In this document: positions 1-64,000 of the stretch, piece by piece | Position numbering within the stretch: position 1 is the first letter of the stretch | How the letters are laid out: every line of letters begins with the position of its first letter | Source: an uncultured Holophagaceae bacterium | GTDB lineage: Bacteria; Acidobacteriota; Holophagae; Holophagales; Holophagaceae | DNA length: 64,000 bases | NCBI GenBank assembly: GCA_903857495.1 | Contig: CAIOFF010000048.1 | Span: 124,001-188,000 of the forward strand | Direction: 5' to 3' | Made by a program: the position numbers and the translations under genes | The notes under the pieces: generated by a model | The model's database searches: none | Told to the model about the DNA's origin: nothing | The model's input: only the letters and a program-made list of their open reading frames with translations

Positions 1-2015
1 CCTCGCGCCTCCTGAGCCTGGACCAGATCCGGGAGCTGCCCCTGGGCAAGGCCATCGACACGGTCGCGGGCCTGGTACCCGCCGACGTGAAGCAGAAGCA
101 GACCATCCTGGAGTGGCTCGAGATCCAGCCGCGCCTGGACGCCCTGCTGAAGCTGCTGGAGATGGACACCGCCCGCAGCGAGGTGGACCGCACCCTGGAC
201 GAGAAGACGCGCCAGCGCCTCGACCAGGACCACAAGCAGTTCGTGCTGAACGAGAAGATGCGGGTCATCCAGCAGGAGCTGGGCAAGAAGGACGAAAAGG
301 ACGAGACCGCCCGCCTGCGGGGCCAGATCCAGGCCGCAGGCATGAGCGCCGAGGCCAAGGCCAAGGCCCTGGAGGAGGTCGAGCGCCTGGAGGCCATGCC
401 ACCCCAGAGCGCCGAGGCCACCGTGAGCCGGACCTACCTGGACTGGCTGCTGGCCCTGCCCTGGCAGGCCCTGGCCGAGGAGCGCCTGGACCTGCTCGAG
501 GCCGAGCAGGTGCTGGATGATGACCACTCCGGCCTGGACAAGATCAAGGCCCGCATCCTGGAGCATCTGGCCGTCATGGCGCGGCTCCGCAGCCTGGGCA
601 GCCTGGCCGCCCCGGGTGATGCCGACGCCCCCGGCCCGGCCCCCTTGCGTGGCCCCATCCTCTGCCTGGTGGGGCCTCCCGGCGTGGGCAAGACCTCGCT
701 GGCCCGCAGCATCGCCCGCGCCCTAAACCGGCCCTTCGTGCGGCTGTCCCTGGGCGGCGTGCGCGACGAGGCGGAGATCCGCGGCCACCGCCGCACCTAC
801 ATCGGCTCTATGCCCGGCCGCATCATCTCGCTGATGAAGAAGGCCAAGGTCCGCAACCCGCTCATCCTGCTGGACGAGATCGACAAGATGGCCTCGGACT
901 TCCGCGGGGATCCCAGCAGCGCCCTGCTGGAGGTGCTGGATCCCGAGCAGAACGCCAACTTCCAGGACCACTACCTGGACGTGGGCTTCGACCTCAGCCA
1001 GGTGCTCTTCCTGGCCACCGCCAACGTGCGGCATCACATCCCCGAGCCCCTGGAGGACCGCCTCGAGATCCTCGAGCTGAGCGGCTACACCACCAAGGAG
1101 AAGCTGGCCATCGCCGAGAAGCACCTGCTGCCGCGCGCCCTCGAGGGCCACGGCATGAAGGATCTGGGCGTGCACTTCGAGCCCGCGGCCCTGGAGAAGC
1201 TGGTCCAGTCCTACACCCGTGAGGCCGGGGTGCGGCAGCTGGAGCGCGAGATCGCCAACATCCTGCGGAAGCTGGCGCGCCACACCCTGCAGCCGGGCAA
1301 GGGCGAGGCCTTCGATCCCCTCATCACCGCCGAGCGCGTGCCGAAGCTGCTGGGTCCCGAGAAGATCCTCGAGTCCAGGGCCGAGGACACCGCCCCGCCG
1401 GGCCTGGTGAACGGCCTGGCCTGGACGCCCACGGGCGGCGAGCTGCTGACCATCGAGGCCGCGGTGCTGCCGGGCAAGGGCAACCTCAAGCTCACGGGCA
1501 AGCTGGGTGAGGTCATGCAGGAGAGCGCCAACCTGGCCCTCAGCTATGTCCGCGCGCGCACCGAGCGCCTGGGCCTGAAGGCGAACTTCCTCGAGAGCAT
1601 CGACCTCCACGTCCACGTCCCCGAGGGCGGCATCCCCAAGGACGGCCCCAGCGCCGGCATCACCCTGGCCACGGCGCTGATCTCCGTGCTCACGGGCATC
1701 CCCGCCCGGGCCGATCTGGCCATGACCGGCGAGCTGACCCTGCGGGGCCGGGTGCTGCCCATAGGCGGGCTCAAGGAGAAGCTGCTGGCCGCCCACCGCC
1801 ACGGTCGCAAGGCCGTGCTCATCCCCGCCGAGAACGCCCGGCATCTGGAGGACGTCCCCGCCGAGGTCCGCGAGCAGCTGAGCATCCACCTGGTCAGCCA
1901 CATGGACGAGGTCATCCAGCTGGCCCTGACCCGCATGCCCGAGCCCCTGGGCCCCGAGCCCGCCCCGCCTCAGCCTGCCCCGCCCCCCCGCGAGAATCCC
2001 GCCACGGCGCAGTGA
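1..2015 (+). CDS. lon: ATP-dependent protease Lon (5' end outside window)
   Basis: Cytoplasmic serine-lysine protease that unfolds and degrades damaged and regulatory proteins. The frame is open from base 3, so the gene begins upstream; 670 residues are visible and roughly the first 130 of a usual ~800-residue Lon are missing. Seen in order: the end of the N-terminal domain and a charged helical stretch, an AAA+ module with Walker [10 protein letters not shown] (about base 670) and Walker B LLDEIDKM (about base 870), then the protease domain with the catalytic serine in PKDGPSAG (about base 1640) and the lysine in GGLKEKL (about base 1770). The C-terminus ends in a Pro-rich tail of no known role. 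Identity is secure. Confidence 0.97.
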
Positions 2016-2048
2016 CAGCCGACCGCTGATAGCTGATAGCCTTGAACC

Positions 2049-2249
2049 ATGCGTTTCCTGTCGAGCCACGTCCTCCACTTCATCCTCATGGGGATGGGCA
2101 TCTCCCTGGTGCTGGGGCTGCTGCATCCGACCACGCGGCCCGAGCGCACCTGGGCGTCGGTCGGGAAGCATGCGGCCGGGCTCATCGGCATCGGGCTGGT
2201 CCTGGCCTGGGTGATGTACCTGCTGCCCCGGCACCCCGTCCGGTTCTAG
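2049..2249 (+). CDS. Small two-helix membrane protein, function unknown
   Basis: A 66-residue protein with two likely membrane helices (about residues 8-25 and 43-60) separated by a basic, Trp-containing loop. I do not recognise a family. It ends one base before the ATG of the following YihY-family gene, so the two are probably co-transcribed and translationally linked, and the product is likely an inner-membrane protein. The ribosome binding site is weak. An overlapping frame from 2042 lacks hydrophobic segments and is rejected. The call rests on composition, spacing and membrane pattern only. Confidence 0.55.
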   Translation: MRFLSSHVLHFILMGMGISLVLGLLHPTTRPERTWASVGKHAAGLIGIGLVLAWVMYLLPRHPVRF

Positions 2250-2250
2250 G

Positions 2251-3222
2251 ATGCTGGAGCGCCTGCAGGGCCATTTGGCCAGCCTGAAGGCGGGTGGAGA
2301 GCGGGTCTGGGCGAAGGCGGGCGAGTTCTGGCAGCAGCTGGCCCGGGCGGTGCCGCCGCTGGGCCGGGTGGGCAGGTTCGTGGCCGAGGTGCTGGGCAAG
2401 TACTACAAGGATGACTGCCTGAGCTACGCGGCGGGCCTGAGCTTCTGGCTCATCGTCAGCCTGGTGCCCCTGTCCACGCTGCTCTTCAAGCTGCTGGGCG
2501 CCCTCCTCGGCAGCCGGGCCTATGACCCCCGCACGCTGAAGACCCTGCAGGACCTCGTGCCCTATCTGCCGCGGGAGCTCATGGTGGACGCGGTGGTGAA
2601 CAGCCAGAAGATAGGCGGCATGGGCCTCTCCTGGTTCGTGCTGCTGTTTGGCAGCTACTGGGGCATCAGCCAGCTGGACACCAGCCTGGCCCACGTCTTC
2701 GGCCTCCGGATCAAGAAGTACCGCCAGACCCGCAAGAACCACCTGCTGCGGCAGGTCATCTTCCTGGTGGGTGGGCTGCTGGCCTCGGTGCTGTTCCTGG
2801 CCCTGCTGGTGGGGGGCGCGCTGCGCAAGGTCCTGCCCTGGCGGCAGTCGGACCTGCTGCACAACCTGGCGCCCCTGCTGGGGGTGGTGGTGGTTACCGT
2901 GGTGCTGCAGCACCTGCCCCGGCTGCACGTGAAGTTCCGCCACGCCTTCCTGGGCGCGGCCGTCTCCACGGCGCTCTGGTGGCTGGCGAAGTGGGGCTTC
3001 GGCGTCTACCTGCGGCACACCATGACCTGGGGCATCATGTACGGCTCGCTGCTGGGCATCGTGGCTGGCCTGACGTTCCTCTATTACAGCTGCGCCATCC
3101 TGCTGCTGGGCGCCGAGATCACCGCCGCCTTCTACCGTCACGAGACCGGCACCAGCACCGTGCCGCCCTGGCTGCGCATCAAGGTCGGCGAGCCGAAGAA
3201 ACCCCAGGGTCTTGCTCCCTGA
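2251..3222 (+). CDS. YihY/BrkB (UPF0761) family inner-membrane protein
   Basis: A 323-residue polytopic membrane protein. After a short cytoplasmic N-terminus it carries the family's first conserved block, DDCLSYAAGLSFWLIVSLVP (about residues 52-71), and five further hydrophobic helices, with FLYYSCAILLLGAEITA near the end, a hallmark of the YihY/BrkB family (old annotation 'ribonuclease BN' is wrong for this family). Function is not established; a transport or envelope role is often proposed. It follows the 66-residue membrane protein with a 1-base gap. The C-terminal 30 residues are polar and predicted cytoplasmic. Confidence 0.88.
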   Translation: MLERLQGHLASLKAGGERVWAKAGEFWQQLARAVPPLGRVGRFVAEVLGKYYKDDCLSYAAGLSFWLIVSLVPLSTLLFKLLGALLGSRAYDPRTLKTLQDLVPYLPRELMVDAVVNSQKIGGMGLSWFVLLFGSYWGISQLDTSLAHVFGLRIKKYRQTRKNHLLRQVIFLVGGLLASVLFLALLVGGALRKVLPWRQSDLLHNLAPLLGVVVVTVVLQHLPRLHVKFRHAFLGAAVSTALWWLAKWGFGVYLRHTMTWGIMYGSLLGIVAGLTFLYYSCAILLLGAEITAAFYRHETGTSTVPPWLRIKVGEPKKPQGLAP

Positions 3223-3238
3223 GCGAAACCGCCAGGTT

Positions 3239-4762
3239 TTACTCGTCGTCGCGGCCGCGCAGGCTGGTGGGGATGGCGTAGCCGTCCGCCTTGTATTCGT
3301 TGATCTTGTTGCGCACGGTGCGCAGCGCGATGTCCAGCTTGTCGGCACAGTGGGTGCGGTTCCCCTTGAGGGCGCTCAGGGAGGAGAGCAGCCAGAAGCG
3401 CTCCAGCTCCGGCAGGCTGAGGCCGAGCGGCAGCACCACGGGGGTGCCCATGGGCAGGCCGACCAGGGGCTTCCGGGGATCGGCCACCACGGCCCCGGGG
3501 GGCAGGGAGCTGGCCTCCGGGCGCAGGGCCTCGGCCGGTATTTCCTGGGGACTCCAGCTCTCGGTGCGATGGCTTTCCGGGGGATCCTCGGGCATGCCCT
3601 CGAAGGCTTCGGCGGGAAGCAGCCAGTGGAGGTCGTGGTGGCTGAGGCGGCGCCTCTGACTGAGCACCACGCAGCGCTGGATCACGTTCTCCAGCTCCCG
3701 GATGTTGCCGGCCCAGGGATGGCGGGTCAGGGCCGCGAAGAAGCTGGGTACCAGCTCCGGCACGGGCCGGTCATTCTCGCGGGCGTAGCGCTCTGCGAAG
3801 TGCGCAGCCAGCAGGCTCAGGTCGCCGGGCCGGTCGCGGAGGGGCGGCAGGTCCAGGGGGATGACGTTCAGGCGGTAGTACAGATCCTCGCGGAACCGGC
3901 CGGCCTTCACTTCCGCCTGGAGGTCGCGGTTGGTCAGGGCGATGAGGCGCACGTCCACCGGGATGGGGCGGCTGCCGCCCAGGCGATCCACAGTGCGCTC
4001 CTGCAGGACGCGAAGCAGCTTGCCCTGGAGGGAGAGGGGCAGCTCGCCCACCTCGTCGAGCACCAGGGTGCCGCCGTCGGCCTGCTCGAAGCGGCCGGGC
4101 TTGAGGCCGTTGGCGCCCGTGAAGGCGCCCTTCTCGTAGCCGAACAGCTCGGATTCCAGCAGGTTCTCGGGGATCGCGGCGCAGTTGATGGCCACGAAGG
4201 CGCCGTTGCGGCGGGGGCTCGAGCCGTGGATGAGCTTGGCCAGGAGCTCCTTACCCGTGCCGCTCTCGGCCTGGATGAGGATGGTGGCCCGGCTGTCCGC
4301 AGCGCGGCGGGCCAGGGCCAGAGTCTCGACCAGGACGGGGTCCTGGGTGAGGATCACCGGCGCCTCGGCGGGCTCTTCGGCCTTCAGGTGACCCTCGGAC
4401 TTCAGGGCCTTGTTGAGAGCGGTAGTGAGCTCTTCGGGGCTGAAGGGCTTGGAGAGGAAGTCGAAGGCGCCAAGGCGCATAGCCTCGCGGGCGGACTCGA
4501 GGCTGCCGAAGGCGGTGATGAGCAGCACGGGCAGCGCGGGATCCACGGCCTTCAGCCGGGCGGTGAGCTGCAGGCCGTCCATGCCGGGCATGCGGAGATC
4601 GGTCACGACGGCGTCGTAGGCACCGGGACGCACCATGCGCAGGGCCTCTTCGCCGCCGCGGGCCTGTTCCGCGAAAAAGCCGGAGCGCTTGAGGCTCATG
4701 GCCATGCCGTCCCGCATTCCGGGATCGTCGTCCACCACCAGCACCCGAAGAGGAGTCGCCAT
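3239..4762 (-). CDS. NtrC-type sigma-54-dependent response regulator
   Basis: A 507-residue activator. The receiver domain (residues 1-120) has the acidic pair D11/D12, phosphoacceptor D55 and K104. The AAA+ sigma-54 activation domain follows, with Walker A ESGTGKE (about 166-172), an intact sigma-54-contacting GAFTGA loop (212-217) and Walker B LVLDEVGE (about 233-240). A long Pro-rich linker leads to a Fis-type helix-turn-helix near 465-500. It should activate sigma-54 promoters when phosphorylated by an unidentified histidine kinase; no kinase gene is adjacent. The C-terminal HTH resembles flagellar or envelope regulators, but I cannot assign a regulon. The start is an ATG with weak upstream Shine-Dalgarno. 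Confidence 0.92.
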   Translation of the reverse strand: MATPLRVLVVDDDPGMRDGMAMSLKRSGFFAEQARGGEEALRMVRPGAYDAVVTDLRMPGMDGLQLTARLKAVDPALPVLLITAFGSLESAREAMRLGAFDFLSKPFSPEELTTALNKALKSEGHLKAEEPAEAPVILTQDPVLVETLALARRAADSRATILIQAESGTGKELLAKLIHGSSPRRNGAFVAINCAAIPENLLESELFGYEKGAFTGANGLKPGRFEQADGGTLVLDEVGELPLSLQGKLLRVLQERTVDRLGGSRPIPVDVRLIALTNRDLQAEVKAGRFREDLYYRLNVIPLDLPPLRDRPGDLSLLAAHFAERYARENDRPVPELVPSFFAALTRHPWAGNIRELENVIQRCVVLSQRRRLSHHDLHWLLPAEAFEGMPEDPPESHRTESWSPQEIPAEALRPEASSLPPGAVVADPRKPLVGLPMGTPVVLPLGLSLPELERFWLLSSLSALKGNRTHCADKLDIALRTVRNKINEYKADGYAIPTSLRGRDDE

Positions 4763-4776
4763 AGCTGAGCACCCTG

Positions 4777-4799
4777 GCGGCCACCCTGGCCGCTTTTTT
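4777..4799 (+). terminator. Terminator-like hairpin read on the plus strand
   Basis: GCGGCC (4777-4782) and GGCCGC (4788-4793) form a perfect 6-bp GC stem with a 5-base loop, followed directly by six T (4794-4799). This is a textbook intrinsic terminator on the plus strand, although both flanking genes lie on the minus strand. It may block antisense transcription. Confidence 0.55.
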
Positions 4800-4801
4800 C
4801 G

Positions 4802-5521
4802 TTATCGGGTGCTGGGGTCCGGACTGGAGTTTTGCACAGTGCGGCGCTTGAGGATGCGATGGGGAAGCTCGCCGGAGGCCGCCTCGCCGCGGACCGGATC
4901 CCCGTGTCGGCTGATGAGCAGATACACCTGCCGGCGGCTCACGCCGAGGCGCTGGGCGGTCTCCACGCGGTTGCCGTAGGCGCGCCGGAGGGCCCGGTGC
5001 AGGAGGTAGCGTTCCAACTCGTGCAGGTTGGTGGCAAGATCCTCGGCTTCGAAGCGGGGCGGCCCGGCCGCCTCGGCGAGCGGCAGCTGACCCATCAGCT
5101 TCCAGCGCAGCACGCGGTTGCGTAGCTCGCGCAGGTTGCCGGGGCAGGGTAGGGCCGAGAGGGCCGCGGGCAGCGGTAGCGGCACGCCCTCCTCCTGGGC
5201 CAGGTGGGCGAGCAGCGCGGGGAGGGCCTCCGGGTGCTCCTCGATGGAGGGCAGGCGCACGGCCAGACAGGCGGTCGCGGGTGGAGCGGCCTCGGGGGCG
5301 GCGACGATGCCCCGGGGATGCCCTCCCAGCCAGTCCAGGGCCTCGGCGGTGCTGGTCGCGTCGAGGACGTCCCCGCCGCGCCGCGCGGCCAGCTCCGCGG
5401 CCAGGGACGTCCGGCCGGTGCCGGGCGCGCCATAGATCCACAGCGCCTCTGGCCGGGCCAGCAGCTCGTCCAGGTGGGCGCCCCACTGGGCGCTGCCCGG
5501 CAGGAGCGCCAGGGGGATCAC
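4802..5521 (-). CDS. Degenerate AAA+/Fis-type HTH protein
   Basis: A 239-residue protein whose GTG start overlaps the stop of the upstream hemolysin III gene (GTGA at 5518-5521), so translation is coupled. Residues 31-39 read GAPGTGRTS, a Walker A motif with arginine in place of the essential lysine. The usual GAFTGA loop and a clear Walker B are absent, but a PGNLRELRNRV block, typical of the sigma-54 activator C-lid, and a Fis-type helix-turn-helix (about 183-206) remain. It looks like a shrunken sigma-54 activator that has lost ATPase function and may act as a simple DNA-binding regulator. Function is unknown; the C-terminal tail is basic. Confidence 0.72.
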   Translation of the reverse strand: MIPLALLPGSAQWGAHLDELLARPEALWIYGAPGTGRTSLAAELAARRGGDVLDATSTAEALDWLGGHPRGIVAAPEAAPPATACLAVRLPSIEEHPEALPALLAHLAQEEGVPLPLPAALSALPCPGNLRELRNRVLRWKLMGQLPLAEAAGPPRFEAEDLATNLHELERYLLHRALRRAYGNRVETAQRLGVSRRQVYLLISRHGDPVRGEAASGELPHRILKRRTVQNSSPDPSTR

Positions 5522-6309
5522 GGCCCGATCCTCCCGGGGATCACGTGAAAGAGCACGGCGAACACGTGACAGGCGCTGCCGCCGACCACGAACAGGTGCC
5601 AGAGGGCATGGTGGTAGCGCACCCTCTCCAGGCTGTAGACAGCGGCGCCCAGGCTGTAGAACAGCCCGCCGCCGAAGAGCCAGGTGAGGCCGCGGGTGGG
5701 GAGGATCTCCCCGACCGGCACCCCGCCCGCAAAGCCCGCCAGGATGGGGACCACAATGAGCCAGCCCATGGCCAGGTAGATGAGCGTGGAGATCCACCCC
5801 ATGCGCCGCACGAAGACAGGATTCACGGGCGTGACGATCGGGCTGTGCAGGTGGTCCAGCGGCGGTGGGCGGAGGGCCGACTTGGCGATCCTGCCGTAGA
5901 AGATGCCCTTGAAGGTGATGCCGAGGACCGCCAGGCCCCAGACGAGGCCGAAGATGGTCCAGCCCCAGGAGGGTCGCGTGCGGCCCAGGGAAGACAGGCA
6001 GAAGGGCGTGTAGGTGCCGGCGATCAGCAGGAAGATGGCCGAGTGATCGAACACCTTGAACACCAGCTTGACCCGGGGGCCGCGGAAGGCGTGGTACAGC
6101 GTGGACATGAGGTAGAGCAGGATCAGCGTGGAGCCGAAGATGGCCGCGCCCACCACATCCCGGGCCGTGCCGTGCCGGGCGGCCGCGACCACCATGACCA
6201 CCAGTCCCGCGATGGACAGGCCCACACCGAGGCCGTGGGTCAGGCTGTTGGCCAGTTCTTCCCCAGAGGTCTGGGCGGGGGAGGCCGGGTGACCGGCAGC
6301 GTGAGGCAT
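5518..6309 (-). CDS. Hemolysin III / PAQR family membrane protein
   Basis: A 263-residue seven-helix membrane protein of the HlyIII (YqfA/TrhA) family. The family's first motif is seen in EELANSLTHGLGVG (about residues 17-30), SAIFLLIAGTYTPF in the middle, and the C-terminal YHHALWHLFVVGG with paired histidines, a probable metal site shared with eukaryotic PAQR receptors. Bacterial members are linked to membrane-energy or lipid homeostasis; real haemolytic activity is doubtful. It is first in a coupled pair with the degenerate Fis-type protein. The ATG start is preceded by only a poor ribosome binding site. Confidence 0.9.
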   Translation of the reverse strand: MPHAAGHPASPAQTSGEELANSLTHGLGVGLSIAGLVVMVVAAARHGTARDVVGAAIFGSTLILLYLMSTLYHAFRGPRVKLVFKVFDHSAIFLLIAGTYTPFCLSSLGRTRPSWGWTIFGLVWGLAVLGITFKGIFYGRIAKSALRPPPLDHLHSPIVTPVNPVFVRRMGWISTLIYLAMGWLIVVPILAGFAGGVPVGEILPTRGLTWLFGGGLFYSLGAAVYSLERVRYHHALWHLFVVGGSACHVFAVLFHVIPGRIGP

Positions 6310-6502
6310 GGCATCCAGGATGACAGACTCTGGGGAGCGGAGCTTCCAGGGCTCCCCCTGTGCCTTCGTTGGAGGCTCTTTCTGCTGAGGACCTGGAGGC
6401 CCCGGACCCAGGTGCTTCGGGAGGGCGACACGGCCATGGCAGAATCGGGCGGGGTGAGGGCTCGCCAGGGGCAGGCCAACCTCCCGGCACAGGAGTGACC
6501 CC

Positions 6503-7288
6503 GTGGCACGCCATCCCTTCTACCAGATCGACGCCTTCGCGGACCGGGCCTTTGCGGGCAACCCCGCAGCGGTGGTCCGCCTCGATGGCTGGCTCCCGGA
6601 TGGCGTGCTACAGGCCATCGCGGTGGAGAACAACCTGGCCGAGACGGCCTTCCTGGTGAAAGAGCCGGAAGGGTGGCGCATCCGCTGGTTCACGACCCTG
6701 GCTGAGATCGACCTCTGCGGCCATGCCACGCTGGCCAGCGCCTGGGTGTGCTTCAACGAGCTGGAACCTGGGTCCGACCGGGTGGTGTTCCAGAGCCTGA
6801 GTGGCCCCCTGACCGTGGAGCGCCGGGGCGAGCATCTGGTGCTCGACTTCCCCTCACGTCCCGGCCGGCCCGCCCCGGAGCTGCAGGACCACCTGGAGCG
6901 CGGCCTTGGCGTTCGGCCCTCTGCGGTCTACCGCGCCCGGGATGTGCTGGCAGTCCTGGAAAATGAGGCCGCTGTGCGCGCCCTGCGGCCGGACCTGGAG
7001 GTGCTGAAGGGCCTTCCCACCCTGGGCGTCATCGTGACCGCGCCGGGCCTCGTGCACGATTTCGTTTCCCGCTGTTTCTTTCCGGGGGATGCGGTGCCGG
7101 AGGATCCGGTCACCGGCAGCGCCCACTGCACCCTGGTGCCCTACTGGTCCCAGCGCCTGGGGAAGACGCACCTGCGGGCCTTCCAGGCCTCGGCCCGGGG
7201 TGGCGAGCTGGCCTGTGAGCTGGTCGCCGACCGGGTGCGCATGGGGGGGCGAGCCGTCAAGGTGATCGAAGGCTGGCTGATCCTCTGA
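6503..7288 (+). CDS. PhzF-family isomerase/epimerase
   Basis: A 261-residue cytosolic enzyme of the diaminopimelate-epimerase fold. The N-terminal YQIDAFADRAFAGNPAAV block, the NNLAETAF motif with the family's catalytic glutamate (E47), the LCGHATLAS motif and the C-terminal DPVTGSAHC motif are all visible. Homologues include PhzF of phenazine synthesis and many isomerases of unknown substrate. No phenazine genes are nearby, so the substrate is not known. The GTG start at 6503 has AGGAG at 6491-6495. It stands alone, divergent from the hemolysin III gene. Confidence 0.92.
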   Translation: MARHPFYQIDAFADRAFAGNPAAVVRLDGWLPDGVLQAIAVENNLAETAFLVKEPEGWRIRWFTTLAEIDLCGHATLASAWVCFNELEPGSDRVVFQSLSGPLTVERRGEHLVLDFPSRPGRPAPELQDHLERGLGVRPSAVYRARDVLAVLENEAAVRALRPDLEVLKGLPTLGVIVTAPGLVHDFVSRCFFPGDAVPEDPVTGSAHCTLVPYWSQRLGKTHLRAFQASARGGELACELVADRVRMGGRAVKVIEGWLIL

Positions 7289-7303
7289 TCGGTGGGCCGG
7301 CGC

Positions 7304-9655
<2,352 letters not shown>

Positions 9656-9716
9656 GGGGGCTCCGGACAACGTCCGTTAGGATGCCACGAAACACGATGC
9701 ATTGGCCTCAAACGCA

Positions 9717-9812
9717 ACGAAGCCCCCTCGCGGGGGCCTCGTCTCAGGGTGGTGGGGAGTCCTAGGACTCGCGCTCCGCCCGGTTGAAGGCGTCAGCCAG
9801 GGTCGCCTTCTT
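9717..9812 (-). repeat. Duplicated rpsA 3' end plus terminator (downstream copy)
   Basis: This is a near copy of 9852-9945. A 28-base terminator block (9717-9744) matches 9852-9879 exactly and a 52-base coding-tail block (9761-9812) matches 9894-9945 exactly; only the 14-16 bases between them differ. On the minus strand the copy still encodes KATLADAFNRAERES and a TAG stop, in a frame that is closed upstream by TGA, so it is a non-functional remnant of the S1 C-terminus. Confidence 0.9.
9719..9742 (-). terminator. rpsA terminator, second copy
   Basis: On the minus strand a GCCCCC stem, a GCGA loop and a GGGGGC stem are followed by TTCGTTGCGTTTG. The stem is strong but the U-tract is interrupted. 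The same hairpin occurs at 9854-9877, giving tandem terminators after rpsA. Confidence 0.6.
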
Positions 9813-9853
9813 CTTCGCATCCCTGCGGGCTGCTCAGACCTCTCCAATACGAC

Positions 9854-9877
9854 GAAGCCCCCTCGCGGGGGCCTCGT
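9854..9877 (-). terminator. rpsA terminator, first copy
   Basis: This is the same GCCCCC-GCGA-GGGGGC hairpin as at 9719-9742. It begins 18 bases beyond the rpsA stop codon and is followed by TTCGTCGTATTGG. It is the nearer of two tandem copies. Confidence 0.65.
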
Positions 9878-9894
9878 CTGCGTGCGTGGAACGC

Positions 9895-11655
9895 CTAGGA
9901 CTCGCGCTCCGCCCGGTTGAAGGCGTCAGCCAGGGTCGCCTTCTTGAACTCAGGCTGGCGGGCCTTGGCGGCATCCAGGTCACCGCGCTCGAGATCCTGC
10001 TCCAACTGCTTGACGGAGAGGCCGATGCGGCGCTCGGTGGGATCGAGCTTCACGATCTTCATGGAGAGCTCCTGACCGGCGGCGAACTCCTTCTGGATGT
10101 CCTCCACGCGGCGGCGGCTCAGCTCGGAGACATGCACCAGACCTTCGATGCCATCGCCGAGGTCCACGAAGGCGCCAAAGTCGGTCAGCCGGGCGATCTT
10201 GCCGGTGATGACGGTGCCCACGTTGTGGTTCTCGAAGAAGATCTCCCAGACGTTGGGCTCCATCTGCTTCACGCCGAGGCTCATGCGCTGGGCCAGGGGG
10301 TCCAGGTTGAGGACCTTGGCGGTGACGCTGTCGCCCTTCTTCACGATCTCGCCGGGGTGCTTGATCTTCTTGGTCCAGCTGAAGTCGGACACATGGATCA
10401 GGCCGTCGATGCCCTCTTCCAGCTCGACGAAGGCGCCGAACTCCGTGATGTTGCGCACCGTGCCCGTGACGATCATGCCGGGCTGATACTTCTCGGCGAT
10501 GGCCATCCAGGGGTTGGGGGTGATCTGCTTCATGCCGAGGCTGATGCGGCGGTTCTCGGAATCCACCTGCAGGATCAGGGCCTCGACCTGGTCGCCCAGG
10601 TTGACCATGCCCTTGGCGGACTTGACCTTCTTCGTCCAGCTCATCTCGGAGACGTGGACCAGACCTTCGATGCCAGGCTCCAGCTCCACGAATGCGCCGT
10701 AGTCCGTGATCGAGACGACCTTGCCCTTGACGGTGGCCTGGATGGGGTAGCGCTCCTCGACGGAGAGCCAGGGATCCGGGAACTTCTGCTTGTAGCCGAG
10801 GGAGACGCGCTCGGTCTCCTTGTCGTACTTGAGCACGGCCACTTCGACCTTGTCGCCCACCTGGAACATCTCGCTGGGGTGGTTGAGCCGGCCCCAGGAC
10901 ATGTCGGTGATGTGCAGCAGGCCGTCCACACCGCCGAGGTCGACGAAGGCGCCGTACTCGGTGATGTTCTTGATGGCGCCCTCGACCAGCTTGCCCTCTT
11001 CGAGGCCCGCGAGGGTCTCTTCCTTCAGGCTCGCGTTGATGGTCTCGAGGAACAGCTTGCGGGACAGCACGATGTTGCCGCGGCGGCGGTTGACCTTGAT
11101 GACCTTCATGTCGAAGGACTTGCCGAGGTAGGGATCCAGGTTGCGGACGGGCTTCATGTCCACCTGGCTGCCGGGCAGGAACGCGCGGATGCCGATGTCC
11201 ACGGCCAGGCCGCCCTTGACCTTCTCGAGCACGGTGCCGTGCACGGTCATGTTGGAACGGAAGGCCTTCTCGACCTCGTCCCAGATCTTCATCTTCTCGG
11301 CGCGCTCACGGGAGAGGCGCACATTGCCGTTGGCGTCCTCGAGCATCTCGAGGAGCACTTCCACGACATCGCCCACCTGCACGCCCTGCGTGCCGTCGGG
11401 GTTGTTGAACTCGTCAAGGTTGACGGTGCCCGAACCCTTGTAGCCGATGTCCACGATGACGTCTTTGCCGCGGATCTCCACGACGGCGCCTCGCACCACT
11501 TCTTCCTCACGGAGCCCACGAGTCTCACCCTGCAGGGCGGCCATGAACTCCATGCCGTCTGCGGAATCGTCCTCCTCGAACGCCGCGTCCAGCACGGTGA
11601 TGCGGCCCATCTGCTTAGGGCCCTTCCCCTTGATGATTGCTTCTAACTTGGACAT
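9895..11655 (-). CDS. rpsA: 30S ribosomal protein S1
   Basis: A 586-residue RNA-binding protein that brings mRNA to the 30S subunit. Six S1/OB repeats can be followed, each with the YGAFV(D/E)L...G(I/V)(D/E)GL(V/L)H(V/I)S(D/E) pattern in repeats 3-6 and degenerate versions in repeats 1-2. The ATG at 11655 has AGAGGTGG a few bases upstream, better than an upstream in-frame start at 11712. The N-terminus carries a short acidic leader before repeat 1. The C-terminal 18 residues are repeated out of context downstream. The gene is monocistronic and divergent from the NRDE-family gene. Confidence 0.97.
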   Translation of the reverse strand: MSKLEAIIKGKGPKQMGRITVLDAAFEEDDSADGMEFMAALQGETRGLREEEVVRGAVVEIRGKDVIVDIGYKGSGTVNLDEFNNPDGTQGVQVGDVVEVLLEMLEDANGNVRLSRERAEKMKIWDEVEKAFRSNMTVHGTVLEKVKGGLAVDIGIRAFLPGSQVDMKPVRNLDPYLGKSFDMKVIKVNRRRGNIVLSRKLFLETINASLKEETLAGLEEGKLVEGAIKNITEYGAFVDLGGVDGLLHITDMSWGRLNHPSEMFQVGDKVEVAVLKYDKETERVSLGYKQKFPDPWLSVEERYPIQATVKGKVVSITDYGAFVELEPGIEGLVHVSEMSWTKKVKSAKGMVNLGDQVEALILQVDSENRRISLGMKQITPNPWMAIAEKYQPGMIVTGTVRNITEFGAFVELEEGIDGLIHVSDFSWTKKIKHPGEIVKKGDSVTAKVLNLDPLAQRMSLGVKQMEPNVWEIFFENHNVGTVITGKIARLTDFGAFVDLGDGIEGLVHVSELSRRRVEDIQKEFAAGQELSMKIVKLDPTERRIGLSVKQLEQDLERGDLDAAKARQPEFKKATLADAFNRAERES

Positions 11656-11795
11656 GTAGTCCACCTCTTCTTTTTGCGCCCACGCTCTGGTGGTGCGCTG
11701 GAATCCCGGCACACGAAGTCCGGCAGAACCGACAGCCTACCGTGGAAAACCCGACCTGACCAGCAAAGGAATCGGCACCCAGGCACAATGGCTCC

Positions 11796-12572
11796 ATGTG
11801 CGTGGTCGGCTTCCAGTGGCTCCCGGGCTCTCAGGAGCCGCTTCTCCTCCTGGGGAACCGGGACGAGTACTACAAGCGGCCCACGGCCCCGCTGGCCTGG
11901 TGGGAGGGCGGCCGCATCCTGGCGGGGCGCGACCTCCAGGCCGGTGGTACCTGGCTGGGGGTCACCCGCACGGGCCGCGTGGCGGTCCTCACCAACTTCC
12001 GGGATCCCACCCTGATCCGGCCCAACGGACCCTCCCGGGGCCAGCTGCCCGTGCGCTTTCTGGAGGGCGATGCCTCGGCATCGGCATTCCTGGAGGGCCT
12101 TCGTCCGGAGGCGGCGTCCTACAGTCCCTTCAACCTGCTGCTCTATGACGGGGAGGACCTCCTGGGCTACGAGAGCCGCGGCGACCGGATGGTGCGCTTC
12201 GAGCCAGGCATCCACGCCGTGTCCAACGGCGCCTTCGACGAACCCTGGCCCAAGGTCGAGCGCCTGAAGGAGCAGCTGGCCCAGGTCGGGAAGGACCTAG
12301 GGGCGCTGCTGGAGGTCCTCCAGGACGATCGCCCCTTCCCCGATGCCTGCCTACCGCACACCGGCGTCTCCCTGGACTGGGAGCGGGTCCTGTCGCCCCT
12401 CTTCATCCGCACCCCCACCTACGGCACCCGCGCCGCCACGATCCTGCACCTGGGCCGCAGCAAAGGAGTCGTCATCGAGCGCACCTTCACCCCAGAGGGA
12501 CTGGACAGCGAGCGCAGGTTCGAGTTGGTGCTCATCCCGAGAGGCGAGGGGAACGCCGATGAACGCCGATAA
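11796..12572 (+). CDS. NRDE-family (TANGO2-like) protein
   Basis: A 258-residue protein beginning directly with a cysteine after Met (MCVVGF) and carrying the family signature GNRDEYY (about residues 26-32), then WWEGGRILAGRDLQAGGTWLG and a SNG motif (GIHAVSNGAFDEPW). The N-terminal Cys and these motifs match the NRDE/TANGO2 family, whose fold is Ntn-hydrolase-like; human TANGO2 is implicated in haem and lipid handling, but the bacterial role is unsettled. It is divergent from rpsA, and its terminal codons run into the repeat-rich gap before nfu. Confidence 0.87.
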   Translation: MCVVGFQWLPGSQEPLLLLGNRDEYYKRPTAPLAWWEGGRILAGRDLQAGGTWLGVTRTGRVAVLTNFRDPTLIRPNGPSRGQLPVRFLEGDASASAFLEGLRPEAASYSPFNLLLYDGEDLLGYESRGDRMVRFEPGIHAVSNGAFDEPWPKVERLKEQLAQVGKDLGALLEVLQDDRPFPDACLPHTGVSLDWERVLSPLFIRTPTYGTRAATILHLGRSKGVVIERTFTPEGLDSERRFELVLIPRGEGNADERR

Positions 12573-12660
12573 ATAAACAGAGATGAACACCGCAAAAAAC
12601 AATCAACCGATTCAGCAGCCCTTCTTCTGTTTAGCAGGTTCTCATCTGCGGTTCACGGCA
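12551..12660. repeat. Degenerate GCAGAT-type intergenic repeat
   Basis: The region holds CGCCGATGAACGCCGATAAA at one end and CATCTGCGGTTC at the other, with AAACAGA/TCTGTTT complementary inside (12576-12582 and 12625-12631). It resembles a decayed relative of the repeats at 13290-13375 and 17129-17194. TATCCCCGTCC occurs twice just beyond, at about 12669 and 12690. Confidence 0.5.
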
Positions 12661-12714
12661 CTTTGCAGTTATCCCCGTCCATCTCTCTTATCCCCGTCCA
12701 AAGGCTTTTCCGCT

Positions 12715-13272
12715 TTAGACGCTGATGACCACGATCTCGGGATCGACTTCCTTCTGGAGCATGCCTTCGATGGCGACGAGGGTGCCGGTGAGGCTGGCGG
12801 GGCAGCTGCCGCAGGCGCCGACGTAGCGGATCATCACCTGCTTCTCGTGGCGGCCCACCAGCTCGAGGCCGCCGCCGTCCGCGGCCAGGGCCGGGAGGAT
12901 GGAGCTCTCCAGCACCATGCGGATGTCGCGCAGCAGGGGGTCGTTCTCGTCCTCGACCTTGGTGAAGACTCGGGGCGCCACCGGCTCGCCGGTCGAGGCG
13001 CCGAGGCCCGCGGCGGCCCGGATGGGCGCGGCCAGCAGGGGCAGCATCTCGGGCCAGCCCTTGTCATCGGTCTTGGTGACGGTGAGGAACTTGTCCTGCA
13101 TGAAGACGGACGTGACGTGACCCACGGCGAACAGGGCCTTGGCCAGCTCATCATGCTCGGCGGTCTCGGCGTTGGGGAAGGACTTGGGGAAGCCCACGGC
13201 CACGGCATCCTTCAGCACGAACTTGACGGCGTTGGGATTGGGCGTGTATTCGATCTCGGCGATCTTGGGCAT
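12715..13272 (-). CDS. NifU-like iron-sulfur carrier (Nfu)
   Basis: A 185-residue protein with an N-terminal Nfu_N domain (residues 1-85, with the family's TPNPNAVKF start) and a C-terminal NifU-like domain carrying the cluster-ligating CGSC pair (C154 and C157) in a conserved ADGGGLELV...CGSCPAS context. It would take a [4Fe-4S] cluster from the SUF scaffold and hand it to apoproteins. It is the last gene of the suf operon, separated from sufU by a 119-base gap that contains a palindromic repeat. The Nfu_N plus NifU arrangement matches mitochondrial NFU1. Confidence 0.93.
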   Translation of the reverse strand: MPKIAEIEYTPNPNAVKFVLKDAVAVGFPKSFPNAETAEHDELAKALFAVGHVTSVFMQDKFLTVTKTDDKGWPEMLPLLAAPIRAAAGLGASTGEPVAPRVFTKVEDENDPLLRDIRMVLESSILPALAADGGGLELVGRHEKQVMIRYVGACGSCPASLTGTLVAIEGMLQKEVDPEIVVISV

Positions 13273-13289
13273 GAGGACCTTCTTTTTTT

Positions 13290-13375
13290 AACCGCAGATG
13301 GCGCAGATGGGCGCAGATGAAAAAGCAGAAATCAAGGTGGGGCAGATCTGCGAAATCTGCGACATCTGCGGTTTC
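13290..13375. repeat. Palindromic GCAGAT intergenic repeat, copy 1
   Basis: ACCGCAGATG(N)CGCAGAT units on the left mirror ATCTGCG(N)CATCTGCGGTTT units on the right, so the whole block can fold back on itself. It sits between sufU and nfu in the transcribed region of the suf operon. A very similar block lies at 17129-17194. Confidence 0.85.
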
Positions 13376-13391
13376 AATGTGGTTCTTGAGT

Positions 13392-13837
13392 TCATTCGGT
13401 ACTCGCTTCTTCCTCGCCTTTGAGGGCGGCGTGGAGGGTGGCCCAGGGGAGGATGGCGCACTTGACTCGGCTGGGCAGGTCCTTCACGCCGCTGAAGAGC
13501 GTGAGGCGGCCGAGCAGGGGCGCCTGGGTGGCGGGGTCCAGCTCGCCGCGCACCATGCCGCGGAACTGCTCGATCATGGCCTCGGCCTCGGCTACGGCCT
13601 TGCCCTTGACGATGCCGGTCATGAGGCTGGCACTGGCCACGTCGATGGCGCAGCCGCTGCCCTGGAACTTGATGTCCGCCACCACGCCGTTCTCGATGAC
13701 CAGCGAGAGCTCCAGCTGATCGCCGCAGAGGGGGTTGTGTCCCTCCGCATGGTGCGTGCAGGGGTCCAGCTTCCCGAAGTTCCGGGGCTTCTTGTTGTGC
13801 TCCAGGATCACCTGCTGGTACAGCTCACGAGGGTCAG

Positions 13838-13841
<4 letters not shown>
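13392..13841 (-). CDS. sufU: SufU-type iron-sulfur assembly protein
   Basis: A 149-residue NifU_N/IscU-fold protein. The three conserved cysteines are at C39 (NPLCGD), C64 (GSGCAI) and C128 (RVKCA), with the conserved Asp after the first. The insertion between the second and third cysteines is typical of SufU, a zinc-dependent sulfur acceptor that takes persulfide from SufS in Gram-positive SUF systems. Its ATG overlaps the sufS stop (ATGA, 13838-13841), which supports the SufS-SufU partnership. Confidence 0.93.
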
Positions 13842-15069
<1,228 letters not shown>

Positions 15070-15073
<4 letters not shown>

Positions 15074-16346
15074 GCCAGCACTCCCAGCGAGGCGGCCTGG
15101 GTACGGGCCATGACCAGCTGGCGCAGGGCCCGGCGCACGCTGGCCACCGGCACGCGCTGCAGCACGTCCGCCGCGAAGCCGTAGGTGAGCAGGTTGCGGG
15201 CGTCGTCGGCGTTCAGACCGCGGCTCTCCAGGTAGAACAGCTCCTCGGGATCCAGCTGGCCCACGGCGGCGCCGTGGCTGCACTTCACGTCGTCGGCGTA
15301 GATCTCCAGCTGGGGCTTGGTGTCCACCCGGGCGGTCTCGGAGAGCAGCAGGTTGCGGCTCTGCTGCTTGGCGTCCGTGCCCTGGGCCCCGGGGGCCACG
15401 CGGACCTGGCCGTTGAAGATGGCGCGGGCCTTCCCGTCCACGATGCACTTGTGCAGCTGGTGGCTGACGGCGTTGGGCTCGGCGTGATGCATGAAGCTGT
15501 GAGTATCCGCCACCTGCTGGTCGTCCAGGAGGGCCAGGCCGTCCAGGGTGCCCTCGGCGCCTTCGGCCAGGCGCACCCAGGGGTGCTGCCGCGAGAAGCG
15601 GGCACCGAAGCTGAGGGTGCGGGAGTGGTACTGCCCGTGCCGGCCCACCTCGGCCTTGAGGGTGCCGATATGGAAGGCCTCGGGGGACTCGCGCTGGACG
15701 CGCTCGTGGCGCAGGATGGCGCCTTCGCCGATGCGGACCTCGACCACGGGACAGCTCAGGTAGGTGCCCTCGCCGAGGTGCTCTTCCACCAGCTCCAGCT
15801 CGGCTCCGGGTTCCAGCACCACCAGCACGCGCGGAAAGACCGCCACGGGGGCGTCGGCGCGGGTGAGGAACAGCAGGTGCAGGGGCAGAGCGACCTTCAG
15901 GTTCTTCGGCACCAGGATCACGGCGCCATCCTCGAAGCGGGCGCTGTTCAGGTCCTCGAAGAGCTCCGGGGTCAGGCCGTTCTTGACGGAGCCCAGGGCG
16001 TGGCAGGCCTCGCTGGCGGTGCTCAGGGGCAGGAACCGCACGCCGGCAGGGACCGCCGAGGCGCAGCTGGCGTGGGGCGCGTGGTGCCCGTTCACGAAGA
16101 CCTGGCGCGTGCCCACCATCTCCGGCAGCAGGTAGGCGCTGATGTCCACGGTGGCCCGGGGTGCGGCACCGAAGGGGATTGCGGCCAAGGCCTTCAGATC
16201 GGTGTATTTCCAGGCTTCATCTTTGGTCGTTGGCAGGTCCCGCCCTTCCAGGCGCCCCTCAGCGGCTTCGCGCAGCGAAGCCCACTCGGCGGGCCTTGGC
16301 CCGCTGAGCAGGTCCACCAGCAGGTTGGAACCAACCACCATCGAGG

Positions 16347-16350
<4 letters not shown>
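15070..16350 (-). CDS. sufD: SUF scaffold subunit SufD
   Basis: A 426-residue SufB/SufD-family protein with a long right-handed beta-helix core. The N-terminal helical part contains the EAWKYTDLKAL block typical of SufD, and the C-terminal part has KCSHGAAVGQLDPEELFYLESRG, where SufD supplies its conserved histidine to the SufBD cluster site. It forms SufBC2D with the neighbouring products. The ATG overlaps the sufC stop (16347-16350), so the four genes sufC-D-S-U are all translationally coupled. Confidence 0.95.
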
Positions 16351-17111
<761 letters not shown>

Positions 17112-17128
17112 TTCAACTCCTGATTTGG

Positions 17129-17194
17129 AACCGCAGATGACGCAGATTGCGCAGATGTAACGGCTATCGGCGTCATCTGCGCCATCTGCGGTTT
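17129..17194. repeat. Palindromic GCAGAT intergenic repeat, copy 2
   Basis: AACCGCAGATGACGCAGAT on the left mirrors a complementary run of ATCTGCG units ending GCGGTTT on the right, making a long imperfect hairpin in the sufB-sufC gap. The block is similar to 13290-13375. Confidence 0.87.
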
Positions 17195-17208
17195 CATGTT
17201 CTTGCCCA

Positions 17209-18648
17209 TCAACCCACACTTCCTTCGAGTTTCAGGCTCAGCAGCTTGGTGGCTTCGACGGCGAACTCCATGGGGAGCTCGCGGAAGACGTCTTTGCAGA
17301 AGCCGTTGATGATCATGCTGATGGCTTCCTCGGCGGGGATGCCGCGCTGCTGGAAGTAGAAGAGCTGCTCTTCGCCGATCTTGCTGGTGGTGGCCTCGTG
17401 CTCCACCCGGGCGCTGCGGTTTTGCACCTCGATGTAGGGGAAGGTGCTGGCGCTGCAGGACTGCCCGATGAGCATGGAGTCGCACTGGCTGAAGTTGCGG
17501 GCGCCCTCGGCCTTCGGCTGCACCTTCACCAGGCCGCGGTAGCTGTTCGAGCTGTCGCCGGCGCTGATGCCCTTGCTGATGATGGTGCTCTTGGTGTTGC
17601 GGCCGATGTGCACCATCTTGGTGCCGGTGTCCGCCTGCTGCTTGTGGTTGGTGAGGGCCACGCTGTAGAACTCGCCGATGCTCTCGTCGCCCAGCAGGAT
17701 GCAGCTGGGGTACTTCCAGGTGATGGCGCTGCCGGTCTCCACCTGGGTCCAGCTGATGCGCGAGGCCACGCCCTTGCAGAGGCCGCGCTTGGTCACGAAG
17801 TTGTAGATCCCGCCCAGGCCGTTCTTGTCCCCGGCGTACCAGTTCTGCACGGTGCTGTATTTGATCGATGCCCGGTCCAGGGCCACCAGCTCCACCACCG
17901 CCGCGTGCAACTGGTTGGTGTCGAACTGGGGGGCGGTGCAGCCCTCCAGGTAGCTCACGCTGGCGCCTTCCTCGGCGACGATGAGGGTGCGCTCGAACTG
18001 GCCTGAGTCCTTGTTGTTGATGCGGAAGTAGGTGCTCAGGTCCATGGGGCAGGTGACGCCCTTGGGGATGAACACGAAGCTGCCGTCCGTGAACACCGCG
18101 CTGTTGAGGGCCGCGTAGAAGTTGTCGGAGGAGGGGACCACGCTGCCGAGGTAGCGCTTGATCAGCTCCGGGTGCTCACGCACCGCCTCGCTGAAGCTGC
18201 AGAAGATGATGCCGACGGTGGCCAGCTTCTCCTTGTAGGTGGTGGTGACGCTCACGGAGTCGAAGACCACATCCACGGCCACGCCCGCCAGGGCCGCCTG
18301 CTCGTTGATGGGCACGCCCAGCTTCTCGAAGGTGCGCTTCAGCTCCGGGTCCACCTCGTCCATGGAGGCGTACTTCGGGGTCTTCTGCTTGGGGGCGCTG
18401 TAGTAGACGATGGCCTGGAAGTCGGGGCGGGCGTAGTTCACTTTCGCCCAGTCCGGCTCGGCCATGGTCAGCCAGTGGCGGTAGGCCTTCAGGCGGAACT
18501 CCAGCAGCCAGTCGGGTTCACCCTTCTTGGCCGAGATGAAGCGGATGGTGTCCTCGCTCAGTCCGGGCGCGGCGCTGTCTGCTTCGATATCCGTCACGAA
18601 GCCGTACTTGTATTCCTGGCTGGTGACCACGTTGAAGGTGGAACTCAT
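17209..18648 (-). CDS. sufB: SUF scaffold subunit SufB
   Basis: A 479-residue beta-helix scaffold on which clusters are built. Conserved blocks include the N-terminal [21 protein letters not shown], the middle [10 protein letters not shown], with the Cys of the proposed sulfur entry site, and the C-terminal [23 protein letters not shown] with the conserved Glu/His region. It is first in the operon sufB-C-D-S-U-nfu. An IscR-like box and a TTGACA element lie 35-50 bases upstream of the ATG. Length is typical. Confidence 0.96.
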
Positions 18649-18668
18649 TCGAGTCTCCCGAGTCCTTC

Positions 18669-18705
18669 CAGTGTGGAATCTCGACTAAATTTGTCAACTT
18701 AATAC
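18669..18705 (-). promoter_or_regulatory. IscR/Rrf2-like operator overlapping the suf promoter
   Basis: The 15-mer CGACTAAATTTGTCA (18682-18696) matches the core of the E. coli IscR type-1 site, YGACTRWWWYAGTCR, at 14 of 15 positions, and is a near-perfect palindrome. On the minus strand TTGACA (18697-18692) is a perfect -35 hexamer inside it; the -10 is weak (ACACTG at a 17-base spacing). An IscR-type repressor bound here would cover the -35. No rrf2 gene lies in the window. Confidence 0.62.
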
Positions 18706-18718
18706 ATCGTGCCCGAGG

Positions 18719-20584
18719 TCACGGGTTGGCGGCGCCGGGTTCCGGATCCTCCAGCTCCTTCAGGAGCACGCGGATCTGACCGACCACGCCCTTGGCCTGG
18801 AGCTCATTGAGGTCGCCGGGGTCGGCGTCCAGGCCCGCCTTGAGCAGGGCCCTGGCTTCATCCTTCTCGCCCAGCCCGGCCAGGGCCGCGCCCAGCTGGA
18901 AGTGGTTGATGATGGTGGGCTCCTTCTCCAGGAGGGGGTCCAGGAGGCTGATGATGTCCTGGTGTTTCTTCAGGGCCAGGAGGTACTGGCCCAGCAGGGT
19001 GCGGGCCCGGGGCTCCAGGCCCGGCAGGGGATGGGCGTGGAGGCGCCGGACCTCGATCAGGTCCTGCTCGGTGACGGGGCCGTTCATCAGCCGGTAGGCC
19101 TGCCGCATGAGGGCGGCCTCCCAGGCGCCGGTGCTCTTGGGGTGGCGGGTCAGGTAGGCATCCAGGGCCCGGGCGATCTCATCCTCGCGCTTCCGCTCCA
19201 TGAGGTGCTCCAGCGCCAGGCGCAGGGCCAGGAAGCAGAGCCGGGGGTGGCGGTCCGAGCAGGCGAAGTCCAGGGCGGCCTTGAGCTGCTTCTCGGGCTC
19301 CTTGAGGAAGGCCAGGCGCAGGTCCAGCCACTCCGAGCGCTGACTGCGGCCCTTGCGGCGGGCCCGCTTCAGCAGCATTCCGGCCCCTTCGGGCTGCTGC
19401 TCGTCCAGCAGGGACTCGGCCTCATCCAGCAGCAGCTGGGTGCCGGTCTTGCCATCCCGGGCCTCCCGCAGCTGGGGGTGGTTCTCGGCGTCCACCATCA
19501 GGAGCAGGTTGGGATCGCCCGGGTTCTGCAGGAGCAGCTCCTGGAGGATGGCGAAGGCCTTGGGCCGCTCTTCCTGCAGCAGGTAGGCCTCGGCCAGGGC
19601 CTCGCGCACGTGCAGGTCGCCCGGCAGGTAGGTGCTGGCTTCCTTGAGGGTGGGCACCGCCTGGGCGCTCTCCCCCCGGGCCAGGTGGACCTGCCCCATG
19701 AGCAGCAGGGTCTCGCCGTCCCGGCGCCGGGCCACGGACTCCTGGGCGGCCTCGAGGGCGCCCTGCAGGTCGTCCTGGTCCAGGAATAGCTCGGCCAGCA
19801 GCATGCGGGGCTCGGGGTCGTCCGGGCGCAGGTCCGCGGCCTTGCGCAGGGCCTCGATGGCCTGGTCGGCCTGGTCCGGCAGCTCCTGGAGCAGCTTGGC
19901 CAGCAGCATCCAGGCCTCGAAGTGGCGGGGGCTCAGGCCCACGGCCTTCCGGGCCATGGCCTCGGCCTCCTCGAAGTTCTGGGCGGCCTCGTGGAGCGAG
20001 GCGATGGTGAAGATCAGCTCGTAGTTCTTGGGGTCCAAGGGCAGGGCCTGGCCCAGGCGATGGGCGGCGCCGGGCAGATCGGCGGTTTCCAGCAGGGCCG
20101 AGGTCTCCAGCAGGGCGCGCTTGAGCTGGGACATGGACCGGGGCCGGGCGATGGGCAGGATGCGGGCCCGGTAGCGGGTGAACACCTCCCGGGCGCTGAT
20201 CAGGTGCAGGTTCTCCTCGACCAGGTGCTCCCAGCGCTCGGAGAAGGCGTGGGCATCCAGCTGGCGGTTCTGCTCCATCTCCTGGACCAGGGCCATGAGC
20301 CCGTTGCGGAGCATCACCTCGCTGCGCTCCAGCTTGCCTAGCTGGTCGGAGACCGTCTCCAGGTAGGTCTCCACCCGCCGCACGGTCTCCTCGAGGCCCG
20401 TGATGCGCTCCAGGAGGTGTTCCTCGAGGTCCTCGCCAGCGTCCGATTCCTCGCCTTCGTCCTCCCAGGTCTGGTCCCCAGGCAGGATCAGGAGGCGCGT
20501 GCCGCACTTGGCGCAGGTCTCCCGCTCTCCGATATTCCAGGAAAGGCAGTTCTGGCAGTAGGAACCGGGCAAGTCGTTGGCCAT
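18719..20584 (-). CDS. Zinc-ribbon and TPR-repeat protein
   Basis: A 621-residue cytosolic protein. Residues 9-28 form a CxxC...CxxC zinc ribbon (CQNC and CAKC), followed by an acidic stretch and a predicted coiled coil (about 50-105, with heptad-like EETVRRVETYLETVSDQL). The rest is a series of tetratricopeptide repeats, for example around residues 170-330, with ALPLDPKNYELIF and AVGLSPRHFEAWM. Such proteins are scaffolds; the partner is unknown. It is upstream of sufB but has its own start and is not clearly in the suf operon. Confidence 0.8.
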   Translation of the reverse strand: MANDLPGSYCQNCLSWNIGERETCAKCGTRLLILPGDQTWEDEGEESDAGEDLEEHLLERITGLEETVRRVETYLETVSDQLGKLERSEVMLRNGLMALVQEMEQNRQLDAHAFSERWEHLVEENLHLISAREVFTRYRARILPIARPRSMSQLKRALLETSALLETADLPGAAHRLGQALPLDPKNYELIFTIASLHEAAQNFEEAEAMARKAVGLSPRHFEAWMLLAKLLQELPDQADQAIEALRKAADLRPDDPEPRMLLAELFLDQDDLQGALEAAQESVARRRDGETLLLMGQVHLARGESAQAVPTLKEASTYLPGDLHVREALAEAYLLQEERPKAFAILQELLLQNPGDPNLLLMVDAENHPQLREARDGKTGTQLLLDEAESLLDEQQPEGAGMLLKRARRKGRSQRSEWLDLRLAFLKEPEKQLKAALDFACSDRHPRLCFLALRLALEHLMERKREDEIARALDAYLTRHPKSTGAWEAALMRQAYRLMNGPVTEQDLIEVRRLHAHPLPGLEPRARTLLGQYLLALKKHQDIISLLDPLLEKEPTIINHFQLGAALAGLGEKDEARALLKAGLDADPGDLNELQAKGVVGQIRVLLKELEDPEPGAANP

Positions 20585-20656
20585 GGTTTTAGTTTAAGGG
20601 GTATGGTGGTCCCCGGGCGGTGAAGGTTTTATCCTGGTAGAGGCAAGGAAGATCCC

Positions 20657-21178
20657 ATGAGCGATGAACAAGATCGGCAGACCAAGCGGCAGGAAGCCAT
20701 GGAGTGGGTGGGCAAGGCCTACCAGCTCCACATGAAGCATGAGGTGGAGAAGGCCATCGCCCTCTACACCAAGTCCATCGAGATCTGCCCCACGCCGGAG
20801 GCCTACACCTTCCGGGGCTGGGCCCGCTCCTTCGAGAAGGACTATGCCGCGGCCATCGAGGACTGCCACCGGGCCATCGACCTGGACCCCGAGTTCGGCA
20901 ACCCCTACAACGACATCGGCGCCTACTACGTGGAGCAGGGCGAGCCCGACGAGGCGATTCCCTGGCTGCACATGGCCCTCAAGGCCAAGCGCTACGAGAG
21001 CTACTGCTTCCCCCACTTCAACCTGGGTCGGGTCTTCGAGGCCAAGGGCCAGCTGGACAAGGCCCTGGAGCACTTCCACAAGGCCCTGGAGGAGAACCCC
21101 CGCTACGCCCTCGCCGCCAAGGCCGTAGAACGGGTGAAGGGCAAGCTCGCGCCGAAGAACCCCGAGACCATCAGTTGA
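20657..21178 (+). CDS. TPR-repeat protein
   Basis: A 173-residue protein with about three tetratricopeptide repeats (residues 25-60, 60-95 and 105-150; for example KAIALYTKSIEICPTPEAY and AAIEDCHRAIDLDPEFGNPY). There is no signal peptide, so it is cytosolic. The ATG at 20657 has AAGGAAG just upstream. It is divergent from the zinc-ribbon TPR gene over a 72-base gap and convergent with the ACT-domain gene, six bases away. Likely an adaptor; partner unknown. Confidence 0.85.
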   Translation: MSDEQDRQTKRQEAMEWVGKAYQLHMKHEVEKAIALYTKSIEICPTPEAYTFRGWARSFEKDYAAAIEDCHRAIDLDPEFGNPYNDIGAYYVEQGEPDEAIPWLHMALKAKRYESYCFPHFNLGRVFEAKGQLDKALEHFHKALEENPRYALAAKAVERVKGKLAPKNPETIS

Positions 21179-21184
21179 GCGGAA

Positions 21185-21733
21185 CTACTCCGCAGGGCCG
21201 GAGCCCGCGGGCCGCAGGGTGATATCCAGGTCCCGCTCCGCCTCCAGCTGGGTGAGGTCAGACCGGAGCTGGGGCACGGACACGCCCGGGCCCAGGATGA
21301 GGGTCGCCCGCATGCGGAAGAGGGGCGCCCCGGTCCAGGGCGCGGGCTGGGTCAGGGTCTCCAGCTCCTCGATGTTGATGCTGTGGACCTTCAGCAGGGC
21401 GGTCACGGACTGGACGATGCCCGGCGTGTCCAGGGAGACCGTCTCCAGGACGTAGGGGCGGCCGTCCCGGGGGGCCTCGGGCCGCTGGGTGGGCTTCAGG
21501 GCCAGGCGCAGGCCCAGGGTCGCCTCCTGGGCGCCCAGGTCCGCTGCCAGGGCGTCCAGGCGCTCCGGTGCCAGGGCCACCAGCATGATCACGGCGAACT
21601 CGCCGCCGAGGATGGCCATCTTGCTTTCCTCGATGTTGCCGCCCTGCCTCGCCACGAGGCGGGACAGGTCATCGACGATGCCGACCCGGTCGGGTCCGAG
21701 GGCGGTGAGGACGGCGAAGGCGGAGACGCTCAT
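21185..21733 (-). CDS. Tandem ACT-domain regulator (GcvR-like)
   Basis: A 182-residue protein with two ACT domains. The first (about residues 4-80) begins FAVLTALGPDRVGIVDDLSRLVARQGGNIEES, the classic GcvR/ACT amino-acid-sensing start; the second (about 95-175) has VLETVSLDTPGIVQSVTALL. GcvR-type proteins modulate glycine-cleavage gene control through protein contact, but gcv genes are not nearby, so the target is unknown. A long in-frame extension upstream overlaps mqnD and is rejected; ATG 21733 fits the domain boundary. Confidence 0.85.
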   Translation of the reverse strand: MSVSAFAVLTALGPDRVGIVDDLSRLVARQGGNIEESKMAILGGEFAVIMLVALAPERLDALAADLGAQEATLGLRLALKPTQRPEAPRDGRPYVLETVSLDTPGIVQSVTALLKVHSINIEELETLTQPAPWTGAPLFRMRATLILGPGVSVPQLRSDLTQLEAERDLDITLRPAGSGPAE

Positions 21734-21823
21734 GGCTGCAAGTCTACCAAGGGTCGGGGGCTGCCGGGCGTTCCGCCGGTCCCCGGGCCCCCGATCTGTG
21801 CTGAACTGGAGGGGAGGTCTCCC

Positions 21824-22633
21824 ATGCAGCTCACCATCGCCCACAGCCCCGATTCCGACGACGCCTACATGATGGCGCCCCTGGCCCTGGGCTGGCTGGA
21901 TCCGGACGGCTTCGAGATCGAGTTCATCCGCAAGGACATCGAGCAGCTCAATGCCGAGGCCACCGAGACCCGCTATGACGTCACGGCCATCAGCTTCGGC
22001 GCCTATCCCGAGCTGCGCGACCGCTACGACCTGCTCACGGCCGGCAGCAGCATCCAGGAGGGCACGGGTCCCTTGGTGGTGAGCCGGAAGCCCCTGGCAG
22101 CCGCCACCCTGAAGGACCTCACCATCGTCATTCCGGGCCGGCGCACCAGCGCCTACCTGTCCATGCGGAAGTGGTGTGCCGAGCAGGGCTTCGAGCCCGC
22201 CGTAGAGCTGCTGCCCTTCGACCAGATCCTGCCGGCGGTGGTCGCGGGCCGCTACGAGGCGGGCCTGCTCATCCACGAGAGCCAGCTGATGTATCAGGAG
22301 GCCGGTGCCCAGCTGGTGGTGGACCTGGGGGCCTGGTGGAAGCAGGCCTACGACCTGCCCCTGCCCATGGGCGGCAACGCCATCCGCAAGGACCTGCCCG
22401 CCGACATGAAGCAGCGCTTCGCGGTGCTCATGCGCCACAGCGTCGAGCTGGCCCGGGAGCGCCACTGGGAGAGCGTGGACTACAGCCAGTCCTTCGGCCG
22501 CGGCATGGACCGCGAGATGATCGGCCGCTACGTGAACGCCTGGGTCAACGAGTTCACCGTGGACCCCGGCCCCCGCGGCCGTGAGGCCGTCACGAAGCTG
22601 CTGGGCCTAGAGCCCGTGTGGATCCAGGGCTGA
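21824..22633 (+). CDS. mqnD: 1,4-dihydroxy-6-naphthoate synthase MqnD
   Basis: A 269-residue enzyme of the futalosine menaquinone pathway, converting cyclic dehypoxanthinyl futalosine to 1,4-dihydroxy-6-naphthoate. It shows the MqnD N-terminal block AHSPDSDDAYMMAPL, the TAISFGAYPELRDRYDLL segment and the GGNAIRKDL substrate-loop region of this periplasmic-binding-protein-like fold. The ATG at 21824 follows a strong GGAGGGGAGGT site. A futalosine-route menaquinone enzyme argues for anaerobic or microaerobic respiration. No other mqn gene is in the window. Confidence 0.92.
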   Translation: MQLTIAHSPDSDDAYMMAPLALGWLDPDGFEIEFIRKDIEQLNAEATETRYDVTAISFGAYPELRDRYDLLTAGSSIQEGTGPLVVSRKPLAAATLKDLTIVIPGRRTSAYLSMRKWCAEQGFEPAVELLPFDQILPAVVAGRYEAGLLIHESQLMYQEAGAQLVVDLGAWWKQAYDLPLPMGGNAIRKDLPADMKQRFAVLMRHSVELARERHWESVDYSQSFGRGMDREMIGRYVNAWVNEFTVDPGPRGREAVTKLLGLEPVWIQG

Positions 22634-22640
22634 GCCAGGC

Positions 22641-22991
22641 TTACTTGCAAACAGCACTGCACTTTGAAATCGCCAGCAACACCTTGGTGGAGGCGTCATA
22701 GTACTCGCCGTCGAGCAGCGCGTTGGCACCGGCCTTGTCACCAGCCTGGGCCTTCTGCAGCACACTCGCGGCAACCGAATGGAAATGCGCGTGGGTCGTC
22801 TTCACTTCGGTGAATTCGGGCTTAGCTTCCATGTTCTGGCCGCCTGCCCCATGAATCCACGTTCCCAGCTCGCACTGGTCACTCTTGCAGACCGTGTTGG
22901 GGTCCAATACCTCGGTGCTGTTTCCATCAATGACCATGCGAAGCCGGATCTTCCATTGCTGGTGAGCGCCAATAGCTGCCTGGAAATCCAT
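22641..22991 (-). CDS. Standalone CZB (chemoreceptor zinc-binding) protein
   Basis: A 116-residue protein that is essentially one CZB domain. The signature is complete: H10 (GAHQQWKIRLR), C40 in CELGTWIH (CxxLGxW), and H67 and H71 in HAHFH (HxxxH). In chemoreceptors and diguanylate cyclases this four-ligand site binds zinc tightly and senses its availability or oxidants; here it lacks any attached signalling domain. ATG 22991 has GGGAGGT seven bases upstream and is preferred over a GTG two codons earlier. It sits in a less GC-rich patch next to the orphan tail-tube gene. Confidence 0.88.
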   Translation of the reverse strand: MDFQAAIGAHQQWKIRLRMVIDGNSTEVLDPNTVCKSDQCELGTWIHGAGGQNMEAKPEFTEVKTTHAHFHSVAASVLQKAQAGDKAGANALLDGEYYDASTKVLLAISKCSAVCK

Positions 22992-23191
22992 GACCACCTC
23001 CCTTGGGTGCGATGACTGTAGCCCCTGTCATCGGAACCAGCGGGGGCCAGCCCTTAGGAGAATTTTTGAATTTCATGCAATGTCTAGATTTTTGGTAGAC
23101 GCCGACCACCCTCACCCCTGCAACAAGGACGGGGAAGGCCTGAATCAGGACCGGATTATCAGGTTTCCCCGCAGGCCGGGGCCCGGAGTGG

Positions 23192-23620
23192 CTACAGGTA
23201 CTCCACCGCCAAGCCCTCGTGAGCCAGAGAAAGAGATTCGATGACAACGCCGCTTCCGTTGGCATTGAGCGGCGAATAGTCCAGCTTGAAGGGGAAGGCG
23301 TTTATCAGCCTCCAGGTCACAACCGGTTCATGCTTTTCGTTGAGGAGGCTGATGGTTACATCGCGCCTCTCAATGGTGTTGAGCTGGGCGGTATTGATCC
23401 ATTTATAGAAATCACCGTCGCTCTTCGTTACCCCACGCTTCAACACGATCGGGGAGAATTTCTTGTGCCCGGGCATCAACGTCGCAGCGTTTTGAGGGGA
23501 AGCCCCGTTGTGATAGGGGACCACCTCAAGCTCGATCGACAGACCACTGACTTCGGTGAAACCGATATTGCCCCCACCCCAGTTGACGGCGAAGTGATTG
23601 TTCGTCTGGGAGTAGTTCAT
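23192..23620 (-). CDS. Phage tail tube-like protein (T4 gp19 family), orphan
   Basis: A 142-residue protein matching the contractile-tail inner-tube family shared by T4 gp19 and extracellular contractile injection systems: an N-terminal NYSQTNNHFAVNWGG strand, VSGLSIELEVVPYHNG, the central PGHKKFSPIVLKRGVTKSDGDFYKWI (the family's best-conserved block, here cited as residues 50-75) and a final AFPFKLDYSPLNANGSGV stretch. ATG 23620 has GGAGG seven bases upstream, which fixes the start. No sheath, baseplate, ClpV-like or phage gene is adjacent. It may be a stray component working with a remote locus, or a domesticated tube. Codon use is less GC-rich than its neighbours. Confidence 0.87.
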   Translation of the reverse strand: MNYSQTNNHFAVNWGGGNIGFTEVSGLSIELEVVPYHNGASPQNAATLMPGHKKFSPIVLKRGVTKSDGDFYKWINTAQLNTIERRDVTISLLNEKHEPVVTWRLINAFPFKLDYSPLNANGSGVVIESLSLAHEGLAVEYL

Positions 23621-23872
23621 GACCAGCCTCCGGAGGGTGGTGAGCAGGGAACGCTTGTTCTTTGGCAAGCGAGTTGTTTGAACAGGGATCATGAGGCGGA
23701 AGTGTAGGTCAAGGTCCGGGCGTTGGCAACCGCACCCCGATCCCCGGCACGGTCCAGCCAGATCAACCGGACTGCACTTTCGGTACCCCTTGGCATGGCC
23801 TCCGCGAACGGGGCTCACTGCCCGTCCCGTCCGGAGCTTCCTGGCGGTGCGCAGGGAGCAGGCGGCGGGTGG

Positions 23873-24967
23873 CTACTCCCGTCCCGCCTCCAGCCGGATT
23901 GCCACGCGCTGCTTGCGGCCTTCGCGGGTGATGTCGAGCGTGGCGCTGCTGCCCAGGGGGAGGGCTTCCACCACGTCCAGGAGGGCGTCCAAGTCCTCCA
24001 CGGCCTTGCCGTTCACGGCCTGGATGAGGTCGCCAGGCACCACGTGGCGACCGTCCACGGCCACGCCCCGGAGGCCGGCGCGAGCGGCGGCACCACCCCG
24101 AGCCACCTTGCCCACCATGATGCCCTTCTGGGCGCCGAAGGCGCGCTCCACCAGGCGCGCCGCCACGGGCTCGAAGCCCAGGTCCGGGCGCTCGAGGCGG
24201 CCCCGGGCGATGAGCTGGGGCACCACGCGGTTCACGGTGTCCACGGGCACGGCGAAGCCGATGCCGGCGCTGGCGCCGCTGGGACTCTGGATGGCGGTGT
24301 TGACGCCGATGAGCCGGCCCGCACTGTCCAGCAGCGGCCCGCCGCTGTTGCCGGGGTTGATGGCGGCATCGGTCTGGATGACTCCCGCGATGCGCCGCTG
24401 GGTGACGCTCTGGATCTCCCGGCCCAGGGCGGACACCACGCCGGTGGTGAGCGTCTGGTCCAGGCCAAAGGGGTTGCCGATGGCCAGCACCGACTGGCCC
24501 ACCTGCAGGTCCGCGCTGGTGCCCAGGGGGATGGGGCGCAGCTTCGGGGGCGCCTTGGCCAGCTGCAGCACCGCCAGGTCCTTGTCTGGAGCGCCGCCGA
24601 CGTAGGAAGCCTCGTGGCGGCTGCCGTCGGCCAGGGTGATGGTGGCCCGGGCCGCGCCCTGGATCACGTGGAAGTTGGTGACCACGTGACCCTCCGTGTC
24701 CCAGATGAACCCTGTGCCCGATCCCGCGGGCACCTCCACCACCTCGAAGCTGAAGAAGCCCCGGCTCCGCTCCTCGGTGGTGGTGATGTAGACCACGCTG
24801 GGGGCGGCCTCCTTGAACCGCTGGATGGAGATCCGCTCCCAGTCGTAGAGGGCGCCGCGGGGCTCCACTGGGCGCGGCCGGGCGAGCCCGGGGGCGACCG
24901 CATGACCGCACCAGCCCGCGAGCAGGCTGGCGGCAATGACTCCGAGAACGAGCAGGGGCTTGCGCAT
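23873..24967 (-). CDS. HtrA/DegP-family periplasmic serine protease
   Basis: A 364-residue protease. A membrane anchor or signal helix (residues 3-19) precedes the chymotrypsin-like domain with the catalytic triad H100 (TNFHVI), D130 (DKDLAVL) and S208 (PGNSGGPL). One PDZ domain follows (about 262-350; RAGLRGVAVDGRHVVPGDLI). It should act in the periplasm as a quality-control protease and chaperone like DegS/DegQ; a single PDZ makes it DegS-like in architecture. ATG 24967 is at the start of the hydrophobic segment, with GAGGAG upstream. It is 70 bases downstream of the MCP stop. Confidence 0.94.
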   Translation of the reverse strand: MRKPLLVLGVIAASLLAGWCGHAVAPGLARPRPVEPRGALYDWERISIQRFKEAAPSVVYITTTEERSRGFFSFEVVEVPAGSGTGFIWDTEGHVVTNFHVIQGAARATITLADGSRHEASYVGGAPDKDLAVLQLAKAPPKLRPIPLGTSADLQVGQSVLAIGNPFGLDQTLTTGVVSALGREIQSVTQRRIAGVIQTDAAINPGNSGGPLLDSAGRLIGVNTAIQSPSGASAGIGFAVPVDTVNRVVPQLIARGRLERPDLGFEPVAARLVERAFGAQKGIMVGKVARGGAAARAGLRGVAVDGRHVVPGDLIQAVNGKAVEDLDALLDVVEALPLGSSATLDITREGRKQRVAIRLEAGRE

Positions 24968-25037
24968 GGAGGCTCCTCGGGGGCCGAGTGTACCCGCGCG
25001 GAGGCCTGGCTGGGAGGGGGCGGGTGCCGCGTGCCGA

Positions 25038-26627
25038 TCAGAGCTTGAAGGATCCCACCACCGCCCGGAGCCCCTCGGCCACCCGGGCGAGCTCGTCCGA
25101 GGTCTTGGCGATCTCCTGGACCGTGGAGGCCAGCTCATGGGTGGCGGAGGCGTTCTGGGCGAGGCGGCCGGTGGTCTGCCCCATCATGGCGGCCACCTCC
25201 TGGCCCGTGCGCTCCTGGTCCCGCGACAGGCCACCGATCTCCCGGATGCTCTCGGCCATGCCGTCGATGCGCTCCCGGATCGCTGTCAGGCCGGCCAGGG
25301 TGCTGTCCACGCCCTGCACCCCTCCGGCAACGGCCTCCTGGGTGCGTTGGATGAGCCCCTCGATCTCCCGAGCGGCCCCGCCCGAACGCTCCGCCAGCTT
25401 CCGGACCTCCTCGGCCACCACGGCGAAGCCTTTGCCCTGGGCGCCAGCCTTGGCCGCTTCGATGGCGGCGTTGAGGGACAGCAGGTTCGTCTGGCGGGCG
25501 ATCTCCTGGATGACGCTCACGGCGTTCACGATCTGGCCCGTGACCTGCTTGATGTCGGCCATGCCCTGGGCGGTGCTCTGGCCGGTCTCGGCGCTGCGGC
25601 TGGTCTCCTGGACGACCTCCTGGCTGCGGCTTTCCGTCTCCTGGGTGCGGCTGGCCACCCGGCCCGCGCTGCTGCCCAGGGCCAGCAGGGCTTCGGCGAC
25701 ACCCTCGCCGGCCACCTTCAGGTCTTCGCTCACCCCGGCGATCTCATTCACGGCCTGGGCCATCTGGTCGGCGGAGGCAGCGAGCTGCGTGCTGCCCGAG
25801 GCCACCCGCGCCGCGTACTCCGACACGTCCAGGACCGTCTTCCGCATGCTGCTGTTGTACTCATTGAAGGCCTGGGCGGCCTGCCCGACCTCATCCTCGG
25901 AGCTGACCTGGATCTGGTGGGCGAGGTCGCTGTTGCGGAGGCCCTTCACCAGGTGGCGGAGCGGCAGGATCATCCGGCGGGACAGGCCCCGCGCCAGGAA
26001 GAACAGGAGCAGAGAGATCGCCAGGACCCCCGCCAGCATCGTGAGAGCGATGCCGCGGATCGCGCGGTCCACATCGTCCACATAGACGCCGGTCCCCACG
26101 GTCCAGCCCCAGGGCGCGAAGGTGCGGACATAGCTCTGCTTGGGGAACAGGCCCGCCTTCCCCGGCTTGGGGAACTCGTAGGCATGGAAGCCGCCGGCGG
26201 GGTTCTGGGCCACGTGATCCAGGTCCCGGAAGAGCTTGGCGAGGGTTGGATCGCCCAGGTCATCGGTGAGCTTGCCCGCCCAGTCCCGGCGGATGGCATG
26301 GGTGATGATCCGGGGACCCGGGGCTTGGATCCACAGGTAGTTGGTCTGGTCGTAGCGGAGGTTCTCAAGGATCTCCTTGCCCCGGGCCTGGGCGGTCTCC
26401 AGGCTGCGCTTCCCCAGCCGCACCTGGGCTTCCTGCTCCTGGAGGAGGGTGATCGCCAGCTCCACGACCTGCTTCAGGCCGTCCTGCTTGGCGGCCAGCA
26501 CGGACCGGTGGAGGGTCGGCAGCACGTAGGCCCCGAAGAACAGCACAAAGAGCGCCACCGGCATGAGGCTGATGGCCAGGACCTTGCCGGCGAGGGAGCG
26601 GAACCGGAAGCCGCGGCGGAAGTTCAT
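25038..26627 (-). CDS. Methyl-accepting chemotaxis protein with Cache-type sensor
   Basis: A 529-residue chemoreceptor. A transmembrane helix at 15-37 and another about 193-215 bracket a periplasmic single-Cache-like sensor domain ([19 protein letters not shown] and the following [15 protein letters not shown] block). A HAMP domain (about 215-270) and a full MCP signalling domain follow, with the trimer-tip hairpin [22 protein letters not shown]. It would bind small ligands, possibly carboxylates, and signal to CheA/CheW. No cheR/B site pentapeptide is seen at the C-terminus. A probable sigma-28 promoter lies upstream. Confidence 0.95.
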
Positions 26628-26659
26628 GGAGGCTCCAGGCAGTGCTGAGGGAGAAGACC

Positions 26660-26686
26660 TTTTCGTCCCCTGAGAGGGAAGGTTTA
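26660..26686 (-). promoter_or_regulatory. Sigma-28 (FliA) promoter of the chemoreceptor
   Basis: On the minus strand TAAACCTT (26686-26679), an 11-base spacer and GACGAAAA (26667-26660) match the FliA consensus TAAAGTTT-N11-GCCGATAA at 6 of 8 positions each with exact spacing. The expected start lies about 26 bases before the MCP ATG at 26627. This ties the receptor to the flagellar regulon. Confidence 0.68.
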
Positions 26687-26780
26687 CTTTGGGTAACCTC
26701 ATGCAGATAACCTGAGCAAATAATGCTTACATGTCTTGACGAAGGTTGGATGGGAACGAGATTTTATTTCGGACCAGGCC

Positions 26781-26813
26781 CCTTTTTTGCCACCCGGGGG
26801 GATGGCAAAAAGG
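26781..26813 (+). promoter_or_regulatory. Hairpin in the hsp20 5' leader
   Basis: CCTTTTTTGCCA (26781-26792) pairs with TGGCAAAAAGG (26803-26813), an 11-bp stem with one bulged T and a GC-rich loop. It lies about 30 bases before the hsp20 ATG at 26844 and ends beside an AGG purine run, but not over the true Shine-Dalgarno AAGGAGG (26833-26839). It could be a heat-responsive leader element. Confidence 0.5.
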
Positions 26814-26843
26814 AGGCTCACATTCCCCATCCAAGGAGGCGTT

Positions 26844-27305
26844 ATGACGATCCTTCGCACCCGCACCCCTCAGTCGCCGCAGACCACGGCCGCGGCCCTG
26901 GAACCCTTCCGGCTCATGCGTGATTTCATGCGCTGGGACCCGCTCCGGGACTATGACCTGGGTGGCCCGGAGATGGCCTTCATGCCGAGCTTTGACGTGA
27001 AGGAAACGCCGGATGCCTACCAGTTCAAGGCCGACCTCCCCGGCATCCTCGAGGCTGATCTGGAGATCAGCCTCGAAGGCACCCGCCTCACCGTGGCGGG
27101 CAAGCGCGAGGAGGAGATCCTCAAGGAAGGCGAGCGCACCCACCTGGCTGAGCGCAGCCATGGCCGGTTCAGCCGCACCTTCACCCTGCCCGAGGATGTG
27201 GAAGGGGAGAAGGTGGTGGCCGAGCTCCGCAATGGTGTGCTGACCCTGATGGTGCCCAAGCGGCCCGAGGTCCGGCCCCGCAAGATCAACGTCAGTCTCG
27301 GGTGA
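26844..27305 (+). CDS. Hsp20-family small heat-shock protein
   Basis: A 153-residue cytosolic holdase chaperone. The alpha-crystallin domain spans about residues 45-145: PSFDVKETPDAYQFKADLPGI, the beta-sandwich EISLEGTRLTVAGKR, and GVLTLMVPK, with the C-terminal lobe and no clear IxI tail motif. Oligomerises and binds unfolding proteins in heat stress. ATG 26844 has AAGGAGG seven to ten bases upstream; longer in-frame starts would translate a leader hairpin and are rejected. It is divergent from the MCP gene. Confidence 0.94.
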   Translation: MTILRTRTPQSPQTTAAALEPFRLMRDFMRWDPLRDYDLGGPEMAFMPSFDVKETPDAYQFKADLPGILEADLEISLEGTRLTVAGKREEEILKEGERTHLAERSHGRFSRTFTLPEDVEGEKVVAELRNGVLTLMVPKRPEVRPRKINVSLG

Positions 27306-27323
27306 GGGGAGGAACTCTCCGAA

Positions 27324-28505
27324 TCAGTTGTAGAAGTAGATCCTCGGCCCGAAGGTGCCGGTGACGGCGTCGTTGAGCCTGACCACGATGTCGCCATCGG
27401 CGATCACCAGGTCGGGCTTGCCGTCGCCGTTCATGTCCGCGATGGCCACGCCCATGGGGCCGTAGCCGCCGGGGTAGTTGACCGCCGTCAGGAGGGTTCC
27501 CGCGGCGCTGGCGCTCTGGAGGAGGACCGAGACCGCGCCGGGAGAGCCGGGCAGACCCTCGCAGGCCACGGCCACGTCAGGCCTGCCATCCCCATTGAGG
27601 TCGCCCACAGCCAGGGCCGTGGGGCGGTATTCGGTGGCGTAGCTCACGGGGGCGGCGAAGGCCCCGGGCGTGGTCTGCAAGAGGACACTGAGGCCCTGGG
27701 TGCCGGGTCCGGTCGCGGCCCCGTGGTTGGCGGTCAGCAGGTCCAGCTTGCCGTCCCCGTTGAGGTCCGCGGCCTTGATGGCCACGGGCTGGATGCCGGT
27801 GGCGAAATCCACGGCCGGGGCGAAGACGCCCGCGGCGGTCTGGAGCAGCACGGACACCGAGTTGGCGGTGGTGGCGACGGCGACGTCCGCGCGGCCATTG
27901 CCGTCCAGGTCCGCCACCGCCACCGCCAGGGGATCGCCACCCACGGCATAGGTCACCGCCGCATTGAAGGTGCCAGCTGCGGTCTGGGTGAAGACCAGGA
28001 CGTTGCTGGCGCCGCTGGCCGCGACGACGAGGTCCGCCCGGCCGTCGCCGTTAAGGTCGCCCACGGCCACGTCCAGGGGGCTGCGGCCCGGGGTGGCGAG
28101 CACCGTGGCCGCAAGGAAGAAGCCGGGCCGGGCGGGATCCGCCAGCCGCACGGAGACGGTCCTGTCCGCCGTGTTGGCGACCACCAGATCGGGGCGGCCG
28201 TCCCCGTTCACATCCGCCAGCACCAGGTTCGCCGGTCCCGCACCAACGCCGAAGCGCACGGGCTCCGCGAAGACCCCCTCGGGGCCCTGTCGTCGGGTGG
28301 AGACAAAGCCGGGCGTGGCGGTGCCCTCGAGCTCCGTGGACACCAGGCCCAGGATGTCTTGCATCCCGTTGGCGTCGAGGTCGGCCACCGCGATGGCATT
28401 GACCAGATAGGAAGAGGAAGGACCGAGGTGGAGGTCAGAGCTGGAACACCCGAGCAGGGCGAGCACGCCCAGAGAACCAAGCAGCAGCGTGGAACGGGAA
28501 CGCAT
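27324..28505 (-). CDS. FG-GAP/VCBS repeat lipoprotein
   Basis: A 393-residue surface or periplasmic protein. Residues 1-20 form a lipoprotein signal with C20 in ALLGC. The rest is about seven repeats of the pattern A(V)ADL(D/N)GDG(R/K)PDL(V)VA followed by a strand, the calcium-binding FG-GAP/VCBS unit of a seven-bladed propeller; for example LADVNGDGRPDLVVAN and VGDLNGDGRADLVVAA. Binding or adhesion is likely; substrate unknown. ATG 28505 has AAGGAGG a few bases upstream. Little space separates it from hsp20 (convergent). Confidence 0.9.
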   Translation of the reverse strand: MRSRSTLLLGSLGVLALLGCSSSDLHLGPSSSYLVNAIAVADLDANGMQDILGLVSTELEGTATPGFVSTRRQGPEGVFAEPVRFGVGAGPANLVLADVNGDGRPDLVVANTADRTVSVRLADPARPGFFLAATVLATPGRSPLDVAVGDLNGDGRADLVVAASGASNVLVFTQTAAGTFNAAVTYAVGGDPLAVAVADLDGNGRADVAVATTANSVSVLLQTAAGVFAPAVDFATGIQPVAIKAADLNGDGKLDLLTANHGAATGPGTQGLSVLLQTTPGAFAAPVSYATEYRPTALAVGDLNGDGRPDVAVACEGLPGSPGAVSVLLQSASAAGTLLTAVNYPGGYGPMGVAIADMNGDGKPDLVIADGDIVVRLNDAVTGTFGPRIYFYN

Positions 28506-28598
28506 GGGCACCTCCTTGAGTCTGTCCAGACAAGGATGGAAGGAAGGCCGGAGCCCCGCAAGGGGCCGGGGGGGGGCGATGGTCGCGAACCGGACCCC

Positions 28599-29981
28599 TC
28601 AGGGCGTGCGGGTCCGCTCCAGCAGGTGGCCGACGCCGTGGGCGTAGTAGTCCAGGAGGGGGGCCTTGTGGGGGGGCAGCACCAGGTGCCCGTCCACGGA
28701 CAGCAGGATGCGTCGAAGGGTCAGCACCCGCAGGCCCACCTCGAAGGTGCGCTGGAAGGACCCCCGGGGCAGGTGCAGGGGCAGGCCCAGCTCCTGGGCC
28801 CGGGCCAGGGTCTCCAGCACCTGGTCCCGGAAGGGCGCGCGGCCCGGCGCCTCGCCGCCCACCTCCCGGTAGACCCAGGCCACCACGGCCACGGGAGTGA
28901 TGGGGACCTCGTTCCCCACGGCCTGCAGCAGGTCCGCCGCGAAGGTCTCCAGCAGGGGGCGGCGGGTCTCCCAGTCCAGGTCGCGCAGGTCGGCGCCCCT
29001 CAGGGCCGTGGCGGCATGGATGGGGGTGCCGAAGTTGGCCACCGCGTAGCCGAAGCGGTGGAAGCGGCGGGTGGCGCCCCGCCAGACCAGGCCCAGCAGC
29101 CAGAGGGAGGTGCGCCGCAGCAGGGCTAGGGGGCCACGCTTGGGCTTGCCCAAGCCCTCCCGCACCAGGTTGCTGTCCTCCACCACCCGGTCGTAGTTGA
29201 TGCCCACGGGAATGAAGACCAGGTCCTTGGCTCCGGCCCGCAGCATGTAGTCCAGCAGGCCCAGCTTCGGGGCCTGGAGCCGCCCGTCCCGGCTGAGGCC
29301 ACCCTCCAGGAAGATGCCCTGGGTGGTGCCCTGGGCCACGGTGCGCTGCACGTAGCGCTCGAGTACCGCGTGGTAGAGCGGATCCCGGAAGCGGCGCCGC
29401 ACGAAGAAGGAGCCGAAGCTGCGGAAGAGCTTCTCCAGGGGCCAGACCCGGGCCCACTCGCCCACGGCGTAGGAGATGGAGACCCGGTTGGCCAACAGGA
29501 AGGCCACCAGTAGGTAGTCTGCGTTGCTGCGGTGGTTCATGACGTAGACCACGGAGGCGTCGCGGGGGATCCGGTTCAGCGCGGCCTCGGCGCTGCGGCC
29601 GATGCGCACCCGGTAGCAGGTGCGCAGCAGCCAGCCCGCCAGGCGCTTGCCGTAGCGGTAGGTGGTGATGAGGTTGAAGCTGGGGATGATCTCGTCCAGG
29701 TAGAGGCTCACGTCCGCCAGCAGACTGGCCTCCTCCCGGCCGGTCTCCTGGGCCAGGGCCGTCACCCGCTCGCGAAGGTCAGTGTCCGCCAGCAGCTCCG
29801 CCTTCATCCGCTGCTTGCGGGTGACCGTGACAGGGTTGAGCCGGAAGCCCAGCTCCCGCCGGGTCCGGAGCGCATGGCGCCAAGCCCAGCGCCGGAACCA
29901 GCGCTTCCCGAAGCGCCCGAGGAGCGCCAGGAACACAAGACCCCCCACCGCGAGGGCCAGCAACCACTGTTTGGGAGTCAT
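28599..29981 (-). CDS. Glycerol-3-phosphate acyltransferase-like (PlsB-type) membrane enzyme
   Basis: A 460-residue membrane-associated acyltransferase. Residues 5-23 form a membrane helix. Acyltransferase motif I is NHRSNAD (H150 and D155, HX4D), motif II GSFFVRRRFRD, motif III FLEGGLSRDG (E226), and motif IV VFIPVGINYDRV. The order and spacing fit the PlsB/DHAPAT group rather than PlsC. It would transfer acyl chains to glycerol 3-phosphate or a related acceptor in phospholipid synthesis. It is shorter than E. coli PlsB (about 800). Start ATG 29981. Confidence 0.87.
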   Translation of the reverse strand: MTPKQWLLALAVGGLVFLALLGRFGKRWFRRWAWRHALRTRRELGFRLNPVTVTRKQRMKAELLADTDLRERVTALAQETGREEASLLADVSLYLDEIIPSFNLITTYRYGKRLAGWLLRTCYRVRIGRSAEAALNRIPRDASVVYVMNHRSNADYLLVAFLLANRVSISYAVGEWARVWPLEKLFRSFGSFFVRRRFRDPLYHAVLERYVQRTVAQGTTQGIFLEGGLSRDGRLQAPKLGLLDYMLRAGAKDLVFIPVGINYDRVVEDSNLVREGLGKPKRGPLALLRRTSLWLLGLVWRGATRRFHRFGYAVANFGTPIHAATALRGADLRDLDWETRRPLLETFAADLLQAVGNEVPITPVAVVAWVYREVGGEAPGRAPFRDQVLETLARAQELGLPLHLPRGSFQRTFEVGLRVLTLRRILLSVDGHLVLPPHKAPLLDYYAHGVGHLLERTRTP

Positions 29982-30017
29982 GCGCCGAGTATGGACCGAT
30001 CCTGCACCATCGTGCAG

Positions 30018-31240
<1,223 letters not shown>

Positions 31241-31241
<1 letters not shown>

Positions 31242-32500
31242 CACGGCTGGGCGCCCTTCTTCTTCCTGGCGTCCTGTTCGAGCTGGGTGTCGGACTTGAG
31301 CTTCAGCTTCACCGAGGCCCGGTCCTTCATCTCCTTGAGCTTGCGGATGGGTCCCGTCAGCACTCTCTCGCCCTCGGCCAGGCCCTCCTTCACCTCGTAG
31401 TGGTTGGTGTTGGCGATGCCCGTCTTGATGGATCGCTCCGAGGCCCGGCCGTCCTTGTGGACCATGACGATGCTGCGGGTCTCGGGGCTGAGGAGCCCCT
31501 TCTTCTGGGCGTCTTCCAGGGTGCCCTCCCGCTCCAGCACCGACTGCAGCGGCACCCGGAGGACATTCTTGGCCTCCGCGGTGAGCACCACGGCGCGGGC
31601 GCTCATGCCGGGGCGCAGGCGGTCGATGCTCTCGGCGCCCATGTCCAGGGCCACCTTCACCTTGTACATGTTGGAGTCCTGGCCGATCTTCTCGGCGGCG
31701 GTGGCGATCTCCCGGACCTTGCCCTGGAAGACCTTGCCCGGGAAGGACTCCACCGTGACCTGGGCCGGCTGGCTGAGCTTGAGCCGCACGACTTCGCTCT
31801 CATTGACCTTGATCTCGGCGATGAGGTCACTCATGTCGGAGATGACCATCAGCACCGCGCCCGGCAGGTTGCTCATGCCGGGGATGGCGGTCTCGCCCTT
31901 CTCGGCCTTGAGCCCCGTGACCCGACCCGGGATGGGCGCCACCAGCACGGACTTGCTGAGGGCGTCCCGCATGGCCGCCACGTTCGCCTGGCCCTGCTGG
32001 ACGGCGGTCTGGGCGGTCTGGAAGCTGAACTCGGCGCTGTCCCGGTTGAGCCGGGCCTGGCGGAAGTCCTCTTCGGAGATGAGGCCCTGGCCGTAGAGGG
32101 TCTCCAGGCGCCGGAAGGTGTCCCGGGCCTTGGCCTGGGTGCCTTCCAGCCGGGCGGCGTCCTTGGTCTGGCCGGTCAGGGCCGCCTCGGCCTGGATCAG
32201 CCCCTGCTTGAGGCGCTCCTGGTCGATGGTCACCAGCAGGTCGCCCGCCTTCACGTCCTGGCCGTCCTTGACGTGGAGGGTCTTGATCTCGCCCATGACC
32301 GAGGTGCCCACGTTGATGCGGGTCATGGCCTGGATCTCGCCGCTGGCCACGATGGTCTCGCGGATGTCGCCCCGCCCGAGGGTGTCCCAGGCGAAGGCGC
32401 TGTCCTCGTCCCGGGCCCCGCCGAAGGCCACGCCGAGGCCGATGAGGACCACCAGAGCCACGGCTCCGCCGATGACAAGTTTCATATTCCGGGAGGCCAT
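31241..32500 (-). CDS. Periplasmic adaptor (HlyD/MacA-type membrane fusion protein)
   Basis: A 419-residue protein with an N-terminal membrane anchor (about 8-27), a split biotinyl-lipoyl domain (LHVKDGQDVKAGDLLVTID and APIPGRVTGLKAEKGET), an alpha-helical hairpin (about 100-190) and a beta-barrel or membrane-proximal part. It links an inner-membrane permease to an outer-membrane channel. The reading context VDMGAESIDRLRPGMSARAVV is typical of MacA adaptors. It is coupled to the permease downstream and begins one base before the YIP1 remnant's stop. The C-terminus is Lys-rich. Confidence 0.92.
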
Positions 32501-33240
32501 CTACTTGGCCCCGAGCAGGCGCATGCCAATGGCACAGGCCATGGGCACGAGGACGGCCAGCAGCGCCCCGGCGGTCTTGATGCGGACCAGGTAGCGCAGG
32601 GCCAGGAAGGCCAGCGCGGCCTCGGTGAAGTAGAAGAGGTCCAGGGCATAGTAGAGGGCCTGCAGCTTGATGCTGTCCACGTGGAGGAAGTAGCCCAGGG
32701 AGGTCGGGGCCACCTTGTCGGGGGTGAGGCCGCCGATGGGCCGCACCAGGCAGATCACCGCGATGAGCAGCATGTGGGGCAGCTTCACGAGGCCAGGCAC
32801 GATGGCGGCGCTGAGGGCCTGGAGATAGCTGGGCGCCTCGGCCTCGGGCAGGGCCTTCCCGATCAGCCAGTAGAAGAGGGCCACCAGCGCCATGGCCGCA
32901 GGCGTGATGAACAGGACGCCAAGGATGCCGAAGGGCAGGATGAACTTCTTCTGCATGTCGATGACCATGTCGATCTGCGCCGCCTGGATCTGCGGGTTGC
33001 GCTCCAGGATGGGTCGGAGCATCTCGTCCACGTCCACCTTCAGGCCCCAGATGACCGTGATGACCAGGGAGGCGACCATGACCGCGCCCAGGGCCCAGCC
33101 CAGCTGGGAGCCTGATTGAGGCGGCGGAACAGCTCCACGGGAGCCGTGAACACGCCGACGAGCTGGTCCAGCAGGCCTGGCGCCTGGGGACGCGGCGCCT
33201 CGGGCTGCTCGCCATACAGGGAGGAAGGCTGTTCACTCAT
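32501..33240 (-). pseudogene. YIP1-family membrane protein, frameshifted
   Basis: A five-helix YIP1-type membrane gene split between two frames. The N-terminal part (ATG at 33240, about 45 residues up to ..RRLNQAPSW) is continued by the frame 32501-33079, with VASLVITVIWGL and four more hydrophobic helices. Inserting one G on the minus strand near 33099-33101 (a CCC run on plus) restores a single protein of about 246 residues reading ..APSWGWALGAVMV. This may be a true frameshift or a homopolymer sequencing error. It precedes the adaptor gene and is probably part of the same operon. Confidence 0.75.
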
Positions 33241-33368
33241 GGCAAGGACCTCTCAGACATCGAGCCAACTTTAACGCACCTGCGGGGCCCGGGCCAGGAT
33301 GGCCGCGGCGCCTGGCCTGGCCGCCGGTGCTACATTGAGGGCTCATTGCCGCCCAGGAGTCCCATCCC

Positions 33369-34232
33369 ATGTCCGCCCTGGATCGCCTCGCGGAGCGCCA
33401 GCTGGTGGTGGTGACCGGGAAGGGCGGGGTCGGCAAGACCACCCTCGCCTCGGTGCTGGGCCGCCTCCTGGCCGCCCGGGGTCGGCGGGTGCTCCTGCTG
33501 GAGGTGGACCCGCGGGAGAGCCTCCACCAGGCGCTGGGGACCGAGCCCTCGGGCGGTGAGATCGTGCCCGCGGGTCCGAGGCTCTGGCTCCAGAACCTCC
33601 AGCCCGCGGCGGTCATCGAAGGCCTGGTCCATGAGAAGGTCCCCCTCGACTACCTGGCCCGAAAAATTGTGGAGAGTCCGGCCTTCCACCACTTCGTAGA
33701 GGGGGCTCCGGGCCTGAAGGAGACGGCCCTGCTGGGCTACGCCTATCGGACCCTGCACCAGGGTCGCCGCCCCCGGGCCGACCTGGTGATCCTGGATGCC
33801 CCCGCCACGGGGCACGGCGCCACCCTGCTCACGGCGCCGGGTCTGCTGGCCCAGGCGGCCCAGGGGGGTCAACTGGGTGACATGGCCGCAGACCTGGCGG
33901 CCTTCCTGGCGGACCCCACTCGCTGCGGCGTGGCCCTCGCCACCCTGGCGGAGGAGATGCCCATCCAGGAGACGCTGGAACTTCTGGAGGTGTTGCAGGC
34001 GAAGCTGGGCCTGCGGCCCGACCTGGTGGTGGCGAACGGGTTGTACCCCGTGCCTCCGCCGGGGCCCGGCCTGGAGCTGCTGAGGACCCGGCGCCGCCTG
34101 AACGAGGCGGAACTGGCCCGGCTCTCCGCCGCCTGGGACGGTCCCCTGGTGTCGCTACTGCTCCTCGCCCTGGACCGGGGGCCGGCGCTGATCGACCGGC
34201 TGGCCCAGGCGTTCCTCCAGGAGGACCGATGA
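33369..34232 (+). CDS. ArsA/Get3-like ATPase, first of a pair
   Basis: A 287-residue soluble ATPase of the deviant Walker A (SIMIBI) class. The P-loop GKGGVGKTT (17-25) includes the signature lysine K18, and the A' or switch region LLLEVDPRES and DLVILDAPATGHG (B motif) follow. ArsA/Get3 relatives act as dimers that carry metalloid anions or hydrophobic cargo. The partner gene starts four bases before this one stops (ATGA at 34229-34232). No arsenic genes are present, so an arsenite role is unlikely. Downstream lie PHA-granule genes. Confidence 0.9.
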   Translation: MSALDRLAERQLVVVTGKGGVGKTTLASVLGRLLAARGRRVLLLEVDPRESLHQALGTEPSGGEIVPAGPRLWLQNLQPAAVIEGLVHEKVPLDYLARKIVESPAFHHFVEGAPGLKETALLGYAYRTLHQGRRPRADLVILDAPATGHGATLLTAPGLLAQAAQGGQLGDMAADLAAFLADPTRCGVALATLAEEMPIQETLELLEVLQAKLGLRPDLVVANGLYPVPPPGPGLELLRTRRRLNEAELARLSAAWDGPLVSLLLLALDRGPALIDRLAQAFLQEDR

Positions 34233-35275
34233 GCGCCAGCGTGCTCGCGGGTGACCTCCTCGTGGTGGTGGGTGCGGGCGGCGTGGGCAAGACCACCCTG
34301 GCGGCGGCCCTGGCCCTGGGGTCCGCGCAGCAGGGGCGCCGCACCCTGGTGATGACCTTCGATCCCTCCCTGCGGCTCAAGGATGCTCTCGGCGTGGGTG
34401 AGGCGGCCCTGGACGAACCCATCCCCGTGCTTGGGGTGGCACCGGGGCGCCTGGATGCGGCCCTCCTCGATGCGAAGCGGACCTTCGACCGCCTCATCCG
34501 GACCTACGCCCCTGACGCTGCGGCCGCAGAGCGGATCTTCTCCAACCGGTTCTACCGGGACATGGCCGGCAACCTGGCGGGAATCCTGGAATACATGGCC
34601 ATGGAGCGGCTCTTCGAGATGCGGGCCTCGGGTCAGTACGACCGGATCATCCTGGACACGCCGCCCACGCGCCAGGCCATGGACTTCCTCCAGGCGCCGG
34701 AGCGGATGATGCACCTGGTGAACAACCGGGCCATCCAGTTCGCCATGGATCCCTGGTGGGACCGGAAAGGGGGCAAGCACCTCGCCCTGCGCCTGGCGGC
34801 CATGGGGGCCCTGGAGCTGTCGGACCGCCTCATCGGCCGGCGCTTCCTCCTGGATGTGGTGGAGTTCATCCGGGCTTTCGCGCCGCTCTTCGAGGGCTTC
34901 CGCCACCGGGCCGAGGAAGTCCAGAAGCTGCTGCGGGCCGAGGAGACCCGGTTCCTGCTGGTGGCGGGTCCCGGCTCAGACCGGGTGCCCGACGCGATGT
35001 TCTTCCTGCGCAAGCTGAAGGAAACCGGCCACCAGCTCGGTCCCATCCTGGTGAACCAGGTCCACCCGGAGCCCGGTCCCGGCGCGGGCCGGGGGCCGGG
35101 CGCCGAGCTGCTGGGCTTCCTGGCGACCCGGGACCGGCGCGGCCTGGAGCTCCTGCGGAGTCTCCTGCCGGGCTCCCAGGAGCTGCTCCCCGTGCCCCTG
35201 GAGCCCCATCCCCCCGGCGATCTGGCGGAGCTGGGCCAGCTGTTTAACAAATTAATAAACATAAAATCATTATAA
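34229..35275 (+). CDS. ArsA/Get3-like ATPase, second of a pair, lacking the signature lysine
   Basis: A 348-residue partner ATPase. Its P-loop is GAGGVGKTT (15-23): the catalytic lysine K21 stays, but the signature lysine that reaches across the dimer is alanine (A16). Switch elements MTFDPSLRLKDAL and RIILDTPPTRQAMDF are present, with a longer helical insertion (about 150-230) that could bind hydrophobic cargo. The last 12 codons (..LFNKLINIKSL) are strikingly AT-rich and run into the PhaR promoter region, which suggests that the original stop was lost. It likely pairs with the upstream ATPase, as Rv3679-Rv3680 do in mycobacteria. Confidence 0.88.
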   Translation: MSASVLAGDLLVVVGAGGVGKTTLAAALALGSAQQGRRTLVMTFDPSLRLKDALGVGEAALDEPIPVLGVAPGRLDAALLDAKRTFDRLIRTYAPDAAAAERIFSNRFYRDMAGNLAGILEYMAMERLFEMRASGQYDRIILDTPPTRQAMDFLQAPERMMHLVNNRAIQFAMDPWWDRKGGKHLALRLAAMGALELSDRLIGRRFLLDVVEFIRAFAPLFEGFRHRAEEVQKLLRAEETRFLLVAGPGSDRVPDAMFFLRKLKETGHQLGPILVNQVHPEPGPGAGRGPGAELLGFLATRDRRGLELLRSLLPGSQELLPVPLEPHPPGDLAELGQLFNKLINIKSL

Positions 35276-35293
35276 TCAATATTTAAGAAAATT

Positions 35294-35339
35294 GCCGCGA
35301 TGCGGTAATTTTCTCCTGGCGCTCTTACCGCAATGCGGT
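35294..35339. promoter_or_regulatory. Paired 13-bp palindromes before phaR
   Basis: GCCGCGATGCGGT (35294-35306) and ACCGCAATGCGGT (35327-35339) are near-identical; the second is a perfect palindrome around a central A. Their centres are 33 bases apart, three helix turns, so a dimeric regulator could bind both on one face. A TATATT box overlaps the end of the second. PhaR auto-repression is the simplest reading. Confidence 0.6.
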
Positions 35340-35366
35340 ATATTTGGATCCGGAAAGGGGTCCAGA

Positions 35367-35837
35367 ATGATCCGCCTCATCAAACGGTACGGTGGCGCCA
35401 GCCGGAAGCTCTACGACACGGAAGAGAGCCGCTACGTTTCGCTCGAGGAGATCTCGGCCTGGATCCGGTCCGGCCAGGAGATCAAGGTGGTCGACAGTGG
35501 CACCGGCGAGGATGTCACCTCCCAGACCCTGGCCCAGAGCATCTACGAAGACCACAAGCGGGGCTCTTCCCTGCTCTCGGGCGATCTCCTGCACGAGGTC
35601 ATCCGGCGGGGCAGCGAGGCCCTGAGCGAGGGGGCCGATCGGGTCCAGGCCAAGGTTGACCGCATCGTCCGCACGTCCGTAGACCGCCTCGCCCTCGCCA
35701 CTGCAGCGCCGGAAGACATGGCCCAGCTGCGGGCTCGCCTCGCCGAGCTCGAAGCCACCCTGGCCGAACTGGAAACCAGGACAAGCCCCCCGAAGCCAGC
35801 CAGCCGACCCCGCTCCACCCGCAAGACCGCCCGTTAA
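35367..35837 (+). CDS. phaR: PHA synthesis repressor PhaR
   Basis: A 156-residue DNA-binding repressor. The N-terminal PHB/PHA accumulation-regulator domain is clear: MIRLIKRYGGASRKLYDTEESRYVSLEEI (cited as residues 1-29) and the RSGQEIKVVDSGTGEDVT block. The C-terminal half is helical (about 70-140) and Lys/Arg-Pro-rich at the end. PhaR in other bacteria binds PHA granules and, when freed, represses phasin and its own gene. ATG 35367 follows two palindromes and a spaced AAGGGGTCCAG site. It is followed, after 45 bases, by the phasin gene. Confidence 0.93.
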   Translation: MIRLIKRYGGASRKLYDTEESRYVSLEEISAWIRSGQEIKVVDSGTGEDVTSQTLAQSIYEDHKRGSSLLSGDLLHEVIRRGSEALSEGADRVQAKVDRIVRTSVDRLALATAAPEDMAQLRARLAELEATLAELETRTSPPKPASRPRSTRKTAR

Positions 35838-35882
35838 CCCCAACCCTCCCCGGCCCTGGAGCCGGATGAAAGGAGCCAGACC

Positions 35883-36308
35883 ATGGCCATCAAAAAGAAG
35901 ACCGACCTCATGCCCAGCCTGAAGGAATCCGCCTACCACATCTGGCTGGCGGGCCTCGGTGCCTACAGCGTCGCTGGAGAGGAAGGCAGTCGCCTCTTCA
36001 GCCAGCTCGTGGACAAGGGTGCGGAACTGGATGAGGCGAACAAGGAGCGCATCCTTGAGCTCGCGGAGCGCGCCAAAGGCCTGAAGGGCGACGCCAAGGG
36101 TGCCTGGGACAAGCTCTCGACTCCCTTCGAGGGCGGACTGGCGACGGCCATGCACCGTCTGGGCGTCCCGACGCGGGAAGAGATCGTCAACCTCACCCAG
36201 CGGGTCGAGGAGCTGACGAAGCTGGTGGCCAAGACCAAGGCCACCCCCAAGCCTGCGCCCAAGCCTGCGGAAGCGCCCAAGCGCAAGTCCAAGGCTGCAA
36301 AGGCCTGA
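35883..36308 (+). CDS. Phasin, PhaF/PhaI-type granule-associated protein
   Basis: A 141-residue helical granule coat protein. The core (residues 10-110) fits the poly(hydroxyalkanoate) granule-associated family of PhaI/PhaF: SAYHIWLAGLGAYSVAGEEGSRLFSQLV and EEIVNLTQRVEELTKLV. The C-terminal tail (about 112-141) is a run of Lys, Ala and Pro, a short version of the histone-like tail by which Pseudomonas PhaF binds DNA and helps segregate granules. ATG 35883 has AAGGAG seven bases upstream. Adjacent to phaR and the patatin-like gene, it fits a granule role. Confidence 0.92.
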   Translation: MAIKKKTDLMPSLKESAYHIWLAGLGAYSVAGEEGSRLFSQLVDKGAELDEANKERILELAERAKGLKGDAKGAWDKLSTPFEGGLATAMHRLGVPTREEIVNLTQRVEELTKLVAKTKATPKPAPKPAEAPKRKSKAAKA

Positions 36309-36315
36309 GGGGCCC

Positions 36316-37530
36316 ATGCCCTCGCGTCGCCGTTCAAAGGGGCGGGTGGGGCTCGCCTTGGCCGCCGGAGGAGTGCTGGGGGGCGTCTACGAGGTAGGCG
36401 CCCTCCGAGCCCTTGAGGAAGCCATTGCGGGCCTCGACCTGAACCGCCTGCGGGTCACCGTGGGGGTGAGCGCTGGCTCCTTCATCGGCGCCCACCTGGT
36501 CAACGGCGTCACGGTGACTGAAATGATCCGGGGCTTGGCTGCCGAAGGCGGCAGCGAGGCCCTGTTCGACCAGTCCATTTTCTTCATGCCGGCCTATCAG
36601 GAAATGGCGCGCCGTGGGCTGCAGCTGCCTTCGGTCATCAGCGAGGCGCTGACGCAGCTGGCCAAGGGGCCGGAGGATCCCTCCTTCATCGGGACCCTCG
36701 AGGGCCTCGGCCGATCCCTCCCGGTCGCGCTCTTCAGCAATGAAGGCATCCAGGATTACCTGGAGAAGGCCTTCTCGCGACGTGGCCGGACCGACGATTT
36801 CCGGAGGCTGCGGCAGAAGTTCTTCGTGGTGGCGACAGATGTGGAAACGGGCCGGCGGGTGGTGTTCGGCGACCAGGGCATGGACCACATCCCCATCTCC
36901 CTCGCGGTGCAGGCCAGCACGGCCGTGCCCGGCCTCTACCAGCCCGTCGAGGTCGAGGGCCGGGTCTGCGTGGACGGGGTGCTCCTGAAGACCATGCATG
37001 CCTCCGTCGCCCTGGACTACGGGGCCGACCTGCTGCTCTGCGTGAATCCCCTGGTGCCCATGGAGACGGGTTCCGAGGATGCCCGCGAGGCGCTCGGCAA
37101 GCGGGCGGTCCAGCGGGGCGGGCTGCCGGCCCTGCTGTCGCAGAGCTTCCGGATCCTCATCCACTCCCGGGCCGTCCTGGGCATGGAGCGCGCCGCCCAG
37201 AGCCATCCGGACAGCGACCTGGTGCTGTTCCAGCCGGAATCCACCGAGCACCGGCTCTTCACGAACCTCTTCCGCTTCCGCTCCCGCCGCAAGATCTGCG
37301 AGATCGCCTACCAGCAGACCCGGCAGGACCTCTGGCGGCGACGAGAGCTCCTCGGACCCCTGTTTGAAAAGCACGGACTGTCGCTTCAGCTGGAGGTGCT
37401 GGCTGATCCCTACCGGACGGTCTGGGACTGCATCGAAAATCCTCGTGAGAGGAGCGTGGCCGATCGGCTCGATGCGGCCCTCCGGATCCTGGAGGTCGGC
37501 CTCAGCCGGAAGGGTGGCAGGGGCCGCTGA
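36316..37530 (+). CDS. Patatin-like phospholipase
   Basis: A 404-residue lipid acyl hydrolase. It has the glycine-rich oxyanion-hole region AAGGVLGGVYEVGAL (about 16-30), the nucleophile GVSAGS with S52 and the catalytic-dyad D219 in VCVDGVL. There is no signal peptide. It would cleave acyl esters of phospholipids or neutral lipids in the cytoplasm; the place beside a phasin suggests mobilisation of stored lipid, which is inference. Eight bases separate it from the phasin stop, so they are co-transcribed. The C-terminal third is a helical, Arg-rich extension. Confidence 0.92.
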   Translation: MPSRRRSKGRVGLALAAGGVLGGVYEVGALRALEEAIAGLDLNRLRVTVGVSAGSFIGAHLVNGVTVTEMIRGLAAEGGSEALFDQSIFFMPAYQEMARRGLQLPSVISEALTQLAKGPEDPSFIGTLEGLGRSLPVALFSNEGIQDYLEKAFSRRGRTDDFRRLRQKFFVVATDVETGRRVVFGDQGMDHIPISLAVQASTAVPGLYQPVEVEGRVCVDGVLLKTMHASVALDYGADLLLCVNPLVPMETGSEDAREALGKRAVQRGGLPALLSQSFRILIHSRAVLGMERAAQSHPDSDLVLFQPESTEHRLFTNLFRFRSRRKICEIAYQQTRQDLWRRRELLGPLFEKHGLSLQLEVLADPYRTVWDCIENPRERSVADRLDAALRILEVGLSRKGGRGR

Positions 37531-37548
37531 GCTGAGCCTCTCGGCGAG

Positions 37549-38331
37549 TCACTCCTCCAATTCCGCCTTGGCCAGCTCGACGTCCAGCCGCTCCATGGCG
37601 TCCAGGGGTTGGGCTGCGGCCGCCTCGCGATACAGGGTCTCGGCCTCCTTCCTTCCGGAGCGGCCCTTGAGCAGGACCAGGCCGTTGGCGTATTCGATGC
37701 GGTAGATGGCCGACTCCGGGAACAGCTCGAGGCAGGTCCGGTAGTGCTCCAGGCCGACCTTCTCCTTGGCGCCGTAGGTGAGGCTGCCCATCAGGCTGCC
37801 CACCTTGTCGATGACCTCGGCGTGGTAGGTGCCCAGGGCGGCATGGGCGTCGGCGTGCTCAGGGTCCAGCTCCAGGGCCCGGGTGAGGCTGTCTTTGATC
37901 TTGCCGCCCAGTCCCTGCGCCAGGGCCTTCACCACGGAGATGCCCTGGCTGTAGCGGCCGAGGGCGTAGGCGTGGATGTAGTAATTGAAAGCATCCCCGG
38001 GCGCCTTGGCCATCCGCGCCTCGCAGCGGGCGGCCACCTCCTGGAAGAGCTTCAGCTGAGTCGCCTCGTCCTCCTCCAGGTAGTTGGCATAGATGTTCTG
38101 GGCGTGGTTCGCCACGTTGCTGCCCGCCGCGCCAGCGGCCAGGCCCGTCTCGACCGCCTTGGCGAACTCACCGGCATGGTAGTGGAGCCAGGCCTGGAGG
38201 ACCTGCTTGTCCTCGGGATACGGCTCGCGGTTCCCCTTGTGGAGCCGGGGCCAGGCTTTCTTGGCGGTGGCGGCCGTGTACAGGTAGGCCTTGTCGGCGT
38301 AGGGAAATTCGGCCCAGGCTTGTTTGGCCAT
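37549..38331 (-). CDS. TPR-like protein of the PHA-system cluster
   Basis: A 260-residue cytosolic protein with TPR-like helical repeats across its length (about 1-30, 40-75, 125-165, 190-225; for example DSLTRALELDPEHADAHAAL and HYRTCLELFPESAIYRIEYANG). I cannot assign a function. It is the last gene of a minus-strand group with an acyl-CoA-binding protein (25 bases upstream) and a PHA-system protein, so it may assemble granule proteins. No signal peptide. Confidence 0.77.
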   Translation of the reverse strand: MAKQAWAEFPYADKAYLYTAATAKKAWPRLHKGNREPYPEDKQVLQAWLHYHAGEFAKAVETGLAAGAAGSNVANHAQNIYANYLEEDEATQLKLFQEVAARCEARMAKAPGDAFNYYIHAYALGRYSQGISVVKALAQGLGGKIKDSLTRALELDPEHADAHAALGTYHAEVIDKVGSLMGSLTYGAKEKVGLEHYRTCLELFPESAIYRIEYANGLVLLKGRSGRKEAETLYREAAAAQPLDAMERLDVELAKAELEE

Positions 38332-38356
38332 CGAGAGTCCTCCCGAGTGATGTTGG

Positions 38357-38626
38357 CTAGTCGAAATCCATGCCGGCGACGACGAAGATGTAGCCGCGCA
38401 TGGCCTCCTCGGGGGCGGTGCCCCTGAGCTTGGCCCAGGCGTCGAATTTGGCGCGAGCCACGAAGTCGAAGGCTCCGGGGCGGTCGTCCCCGGCGTCGCC
38501 CGCTGTGGCCTGCTTGTAGTAGGCGTAGAGGCTGAGCAGGGTGTCGTTATCCGGCCGCTGGGTGGCCGTCTTGGCCTGGGCCTGGGCCGCCTCGAACTGC
38601 GTCTGCAGGGTGCTGTCTGTCGCCAT
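38357..38626 (-). CDS. Acyl-CoA-binding protein (ACBP)
   Basis: An 89-residue four-helix protein. The ACBP core is clear: LLSLYAYYKQATAGD (about 30-44) with the ligand-contacting Tyr/Lys of helix 2, RPGAFDFVARAKFDAWAKLRG (about 49-69) and a Tyr in MRGYI (79). It binds and shuttles long-chain acyl-CoA in the cytosol. ACBPs are widespread in eukaryotes but uncommon in bacteria. ATG 38626 has AGGAGG five bases upstream. Its place between a PHA-system gene and a TPR gene links acyl-CoA supply to storage. Confidence 0.9.
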   Translation of the reverse strand: MATDSTLQTQFEAAQAQAKTATQRPDNDTLLSLYAYYKQATAGDAGDDRPGAFDFVARAKFDAWAKLRGTAPEEAMRGYIFVVAGMDFD

Positions 38627-38654
38627 CGTGCCTCCTAAGCGGGAATGTCCCGGT

Positions 38655-38933
38655 TCAACTCTCCAGGAGTCGGTCAACTTGTTGTTCCAGGGACTCCTGG
38701 ATCCGGTGCGTGAAGGGCCAGAGCATGATGCCCAGGTGCATGTCGATGGCGATGTGGTCCTCAGCCACGTGCACCTGGCCGGTGACCCCATGGCCATGGA
38801 AGGCGCCACCCAGGTCGTCCCACTCGATATTCAGCCCGTAGTGCTGTTGCAGGCTGGATTCCACCTCGGCGAAACGCCGCCGCACCTCCTGGCTGCCGAG
38901 GCTGTGGGGACGGTGGATGCGGACGCGGGACAT
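38655..38933 (-). CDS. Polyhydroxyalkanoic acid system protein (PHA_gran_rgn family)
   Basis: A 92-residue protein that begins SRVRIHRPHSLG and contains FAEVESSLQQHYGLNIEWDD, then an alternating beta-rich middle and MLWPFTHRIQESLEQQVDRLL. This matches the small family found beside PHA synthesis genes and linked to granule formation; its molecular role is unknown. ATG 38933 is at the family boundary. It starts a minus-strand group with the acyl-CoA-binding and TPR genes, divergent from parA over 164 bases. Confidence 0.85.
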   Translation of the reverse strand: MSRVRIHRPHSLGSQEVRRRFAEVESSLQQHYGLNIEWDDLGGAFHGHGVTGQVHVAEDHIAIDMHLGIMLWPFTHRIQESLEQQVDRLLES

Positions 38934-38987
38934 GCAGATCCTGATGGCCATCCGGCCGGGAAGCTTGAGGTGGTACGGACAGCATAG

Positions 38988-39013
38988 CGACTCCTGACCG
39001 GGAACAGGAGTCG
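38988..39013. promoter_or_regulatory. Perfect 9-bp inverted repeat between PHA-system gene and parA
   Basis: CGACTCCTG (38988-38996) and CAGGAGTCG (39005-39013) are perfect arms with an 8-base loop in the divergent intergenic region. A TTGACC (39017-39022) next to it could be a parA -35. It may be an operator shared by the two divergent units, or an RNA hairpin. Confidence 0.45.
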
Positions 39014-39097
39014 GGCTTGACCCCAGGTAGTTCCTGGACTTCCTGGCGGGATGCGCGGACTTTGGGAGGGCGGGAGCCATGTGCGGAGGGACGAGCG

Positions 39098-39901
39098 ATG
39101 CGATGGGTCGTCTTCAACCAGAAGGGTGGCGTCGGGAAGTCCACCATCGTCTGCAACCTCGCCGCGATCTCCAGCCGCAAGGGGCGCCGGACCCTGGTGG
39201 TGGACCTGGATCCCCAGGGGAACTCGTCGCAGTACCTCCTGGGCCGTGAGGCTGCGGCCGTGGCGAAGCCGCACCTGGGCACCTTCTTTGAGGAGAGCCT
39301 GGGGCTCGGCCTGTTCCGGCGCAGCCTCCGGGAGATGGTCCACCCAACCCCCATCCCGAATCTGGACGTGCTTCCCTCCAGCCCGGAGCTCGAGGCCCTC
39401 CAGGGCAAGCTGGAGACCCGGCACAAGATCATGAAGCTCCGCGCGGCCCTGGACGAGCTTTTGGAATACGAGACGGTCTACCTGGACACGCCACCGGCCT
39501 TTGGCTTCTACACCCTCTCCGCCCTCATCGCCGCGGACCGCTGCCTGATTCCCTTCGACTGCGACGAGTTCTCCCGCCGGGCGCTCTACGCCCTGCTGGA
39601 GAGCCTGCAGGAGGTGAAGGAGGACCACAACCCTGGCCTGGAGGTGGCGGGTATCGTGGTCAACCAGTTCCAGTCCCGGGCCAACCTGCCCCGGCAGCTC
39701 GTCGACGAGCTCGTGGCGGAGGGGCTGCCCATCCTCATGCCCTTCATCTCCTCGTCCGTGAAGGTCCGGGAGTCCCACCACGCGGCCTGCCCCCTCGTGA
39801 TCCTGGAGCCCTCGCACAAGCTGTCCCGGGAGTTCGAAGCCCTGCATGGCGCCCTCGAAAAGCCGCGCCGGGCCACGAAACGAGCGCCCGCGAAAAATTA
39901 A
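39098..39901 (+). CDS. ParA/Soj-family partition ATPase
   Basis: A 267-residue deviant Walker A ATPase. It has KGGVGKST with the signature lysine (9-16), the switch I/A' LVVDLDPQGN (about 34-43) and the B motif VYLDTPP (about 128-134), then a ParA-type C-terminus with NQFQSRAN. ParA proteins pattern on the nucleoid and position plasmids, chromosomes or protein complexes. No parB or parS lies next to it. Its position divergent from a PHA-system gene suggests that it places granules or another cargo. The C-terminal tail is Lys/Arg-rich, suitable for DNA contact. Confidence 0.92.
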   Translation: MRWVVFNQKGGVGKSTIVCNLAAISSRKGRRTLVVDLDPQGNSSQYLLGREAAAVAKPHLGTFFEESLGLGLFRRSLREMVHPTPIPNLDVLPSSPELEALQGKLETRHKIMKLRAALDELLEYETVYLDTPPAFGFYTLSALIAADRCLIPFDCDEFSRRALYALLESLQEVKEDHNPGLEVAGIVVNQFQSRANLPRQLVDELVAEGLPILMPFISSSVKVRESHHAACPLVILEPSHKLSREFEALHGALEKPRRATKRAPAKN

Positions 39902-39967
39902 GGCTCTTCCGGAATTTCTGGGAATGCCAACGCTCCATGGATTCATCCAGGTCGTGGGGGAAGAGCA

Positions 39968-40077
39968 ACCACTCTCGCAGAGGATGCGGAGAGGGCTGAG
40001 GTTCGCGGAGAACAGCAGGTGACCCGCAGCCCTCAGCGCCCCTCCGCCCCCCTCGTCTTTTCTGTGCGAGAGTGGTT
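39968..40077. repeat. Long imperfect inverted repeat between convergent genes
   Basis: Perfect 13-bp arms AACCACTCTCGCA (39968-39980) and TGCGAGAGTGGTT (40065-40077) flank a 7-bp inner stem (GCTGAGG/CCTCAGC). The 268-base gap between the convergent ends of parA and the acyltransferase gene contains this element and no gene I can support. It could be a bidirectional terminator or a mobile-repeat remnant. Confidence 0.65.
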
Positions 40078-40169
40078 TCTTTTGCCTGAGCGTGCAGAGA
40101 AAACACAGGGGAGTGTGGTTGGCGTGTCTTGGCTCATCCCTGAAATCGCGGATGAACCAGAAACTAGGC

Positions 40170-41462
40170 TCACAGCCTCCGCAGGGCCTCGAACTCCTCC
40201 TCGAAGGCTTCCACCAGGTGGGCCGGATCGGGCAGCAGGGCCTTGTCGGCGATGACGCCCACCTGCACCTTGCCGGCGAAGCTGAGGATGGAGATCCCGA
40301 TGCCGATCTGGGCCCGCTGAGGCACCCAGAAGAGGATGGACCGCACTTTCCGTCCGGCCATGGCGATGTCGTGCGCGGGGCCGGCGACGTTGGTCACCAC
40401 GGCGGTGCACTTGTTGGCCAGGAAGTCGATGAGGTTGCGGCTGATGATGTCGGGGAGGAAGGCCAGGAGGGCGCGCTGGAGGCCGTAGACCACCAGGGGC
40501 GTGGTGGACTGCTTGAGCTGGTCCAGCCGCTCCTTGACGGCGAGGATGCGGTGGGTGGTGTGGGGGGCGCGGGCGGGAAGCTCCAGCGGCACGGCGGCGA
40601 ACTTGTTTTCGCAGCGCAGGGGCATGCCTGGATGCCGCACGTTCACGGGCATCGAGATCAGGAACCGGGAGGGCGCCTCGGCGCCCTTGCGCGCCAGGTA
40701 GGTGGAAAACGCCCCGGAAACCGACGCCATGAGCACGTCGTTCACCGTGGCCCCGATGAGGTCCTTGGCCTTCTTCACCACCTGCAGGTCCAGCGGCTCG
40801 GTCCAGGCCACCCGCTTGGTCCCGGTCAGCTCGGGGCCGTGCAGATGACTGCTGTCGGGGAACCAGGCGAGACGGCGCAGGAGGACGCCTGGCGCGCTCA
40901 GGGGGATGGCCACGGCCCGCTGCAGGAGCTGCATGGCGCTCAGCCCCGCCAGGGGCGGGAGCGAGCCCTTGGCCATGCCGTCGGTGCGGTTCCAGGTCTC
41001 GTCCATCAGGGCGAACATGAGGGACACCAGGGCCATGCCGTCCCCGATGCTGTGGTGGATGCGGACCAGGAGGGCCGTGGCGCCATCCTCGAAGCGCTCG
41101 ATGACCTTGATCTCCCAGCGGGGCCGGTCCTCCTTCAGCTTCCGGTTGGCCATCCTCCCCACGTAGGCCTGGACGTCCGCGAGGCTCTTCAGGTTCTTGC
41201 CGCGGGCCGGGACGATGTGGCGTGCAAGGCTGAAGTCCTGGTCCACTTCCCAGTAGCTGAGGGGGCCCTGCTCAGTGATGCGGCAGCGGAGCCGCTGGAA
41301 GCGCGCGGGATCCGGCCCCTCAAAGATGCGCTCCTGGAAGGTCCTTCGCAGGGTCGGCACGTCCATGTGGTCGGTGATGATGACCGCATTGATCACCATC
41401 AGATTGGTGTCCGAGTCCTGCAGCCAGATGGCGTCGTTGGATGAAATGAGTTCCCGCATCAT
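40170..41462 (-). CDS. Wax-ester synthase/DGAT-family acyltransferase
   Basis: A 430-residue acyltransferase. The active-site HHxxxDG motif is HHSIGDG (H136, H137, D141), with the WS/DGAT N-terminal DAIWLQDSDTNLM start and the later NDVLMASVSGAF and PVNVRHPG motifs. Such enzymes join acyl-CoA to a fatty alcohol or diacylglycerol, making storage wax esters or triacylglycerol at the membrane. The start overlaps the kinase stop (TGATG near 41462), so it is coupled to the UbiB-type gene. The N-terminus is unusually short before the catalytic motif. Confidence 0.93.
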   Translation of the reverse strand: MMRELISSNDAIWLQDSDTNLMVINAVIITDHMDVPTLRRTFQERIFEGPDPARFQRLRCRITEQGPLSYWEVDQDFSLARHIVPARGKNLKSLADVQAYVGRMANRKLKEDRPRWEIKVIERFEDGATALLVRIHHSIGDGMALVSLMFALMDETWNRTDGMAKGSLPPLAGLSAMQLLQRAVAIPLSAPGVLLRRLAWFPDSSHLHGPELTGTKRVAWTEPLDLQVVKKAKDLIGATVNDVLMASVSGAFSTYLARKGAEAPSRFLISMPVNVRHPGMPLRCENKFAAVPLELPARAPHTTHRILAVKERLDQLKQSTTPLVVYGLQRALLAFLPDIISRNLIDFLANKCTAVVTNVAGPAHDIAMAGRKVRSILFWVPQRAQIGIGISILSFAGKVQVGVIADKALLPDPAHLVEAFEEEFEALRRL

Positions 41463-43165
41463 CAACCCCTACGGACGGCCAGGATGAAGGCAATGGTGAA
41501 AAAGCCGGACCACACGGGCCAGGGCGCCCGGAAGCCCATGGCCACGGCGCCCGCCACGAGGCAGGAGCCCGCGATGAGGGTCCCGCGGAGGCCCGACAGG
41601 GGGGACTCGGTGGGCTGGTGGGCGAACTTCTCCAGGACCCGGAGGCCATCGGTGACCAGCAGCGGCATCTTGGCCAGGGCATCCACCATGTCCGGCACGC
41701 CCCGCATGCCTTCGGTAAAGATCCGCATGGGGCTGAACTGGTTCATGAACAGGGTGCGGATGTGCTTCTTGCTCACTTCGGCCACGTCGAACCCGGGCAG
41801 CAGCACGTTCCCCACGCCCTCGAAGGTGACCAGGGCCTTCACCATCAGCACCAGCTCCACAGGGAAGTACATGCCGTGCTCGGCGCCCCGGGAGAGGGAC
41901 TGGAGGATCAGCTGGCCCAGGGAGAACTCGCTGAAGTTCGACCCGCGCTTCCAGCGGTTGGCGATGTCCACGGCATCCCGGCGGAAGGCATTGGGGTTGG
42001 CCCCTGGGCCCGGCTGGGCGATGGCCGTGAGGTAGCGGGCGGCGTTCTCGCCATCCCCCATGACCAGGGCGAAGTAGTAGTACATGAGCGCCCGGCGCAG
42101 GTCCTCGTCCAGTCGCCCCACCATGCCCAGGTCGATGAAGCCAAGCTTCGGGCCCGGCAGGATGATGAGGTTCGCCGGATGCAGGTCCGCGTGGAAGAAC
42201 CCGTCCTTGTAGAGCATGCGGATGATGGCCATGGCACCCAGGTCCGTCAGGTGACGCCGCTCTTCCTCCGGCAGCTCCAGGGCCTCGGGGTGGTCCGGGC
42301 TGAGGCCGTCGAAGAACTCCATGCAGAGCACGCTGCGGCCGCTGAATTTCCGGTAGATACGGGGGAACACCACGTCTGGCACATCGGCGAAGTGGCCGGC
42401 GAAGACTTCGGCGTTCTCCGCCTCCAGCCGCAGGTCCACCTCCCGCAGGGTGTAGGTGCAGAACTCGTTGACCAGCTGCCGGGGCTGGAAGCGCGGGATG
42501 ATCAGCTGGGCCACGGACCCGAGCATCCCGAGCAGCTTGGCGTCCCGCTGCAGGGTCTGGCGGATGCCCGGCTTGACCACCTTGAGGATCACCGGCTCGC
42601 CATCCACCGTGACGGCCCGGTGGGTCTGGCCGATGGAGGCCGAGCCCAGGGGGATGGGGTCGATGGACAGGAACATCAGGCCCACCGGACGCTTCAGGTC
42701 CCTCTCGATGATGTCCTGCAGGATCGGCAGGGGGACCACCGGCAGGCGGTTGAGCAGGTGCTTCAGCTCGTCGGTGATGGGCTTCGGCAGCAGGTCCTCG
42801 CGGAGGCTGAGGATCTGGCCGAGCTTGATGTAGGTGGGACCCAAGCGCTCCAGGCGGCGGCGGAACTGCACCGGAAAGGGCTCGTGCCGCAGCGTCCGGT
42901 CCACGAACAGCCGCCCAGGGAGGGACGCGAACCAGAGTGCGAACAGGCGCGCGCCCTTGAGCCCCCCGTCTTCCTGGCGGGCTGCCAGCTGGGAGAGCAG
43001 GCCGCCGAAGAGCAGCCCGAGGAAGTGCCGCCACGTGACAAGCATCCGCCGGATGAGGCCCTGGGGCTTCCAGGTCTTCATGATCTCGAAGCCTCGGCTG
43101 CGGAGCAGGTCCTCGTTGGATTCCGGTGCTGCCACGAAAGCGTCTCCCGCCGCTGGGGCGCTCAC
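41462..43165 (-). CDS. UbiB/ABC1-family atypical kinase
   Basis: A 567-residue protein-kinase-like ATPase with two membrane helices at the C-terminus (about 520-540 and 545-562). The KxGQ region IKLGQILSLREDLLP, the lysine-bearing PVILKVVKPG, the A-rich loop of the ADCK group LGSASIGQTHRA, catalytic HADLHPANLI and metal-binding GFIDLGMVG are present. It supports ubiquinone or other isoprenoid lipid synthesis in many bacteria. GTG 43165 has AGAAGGA six bases upstream and lies 19 bases after the HMG-CoA reductase stop; two upstream ATGs have no ribosome site. Confidence 0.9.
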   Translation of the reverse strand: MSAPAAGDAFVAAPESNEDLLRSRGFEIMKTWKPQGLIRRMLVTWRHFLGLLFGGLLSQLAARQEDGGLKGARLFALWFASLPGRLFVDRTLRHEPFPVQFRRRLERLGPTYIKLGQILSLREDLLPKPITDELKHLLNRLPVVPLPILQDIIERDLKRPVGLMFLSIDPIPLGSASIGQTHRAVTVDGEPVILKVVKPGIRQTLQRDAKLLGMLGSVAQLIIPRFQPRQLVNEFCTYTLREVDLRLEAENAEVFAGHFADVPDVVFPRIYRKFSGRSVLCMEFFDGLSPDHPEALELPEEERRHLTDLGAMAIIRMLYKDGFFHADLHPANLIILPGPKLGFIDLGMVGRLDEDLRRALMYYYFALVMGDGENAARYLTAIAQPGPGANPNAFRRDAVDIANRWKRGSNFSEFSLGQLILQSLSRGAEHGMYFPVELVLMVKALVTFEGVGNVLLPGFDVAEVSKKHIRTLFMNQFSPMRIFTEGMRGVPDMVDALAKMPLLVTDGLRVLEKFAHQPTESPLSGLRGTLIAGSCLVAGAVAMGFRAPWPVWSGFFTIAFILAVRRG

Positions 43166-43184
43166 CTGCGATCCTTCTTTAAAA

Positions 43185-44723
43185 TCAACGGTTGCGCCCA
43201 TATTCTTCATGGGAGGATACCCACTCCAGCGAGGAAATGGCAGCGCCGAGGGAGAGCTCGCCCGCCAGGACCACGCCCGCAATGATCTCCGCCAGCTTGT
43301 TGACCTTGCCCGTGCCGAAGCAGCCCAGCACCTCCAGGCACTCCCGCTGGGTCGGCAGTCCCGTGCCGCCGCCGTGGGTGGCAACGATGAGCGAGGGAAT
43401 CGTGATCGAGATGTAGAGATCCTTCTCCGGGGTCAGCTCCGTGTAGAGGATGCCGGAGGAGCCTTCCGCGAGGTTGGCCGCGTCCTGCCCCGTGGCGATG
43501 AACATGGCTGCGATGGCGTTGGGGCTGTGGGCGCCGTTGTTGTTGGCGCCGGAGAGGATGGATCCCACGTTGGCCACGCCCCAGTGGTAGGCGAGGCTCT
43601 CGGGCTCCACCCGCATGACCTCCAGCAGCACCTCGCGCTTGACGACACACTCGGCGGTGACCCGCTTGCCCCGGGTGCGCATGAGGTTGATCTGGGAGGC
43701 CTTCTTGTCCGTGGCGAGGTTGGACTCGAGGTAGAAGCGCTTGATGGTCTTGTTGTGCTCCAGGATCCAGCTGCAGGCCGCGAAGGTGGCCCGGCCGACC
43801 ATGTTCTGGCCCGCCGCGTCCCCGGTGGTGAAGTTGAACCGGAGGTAGGCGAACTTGCTGGCCAGGTAGGTGTCGATGTAGTCGAGCTTGCCGCTGCGCG
43901 TGGTAGTCTCCGCCTCCCGGCGAAGGTCCTCCATGTGCTCTTCCACCCAGTTCCGGAAGGCCAGGGCCTCCCGGGCGCTGGCGAAGATGAAGACCGGAGC
44001 CCGCTGCATGTGGTCCGCCTGCACGGTGCAGGTGACGCCGCCAGACAGGTTGAGGACCTTCATGCCCCGGTTGTAGGAGGCCACCAGGGTGCCCTCGGTG
44101 GTGGCCAGGGGGATCAGGAAGTCGCCCTGGGCGTGCTCGCCCTTGACGTGCAAGGGGCCCGCAAAGCCCAGGGGCACCTGCACCACGCCCGTGAAGTTCT
44201 CGATGTTGCCCTTGGTCACCGCGGGTTCGAATGAGTGCTGGCTGGTGTGCTTCAGCTTCGCGCCAGTGGCCTTCTCCACGAAGGCCCGGCGGGCCGCGAC
44301 GATGGCGGTGGTGTAGTTGTCTTCCTTGGCGCAGGGGACCGAGACCTGCTCGCTGAGAGTGCTGGAGGTGTGGTCCTCGACCTTGAAGCGGAGCGCGCCC
44401 AGGCCCTTGACCTCAATGGCGACCTCGATGGAATGCAGCCCCTCGGCGATGCTGCGGCCGGGGGCCCGGAGGTGGGCCACCTGGCGAAGTGGGAAGGGCT
44501 CCGGGCGCTCCGGGGAGACCTCGGAGGCCGAGCGCCACTCGCCTTCGCCGAGGTCCAGCTCCAGGTCCTCGGCCCGCAGCTCCAGGGGGCCGATGCGCAC
44601 CCCCACGACGCGGGTGAGGATCACGTCGCTCAGACGGTTCTTCAGGCTGATGGCCACGCCGTCATCGGCGTTGCGCAGGGAGCCATGCGTATAGAGTTTC
44701 CGGAGAATCAGCGAAGGAAACAT
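43185..44723 (-). CDS. Hydroxymethylglutaryl-CoA reductase with N-terminal extension
   Basis: A 512-residue enzyme. From about residue 150 it aligns with HMG-CoA reductase: TTEGTLVAS (catalytic Glu), SNLATDKKAS (Lys), TGQDAANLAE (Asp), GGGTGLPTQ, and a final VSSHEEYGRN with the expected C-terminal His. All four catalytic residues known from the human enzyme are thus present. It would reduce HMG-CoA to mevalonate. The first ~145 residues are not a sterol-sensing domain and are unknown to me. It heads a coupled operon with a UbiB-type kinase and WS/DGAT. Start ATG 44723 is preferred, because an earlier one lies in a hairpin. Confidence 0.9.
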   Translation of the reverse strand: MFPSLILRKLYTHGSLRNADDGVAISLKNRLSDVILTRVVGVRIGPLELRAEDLELDLGEGEWRSASEVSPERPEPFPLRQVAHLRAPGRSIAEGLHSIEVAIEVKGLGALRFKVEDHTSSTLSEQVSVPCAKEDNYTTAIVAARRAFVEKATGAKLKHTSQHSFEPAVTKGNIENFTGVVQVPLGFAGPLHVKGEHAQGDFLIPLATTEGTLVASYNRGMKVLNLSGGVTCTVQADHMQRAPVFIFASAREALAFRNWVEEHMEDLRREAETTTRSGKLDYIDTYLASKFAYLRFNFTTGDAAGQNMVGRATFAACSWILEHNKTIKRFYLESNLATDKKASQINLMRTRGKRVTAECVVKREVLLEVMRVEPESLAYHWGVANVGSILSGANNNGAHSPNAIAAMFIATGQDAANLAEGSSGILYTELTPEKDLYISITIPSLIVATHGGGTGLPTQRECLEVLGCFGTGKVNKLAEIIAGVVLAGELSLGAAISSLEWVSSHEEYGRNR

Positions 44724-44739
44724 GGGGACACTGCCTTTT

Positions 44740-44766
44740 GGGGGGTGCATCAATGTGCCACCCCCC
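44740..44766 (-). promoter_or_regulatory. Leader hairpin before the HMG-CoA reductase start
   Basis: Perfect 8-bp arms GGGGGGTG (44740-44747) and CACCCCCC (44759-44766) with an 11-base loop, close to the ATG at 44723. It would form in the transcript of the HMG-CoA reductase operon. Confidence 0.5.
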
Positions 44767-44789
44767 GGGGGTTCCCGCCAGCCCTGAAT

Positions 44790-44818
44790 TTGAATTATCG
44801 ATGTGTAAAAGAAATCAT
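44790..44818 (+). promoter_or_regulatory. Possible promoter of the ornithine aminotransferase gene
   Basis: TTGAAT (44790-44795), a 17-base spacer and AATCAT (44813-44818) resemble a sigma-70 promoter with a weak -10. The AT-rich stretch 44785-44830 stands out in a GC-rich region and lies 100 bases before the start at 44919. Confidence 0.35.
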
Positions 44819-44918
44819 TTATTTCTCCAGCCTTCAGCCAGTCGACGCGTTTCCATCCCTAGAATGGCCTCCGAGCCCGGTCTTCCGTTCAGACCCCACG
44901 TTCTCCAGGAGCCCCGCC

Positions 44919-46130
44919 ATGTCCACCCCCACGACCAAGGCCGCGGACCTCATCGCCCGGGAAACCCAGTACGGCGCCCACAACTACCACCCCCTGGACG
45001 TGGTCTGCACCAGGGGCGAGGGCGTGTTCCTCACGGATGTGGACGGCAAGCGCTACATGGACTTCCTGGCCGCCTACTCCGCCGTGAACCAGGGGCACAA
45101 CCACCCGAAGATCGGCGAGGCCATGATCGCCCAGATCAAGACCCTGGCCCTGACCAGCCGGGCCTTCCGCAACGACCAGTTCCCGCCCCTGCTGGAGAAG
45201 CTCTGCCGGCTCACAGGCTTCGAGAAGGCCCTGCTCATGAACAGCGGAGCCGAGGCCGTGGAGACGGCCCTCAAGGCCATGCGCAAGTGGGGCTATGACA
45301 AGAAGGGCATCGAGTACGGCAAAGCCGAGATCATCGTGGCCGAGGGCAACTTCCACGGCCGCACTACCACCATTGTCGGATTCAGCACGGACCCCGACAG
45401 CACCAGCCGCTTCGGTCCCTTCACGCCGGGCTTCGTGATCGTGCCCTACGGGGACCTGGAGGCGGTGCGCCGGGCCATCACGCCGAACACCTGCGCCATC
45501 TTCATGGAGCCCATCCAGGGCGAGGGCGGCGTGGTGATCCCCCCCAAGGGTTTCCTGCAGGGCCTGCGCAAGCTGGCCGATGAGAGCAACAGCCTCCTGG
45601 TGCTGGACGAGATCCAGTCCGGCCTGGGCCGCACGGGCAAGCTGTTCGCCTTCGAGCACGAGGGCATCCGTCCGGATGGCATCACCATCGGCAAGGCCCT
45701 CAGTGGCGGCTACTACCCCGTCAGCGCCTTCCTGGCCAACGATGCGGTCATGGACGTGTTCACCCCGGGCATCCACGGGTCCACCTACGGCGGCAACCCC
45801 CTGGCCTGCGCCGTGGCCAGTGCTGCTCTGGACGTCCTGGTGGACGAAAAGTTGGTGGAGCGGGCCGCGGAGCTGGGGCTGCACCTGGCGCAGCGGCTCC
45901 GGAGCATGAAGACCGACAAGGTGCAGGAGGTCCGCTGCATCGGCCTCTGGGCTGGCGTGCAGCTGCACCCCGAGGCCGGAGGCGCCCGCAAGTACTGCTA
46001 TGCCCTCAAGGACCGCGGGATGCTCTGCAAGGACACCCACGTCGATACCATCCGCCTGGCTCCGCCCCTGGTGATCACCAAAGAGCAGATCGACTGGGCC
46101 GTGGACCAGCTCGAGGCCGTCCTGAGCTGA
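44919..46130 (+). CDS. rocD: Ornithine--oxo-acid aminotransferase
   Basis: A 403-residue class III PLP aminotransferase. The ornithine aminotransferase start NYHPLDVVCTRGEGVFLTDVDGKRYMDFLAAYSAVNQGH (residues about 23-60) is characteristic; the PLP lysine lies in TIGKALSGGYYPVSAF, with LVLDEIQSGLGRTG before it. It transfers the delta-amino group of ornithine to 2-oxoglutarate, giving glutamate semialdehyde on the way to proline or glutamate. ATG 44919 fits the family start; an upstream frame is an artefact. It stands alone. Confidence 0.93.
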   Translation: MSTPTTKAADLIARETQYGAHNYHPLDVVCTRGEGVFLTDVDGKRYMDFLAAYSAVNQGHNHPKIGEAMIAQIKTLALTSRAFRNDQFPPLLEKLCRLTGFEKALLMNSGAEAVETALKAMRKWGYDKKGIEYGKAEIIVAEGNFHGRTTTIVGFSTDPDSTSRFGPFTPGFVIVPYGDLEAVRRAITPNTCAIFMEPIQGEGGVVIPPKGFLQGLRKLADESNSLLVLDEIQSGLGRTGKLFAFEHEGIRPDGITIGKALSGGYYPVSAFLANDAVMDVFTPGIHGSTYGGNPLACAVASAALDVLVDEKLVERAAELGLHLAQRLRSMKTDKVQEVRCIGLWAGVQLHPEAGGARKYCYALKDRGMLCKDTHVDTIRLAPPLVITKEQIDWAVDQLEAVLS

Positions 46131-46221
46131 CTCCCCTGCCAGCGGGGCCCGCGCCCCGCCGTAACGGATCGACCGCTGATCCGGTTCTCCGGTCCTGTCA
46201 TCATGCAAGCCGGAGGTCCGC

Positions 46222-46686
46222 ATGTCTGAAGGCCGCATCGAAACCATCCATGTGGCGCCCGCCGCCGGTGTGCCCGTGGAGTCCCGCGCCTCGGTCACCG
46301 TCGTTGCCGGGGTTGGCATCGAGGGGGACCGCTACGCGGCCAGGACCGGGACCTTCTCCGATCGCCCCAAGTCGGGCCGCCAGATCACCTTCATCGAGGC
46401 CGAAGCCCTCGAGGCGCTATCCCGGGAGCTCAACCTGGTTCTGGAGCCCGGCGAGAGCCGACGCAACGTGGTCACCCGGGGCGTGCCGCTGAACCACCTG
46501 GTGGACCGGGAGTTCCAGATCGGCGCAGCCCGCTTCCGCGGCACCGAGCTCTGCGAGCCCTGCAAGTACATCGCCGAGCTCACGGCCAAGCCCCAGATCC
46601 TGCCCGGCCTCACTCACCGAGGCGGTCTGCGCGCGGAGGTCCTCGTTGGCGGGATCATCCAGGTCGGAGACCCGATCCAGTTCTGA
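46222..46686 (+). CDS. MOSC-domain protein
   Basis: A 154-residue protein with a single MOSC domain (molybdenum-cofactor sulfurase C-terminal type): VTVVAGVGIEGDRYAARTG, ITFIEAEAL, SRRNVVTRGVPLNHLVDREFQIG, and the conserved cysteine in TELCEPCKYI followed by LPGLTHRGGLRAEVL. MOSC proteins handle sulfur or Mo-cofactor sulfur transfer or reduce N-hydroxylated compounds. The partner is unknown. ATG 46222 has GGAGG just upstream. Confidence 0.9.
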   Translation: MSEGRIETIHVAPAAGVPVESRASVTVVAGVGIEGDRYAARTGTFSDRPKSGRQITFIEAEALEALSRELNLVLEPGESRRNVVTRGVPLNHLVDREFQIGAARFRGTELCEPCKYIAELTAKPQILPGLTHRGGLRAEVLVGGIIQVGDPIQF

Positions 46687-46734
46687 GCCAACCTTCGCCC
46701 GCGTTTCCCGAGCCAACCTTCCCTGGAGTTCCCC

Positions 46735-47745
46735 ATGGTCGAGACTGCCATCACCTTCGATGACGTCCTCCTGATCCCCGCCTACAACCACCACGAGTCC
46801 CGGCGCATCGTGGACATCACCATGACGGACAAGAGCGGCAAGCTGACCCTGAAGCTGCCCATCATGACCTCGAACATGGACACCGTCACCGAGGACGCCA
46901 TGGCGGACTTCATCGGCGAGCGGGGCGGCATCGGGGTGCTCCACCGCTTCCTCACCGTGGAAGAGAACGTCGAGATGTTCCGGCGCTGCAACCACCCCAC
47001 CTTCGTCTCCGTGGGCACCTCTGAGTCCGAGATGGAGCGGGTCGAGGCCCTGCGGGACGCGGGCGCCCAGTACTTCTGCGTGGATGTGGCCCACGGCCAT
47101 GCCAAGTACGTCGGCAAGATGATCAAGCGCATGCGCCAGGTGCTGCCCAACGAGTGCATCATGGCCGGCAATGTGGCCACCTACGCGGGGGCCGACTACC
47201 TGGCCGGCGTGAAGGCCGACATCATCAAGGTCGGCATCGGCCCGGGCAGCGTCTGCACCACGCGCATCAAGACGGGCTTCGGCGTGCCCCAGCTCACGGC
47301 CATCCAGGAATGCGCCCGGGCCGACCGCTCCATCGTGGCGGATGGCGGTGTTCGTACCCCCGGCGACATCGTGAAGGCCCTGGCCTTCGGCGCGGACTTC
47401 GTGATGATCGGCGGCATGCTGGCGGGCACCCGGCCCACGCCCGGCGAGCCCCTCTGCGACGCGGTGGGCACGCCCACGCACAAGGTCTACCGGGGCATGG
47501 CCAGCCAGGAGGTCGCGGACGACCACCTGGGCGGCCTCACGGGCTGGAAGACCGCCGAGGGCGTGGCGACCAAGGTGCCCTACCGCGTGGACGAGGACGA
47601 GATCATCAACGACATCATCGGCGGCCTCCGCTCTGGCCTCACCTACGGCGGCTCGAACACCATCCGCGAGCTGCAGCGGAAGCTCAACTACATGCTGATC
47701 TCCCCTGCCGGTCGCCTGGAGAGCCTGCCCCACAAGACGCTCTGA
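46735..47745 (+). CDS. GMP reductase / IMP dehydrogenase-family enzyme
   Basis: A 336-residue TIM-barrel enzyme with TFDDVLLIPAYNHH start, MTSNMDTVTEDAMA, the active-site loop GIGPGSVCTTR with the catalytic cysteine, and IVADGGVRTPGDIVKALAFGADFVMIGGML. It lacks the CBS domains of IMP dehydrogenase and its length matches GMP reductase (GuaC), which converts GMP to IMP, but I cannot exclude a CBS-less IMP dehydrogenase. The C-terminal EGVATKVPYRVDEDEIINDIIGGLRSGLTYGG is typical of both. It begins 48 bases after the MOSC gene. Confidence 0.85.
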   Translation: MVETAITFDDVLLIPAYNHHESRRIVDITMTDKSGKLTLKLPIMTSNMDTVTEDAMADFIGERGGIGVLHRFLTVEENVEMFRRCNHPTFVSVGTSESEMERVEALRDAGAQYFCVDVAHGHAKYVGKMIKRMRQVLPNECIMAGNVATYAGADYLAGVKADIIKVGIGPGSVCTTRIKTGFGVPQLTAIQECARADRSIVADGGVRTPGDIVKALAFGADFVMIGGMLAGTRPTPGEPLCDAVGTPTHKVYRGMASQEVADDHLGGLTGWKTAEGVATKVPYRVDEDEIINDIIGGLRSGLTYGGSNTIRELQRKLNYMLISPAGRLESLPHKTL

Positions 47746-47758
47746 GCCCTGCCTCGCG

Positions 47759-48391
47759 CTAGCCGACGCCGTAGGGCGGGTGGACCTGATCTGCGGGTCT
47801 CTGGACGTCCCAGGACAGCTCTCGCAAGGCGAAGCCCACGGCATTCGCCGGGAGGTCGATGCTCGATGCGCCGAAGTGGTGGCTGTTGAACTGCCGTGCG
47901 TAGGCCACCTGACCCGAGGCCTCCAGCACGTAGCAGTGGACCCCGACGATGCCGCCCTCAGGCCGAACCAGCACCTCGAGGATCACCAGGAAGTCCGCCT
48001 CGGGCCGGGCGGTCTTGGCCCACTCCGAGTAGGCCCGGGCCCTGGTTTGCACGTAGCTCAGCTGGTTGCGCATCAGGGGCGTGGCCGGGATGGTGGGCGG
48101 GGCCGAGGCCGCCTGGCAGTGCGCCCAGCCGTAGCCTTGCAGCAGCTCCACCGCCAGGCCCGCGGTGGCCAGGTAGGCTTCCCGCTCAGGATGCGCGGGC
48201 CGGAGGGCCGGGTAGACCAGCACCTTGGCGGTGGCGCGGGCAGCCTTCAAGCGGTCGAAGGCCGCCCGGCGCAGCTTGAGCTCGCTCTCGGAGGGTCCTC
48301 CGAAGGCGCGGGCGACGGGATAGAGCATGGGCTTGCAGCCCTGGGTGCCGGGAAGAACCAGCAGGGTGAGGAGGAGGGGGCGCAGCTTCAT
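47759..48391 (-). CDS. Putative lipoprotein, function unknown
   Basis: A 210-residue exported protein. Residues 1-18 form a signal peptide ending in GTQGC (C19), a plausible but not ideal lipobox. The body has a helical region (about 40-60), LVILEVLVRPEGGIVGVHCYVLEASGQVAYARQFNSHHF and no motif I know. ATG 48391 is the first that gives a signal sequence. It is convergent with the GMP reductase-like gene (13 bases apart). Confidence 0.72.
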   Translation of the reverse strand: MKLRPLLLTLLVLPGTQGCKPMLYPVARAFGGPSESELKLRRAAFDRLKAARATAKVLVYPALRPAHPEREAYLATAGLAVELLQGYGWAHCQAASAPPTIPATPLMRNQLSYVQTRARAYSEWAKTARPEADFLVILEVLVRPEGGIVGVHCYVLEASGQVAYARQFNSHHFGASSIDLPANAVGFALRELSWDVQRPADQVHPPYGVG

Positions 48392-48467
48392 GGCGGGCTC
48401 CGGCGCGATACCTGTTCCAGGCATTCCGTGCGCCCTCCGAGCATAGGGTTTCCTGGGAGAGGCGCCA

Positions 48468-49667
48468 TCAGATTCTGGCTGGAGCGGGAGTTCCTTCCGC
48501 GGGTTCCGGGGCCCGGAACCGGGCCAGCAGCAGGCCGGAGACGCCGGCGATGCCGAAGCAGCTGAGCCACACGGCCCGGGGCCCGGTCCGGGCGTAGGCG
48601 AGCACTCCGAGCCAGGGCCCCAGGGCCACGGCGGCAGAGAAGCACAGGGACAGCAGTCCCATGTACTCACCCCGGCGGTCCGGCGGGGCGAGGGTGGCCA
48701 CGGCGTCGCTCATGGCGGGCAGCAGGATCATCTCGCCGAAGGTCCACACCACCGTGGTGAGGATCAGAGTGACGGGGCCCGTGGCCCAGGCGGTCAGCCC
48801 GAAGCCCGTGGCGAAGCAGAGCGCGCCCACCAGGAACTGCTTGCGGTGGGGCCACTGGGCCATGGCGAGGTTGAGGGCCACTTCCAGGGCCACGACCAGC
48901 AGGGTGTTGATCGTGAAGAGCAGGCCGAAGAAGCGCAGGCTCAGGCCCTGGTCCCGCACCACCCAGAGGGGCAGGGTCCCCTCGATCTGGAAGAACACCA
49001 TCAGCAGCGGGATGAAGGGCAGCAGCAGGAAGGCCAGCCGGGAGTCGCGCCAGGGGCTGCCGCCGGGCGGATGGTCCGGGGGCAGGGCGGGGGGCGCGGA
49101 GGTCCGCTTCATGATCACCGTCAGCATCACGGCGCCGGCCAGGGTGCTGAGGCCATCGGTCCAGAACACCCAGCGGTAGCTGACGTGGGCGATCAGGCCG
49201 CCCATGGCCGGGCCCACGGCCATGCCCAGGTTGACCGCGAGGCGATGGAGGGCGAAGACGGCCTTGCGCTGCTCCGGCCTGGCCAAGCCCGCGAGCAGGG
49301 CCATGGAGCTGGGCCAGAAGGCCTGCGTCAGCCCCGCCCACAGGAAGATTAGGGCGAACAGCAGGGGCTTGGTGGTGGCGAAGGGCAGGGCCAGCAGCAT
49401 GGCCCCGGCGCTCCAGAGGCTGGCCTTCAGCACGTGGACATGCCCAAGCCGGTCCGCCAGGCGGCCCGAGAAGGGTCCCACCACCAGGGCCCCGGCGCCG
49501 TAGGCCATCATCCCGAAGCCGGCCTCGGCCGGGGACCAGTGGCGGGCCTCCGTGAGGTAGAGCACCAGGAAGGGCAGGGCCATGGTGCCCAGGCGGTTCA
49601 CCAGCGTGCTGGCGCAGATGAGCCAGACCTCCCGGGGCAGGCCGCGGAGGCCCTTCCAGGGGTTCAT
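48468..49667 (-). CDS. Major facilitator superfamily transporter
   Basis: A 399-residue transporter with about 12 membrane helices. The MFS loop 2-3 signature is seen as GPFSGRLADRLGHVHVLKAS (about 63-82), and the second half repeats the six-helix pattern. It is likely a proton-linked exporter or importer of unknown substrate. ATG 49667 overlaps the rhodanese stop (ATGA at 49664-49667), so translation is coupled. The C-terminus is Pro/Glu-rich. Confidence 0.9.
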   Translation of the reverse strand: MNPWKGLRGLPREVWLICASTLVNRLGTMALPFLVLYLTEARHWSPAEAGFGMMAYGAGALVVGPFSGRLADRLGHVHVLKASLWSAGAMLLALPFATTKPLLFALIFLWAGLTQAFWPSSMALLAGLARPEQRKAVFALHRLAVNLGMAVGPAMGGLIAHVSYRWVFWTDGLSTLAGAVMLTVIMKRTSAPPALPPDHPPGGSPWRDSRLAFLLLPFIPLLMVFFQIEGTLPLWVVRDQGLSLRFFGLLFTINTLLVVALEVALNLAMAQWPHRKQFLVGALCFATGFGLTAWATGPVTLILTTVVWTFGEMILLPAMSDAVATLAPPDRRGEYMGLLSLCFSAAVALGPWLGVLAYARTGPRAVWLSCFGIAGVSGLLLARFRAPEPAEGTPAPARI

Positions 49668-50491
49668 GCGGGGATCCGGTCCCGGCCGCTGCGGCACCAC
49701 TCGCTCCAGCTGCCCATGTAGACCGAGGCGCCGGAGAGCCCGGCCACTTCCAGGGCCAGGAGGGTCTGGCAGGCGGTGACCCCGCTGCCACAGTGCACCG
49801 CCAGGCGCTCGGGCGGCGTGCCCGCGAGCAAGGCGAGATACTGGGCCCGGAGCAGCTCCGGGGCCTTGAGGCGCCCGTCTGGCGCCAGGTTGTCGGTCCA
49901 GGCCAGGTTCAGGGCGCCGGGGATGTGCCCCGCCACGAGATCGAAGGGCTCGGTGTCCCCGCGCCAGCGCTCGGCAGAGCGCACGTCCACCAGCTTCCAG
50001 GTGGGATCATTCCTCAGCGTCTCCACGGCCTCAGCGTCCACCTGGGGCAGGGTCCAGTCCACCGCGGGGTAGGGCGGCAGGGCCGCCGTGGCAGGGCAGT
50101 CGGTGCTCAGCGGCAGCCCCTCCGCCAGGGCCGCGGCCAGGCCGCCGTCGAGCACCAGCACCTGCCGGTGGCCCAGGGCCCGCAGCATCCACCAGAGCCG
50201 CGCCGCGGCATTGCCGCCGCCGCTGGCATCGTAGACCACCACCTGGCTCGCTGGGGTGATGCCCCAGGCGGCCACCTGGGCCACGAAGCGGGCCACGGAG
50301 GGCAGGGGATGCCGGCCGCCCCGGGCGGGATCGTGGTCCGCGTCCGTGGCGGTGCTCAGGTCCCGGTTCAGGTCCGCGTGGTGGGCGCCGGGCAGGTGTC
50401 CCGAGCCGTAGTCCACGGGGCCCGGGCGGGCATCGAGCAGGTGTACCGAGGAAAGAAAGGCACGGAGGTGGGCGGCAGAGAGGAGCGACAT
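49664..50491 (-). CDS. Two-domain rhodanese (thiosulfate/3-mercaptopyruvate sulfurtransferase)
   Basis: A 275-residue enzyme of two rhodanese domains. The inactive first domain (about 1-135) has HLLDARPG and DYGSGHLPGAHHADLNRDLS; the second (about 145-275) has KLVDVRSAERW, AGHIPGALNLAW and the catalytic loop HCGSGVTACQ with the persulfide-forming cysteine. CGSGVTA is the active loop of the mercaptopyruvate sulfurtransferase subgroup. It is coupled to the MFS gene. ATG 50491 fits the domain start. Confidence 0.92.
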   Translation of the reverse strand: MSLLSAAHLRAFLSSVHLLDARPGPVDYGSGHLPGAHHADLNRDLSTATDADHDPARGGRHPLPSVARFVAQVAAWGITPASQVVVYDASGGGNAAARLWWMLRALGHRQVLVLDGGLAAALAEGLPLSTDCPATAALPPYPAVDWTLPQVDAEAVETLRNDPTWKLVDVRSAERWRGDTEPFDLVAGHIPGALNLAWTDNLAPDGRLKAPELLRAQYLALLAGTPPERLAVHCGSGVTACQTLLALEVAGLSGASVYMGSWSEWCRSGRDRIPA

Positions 50492-50551
50492 CCCTCCAGT
50501 ATGAAGTATCCGGCAGTGGCTATAACCTAAGGCCTCACTTCCGGAGCCTCC

Positions 50552-51115
50552 ATGGCCGACGCCTACGTCCCCGAGTCCCGCTGGCGGATGGGTGTGGCCG
50601 CGCTGCTGGTCGGCGGGGGCCTGTTGCTGGGGGCGGTGGCCCTCTACCGGGGCCTCTTCGCAGGCGGCGGGGGCGGTACCGAGGGCGCCGCTCCCGGCAC
50701 GGATGTCAGCCGGGTGGCCTTCCGGGATGCCGAGGGCAACCGCCACACCCTGGCGGACTATCGGGGCCGGGTGGTGCTGGTGGATGTCTGGGCCACCTGG
50801 TGCCCGCCCTGCCGCCGGTCGCTGCCCGAGGTGGCGGCGCTGCAGAAGGCTGCCGGAGAGGCCTACGTGGTGCTGCCCATCTCCGTGGACCAGGGGGGCT
50901 GGGGCGAGGTGCAGCCCTTCCTGGCCCAGAACCCGCAGCTGGGGCTCACGGCCTACCTGCCCGACGGGGGAAAGGCCCTGGAGGCCTTCGGGCCGATCCC
51001 GGGCATACCCACGACGATCCTCGTGGACCGGCAGGGGCGCCTCATCAAGCGCTGGTCGGGCTATGGCGAGGGGTTGGCCCGGCGGGGCCTGGATGAAGCC
51101 CTGGGACGTCGGTGA
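50552..51115 (+). CDS. TlpA/ResA-type membrane-anchored thioredoxin
   Basis: A 187-residue thiol-disulfide protein. A membrane anchor (about 14-36) is followed by a Gly-rich linker and a thioredoxin fold with active site WCPPC (about residues 83-87) in DVWATWCPPCRRSLPEV and the cis-proline in IPTTILVD. It would reduce disulfides in the periplasm, for example in cytochrome c maturation, though no ccm/res gene is adjacent. Its stop overlaps the start of the Sel1-repeat gene (GTGA at 51112-51115). Confidence 0.93.
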   Translation: MADAYVPESRWRMGVAALLVGGGLLLGAVALYRGLFAGGGGGTEGAAPGTDVSRVAFRDAEGNRHTLADYRGRVVLVDVWATWCPPCRRSLPEVAALQKAAGEAYVVLPISVDQGGWGEVQPFLAQNPQLGLTAYLPDGGKALEAFGPIPGIPTTILVDRQGRLIKRWSGYGEGLARRGLDEALGRR

Positions 51116-52386
51116 GCCGGCGGGCGGAGCTCCTCGACGCGTGGCGGCTCTGGGGCCGGGGCGTCGTCCTACTGGCCGTGCTCCTGCTGGGCCCCCTCTG
51201 TCTGCAGCCGACCCCGCTGGCTTTCGTCGCGAACGTCTGGAAGGTCATCCTGGTTCTGGCCGCCTGGGTCTTCGCGATGGGCTCGGTCATCGGGGCCATG
51301 CTCCATGCTTCCAATCCGGCGATTTCCCTGGTGGAGCGGCTCTGGCGCTGGTGGATCGCGCTCTTCTCCTCGCGGCCTGAAGAGCTCTGGCTCCGTTGGG
51401 CCCGGCAGTCGCACTACCCGCGCCAGAGCCGTTGGTATCTGGACCGAGCCGCGGCGCTGGGGGGACGGGAGGCCCAGTTCCAGGAGGGGCTCCTGTTCAT
51501 GGATGGCGCCCATGGCTACGGCGGCCAGGCCACCGGGCTCGACCGGTTCCGGCGGGCGGCCCTGCGGGGCCACCCCGAGGCAGCCTTCCGCCTGGCCGAG
51601 GCGCTGCGCACCGGGCACGGCACCCCCCTGCCGGACCCGGCCGAGGCGGAGACCTGGTACCAGCGAGCCGCGGCCCTGGGCTTTGGCCCTGCCGCGGCCT
51701 GGCTGGCCCAGGCCTACCGGGATGGCGACGGAGTTTCTGCAGACGAGGCCAAGGCTGGGGAGTGGGCCCTCGCGGCGGAGCGCCTGCGCCCCTTTCCGCC
51801 CCTTTCCCACAGCCTCCTGCGGCACGACGCGGCCCCGGCAGATTCCCTGGTCCATGCGGCCGGGAAGGCCATGGCTGGGTTCGAGGAGCTGGCGGACCGG
51901 GTTCTGGTGCACCGACCCCTCCGCTGGCTGCTGCTGACGGGGGCCGTCCTGCTGGCGGCGCTCTGGCTTGGCGTGGCCCTGACCTTCTTCTGGGCTGGCT
52001 CCTCCCAGCTCCATCACCTGCCGCTGCTCTTCATGACCCCGCCCTTGCTGATGATCGCCTGGCTGGCTTGGCAGCACTACCGGGAGCGGCCCCACACCGG
52101 CCGGGACCGCCTGCGGGAGGCCGCCGAGGCGGGTGATCCGGACGCCTGCTTCCAGCTGGGGCTGGCCCACCGCCGGGGGGATCGCCTCCGGATGAAGGAC
52201 GACCTGACCGCTACACTGTGGTTCCGGAAGGCCGCAGAGGCAGGGCATCTCGGCGCCATGGCGGCCCTGGCTGAGGCCTACCTGGGTGGGCACGGCGTGT
52301 TGCGGGATCCCCGGGAGGCCCGGCGCTGGTCAGAAGCAGCGCGCGGGGAATCAACTTCCCAGTCCGCCCAACCGATGGAGCCCTAG
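51112..52386 (+). CDS. Sel1-repeat membrane protein
   Basis: A 424-residue protein with two N-terminal helices (about 17-35, 38-60) and another pair (about 270-315), and Sel1-like repeats between and after them: about 4-5 copies, for example AAFRLAEALRTGHGTPLPDPAEAETWYQRAAALG and ACFQLGLAHRRGDRLRMKDDLTATLWFRKAAEAG. Sel1 repeats bind partner proteins; the target is unknown. GTG 51112 is coupled to the thioredoxin gene, so a shared envelope role is likely. The C-terminus is helical and polar. Confidence 0.88.
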   Translation: MSRRAELLDAWRLWGRGVVLLAVLLLGPLCLQPTPLAFVANVWKVILVLAAWVFAMGSVIGAMLHASNPAISLVERLWRWWIALFSSRPEELWLRWARQSHYPRQSRWYLDRAAALGGREAQFQEGLLFMDGAHGYGGQATGLDRFRRAALRGHPEAAFRLAEALRTGHGTPLPDPAEAETWYQRAAALGFGPAAAWLAQAYRDGDGVSADEAKAGEWALAAERLRPFPPLSHSLLRHDAAPADSLVHAAGKAMAGFEELADRVLVHRPLRWLLLTGAVLLAALWLGVALTFFWAGSSQLHHLPLLFMTPPLLMIAWLAWQHYRERPHTGRDRLREAAEAGDPDACFQLGLAHRRGDRLRMKDDLTATLWFRKAAEAGHLGAMAALAEAYLGGHGVLRDPREARRWSEAARGESTSQSAQPMEP

Positions 52387-52396
52387 GGGGAAAGTC

Positions 52397-52903
52397 ATGT
52401 CCCGCAGCTGGTGGTGTCTGGTGGTGCTGCTCGCCCTCACGGGGTGCAAGGAGGATCCACACCGCGTCGAGAACGAGAACCTGGGCATCGCAGCCACCTT
52501 CCCGGGGGCACCCAAGCTGCATCGGCACACGGACCCGGGTCCCTACGGCGAGGTGGAGTGGTTCGACCTGGCCATGAGTCCCGCGGGTCGCCTGGACGAG
52601 ACCTTCAGCGTGGCGGTGGGCAACCTTCCTCCCGGGGAGAAGGGCGGGCGAACTCCTGGCGAGATCCTCAACACCTTCCGGAACTTCCTGGGCTATCGCT
52701 TCGGCGCCATCCAGCGCACGGACCTGCCCCCCGAGAAGGGCCCGGGCTTCCGCTACAGGGTGAAGGGTCCCAATGGTGGGATTGTGGAAGGCATCGTCGT
52801 GGTGCGCCGGGGGCGCCTGCACCACGCGCAGGCCATCGTGCGCAAGGAGGGCGACGCGCGCACCGCGGCCTTCCTGGATGACTTCGAGGTCAGGACTCGC
52901 TAG
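52397..52903 (+). CDS. Putative lipoprotein, function unknown
   Basis: A 168-residue lipoprotein. The signal is MSRSWWCLVVLLALTGC with C17 as the lipidated cysteine (LALTGC lipobox). The mature part is a beta-rich domain with EVEWFDLAMSP, RYRVKGPNGGIVEGIVVVRRGRLHHAQAIV. I recognise no family. ATG 52397 is preceded by GGGGGAAAG. Its 3' end overlaps the convergent HAD gene by 14 bases. Confidence 0.8.
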   Translation: MSRSWWCLVVLLALTGCKEDPHRVENENLGIAATFPGAPKLHRHTDPGPYGEVEWFDLAMSPAGRLDETFSVAVGNLPPGEKGGRTPGEILNTFRNFLGYRFGAIQRTDLPPEKGPGFRYRVKGPNGGIVEGIVVVRRGRLHHAQAIVRKEGDARTAAFLDDFEVRTR

Positions 52904-53540
52904 CGTCCGCCCGGGCATGCCGGGTGGCCACCTCCACCACCAGGGTGGCGGGGGCGTCGGCGCCGAGGATCGGATGGGCTCCGGGCACCTGCTCGCCTAC
53001 GCCCACGAAGGGCATGCCCGCCGCCCGGGCCGCCGCCAAGTCATGGGGCCGGTCGCCGAAGTAGAGGTGCGGACCGGGGCAGCCGCGCCGCGCCAGGCGC
53101 AGCAGGTCCGAGCGGTCGTGGCGGGGCAGAGATCCCAGGCGTGGGATGGCGGGATCGATGCCCAGCACCTCGGCCTTGAAGGCCAGCAGTCCGGGGGCAT
53201 TGCCGGAGACCAGCCAGACCCGCCGGGTGGTCGCGAGCCAGTGCATGCCCTCCAGCACGCCCTGGAAGGCCACGGCGGCCTCGCCCCCGGGGGCGAAGGT
53301 CTGGCGGAACCGCCGCACACAGGCCTCCTCGTAGGCGGAGTAGCCAGCTTCCTCCAGCCCGGTTCCGTACCGCATGCGGTGGAGCTCGTCCACGATCTCC
53401 CAGTCGGTGGATCCGGAGCAGCGGCCCAGCTCCTCCCGGGTGGGCGCCTGCCCCCATAGCTCGCCGAGGGCTTCCCGCAGCAGCACGTATCCCGAGCTGA
53501 AGGTTCCCAGGGTTCCATCAAGGTCGAAGCAGATGGGCAT
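52890..53540 (-). CDS. HAD-superfamily phosphatase
   Basis: A 216-residue hydrolase. Motif I FDLDGTLG (first Asp is the nucleophile) opens the protein, motif II is VSGNAPGL (Ser/Thr), and the C-terminal motif is YFGDRPHDLAAARAAGM with a GD pair. The helical cap (about 15-95) marks it as a subfamily I phosphoglycolate phosphatase-type enzyme. The substrate is unknown. ATG 53540 gives the usual start; an upstream ATG at 53579 would add 13 residues. Convergent with the lipoprotein gene. Confidence 0.9.
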   Translation of the reverse strand: MPICFDLDGTLGTFSSGYVLLREALGELWGQAPTREELGRCSGSTDWEIVDELHRMRYGTGLEEAGYSAYEEACVRRFRQTFAPGGEAAVAFQGVLEGMHWLATTRRVWLVSGNAPGLLAFKAEVLGIDPAIPRLGSLPRHDRSDLLRLARRGCPGPHLYFGDRPHDLAAARAAGMPFVGVGEQVPGAHPILGADAPATLVVEVATRHARADASES

Positions 53541-53602
53541 CGGCGTGTGTCTCTGGTCCAGGATCGCACAGGCTGGCATGCTCAGAGGGAAGGTGGTTTG
53601 CC

Positions 53603-54196
53603 GTGCGTCGATGGTTCCTTCTGTTGTTCCTGGCCCTGCCCCTGGCCGCCCAGCCCCAGGGTGGCCTGCGCTATCGCATCCAGGTCTGGATGCGCGGCGA
53701 GGCCGAGCCCCTGGAGGCGCAGTTCCGGCTCAGCGCCACCCCGGCCACCCGCAGCCACAACCGGGTGCAGAAGCCCCGCATGGGGGGTTGGCGCCTGGAG
53801 GCGGACCGCACCCAGGGCACCCCCTATGCCCAGGCCATGCTGCTGGGCCGCGCTGAGCGGCTGCTCTATCTGGCCGGGCCCTCGCCCCAGACCAAGCAGG
53901 AGCCCATCGCCCTGCGCTTCGGTAGTCGCACCCTCCAGGTCTGGAGCCTGGAGATGCCCCTGGGGTTCCACGCCTCGACGGTGCTTGTGGAGGTGGGGCC
54001 CCGGCTCCTGGCCCTCTGTGACCTCAGCGTGCGCTTCGAGCAGGGGGACCTCGCGCGGCTGGAACTGCACCTGGAGGGGCTGGAGAGCACCGCCGGACTG
54101 GCCCCCGCCGAGGCCGGAACCACCCTGCTGACCACCCTCCAGGGCTGGGCCCGGGAGGCCCGTCAGCCTTCTGAGCCCACCGTCACGGTCCAATAG
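53603..54196 (+). CDS. Secreted protein, function unknown
   Basis: A 197-residue exported protein with a classic signal peptide (MRRWFLLLFLALPLAA, cleavage near 17). The mature part is rich in beta-strand patterns (GGLRYRIQVWMRGEAEPLEAQFRLS, then alternating strands). I cannot name a family. GTG 53603 has GGAAGGTGG a few bases upstream. It lies just upstream of purF (58 bases); whether they are co-transcribed is unclear. Confidence 0.75.
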   Translation: MRRWFLLLFLALPLAAQPQGGLRYRIQVWMRGEAEPLEAQFRLSATPATRSHNRVQKPRMGGWRLEADRTQGTPYAQAMLLGRAERLLYLAGPSPQTKQEPIALRFGSRTLQVWSLEMPLGFHASTVLVEVGPRLLALCDLSVRFEQGDLARLELHLEGLESTAGLAPAEAGTTLLTTLQGWAREARQPSEPTVTVQ

Positions 54197-54254
54197 GGCC
54201 ATCCTTGCCGCCGGAGCCGGGGCCCCAACGGGTATCCTGGAGGCTGGGGGAAGC

Positions 54255-55622
54255 ATGCCGTTCAGGGATGAGTGCGGAGTCTTCGGGATCTGCCACCAGG
54301 TGGAAGCCTCCCGGCAGACCTATCTGGGCCTCTACGCCCTCCAGCACCGGGGTCAGGAGGCCGCGGGCATCTGCTCCGGCGACGATGAGGGCCTCCACCT
54401 CCACAAGGCCCAGGGCTACGTGGCGGACGTGTTCACAGAGACCGTCCTCGACGGCCTGCCCGGCGACGCGGCCATCGGCCACACCCGCTACTCCACCACC
54501 GGCGGCAACGTCGCCTCCGCCGCTCACCCCTTCCTGATCCACGGGCGCTTCGGCCAGGTGGCCCTCTGCCACAACGGCAACCTCACCAACACCGAGCGGC
54601 TCCGGGCCAAGCTCATCGCCGAAGGCCACACCTTCACCAGTCCCTCGGACAGCGAGGTGCTGCTGGCCCTCGTCAACCGGGCCCAGGCGGACACCCTGGA
54701 GGACGCGGTGGTCGCGGCCCTGCGCGAAGCCGAGGGCGCCTACTCGCTGCTGATCCTCACGGAGGATGCCCTCATCGCCGCCCGGGATCCGCGGGGCTTC
54801 CGGCCCCTGGCCATGGGCCAGATGAACGGCACCACGGTGTTCAGCTCCGAGACCGTGGCCTTCGACCTCGTGGGCGCCAGCTACCTGCGGGACGTGGAGC
54901 CGGGCGAGCTGGTCATCGTACCCCGGCGCGAGGGTGAGCTGCAGTCGCGGTTCCCGCTGCCCCGCGTGCAGGCGACGCCCTGTGTCTTCGAGCACATCTA
55001 CTTCGCCCGGCCCGACTCGCTGGTCTTCGGCCAGAGCGTCATGGTGGCCCGGCGCGAGATGGGGCGGCGGCTGGCCTTGCGTCACCCCGTGGAGGCGGAC
55101 CTGGTGGTGCCCGTGCCCGACAGCGGCGTCAGCGCCGCCCTGGGCTACTCGGAGCAGTCGGGCATCCCCTTCGACTTCGGCATCATCCGCAACCACTACG
55201 TGGGGCGCACCTTCATCGAGCCCAAGCAGACCATCCGCAGCTTCGGCGTGAAGGTGAAGCTGAACCCCGTGCGCCACCTGCTGGCGGGCAAGCGCGTGGT
55301 GCTGGTGGACGACAGCATCGTGCGCGGCACCACCAGCAAGAAGATCGTGCAGATGGTCCGCGAGGCCGGGGCGGCCGAGGTCCACATGCGCATCGCCTGT
55401 CCGCCCACTACGCACTCCTGCTTCTACGGCATCGACACCCCCAAGCGGCAGCACCTCATCGCTTCCTACATGCCCCACGAGGAGATCACCGCCTTCGTGG
55501 AGGCGGACACCCTGGGCTACCTGGAGCTGAAGGACCTCGAGGGCTGCATGGGTGATGACGGCACCGGCTTCTGCTATGCCTGCTTCACTGGCAACTACCC
55601 CGTGCCGCCGCCGGGGAAATGA
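54255..55622 (+). CDS. purF: Amidophosphoribosyltransferase
   Basis: A 455-residue enzyme that commits PRPP to purine synthesis. After a six-residue propeptide the catalytic cysteine C7 of the glutaminase domain follows (DECGVFGI), with the ALQHRGQEAAGI block. The phosphoribosyltransferase part has the PRPP loop VVLVDDSIVRGTT. The cysteines in CPPTTHSC and GCMGDDGTGFCYAC are the [4Fe-4S] ligands of the Bacillus type of PurF. Its cluster would be supplied by the suf system. ATG 54255 has a spaced TGGGGGAAG site. Confidence 0.96.
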   Translation: MPFRDECGVFGICHQVEASRQTYLGLYALQHRGQEAAGICSGDDEGLHLHKAQGYVADVFTETVLDGLPGDAAIGHTRYSTTGGNVASAAHPFLIHGRFGQVALCHNGNLTNTERLRAKLIAEGHTFTSPSDSEVLLALVNRAQADTLEDAVVAALREAEGAYSLLILTEDALIAARDPRGFRPLAMGQMNGTTVFSSETVAFDLVGASYLRDVEPGELVIVPRREGELQSRFPLPRVQATPCVFEHIYFARPDSLVFGQSVMVARREMGRRLALRHPVEADLVVPVPDSGVSAALGYSEQSGIPFDFGIIRNHYVGRTFIEPKQTIRSFGVKVKLNPVRHLLAGKRVVLVDDSIVRGTTSKKIVQMVREAGAAEVHMRIACPPTTHSCFYGIDTPKRQHLIASYMPHEEITAFVEADTLGYLELKDLEGCMGDDGTGFCYACFTGNYPVPPPGK

Positions 55623-55670
55623 GCGGTGGCCTTAACCGAAACAACCTAGAACAGATCTCCACCAAGCGGA

Positions 55671-56378
55671 TCAGGGCAGGGGCGTGGCCTGAGTGTGGGT
55701 CCGGGCCTTGAAGGCATGGCCCATGGCTTCGCCTTCCACCGCGTCGGTAGCCTCGAGGGTGAGGAGCCGGTCCTGGACCCGCAGGAAGCGGTAGCGGGAA
55801 TCGACCTTCGTCCACACTTTCACGAAGAGCATGGCCCGCACCTCCAGGTCGATGTGCCGCTCCATGGCCACGGGCAGGCCGTCCGCACCCAGCCAGAGGG
55901 TGGCTTCCATAGTGGACCGCTTCACATGCTTGCGGGCGTCCTCGTCCAAGTCCAGGTTCAGTTTGAGGCGGAGGCGACGCACCGGTCGCCCATCTAGGGT
56001 CTCTGGATTTTCTCCCACCAGCGAGGCCTTTTCCAACTCGTCCAGCAGGTCCTCCTGGGCCCGGAATTGGCGTCGCCAGGTGTTTTTGCCCTTTTTGGTG
56101 GTGGGGTCTCCGGGGGCCTTATCAGTGCGCGAGGCGCTGCCCCGGCCGGAGTCCTCAAGGACCACCAGACCGCCCGGTCCCTCGGCCACCTTCAGGGTTC
56201 GGACTTCCTTCCGCTCCTTGCCTTCGTCCCACTCCGTGGAGGACTGCTCAACCTTCAGCGTGATGGGTGTCTGGGGTTTGAGAGACTGGAGTCGCACCTT
56301 GAGGTCCGTTAGGGCATCGGCCCGGAGGCTCGGAATGGTACAGACGACTGTCAGGAGTAGGGGGATGGCGTGGCGCAT
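55671..56378 (-). CDS. Secreted protein, function unknown
   Basis: A 235-residue exported protein with a signal peptide (MRHAIPLLLTVVCTIPSLRA). The mature protein alternates charged helical and beta segments: RKEVRTLKVAEGPGGLVVLED, PTTKKGKNTWRRQFRAQEDLLDELEKASLVGE, LWLGADGLPVAMERHIDLE. There is no motif I know; it may be a lipid- or cell-wall-related periplasmic protein, but that is a guess. ATG 56378 has AGAGGC upstream. Convergent with purF. Confidence 0.75.
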   Translation of the reverse strand: MRHAIPLLLTVVCTIPSLRADALTDLKVRLQSLKPQTPITLKVEQSSTEWDEGKERKEVRTLKVAEGPGGLVVLEDSGRGSASRTDKAPGDPTTKKGKNTWRRQFRAQEDLLDELEKASLVGENPETLDGRPVRRLRLKLNLDLDEDARKHVKRSTMEATLWLGADGLPVAMERHIDLEVRAMLFVKVWTKVDSRYRFLRVQDRLLTLEATDAVEGEAMGHAFKARTHTQATPLP

Positions 56379-56457
56379 GAGAGCCTCTGAGTGGCCTACG
56401 GGCAGATTCCGAATGGGATTAGAGCGGCATGACCCTCGAATGTGGTCTGCTGGAGGC

Positions 56458-56796
56458 ATGTCCGGATCCGGTCCCGCAGGTTCACCGCAAGCCCTCTTCG
56501 AGGATGGCCTCCGCTTCCTGGTGGCGGCCCTGGCTTTGGAAGTCGATCATCGCAACAGCTCTGCCATCGTGAGCGCCGCCTGCAACGCGGTGCAGTGCTT
56601 CATGGTCACCTTCGAGGCCGCGGCCCGGCGGCATCTTCCGGATCCCGAAGGCGAGGTGCTGCGCCTGCGCGGTCAACTGGAGGCCCTCCTCACGCCCCGC
56701 CAGTCCCCGGAAGACGCGGCCCGCCACGCCCTGGAAGCTGCCCGCCTGGCCCGGGACCAGGCCTCGCGGCTGCTGCCCCGGCTGATGGTGGATTAA
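56458..56796 (+). CDS. Small helical protein, function unknown
   Basis: A 112-residue all-helical protein: ALFEDGLRFLVAALALEVDHRNSSAIVSAACNAVQCFMVTFEAAARR then a Leu/Ala-rich C-terminal half. The pattern is reminiscent of HEPN or four-helix bundles, but the RxxxxH catalytic motif of HEPN RNases is not evident. No signal peptide. ATG 56458 has TGGAGGC upstream. It is divergent from the secreted protein gene. Confidence 0.6.
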   Translation: MSGSGPAGSPQALFEDGLRFLVAALALEVDHRNSSAIVSAACNAVQCFMVTFEAAARRHLPDPEGEVLRLRGQLEALLTPRQSPEDAARHALEAARLARDQASRLLPRLMVD

Positions 56797-56800
56797 GTAG

Positions 56801-57181
56801 CTAGTAGCCCCACCCGATGGGCACGTTGCGCGGCACGGGATTGCCGCCGAACCGGTCCACGGGCAGAGTGGCCGAGGCCAGGTTCGTGGGTCCTGTCGGG
56901 CCGCCGATGCTGTGCAGGAACTTCCGGATGTCCGCCCGGAACCAGACCAGGAACTCCTGGAAGGCCGCCTGGCGCAGTTCTTCCCGGGTAAGCTCCCCCA
57001 CCACCTCGACCACGGCCGAGGCCGAGTCCTCCGACACCCGGTAGGCCTTCCAGGGCCGGGCGGGATCCGGGCTGGCCGCCAGGACCTGGGCCAGGAAGGC
57101 AGGGTCCCGTCCGGGCAGGGGGGGCTCACCGGCACCCAAGCCGACGGCGAGACAGAAGCAGAGCAAGGCGCGCATGACCAT
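56801..57181 (-). CDS. Secreted protein, function unknown
   Basis: A 126-residue exported protein with a signal peptide (MVMRALLCFCLAVGLGA, cleavage near 17). The mature part has a helical stretch, TREELRQAAFQEFLVWFRADIRKFLHSIGG, and a C-terminal Gly/Pro tail ending PIGWGY. I do not know the family. An alternative start at 57175 only trims two residues. It is convergent with the 112-residue helical protein and divergent from miaA. Confidence 0.65.
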   Translation of the reverse strand: MVMRALLCFCLAVGLGAGEPPLPGRDPAFLAQVLAASPDPARPWKAYRVSEDSASAVVEVVGELTREELRQAAFQEFLVWFRADIRKFLHSIGGPTGPTNLASATLPVDRFGGNPVPRNVPIGWGY

Positions 57182-57242
57182 GGGGTGGCACCAGGCGGCG
57201 GGAGGTTCCCACCGGCAGGGTGGAGGCTGATAGCTTTGTCAG

Positions 57243-58124
57243 ATGCCCATCGCCATTCTCGGTCCCACGGCCTCTGGCAAGTCCGCCCTTGCGGTGGCGG
57301 TGGCGCGGCGCGTGGGGGGCGTGGTGGTGAACGGGGATCCCTACCAGGCCATCGCGGGCCTGGCCATCGGCACGGGCCAGCCCGGGCCGGAGGAGCAGGA
57401 GGGCGTTCTCCACTGGGGCTATGGCGTGCTGCCGCTGTCCGCCCGGCCCAATCCCGCCGCCTTTGGCGCCCTCGTCCGGACCTGGCTGGCGGAGGTCCCC
57501 GCGCCGGTGCTGGTGACGGGCTCGGGGCTCTACCTGCGCGGCGTCTGGGACCAGCTGAGCGCGCTGCCGGAGGTGCCGGTCGCCCTCGTGGAGCGCGTGC
57601 GGCGCTGGGGCACAGACCTGGGGACGCCCTTCCTGCACCGCTACCTGGGGGCCGTGGATGCCGCGCGGGCCGCCCAGCTGCACCCCAACGACACTGCCCG
57701 GGTGCAGCGGGCCCTGGCCCTGCACCTGGCCACGGGCCGGGCGCCGTCGAGCCTGCTGGCTGGGGTAGAAGCGGGCCTTCCCTCCGGCTGGCGCGTGCTG
57801 GTGGTCGCCCCCGGGCGAGAGCGGCGCCGCGACCGCGTGGTGGATCGGGTGGAAGCCCAGGTGCGGGCCGGCTGGCCGGAGGAAGTGGCGGCTCTGGTGG
57901 CCGCAGGACATGCGGACGACCTGATCGCTCTGCGGCCCCTGGGCTACGCGGCCTGGATGGCCGGAGGCGAGGCCCCGAGGATCCAGGCGGCGGTGGTGCA
58001 GGAGACCCAGGCCTACGCCAAGCGCCAGACCACCTGGTTCCGCAATCAGCTTCCGGGCCTGCCCATGTGGGATCCCGATGCGGAGCCGCTGGAAGCGGCC
58101 TTCACCCGGCTGGAGCTGCCATGA
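57243..58124 (+). CDS. miaA: tRNA dimethylallyltransferase MiaA
   Basis: A 293-residue enzyme that adds dimethylallyl to A37 of tRNAs reading UNN codons. P-loop GPTASGKSAL (7-16), the family's next block in slightly altered form, VVNGDPYQAIAGLAIGTGQP, then GSGLYLRGVWD, LHPNDTARVQRALALHLATG and RQTTWFRNQLP are visible. The D-S-M/R-Q motif reads G-D-P-Y-Q, keeping Asp and Gln. It needs dimethylallyl diphosphate. Its stop overlaps the next gene's start (ATGA at 58121-58124). It is slightly shorter than E. coli MiaA (316). Confidence 0.93.
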   Translation: MPIAILGPTASGKSALAVAVARRVGGVVVNGDPYQAIAGLAIGTGQPGPEEQEGVLHWGYGVLPLSARPNPAAFGALVRTWLAEVPAPVLVTGSGLYLRGVWDQLSALPEVPVALVERVRRWGTDLGTPFLHRYLGAVDAARAAQLHPNDTARVQRALALHLATGRAPSSLLAGVEAGLPSGWRVLVVAPGRERRRDRVVDRVEAQVRAGWPEEVAALVAAGHADDLIALRPLGYAAWMAGGEAPRIQAAVVQETQAYAKRQTTWFRNQLPGLPMWDPDAEPLEAAFTRLELP

Positions 58125-58780
58125 CCCCTCGCACCTGGTACGAAGGCCGGACCTCCCTGGACCTGCTCCAGGGCGCTGACTGGGCCTGGATCGGCCTGCG
58201 CTCGGGCGACGGCCTGCACCGGCTGCACACGGACCTGCTGGAGGCCCTGGACCGCCTCTGCATCGAGCTGCGCTGGGCCGGGGTGCGTCGGGTGGCCCTG
58301 GGCGGCGCGGCCTGGATGGCCGGGCGGGGGCACCACTTCTGCGCCGGGGCGGACCTGCACCAGGTGGGGGCCCTGGATGCGGTATCTGCGGACCCCTTCG
58401 CCCGGCGCGGCCAGCGGGTCATGAACCACCTGCTCTGGCCGGGCTGGCGCACGCTCACGGTGATCTCGGGCGTGGCCATGGGCGGGGGCTGCGACCTGGC
58501 CCTGCACGGCCAGGAGCGCTGGGCCGTGGCGGCGGATCCCGCCACGGGCAAGGGCGGGCTGCGCCTGGCCCACCCCGCCGCGAAGCACGGCATCCTCACG
58601 GGCTTCGGCGGCACCGTGCGCCTGCCGGAGCTCCTCGGCGCCGCGGGCGCCGATCGGCTCTTCCGGAGCTTCGAGACCTGGGACGAGGTCACGGCCCTGG
58701 CAGCCGGTGCCGTCCACCGGGTGGTGGCCCCCGGCGCGATCCGCGAAGAAGTTCTGAGCTGGCTGAAACCTAACGCTTAA
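58121..58780 (+). CDS. Enoyl-CoA hydratase/isomerase-family protein
   Basis: A 219-residue crotonase-fold protein. The oxyanion-hole elements HHFCAGADLHQVGAL and VAMGGGCDLALHG are kept, as is GFGGTVRLPELLG. It is shorter than the usual ~260 residues, lacking much of the C-terminal helical part. It may hydrate enoyl-CoA or act on another CoA ester. ATG 58121 is coupled to miaA, an odd pairing. The last 11 bases overlap the convergent YIP1 gene. Confidence 0.87.
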   Translation: MTPRTWYEGRTSLDLLQGADWAWIGLRSGDGLHRLHTDLLEALDRLCIELRWAGVRRVALGGAAWMAGRGHHFCAGADLHQVGALDAVSADPFARRGQRVMNHLLWPGWRTLTVISGVAMGGGCDLALHGQERWAVAADPATGKGGLRLAHPAAKHGILTGFGGTVRLPELLGAAGADRLFRSFETWDEVTALAAGAVHRVVAPGAIREEVLSWLKPNA

Positions 58781-59474
58781 GCAGGATGAGCACCACGATC
58801 CCCAGCAGCAGCAGGAGACCGCCGACCAGGAGCAGGAAGAGCGGCGTCAGGGCGGCGCAGACGCCCCGCCAGGTGGCGGTCCGGTGCATGCGGGCCATGC
58901 CCATGCCGATGACCACCATGCCCGCGAGCTGGACGAAGAGGCCGAGGATGGGGATGAAGCCGCCGAGCTGGACGAAGGCCGAGGCGTAGCCATAGGCGCG
59001 GATGCTCTGCGCGGCGGGGACGCCCGGGCGCAGCCCGCCCCAGAGCCAGAGGAAGAAGTGGTTCAGGGCCCCGCCCACCACCATGCCCAGGAAGCTGAAG
59101 ACAGGCATGAGCAGCAGGATCGCGCCGAAGATGAAGGGCATGGCCGCGGCCAGCACCCGGCTCCCCGTCCGGCCCGTCTCCTCCAGGGCGGCGACGGCGA
59201 TGCCCATGCCCGCCGCAAAGAAGACCAGCGCCATCAGCAAGAAGATGGGCAACGAGAGCAGCAGCAGGAAGCGCCAGGGCGCCCCCAGGCCCTCGGTGAC
59301 GGGCACCCGCTCGAAGAGCTCCATGGGGTCCCGGAAGACCAGCTGGAACATGCCGCCCACCCGGGACCAGAAGCCGGGGAAGGTCTCCAGGTCCTCGAAG
59401 GGCACGGGCCGCGGCGGCTCGCTCAGCTCAAGGGCCGGTGGCAGGACGTCATGGGGGCTGGTGGCCTCGTTCAT
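58770..59474 (-). CDS. YIP1-family membrane protein
   Basis: A 234-residue membrane protein. The N-terminus (about 1-60) is cytoplasmic and includes GFWSRVGGMFQLVFRDPMELFERVP; five hydrophobic helices follow (about 70-90, 105-125, 130-150, 165-195, 205-232). YIP1 proteins act in membrane traffic in eukaryotes; the bacterial role is unknown. A second YIP1-type gene (frameshifted) is at 32501-33240. Convergent with the enoyl-CoA hydratase-like gene over 11 bases. Confidence 0.88.
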   Translation of the reverse strand: MNEATSPHDVLPPALELSEPPRPVPFEDLETFPGFWSRVGGMFQLVFRDPMELFERVPVTEGLGAPWRFLLLLSLPIFLLMALVFFAAGMGIAVAALEETGRTGSRVLAAAMPFIFGAILLLMPVFSFLGMVVGGALNHFFLWLWGGLRPGVPAAQSIRAYGYASAFVQLGGFIPILGLFVQLAGMVVIGMGMARMHRTATWRGVCAALTPLFLLLVGGLLLLLGIVVLILLKR

Positions 59475-59498
59475 GGGTGCTCCCGGGGGGCTAACCTA

Positions 59499-61031
59499 TC
59501 ACACTCCCTTGAAATCTTTGGGACGCAGGCCCAGCTTCTCGAGCCGCGAGAGCAGGGTGGACGCGGGCAGCTCCGCCAGGGCCGCGGCCCCGTCGGCGCC
59601 GGAGATCTTGCCCCGGGTGTGCCGGAGGAGTCGCTCCAGGTAGTCGCGCTCCTGGGCCTCCCAGGCCAGGGGCCGGCCGCTGCGCTCGGTGCGGCGGGGG
59701 AGGGCGCCCGGCGGCAGCCGCAGCTCCCGGCCCGCGGAGAGGATCGCCGCCCGCTCCAGGACGTTGTGCAGCTCGCGGACGTTGCCGGGCCAGGCATAGC
59801 CCTCCAGCTGCTCCCGCAGACCCGGGGGCAGGGCGATGGGCGGCCGCCGGTTCTCGCGGGCGAAGCGGACCAGGAAGCCCTCGGCCAGGGCCGCGATGTC
59901 CTCGGGCCGCTCGCGCAGCGGCGGCAGGTGGATGGGGAAGACGCTCAGGCGGTAGAAGAGGTCCTCGCGGAAGCGGCCCTCGGCGACGGCCTTGCGCAGG
60001 TCCGTGTGGGTGGCGGCCACCAGGCGCACGTCCACCCGGCGGGACTTCTCGCTGCCCAGGGGGTCGATCTCCTTCTCCTGGATGGCGCGCAGGAGCTTGG
60101 GCTGGAGGTCCAGGGGCAGGTCCCCGATCTCGTCGAGGAAGAGGGTGCCGCCGTCCGCCAGCTCGAAGCGTCCCTTGCGGGCCGAGGCCGCGCCGCTGAA
60201 GGCGCCCTTCACATGGCCGAAGAGCTCGGACTCGATGAGGGTCGCAGGCAGGGCGCTGCAGTTCACCTTGATGAAGGGCTTCTCGCGGCGGGGTGAGAGG
60301 TGATGCAGCGTCTGGGCAACCTTCTCCTTGCCGGTGCCGGTCTCGCCGGTGATCAGCACCGTGGCGGCAGTGGCGGCCACCTGGCCCACCTGCTCCAGGA
60401 TGGCCCGCATGGCGTGGCTCTCGGCCTGCAGCGGTTCCTGCAGGACACCCTGGCGCTGCGCCTCGCGGAAGTAGCTGACCTCCTCCGCCAGGCTGCGCTC
60501 CCGCTCCGCGAGGCGGCCCAGGTGCTCGGCCTGCTTGAGGCCCAGGGCCAGCAGCGAGGCGAAGACGCCCACGTGGTGCAGCACGCTGGCGGGGTACTGG
60601 CGGCAGACCAGGGCATCCAGGGTCATGAGGCCGAAGGTCTCGCCCTGGCTGCGGAGGGGCGCCACCAGGCAGCTGTGGCCGTGGGGCATCTCCAGGAGGC
60701 CCTGGAAGGTGTCCTCGCCGGGGTCGTCCTCCTCGAAGGTTGCGGGCTGCGAGCCGGTCTTCAGGGCCTGGGTGAGGCGCAGGTTGCCGCGCACCGGGAT
60801 GAGGGTCTCCGCCAGCTGGGGCGTGGCCAGGGGGCCCAGGGCGTAGGCCACCCGCAGGCCGTCGCCCTCGCGCAGCAGCACCGTGGCCAGGTCGTAGGGC
60901 ACCAGCTGGCTGAGCCGCTCGAAGGCATGGGCCACCATGCGGCCGGGCTCCTCGCCGAGGGTGAGAAGCGAGCCGGCCTCTTCCACCAGCCGGGCCCCCG
61001 TCAGCGCGGCTTCAAGATCCTGTGCGGGCAT
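59499..61031 (-). CDS. GAF-domain sigma-54-dependent activator (NorR-like)
   Basis: A 510-residue activator. A GAF sensor (about 1-170, VPYDLATVLLREGDGLRVAYALG) precedes a linker and the AAA+ domain with Walker A GETGTGKE (about 219-226), Walker B LFLDEIGDLP and a Fis-type HTH in the C-terminus (about 475-505, with STLLSRLEKLGL). The sigma-54 loop reads GAFSGA, with Thr replaced by Ser, where nearly all activators have GAFTGA. The layout is NorR-like, but I do not see a specific ligand site. ATG 61031 has GGAGG at spacing 5-7. It is divergent from the Ser/Thr kinase. Confidence 0.9.
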   Translation of the reverse strand: MPAQDLEAALTGARLVEEAGSLLTLGEEPGRMVAHAFERLSQLVPYDLATVLLREGDGLRVAYALGPLATPQLAETLIPVRGNLRLTQALKTGSQPATFEEDDPGEDTFQGLLEMPHGHSCLVAPLRSQGETFGLMTLDALVCRQYPASVLHHVGVFASLLALGLKQAEHLGRLAERERSLAEEVSYFREAQRQGVLQEPLQAESHAMRAILEQVGQVAATAATVLITGETGTGKEKVAQTLHHLSPRREKPFIKVNCSALPATLIESELFGHVKGAFSGAASARKGRFELADGGTLFLDEIGDLPLDLQPKLLRAIQEKEIDPLGSEKSRRVDVRLVAATHTDLRKAVAEGRFREDLFYRLSVFPIHLPPLRERPEDIAALAEGFLVRFARENRRPPIALPPGLREQLEGYAWPGNVRELHNVLERAAILSAGRELRLPPGALPRRTERSGRPLAWEAQERDYLERLLRHTRGKISGADGAAALAELPASTLLSRLEKLGLRPKDFKGV

Positions 61032-61046
61032 GCGGGCCTCCGGCCT

Positions 61047-61068
61047 GATTCTCGACATTTCGTGAATC
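61047..61068. promoter_or_regulatory. 22-bp inverted repeat between the activator and kinase genes
   Basis: GATTCTCGA (61047-61055) and TCGTGAATC (61060-61068) are 9-base arms, complementary except for one T-T mismatch, around CATT. It begins 16 bases from the activator's start codon in a divergent promoter region. It is probably the operator of the activator or of another regulator. Confidence 0.6.
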
Positions 61069-61127
61069 GGGTCAAGTCTCTCGGCGGAATCGTAGGATGG
61101 GCATGCGGCAAGGGTCGCATCGATAGG

Positions 61128-61133
61128 TATACT
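61128..61133 (+). promoter_or_regulatory. Possible -10 element for the kinase gene
   Basis: TATACT at 61128-61133 is a good -10, but no clear -35 lies 17 bases before it. It supports transcription starting near 61140 and therefore the start codon TTG at 61160 instead of the earlier TTG at 61133. Confidence 0.4.
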
Positions 61134-61159
61134 TGCCGGATTCCCCACAAAGGACCTGC

Positions 61160-63691
61160 TTGCCTTCTGACGCCACGCACTTCGGTTCCTACCGGCTGCT
61201 CTCCCGCCTGGGCGAGGGGGCCATGGGCGAAGTCTGGCGGGCGCTCGACCTGCGGCTCGAGCGCGAGGTGGCCCTCAAGTTGTTGAAGAACGCTGATGAC
61301 CAGCGCCGCCAGGCGCTCATCGGCGAGGCCAAGCTGGCCTGCCAACTGAACCACCCGAACATCGCCCACATCTACGACGCGGGCGAGGTGGAGGGCACGC
61401 CCTACATCGCCATGGAGCTGGTGGAGGGGCAGACGCTGCGGGCCCTGGTGGGCCGGCCCCTGGAGGGGGAGAGCCTGCAGAGCCTGGCCCGGCAGGCGGC
61501 CGCGGCGCTGTCCCATGCGCACCAGAAGGGCATCGTCCACCGGGACATCAAGCCCGAGAACCTGCTGCTGACCGGGGAAGGCCAGCTCAAGATCCTGGAC
61601 TTCGGCATCGCGCGCCGCGGCGATGCGGAGCCGCTCCCGGGCCAGGTCTCCCACCATCTGACCCTGGTGGAGCGCACGGCGCCGGGCTACAGCCAGGGCA
61701 CGCCCGCCTACATGAGCCCCGAGCAGGCCAATGGCCAGGCGCTCACGGGGCAGTCCGACCAGTTCAGCCTCGGCGTGGTGCTCTACGAGCTGGCCACCGG
61801 GGTGCATCCGTTCCTGCGCGGCAGCCTCGTGGACACGCTCTACGCCGTGACCCGGGACGAGCCCCGGCCCCTCGCCGAGGCCCGGCCCGACCTCTCCCGC
61901 ACCCTGCGGGACGCCATCCACCGCCTCCTGGCCAAGGCGCCCGGGGACCGGTTCCCGAACCTGCAGGCCCTCGCGATGGGCCTCGCCGAGAATGTGCCCA
62001 CGGCGACCGTGCCCCACCTCGCGAGTCCGGCAGGACCTGGGCGCAGCGGGCGTCGGCGCCTCCTCCTGGCCTCGGTCGGCGGGGTGGTGGTGCTGGCGGC
62101 GGTCCTGGGGTTCTGGCTGTGGCGGCGGGCTGAGGCCACGGGCCTGGGCGAGGCGCGCCGGGCCTCGCGGGAAGACTTCACCCGGGGCCGCCGGGTGGTG
62201 GCCATCCTGCCCCTGGAGCAGCTGCGGCCGGACCCGGAGCACGCCTGGCTGAGCAACAGCTTTGCCGACGCCATGGCCTTCGGCCTCGTGCGCCGGGAAG
62301 GGCTGGCGGTGGTGGATCGCCTGCGGGTGGCGGAGGCCATGCACCAGCTGGGCGACACTCCCGGTCAGGCTCCTCGCGCCGTGGGTGAGCTGGGCCGGCA
62401 GCTGAAGGCGGAGCTGCTGGTGCTGGGCAGCTATCAGGTGGTGGCAGGTCAGCTACGTCTGGGGGTCCGGGTCGTGGATGCGCTCCGGGGCTCCACCCTG
62501 CACCAGTTCCAGCTCGACCGCCCGATGACGGAGCTGCTGAAGCTCGAGGACGAGCTGCAGCAGCGGCTGCCCCAGGAGATGGGTTTTGGCAGTGATCCCG
62601 GCGCCGTGCGCTCCCAGGCGCGACTGCCGCGGACGCGGGAGCTCTACACCAAGGCGCTGCAGGTCTTCACGGAAGGCAACCAGGACTCGGTGCGGCTGGC
62701 CAACTCCCTCCTGGCCACGGCCATCGAGCTGGAGCCGGACTATGCGCCGGCCCACGCGGAGTATGCCTGGACCCTGGCGGAGCTGGGTGCCATCACTGCG
62801 CTCAGCCAGGGCCGCTACGACGAAGGCCAGGCGCTGCTGCGCAAAGGGAAGGCCGCGGCGGAAAAGGCCATGCACCTGGATCCCAGCGCCTCCCAGGCCT
62901 ACCGGGCGCTGGCCTCCATCCAGCTGCGCTTGGGCGACCTGGAGGGCGCCAGCCAGATGGCGCTGCAGGCCGTGCGCCTGGATCCTGCGGACCACAAGGC
63001 CTACGATGTGCTGGCCGATGTCTTCGCGGGCCTGGACGGCGAGGACAACCACCAGGCCGCCCACCGGTATTTCGAGAAGTCCCTGAGCCTGTTCCCGGAG
63101 GGCTGGCAGGCCCACCACCGCCTGGGCGTGCTGCTCCAGAACGAGGGCAACCTGCCGGAGGCCCTCCAGCACGCGGACCGCGCCCTGGCGCTGCGCCCCA
63201 CCGTGGAGTTCGCCTATGTCACCGCGGCGGATGCCCTTCTGTGGATGGGCCGCAGCACCGAGGCCGAGGCGCATCTGAAGGCCGGGCTGCGGGAAGTGCC
63301 CAGCTCGAACGTGCTGCGCAGCCTGCTGGCCTACACCGCCTGGGACCGCCACGACCGCACGGCCGCCGAGGGCTACCTCAAGGAGCTCGAAGGCGCCTGG
63401 CCTGCGGGCCACTCGAACACCATCCTGCTGGCGGGCGTGAAGCAGGCTGTCTCTGGCGACGGGGCCGGCGCGCGGGCCCGGTTCGAAGCCTTCCGCCAGC
63501 AGCTCGCGGCCACGGATCTGGCCACCAAGAAGCACAACGAGAAGCGGGTGCTGTCGGTGAACCTCTACTTCATGGCCCGCATGGTGGCCCGCCTCGGCGA
63601 CCGCGCCGCGGCCCTGGCCATGGTGGAGCTCGCCGACCGCCTGCACGCCGGCAAGCTCAAGGTCTCCCGGCAGGATCCCGCCTTCCGCTGA
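61160..63691 (+). CDS. Serine/threonine protein kinase with TolB-like and TPR domains
   Basis: An 843-residue transmembrane kinase. The Hanks-type domain has GEGAMGEVWRA, VALK (K40), HRDIKPENLL, DFGIARR and GTPAYMSPEQ. One membrane helix (about 304-324, LLLASVGGVVVLAAVLGFWL) leads to a periplasmic domain (about 340-455) like TolB/FlgO with VAILPLEQLRPDPEHAWLSNSFADAMAFGLVRREGLAVVDR, then TPRs up to the C-terminus (for example AAEKAMHLDPSASQAYRAL). TTG 61160 is preferred, with AAAGGA five bases upstream. Divergent from the sigma-54 activator. Confidence 0.92.
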   Translation: MPSDATHFGSYRLLSRLGEGAMGEVWRALDLRLEREVALKLLKNADDQRRQALIGEAKLACQLNHPNIAHIYDAGEVEGTPYIAMELVEGQTLRALVGRPLEGESLQSLARQAAAALSHAHQKGIVHRDIKPENLLLTGEGQLKILDFGIARRGDAEPLPGQVSHHLTLVERTAPGYSQGTPAYMSPEQANGQALTGQSDQFSLGVVLYELATGVHPFLRGSLVDTLYAVTRDEPRPLAEARPDLSRTLRDAIHRLLAKAPGDRFPNLQALAMGLAENVPTATVPHLASPAGPGRSGRRRLLLASVGGVVVLAAVLGFWLWRRAEATGLGEARRASREDFTRGRRVVAILPLEQLRPDPEHAWLSNSFADAMAFGLVRREGLAVVDRLRVAEAMHQLGDTPGQAPRAVGELGRQLKAELLVLGSYQVVAGQLRLGVRVVDALRGSTLHQFQLDRPMTELLKLEDELQQRLPQEMGFGSDPGAVRSQARLPRTRELYTKALQVFTEGNQDSVRLANSLLATAIELEPDYAPAHAEYAWTLAELGAITALSQGRYDEGQALLRKGKAAAEKAMHLDPSASQAYRALASIQLRLGDLEGASQMALQAVRLDPADHKAYDVLADVFAGLDGEDNHQAAHRYFEKSLSLFPEGWQAHHRLGVLLQNEGNLPEALQHADRALALRPTVEFAYVTAADALLWMGRSTEAEAHLKAGLREVPSSNVLRSLLAYTAWDRHDRTAAEGYLKELEGAWPAGHSNTILLAGVKQAVSGDGAGARARFEAFRQQLAATDLATKKHNEKRVLSVNLYFMARMVARLGDRAAALAMVELADRLHAGKLKVSRQDPAFR

Positions 63692-63807
63692 GCCTGCAGG
63701 GCCAGGCTCTTCCTGGTGCTCTTGGCGTCTGCTCGGTATCGGCTGCGCCGTTACGCGAGATAAGGACAAACCACCTGTCTTCGTGGTGAGGGCGGCCAAC
63801 CTTGGGA

Positions 63808-64000
63808 TCAGACTTCCGCGGCCTGTTCGGCGCGGGCCTGGGCCACGAGGGCTTCGATGCGCAGCCGCACTTCCGCGGCCAGGGCATCGCGGTCGGCGTG
63901 ATCGGCGGGATACACTGGGTCTCCCACGAGCATGGTGAAGCGCCCGGGGCGGATGCGCAGGCCGCCGGAGGGTAGGGCGTTGAAGCCGCCCACGGTGGCC
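63808..64000 (-). CDS. Probable 1-acylglycerol-3-phosphate acyltransferase, C-terminal part
   Basis: Only the last 63 residues are visible; the frame is open to the window end at 64000, so the gene begins beyond it. The visible part reads TVGGFNALPSGGLRIRPGRFTMLVGDPV, resembling PlsC motif IV (variable V, conserved P, and a (V/I)GxPI-like GDPVYP), followed by a polar helical tail. The key motif I (HX4D) is outside the window, so the call is tentative. The gap 63692-63807 holds nothing I can name besides a small CACCACGAAGACAGGTGG hairpin. Confidence 0.6.
   Translation of the reverse strand, partial: ATVGGFNALPSGGLRIRPGRFTMLVGDPVYPADHADRDALAAEVRLRIEALVAQARAEQAAEV

Follow-up and report, generated by a model that had tools for sequence, protein, structure and literature searches.

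A divergent BagAB-like ATPase pair encoded beside probable lipid-storage genes in Acidobacteriota

Two adjacent genes of an uncultured Holophagaceae bacterium code for ATPases of the Get3/ArsA fold, only the first of which has the signature lysine of the deviant Walker A motif, and they are followed by genes of families shared with PHA granule loci. We analyzed them in a 64,000-nucleotide stretch of contig CAIOFF010000048.1, hereafter the window. The locus raises the questions of whether the asymmetry reflects a division of labor between two subunits, and of what such a pair would do at this place. The explanation that we favor, with a probability of roughly one half, is an obligate asymmetric heterodimer of the BagAB kind that would handle proteins for neutral-lipid storage inclusions.

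The gene pair and its relatives

Genes A and B, here called bagA and bagB (Table 1), have the motifs that an earlier, sequence-only reading of this DNA had given, GKGGVGKTT with K18 in A and GAGGVGKTT with A16 in B, and both open reading frames lie where it placed them. Its description of two coupled, non-identical genes also held up: the start codon of gene B overlaps the stop codon of gene A in an ATGA sequence, an AGGAGG-like site is present 5′ of the start of gene B, and A is found directly 5′ of B in relatives as well. Pfam ArsA_ATPase matches both proteins at 76-77 bits (cut-off 24.3). A genome-wide profile search returned them as the only strong Get3/ArsA-like genes, the other matches being weak P-loop proteins with 21-35 bits, one of which is the ParA-like gene at 39.0 kb of the window.

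Table 1. Positions of the bagAB pair and of neighboring features in the window
Feature	Position	Strand	Basis
Gene A, BagA-like Get3/ArsA ATPase, 287 aa, K18 in TGKGGVGKTT	33369..34232	+	ORF, Pfam, AlphaFold2
Gene B, BagB-like Get3/ArsA ATPase, 348 aa, A16 in VGAGGVGKTT	34229..35275	+	ORF, Pfam, fold match
First copy of the probable PhaR operator, palindrome TTGCCGCGATGCGGTAA	35292..35308		Window match count, conservation
Second copy of the probable PhaR operator, palindrome TTACCGCAATGCGGTAT, spaced 33 bp from the first	35325..35341		Window match count, conservation
PhaR-like regulator (PHB_acc_N)	35367..35837	+	Pfam PF07879, 76 bits; TIGR01848, 78.6 bits, under the 109.45 cut-off
Phasin-like inclusion surface protein	35883..36308	+	Pfam PF05597, 99.8 bits
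Patatin-like lipase/depolymerase, GVSAG and DGV motifs	36316..37530	+	Pfam PF01734, motifs
Wax ester synthase/diacylglycerol acyltransferase (WS/DGAT), intact HHSIGDG (HHxxxDG)	40170..41465	-	Pfam PF06974, PF03007, motif
Acyltransferase, probably glycerol-3-phosphate acyltransferase-like, wider neighborhood	28599..29981	-	Pfam PF01553, 63.6 bits; weak GPAT_C

By sequence, the best solved relative of B is BagB (6bs3_B, E 2e-52), which has GAGGVGKTT itself, while BagA in the same structure (6bs3_A) has GKGGTGKST. AlphaFold2 modeled A with a pLDDT of 93.8 and B with a pLDDT of 79.8, the B model having a weak helical region at about residues 150-210 with values of 44-59 in places. In fold searches, 6bs3_B ranked first for the B model (Z 30.7), and 6bs3_A (Z 27.9) was tied with 3zq6_B (Z 28.4) for the A model; the matches to BagAB and Get3 chains extend along the full length of both models. 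The likeness to Rv3679-Rv3680 drawn in the earlier reading is therefore well founded: the Mycobacterium tuberculosis pair (BagA/BagB, PDB 6BS3-6BS5) has the same A-B gene order, the same split between a lysine in A (GKGGTGKS) and an alanine in B (GAGGVGKT), and both chains in one crystal structure, and for each window subunit it ranks at or near the top in sequence and in fold.

The two pairs nevertheless differ, since that of the window lies in a separate deep clade. In a tree of B sequences, the window clade (69 rows) is split by long, well-supported branches from Actinomycetota BagB and from a second Acidobacteriota type, those long branches leaving the deep branching order uncertain. The scores are also far under the NCBIfam equivalog cut-offs (93.9 versus 400 bits for NF053622, 234.6 versus 521 bits for NF053621). 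Scores and clade together place the pair within the BagAB kind as a divergent branch from Acidobacteriota and Gemmatimonadota that falls short of orthology under curated criteria.

Get3 is a homodimer with the lysine in both subunits, and eukaryotic Get3 has a CxxC zinc site. The window pair shares with Get3/TRC40 the whole-chain fold (Z about 22-30), the deviant Walker A motif of A and the switch Asp residues, but its B subunit lacks the lysine, no CxxC motif occurs in any A or B examined, and TIGR00345 (Get3/TRC40) gives 77 and 65.6 bits against a cut-off of 135. ArsA has the same fold and forms a pseudo-dimer within one chain, much as the natural A-B fusions described below join two subunits; unlike B, both of its halves have the signature lysine, as we checked in an ordinary ArsA (locus L094) that came up in the same search as the fusions and has GKGG in both halves. 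The Pfam ArsA_ATPase match could still point to an ATPase for efflux of arsenite or another anion. We rejected this most improbable alternative: the window genome has no ArsB partner, ArsB exceeded its cut-off in just 2 of the 14 sampled BagB-positive genomes, CxxC is absent, and the ArsA model TIGR04291 scores 51 and 40 bits against a cut-off of 650. The earlier remark that no arsenic genes are near agrees with this, none being seen in the neighborhood.

The signature lysine and the ATP sites

The signature lysine of a deviant Walker A protein works in trans, on the nucleotide of its dimer partner. Comparison of this position across homologous pairs had been proposed from the window alone, and we retrieved 71 homologous loci for it with search patterns outside the P-loop, so the Lys/non-Lys split is free of an ascertainment effect. 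A lies directly upstream of B in 69 of the 71, the contigs of the remaining 2 end inside B, and no orphan B was seen among them. Position 18 of A is Lys in 66/66 aligned sequences, while position 16 of B is Ser in 33, Ala in 29 and Gly in 9 of 71, and Lys in none. An alanine unique to the window genome was thereby rejected: Ala belongs to the B-type state, in which Ser is about as common and Gly is also present. The closest relative (L007), 99% identical in B, has Gly, arguing that Ala as such is dispensable. Pairs of Nonomuraea, Tsukamurella and Nocardia and those of the second Acidobacteriota type follow the same Lys/non-Lys rule; one locus labeled Deltaproteobacteria (L053) shares the GTDB phylum of the window, its label being probably wrong, and so adds no independent phylum.

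The A/B lysine asymmetry is thus real, beyond chance, and not peculiar to the window genome. B subunits in general lack the lysine, BagB included, so its absence here is no new peculiarity. What is new is the lipid-storage genomic context of the pair.

In a tree of 77 rows, position 16 of B underwent at least 19 changes within Ala, Ser, Gly and Pro and never changed to Lys. Most codons for these four residues are at least two base changes away from Lys, so that the absence of Lys in B is weaker evidence than it appears; the one-step residues Thr, Val, Asp and Arg were not seen at this position either. The P-loop Lys is kept in both subunits, as are the switch-I Asp (D47 in 64/67 A sequences, D45 in 72/72 B sequences) and the switch-II Asp, which is D143 in A and in B. 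One might then argue that the position in B is simply relaxed, in a classic Ras-like P-loop, that both sites hydrolyze ATP, and that the asymmetry has no mechanistic meaning. The free switching among four residues, the codon distance to Lys and the P-loop Lys and switch Asp residues kept in both subunits are in line with such a view. We nonetheless regard it as unlikely, because Lys in A is invariant, B never has Lys, Arg, Thr or Val, and the split spans Acidobacteriota, Gemmatimonadota, Actinomycetota and the fusions, the pattern of a stable division of labor.

These fusions join bagA and bagB in one polypeptide in three genomes of a single Acidobacteriota family (L088, L089 and L090; positions 8840-10747 in L089). 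GPGG is present in the second half of all three, and GKGG in the first half of the two that are complete; the third is cut at the start of its contig, and only its GPGG half is visible. Such natural fusions indirectly support a 1:1 pairing of A and B, and the GKGG/GPGG split kept in them suggests that the asymmetry belongs to the pair. PhaR-like and patatin genes are found within about 7 kb of the fusion in L089 and L090.

The BagAB crystal precedent, the strict adjacency of A and B and the fusions that retain the Lys/non-Lys split support a heterodimer, and the reading that we infer as the best is that A and B pair with each other and form a single complete composite ATP site. Homodimers of each gene product are unsupported, in keeping with the lack of orphan B genes. 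A and B would form an obligate heterodimer of the Get3/ArsA fold, with K18 of A extending over to the nucleotide bound in B. Given the trans action of the signature lysine, the lysine of A would complete the site of B, a P-loop of the classic GAGGVGK(S/T) type with the invariant switch residues D45 and D143, and make it the single complete composite site; the site of A would be left without such a lysine and may be structural or regulatory. The invariant split, kept in the fusions, makes the question of one composite site testable with two point mutations.

The subunits also differ between switch II and the next strand, where B has 97 residues and A has 43, B carrying a long helical insert at about residues 147-238. 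In Get3, this stretch forms the helices that bind its hydrophobic clients. As the long insert is in B alone, each ATP cycle might open and shut a single client site located on B. The trans-lysine logic and the B-only insert would thus center both the one full ATP site and the one client site on B.

Probable storage-inclusion genes without a recognizable PHA synthase

The genes downstream of the pair are conserved. Among 50 Acidobacteriota/Gemmatimonadota loci with at least 2.5 kb downstream of B, 37 have bagA, bagB, phaR and the phasin gene in this order on the same strand, 33 of them with a patatin gene as well. About half of the 13 others have acyl-CoA synthetase or LCAT-like genes instead: an acyl-CoA synthetase gene directly upstream of A (L026, L057, L077), A-B followed by a histone-deacetylase-like gene and then an acyl-CoA synthetase gene (L044, L063), or an LCAT-like gene downstream (L034). 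One locus (L022) has phaR, phasin and patatin genes upstream on the opposite strand, and the rest show no obvious lipid gene. In L092, a single row of genes runs from an acyl-CoA synthetase through A and B to phaR, phasin and patatin. A WS/DGAT gene lies close to the pair in Holophagaceae and their near relatives.

Between bagB and phaR are two copies of a palindrome, accounting for 4 matches in the window (2 sites, both strands) where 0.14 are expected, and for two of the three sites with exact matches in the genome. Similar sites (up to 3 mismatches) follow B in 42/78 loci, compared with about 3% of background stretches. Their core, GCRNYGC, also occurs in the PhaR motif published for R. eutropha, YTKNTGCRNYGCANMAR (PMC12849132). 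This shared core and the location before phaR suggest PhaR autoregulation via these putative operators. Membership of bagAB itself in such a regulon is unsupported in the window: the sites precede phaR, none lies before bagA in the window lineage, and the excess before bagA is modest and confined to other lineages (7/75 loci with up to 3 mismatches, about 2 expected).

The sequence-only reading took the genes that follow for PHA-granule genes. Families of the PhaR and phasin kinds do stand directly 3′ of the pair; the PHA assignment fared less well. We sampled 199 Acidobacteriota genomes, 14 of which have BagB. PhaR was found in 14/14 BagB-positive and 26/185 BagB-negative genomes (Fisher p 2e-11; by genus 9e-10), although this and the following p values overstate independence, the genomes being related. 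No PHA synthase (PF07167, TIGR01836) was recognized in any of the 14 BagB-positive genomes, that of the window among them, while PF07167 was found in 17 of the 199, all BagB-negative. BagB and PHA synthase were mutually exclusive among PhaR-positive genomes (synthase in 0/14 versus 17/26, p 4e-5). WS/DGAT was present in 7/14 BagB-positive and 16/185 BagB-negative genomes (p 2e-4).

That PhaR is always present, PHA synthase absent and WS/DGAT found in half of these genomes makes a neutral-lipid inclusion locus the simplest reading, and the "PHA-granule" genes probably serve neutral-lipid inclusions. The locus resembles PHA granule loci in its PhaR and phasin families and in the operator-like palindrome, whose core is that of the PhaR motif; it differs from them in that no PHA synthase was recognized in BagB-positive genomes and that half of these have WS/DGAT. 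It could instead be a true PHA-granule operon served by a PHA synthase too divergent for the models used, seeing that PF07879 and PF05597 exceed their Pfam cut-offs (the window score for TIGR01837 is under its NCBIfam cut-off) and that Acidobacteriota with a recognizable synthase also carry PhaR. This seems quite unlikely to us, as the same two models detect synthases in other Acidobacteriota and the exclusion among PhaR-positive genomes is marked.

Among 13 sampled congeners, neither BagB nor PhaR was found. Four congeners (L101-L104), compared with 33.3-39.9 kb of the window, keep the membrane-protein/HlyD/MacB trio located upstream but not the bagAB-phaR-phasin-patatin block. The block is present in G356, a close relative within the genus. 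The cassette is gained or lost as a unit.

Candidate roles of the pair

Judging by its genomic context, the most likely task of the pair would be to serve neutral-lipid inclusions, not PHA granules, by handling hydrophobic or amphipathic proteins such as the phasin, WS/DGAT, the patatin-like lipase or membrane proteins. A more specific version, which we put forward only tentatively, is that of a dedicated asymmetric Get3-like heterodimer that delivers or assembles the surface proteins and enzymes of neutral-lipid inclusions, a bacterial lipid-droplet targeting factor in which a single composite ATP site would serve a single client site. The linkage to phaR and the phasin gene may reflect co-regulation only. 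A recognized WS/DGAT is missing from half of the BagB-positive genomes, and the pair of Tsukamurella, of the Actinomycetota type, adjoins whiB and transglycosylase genes, in contrast to the phaR-phasin-patatin and lipid genes of the window branch.

The strongest rival, in our judgment, is a general BagAB-type chaperone for membrane proteins or stress, whose place in a lipid operon would mean co-expression and no direct work on inclusions. Mycobacterial bagAB has been linked to protection from the toxicity of glycerol metabolism and nitric oxide (PMC10597346), and it alters survival in rifampicin and streptomycin (PMC12216072). Such phenotypes fit a general role, as do the different Actinomycetota neighborhood and the second Acidobacteriota type (L084-L086), which has no phaR in its flanks. 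The linkage to phaR-phasin-patatin or acyl-CoA synthetase genes nevertheless persists across a 69-row clade with deep branches, and PhaR is present in every BagB-positive genome; we consider a general chaperone rather doubtful on these grounds.

Positioning or segregation of storage inclusions in the manner of ParA/MinD would be another use for a member of the deviant Walker A superfamily with a conserved phasin/phaR linkage, and a ParA/MinD-like gene lies 3.7 kb downstream of the pair (39017-39901). That gene is linked to the pair only in the closest Holophagaceae, however, and Get3/TRC40/ArsA and BagAB chains fill the top 50 fold matches. No ParA or MinD chain is among the fold matches listed, an absence that is no proof by itself. 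We hold this role to be improbable. Our literature searches brought up no paper that ties ArsA-like or ParA/Get3-like ATPases to phasins or to the positioning of inclusions.

For the lipid-inclusion role that we prefer, the interest of the locus extends beyond this genome, BagAB-type ATPases occurring in several bacterial phyla. No published clients of BagAB were found in the accessible literature, and the context of the pair in genomes without PHA synthase leads to a specific hypothesis on such clients and on the role of phasins and PhaR without PHA.

Three further arrangements were observed around pairs of this kind. A gene for an HSP20/alpha-crystallin protein (26736-27305) lies 6 kb upstream of the window pair. 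The histone-deacetylase-like gene between bagB and the acyl-CoA synthetase gene is found in one sub-clade (L044:7034-8827, L063:7002-8777, L087:4417-6094). In the second Acidobacteriota type, a third Get3/ArsA-like gene with GKGG and a C-terminal ArsA_HSP20 domain is present 3′ of bagB (L084:7175-8353, L086:4652-6034), forming a three-ATPase cluster.
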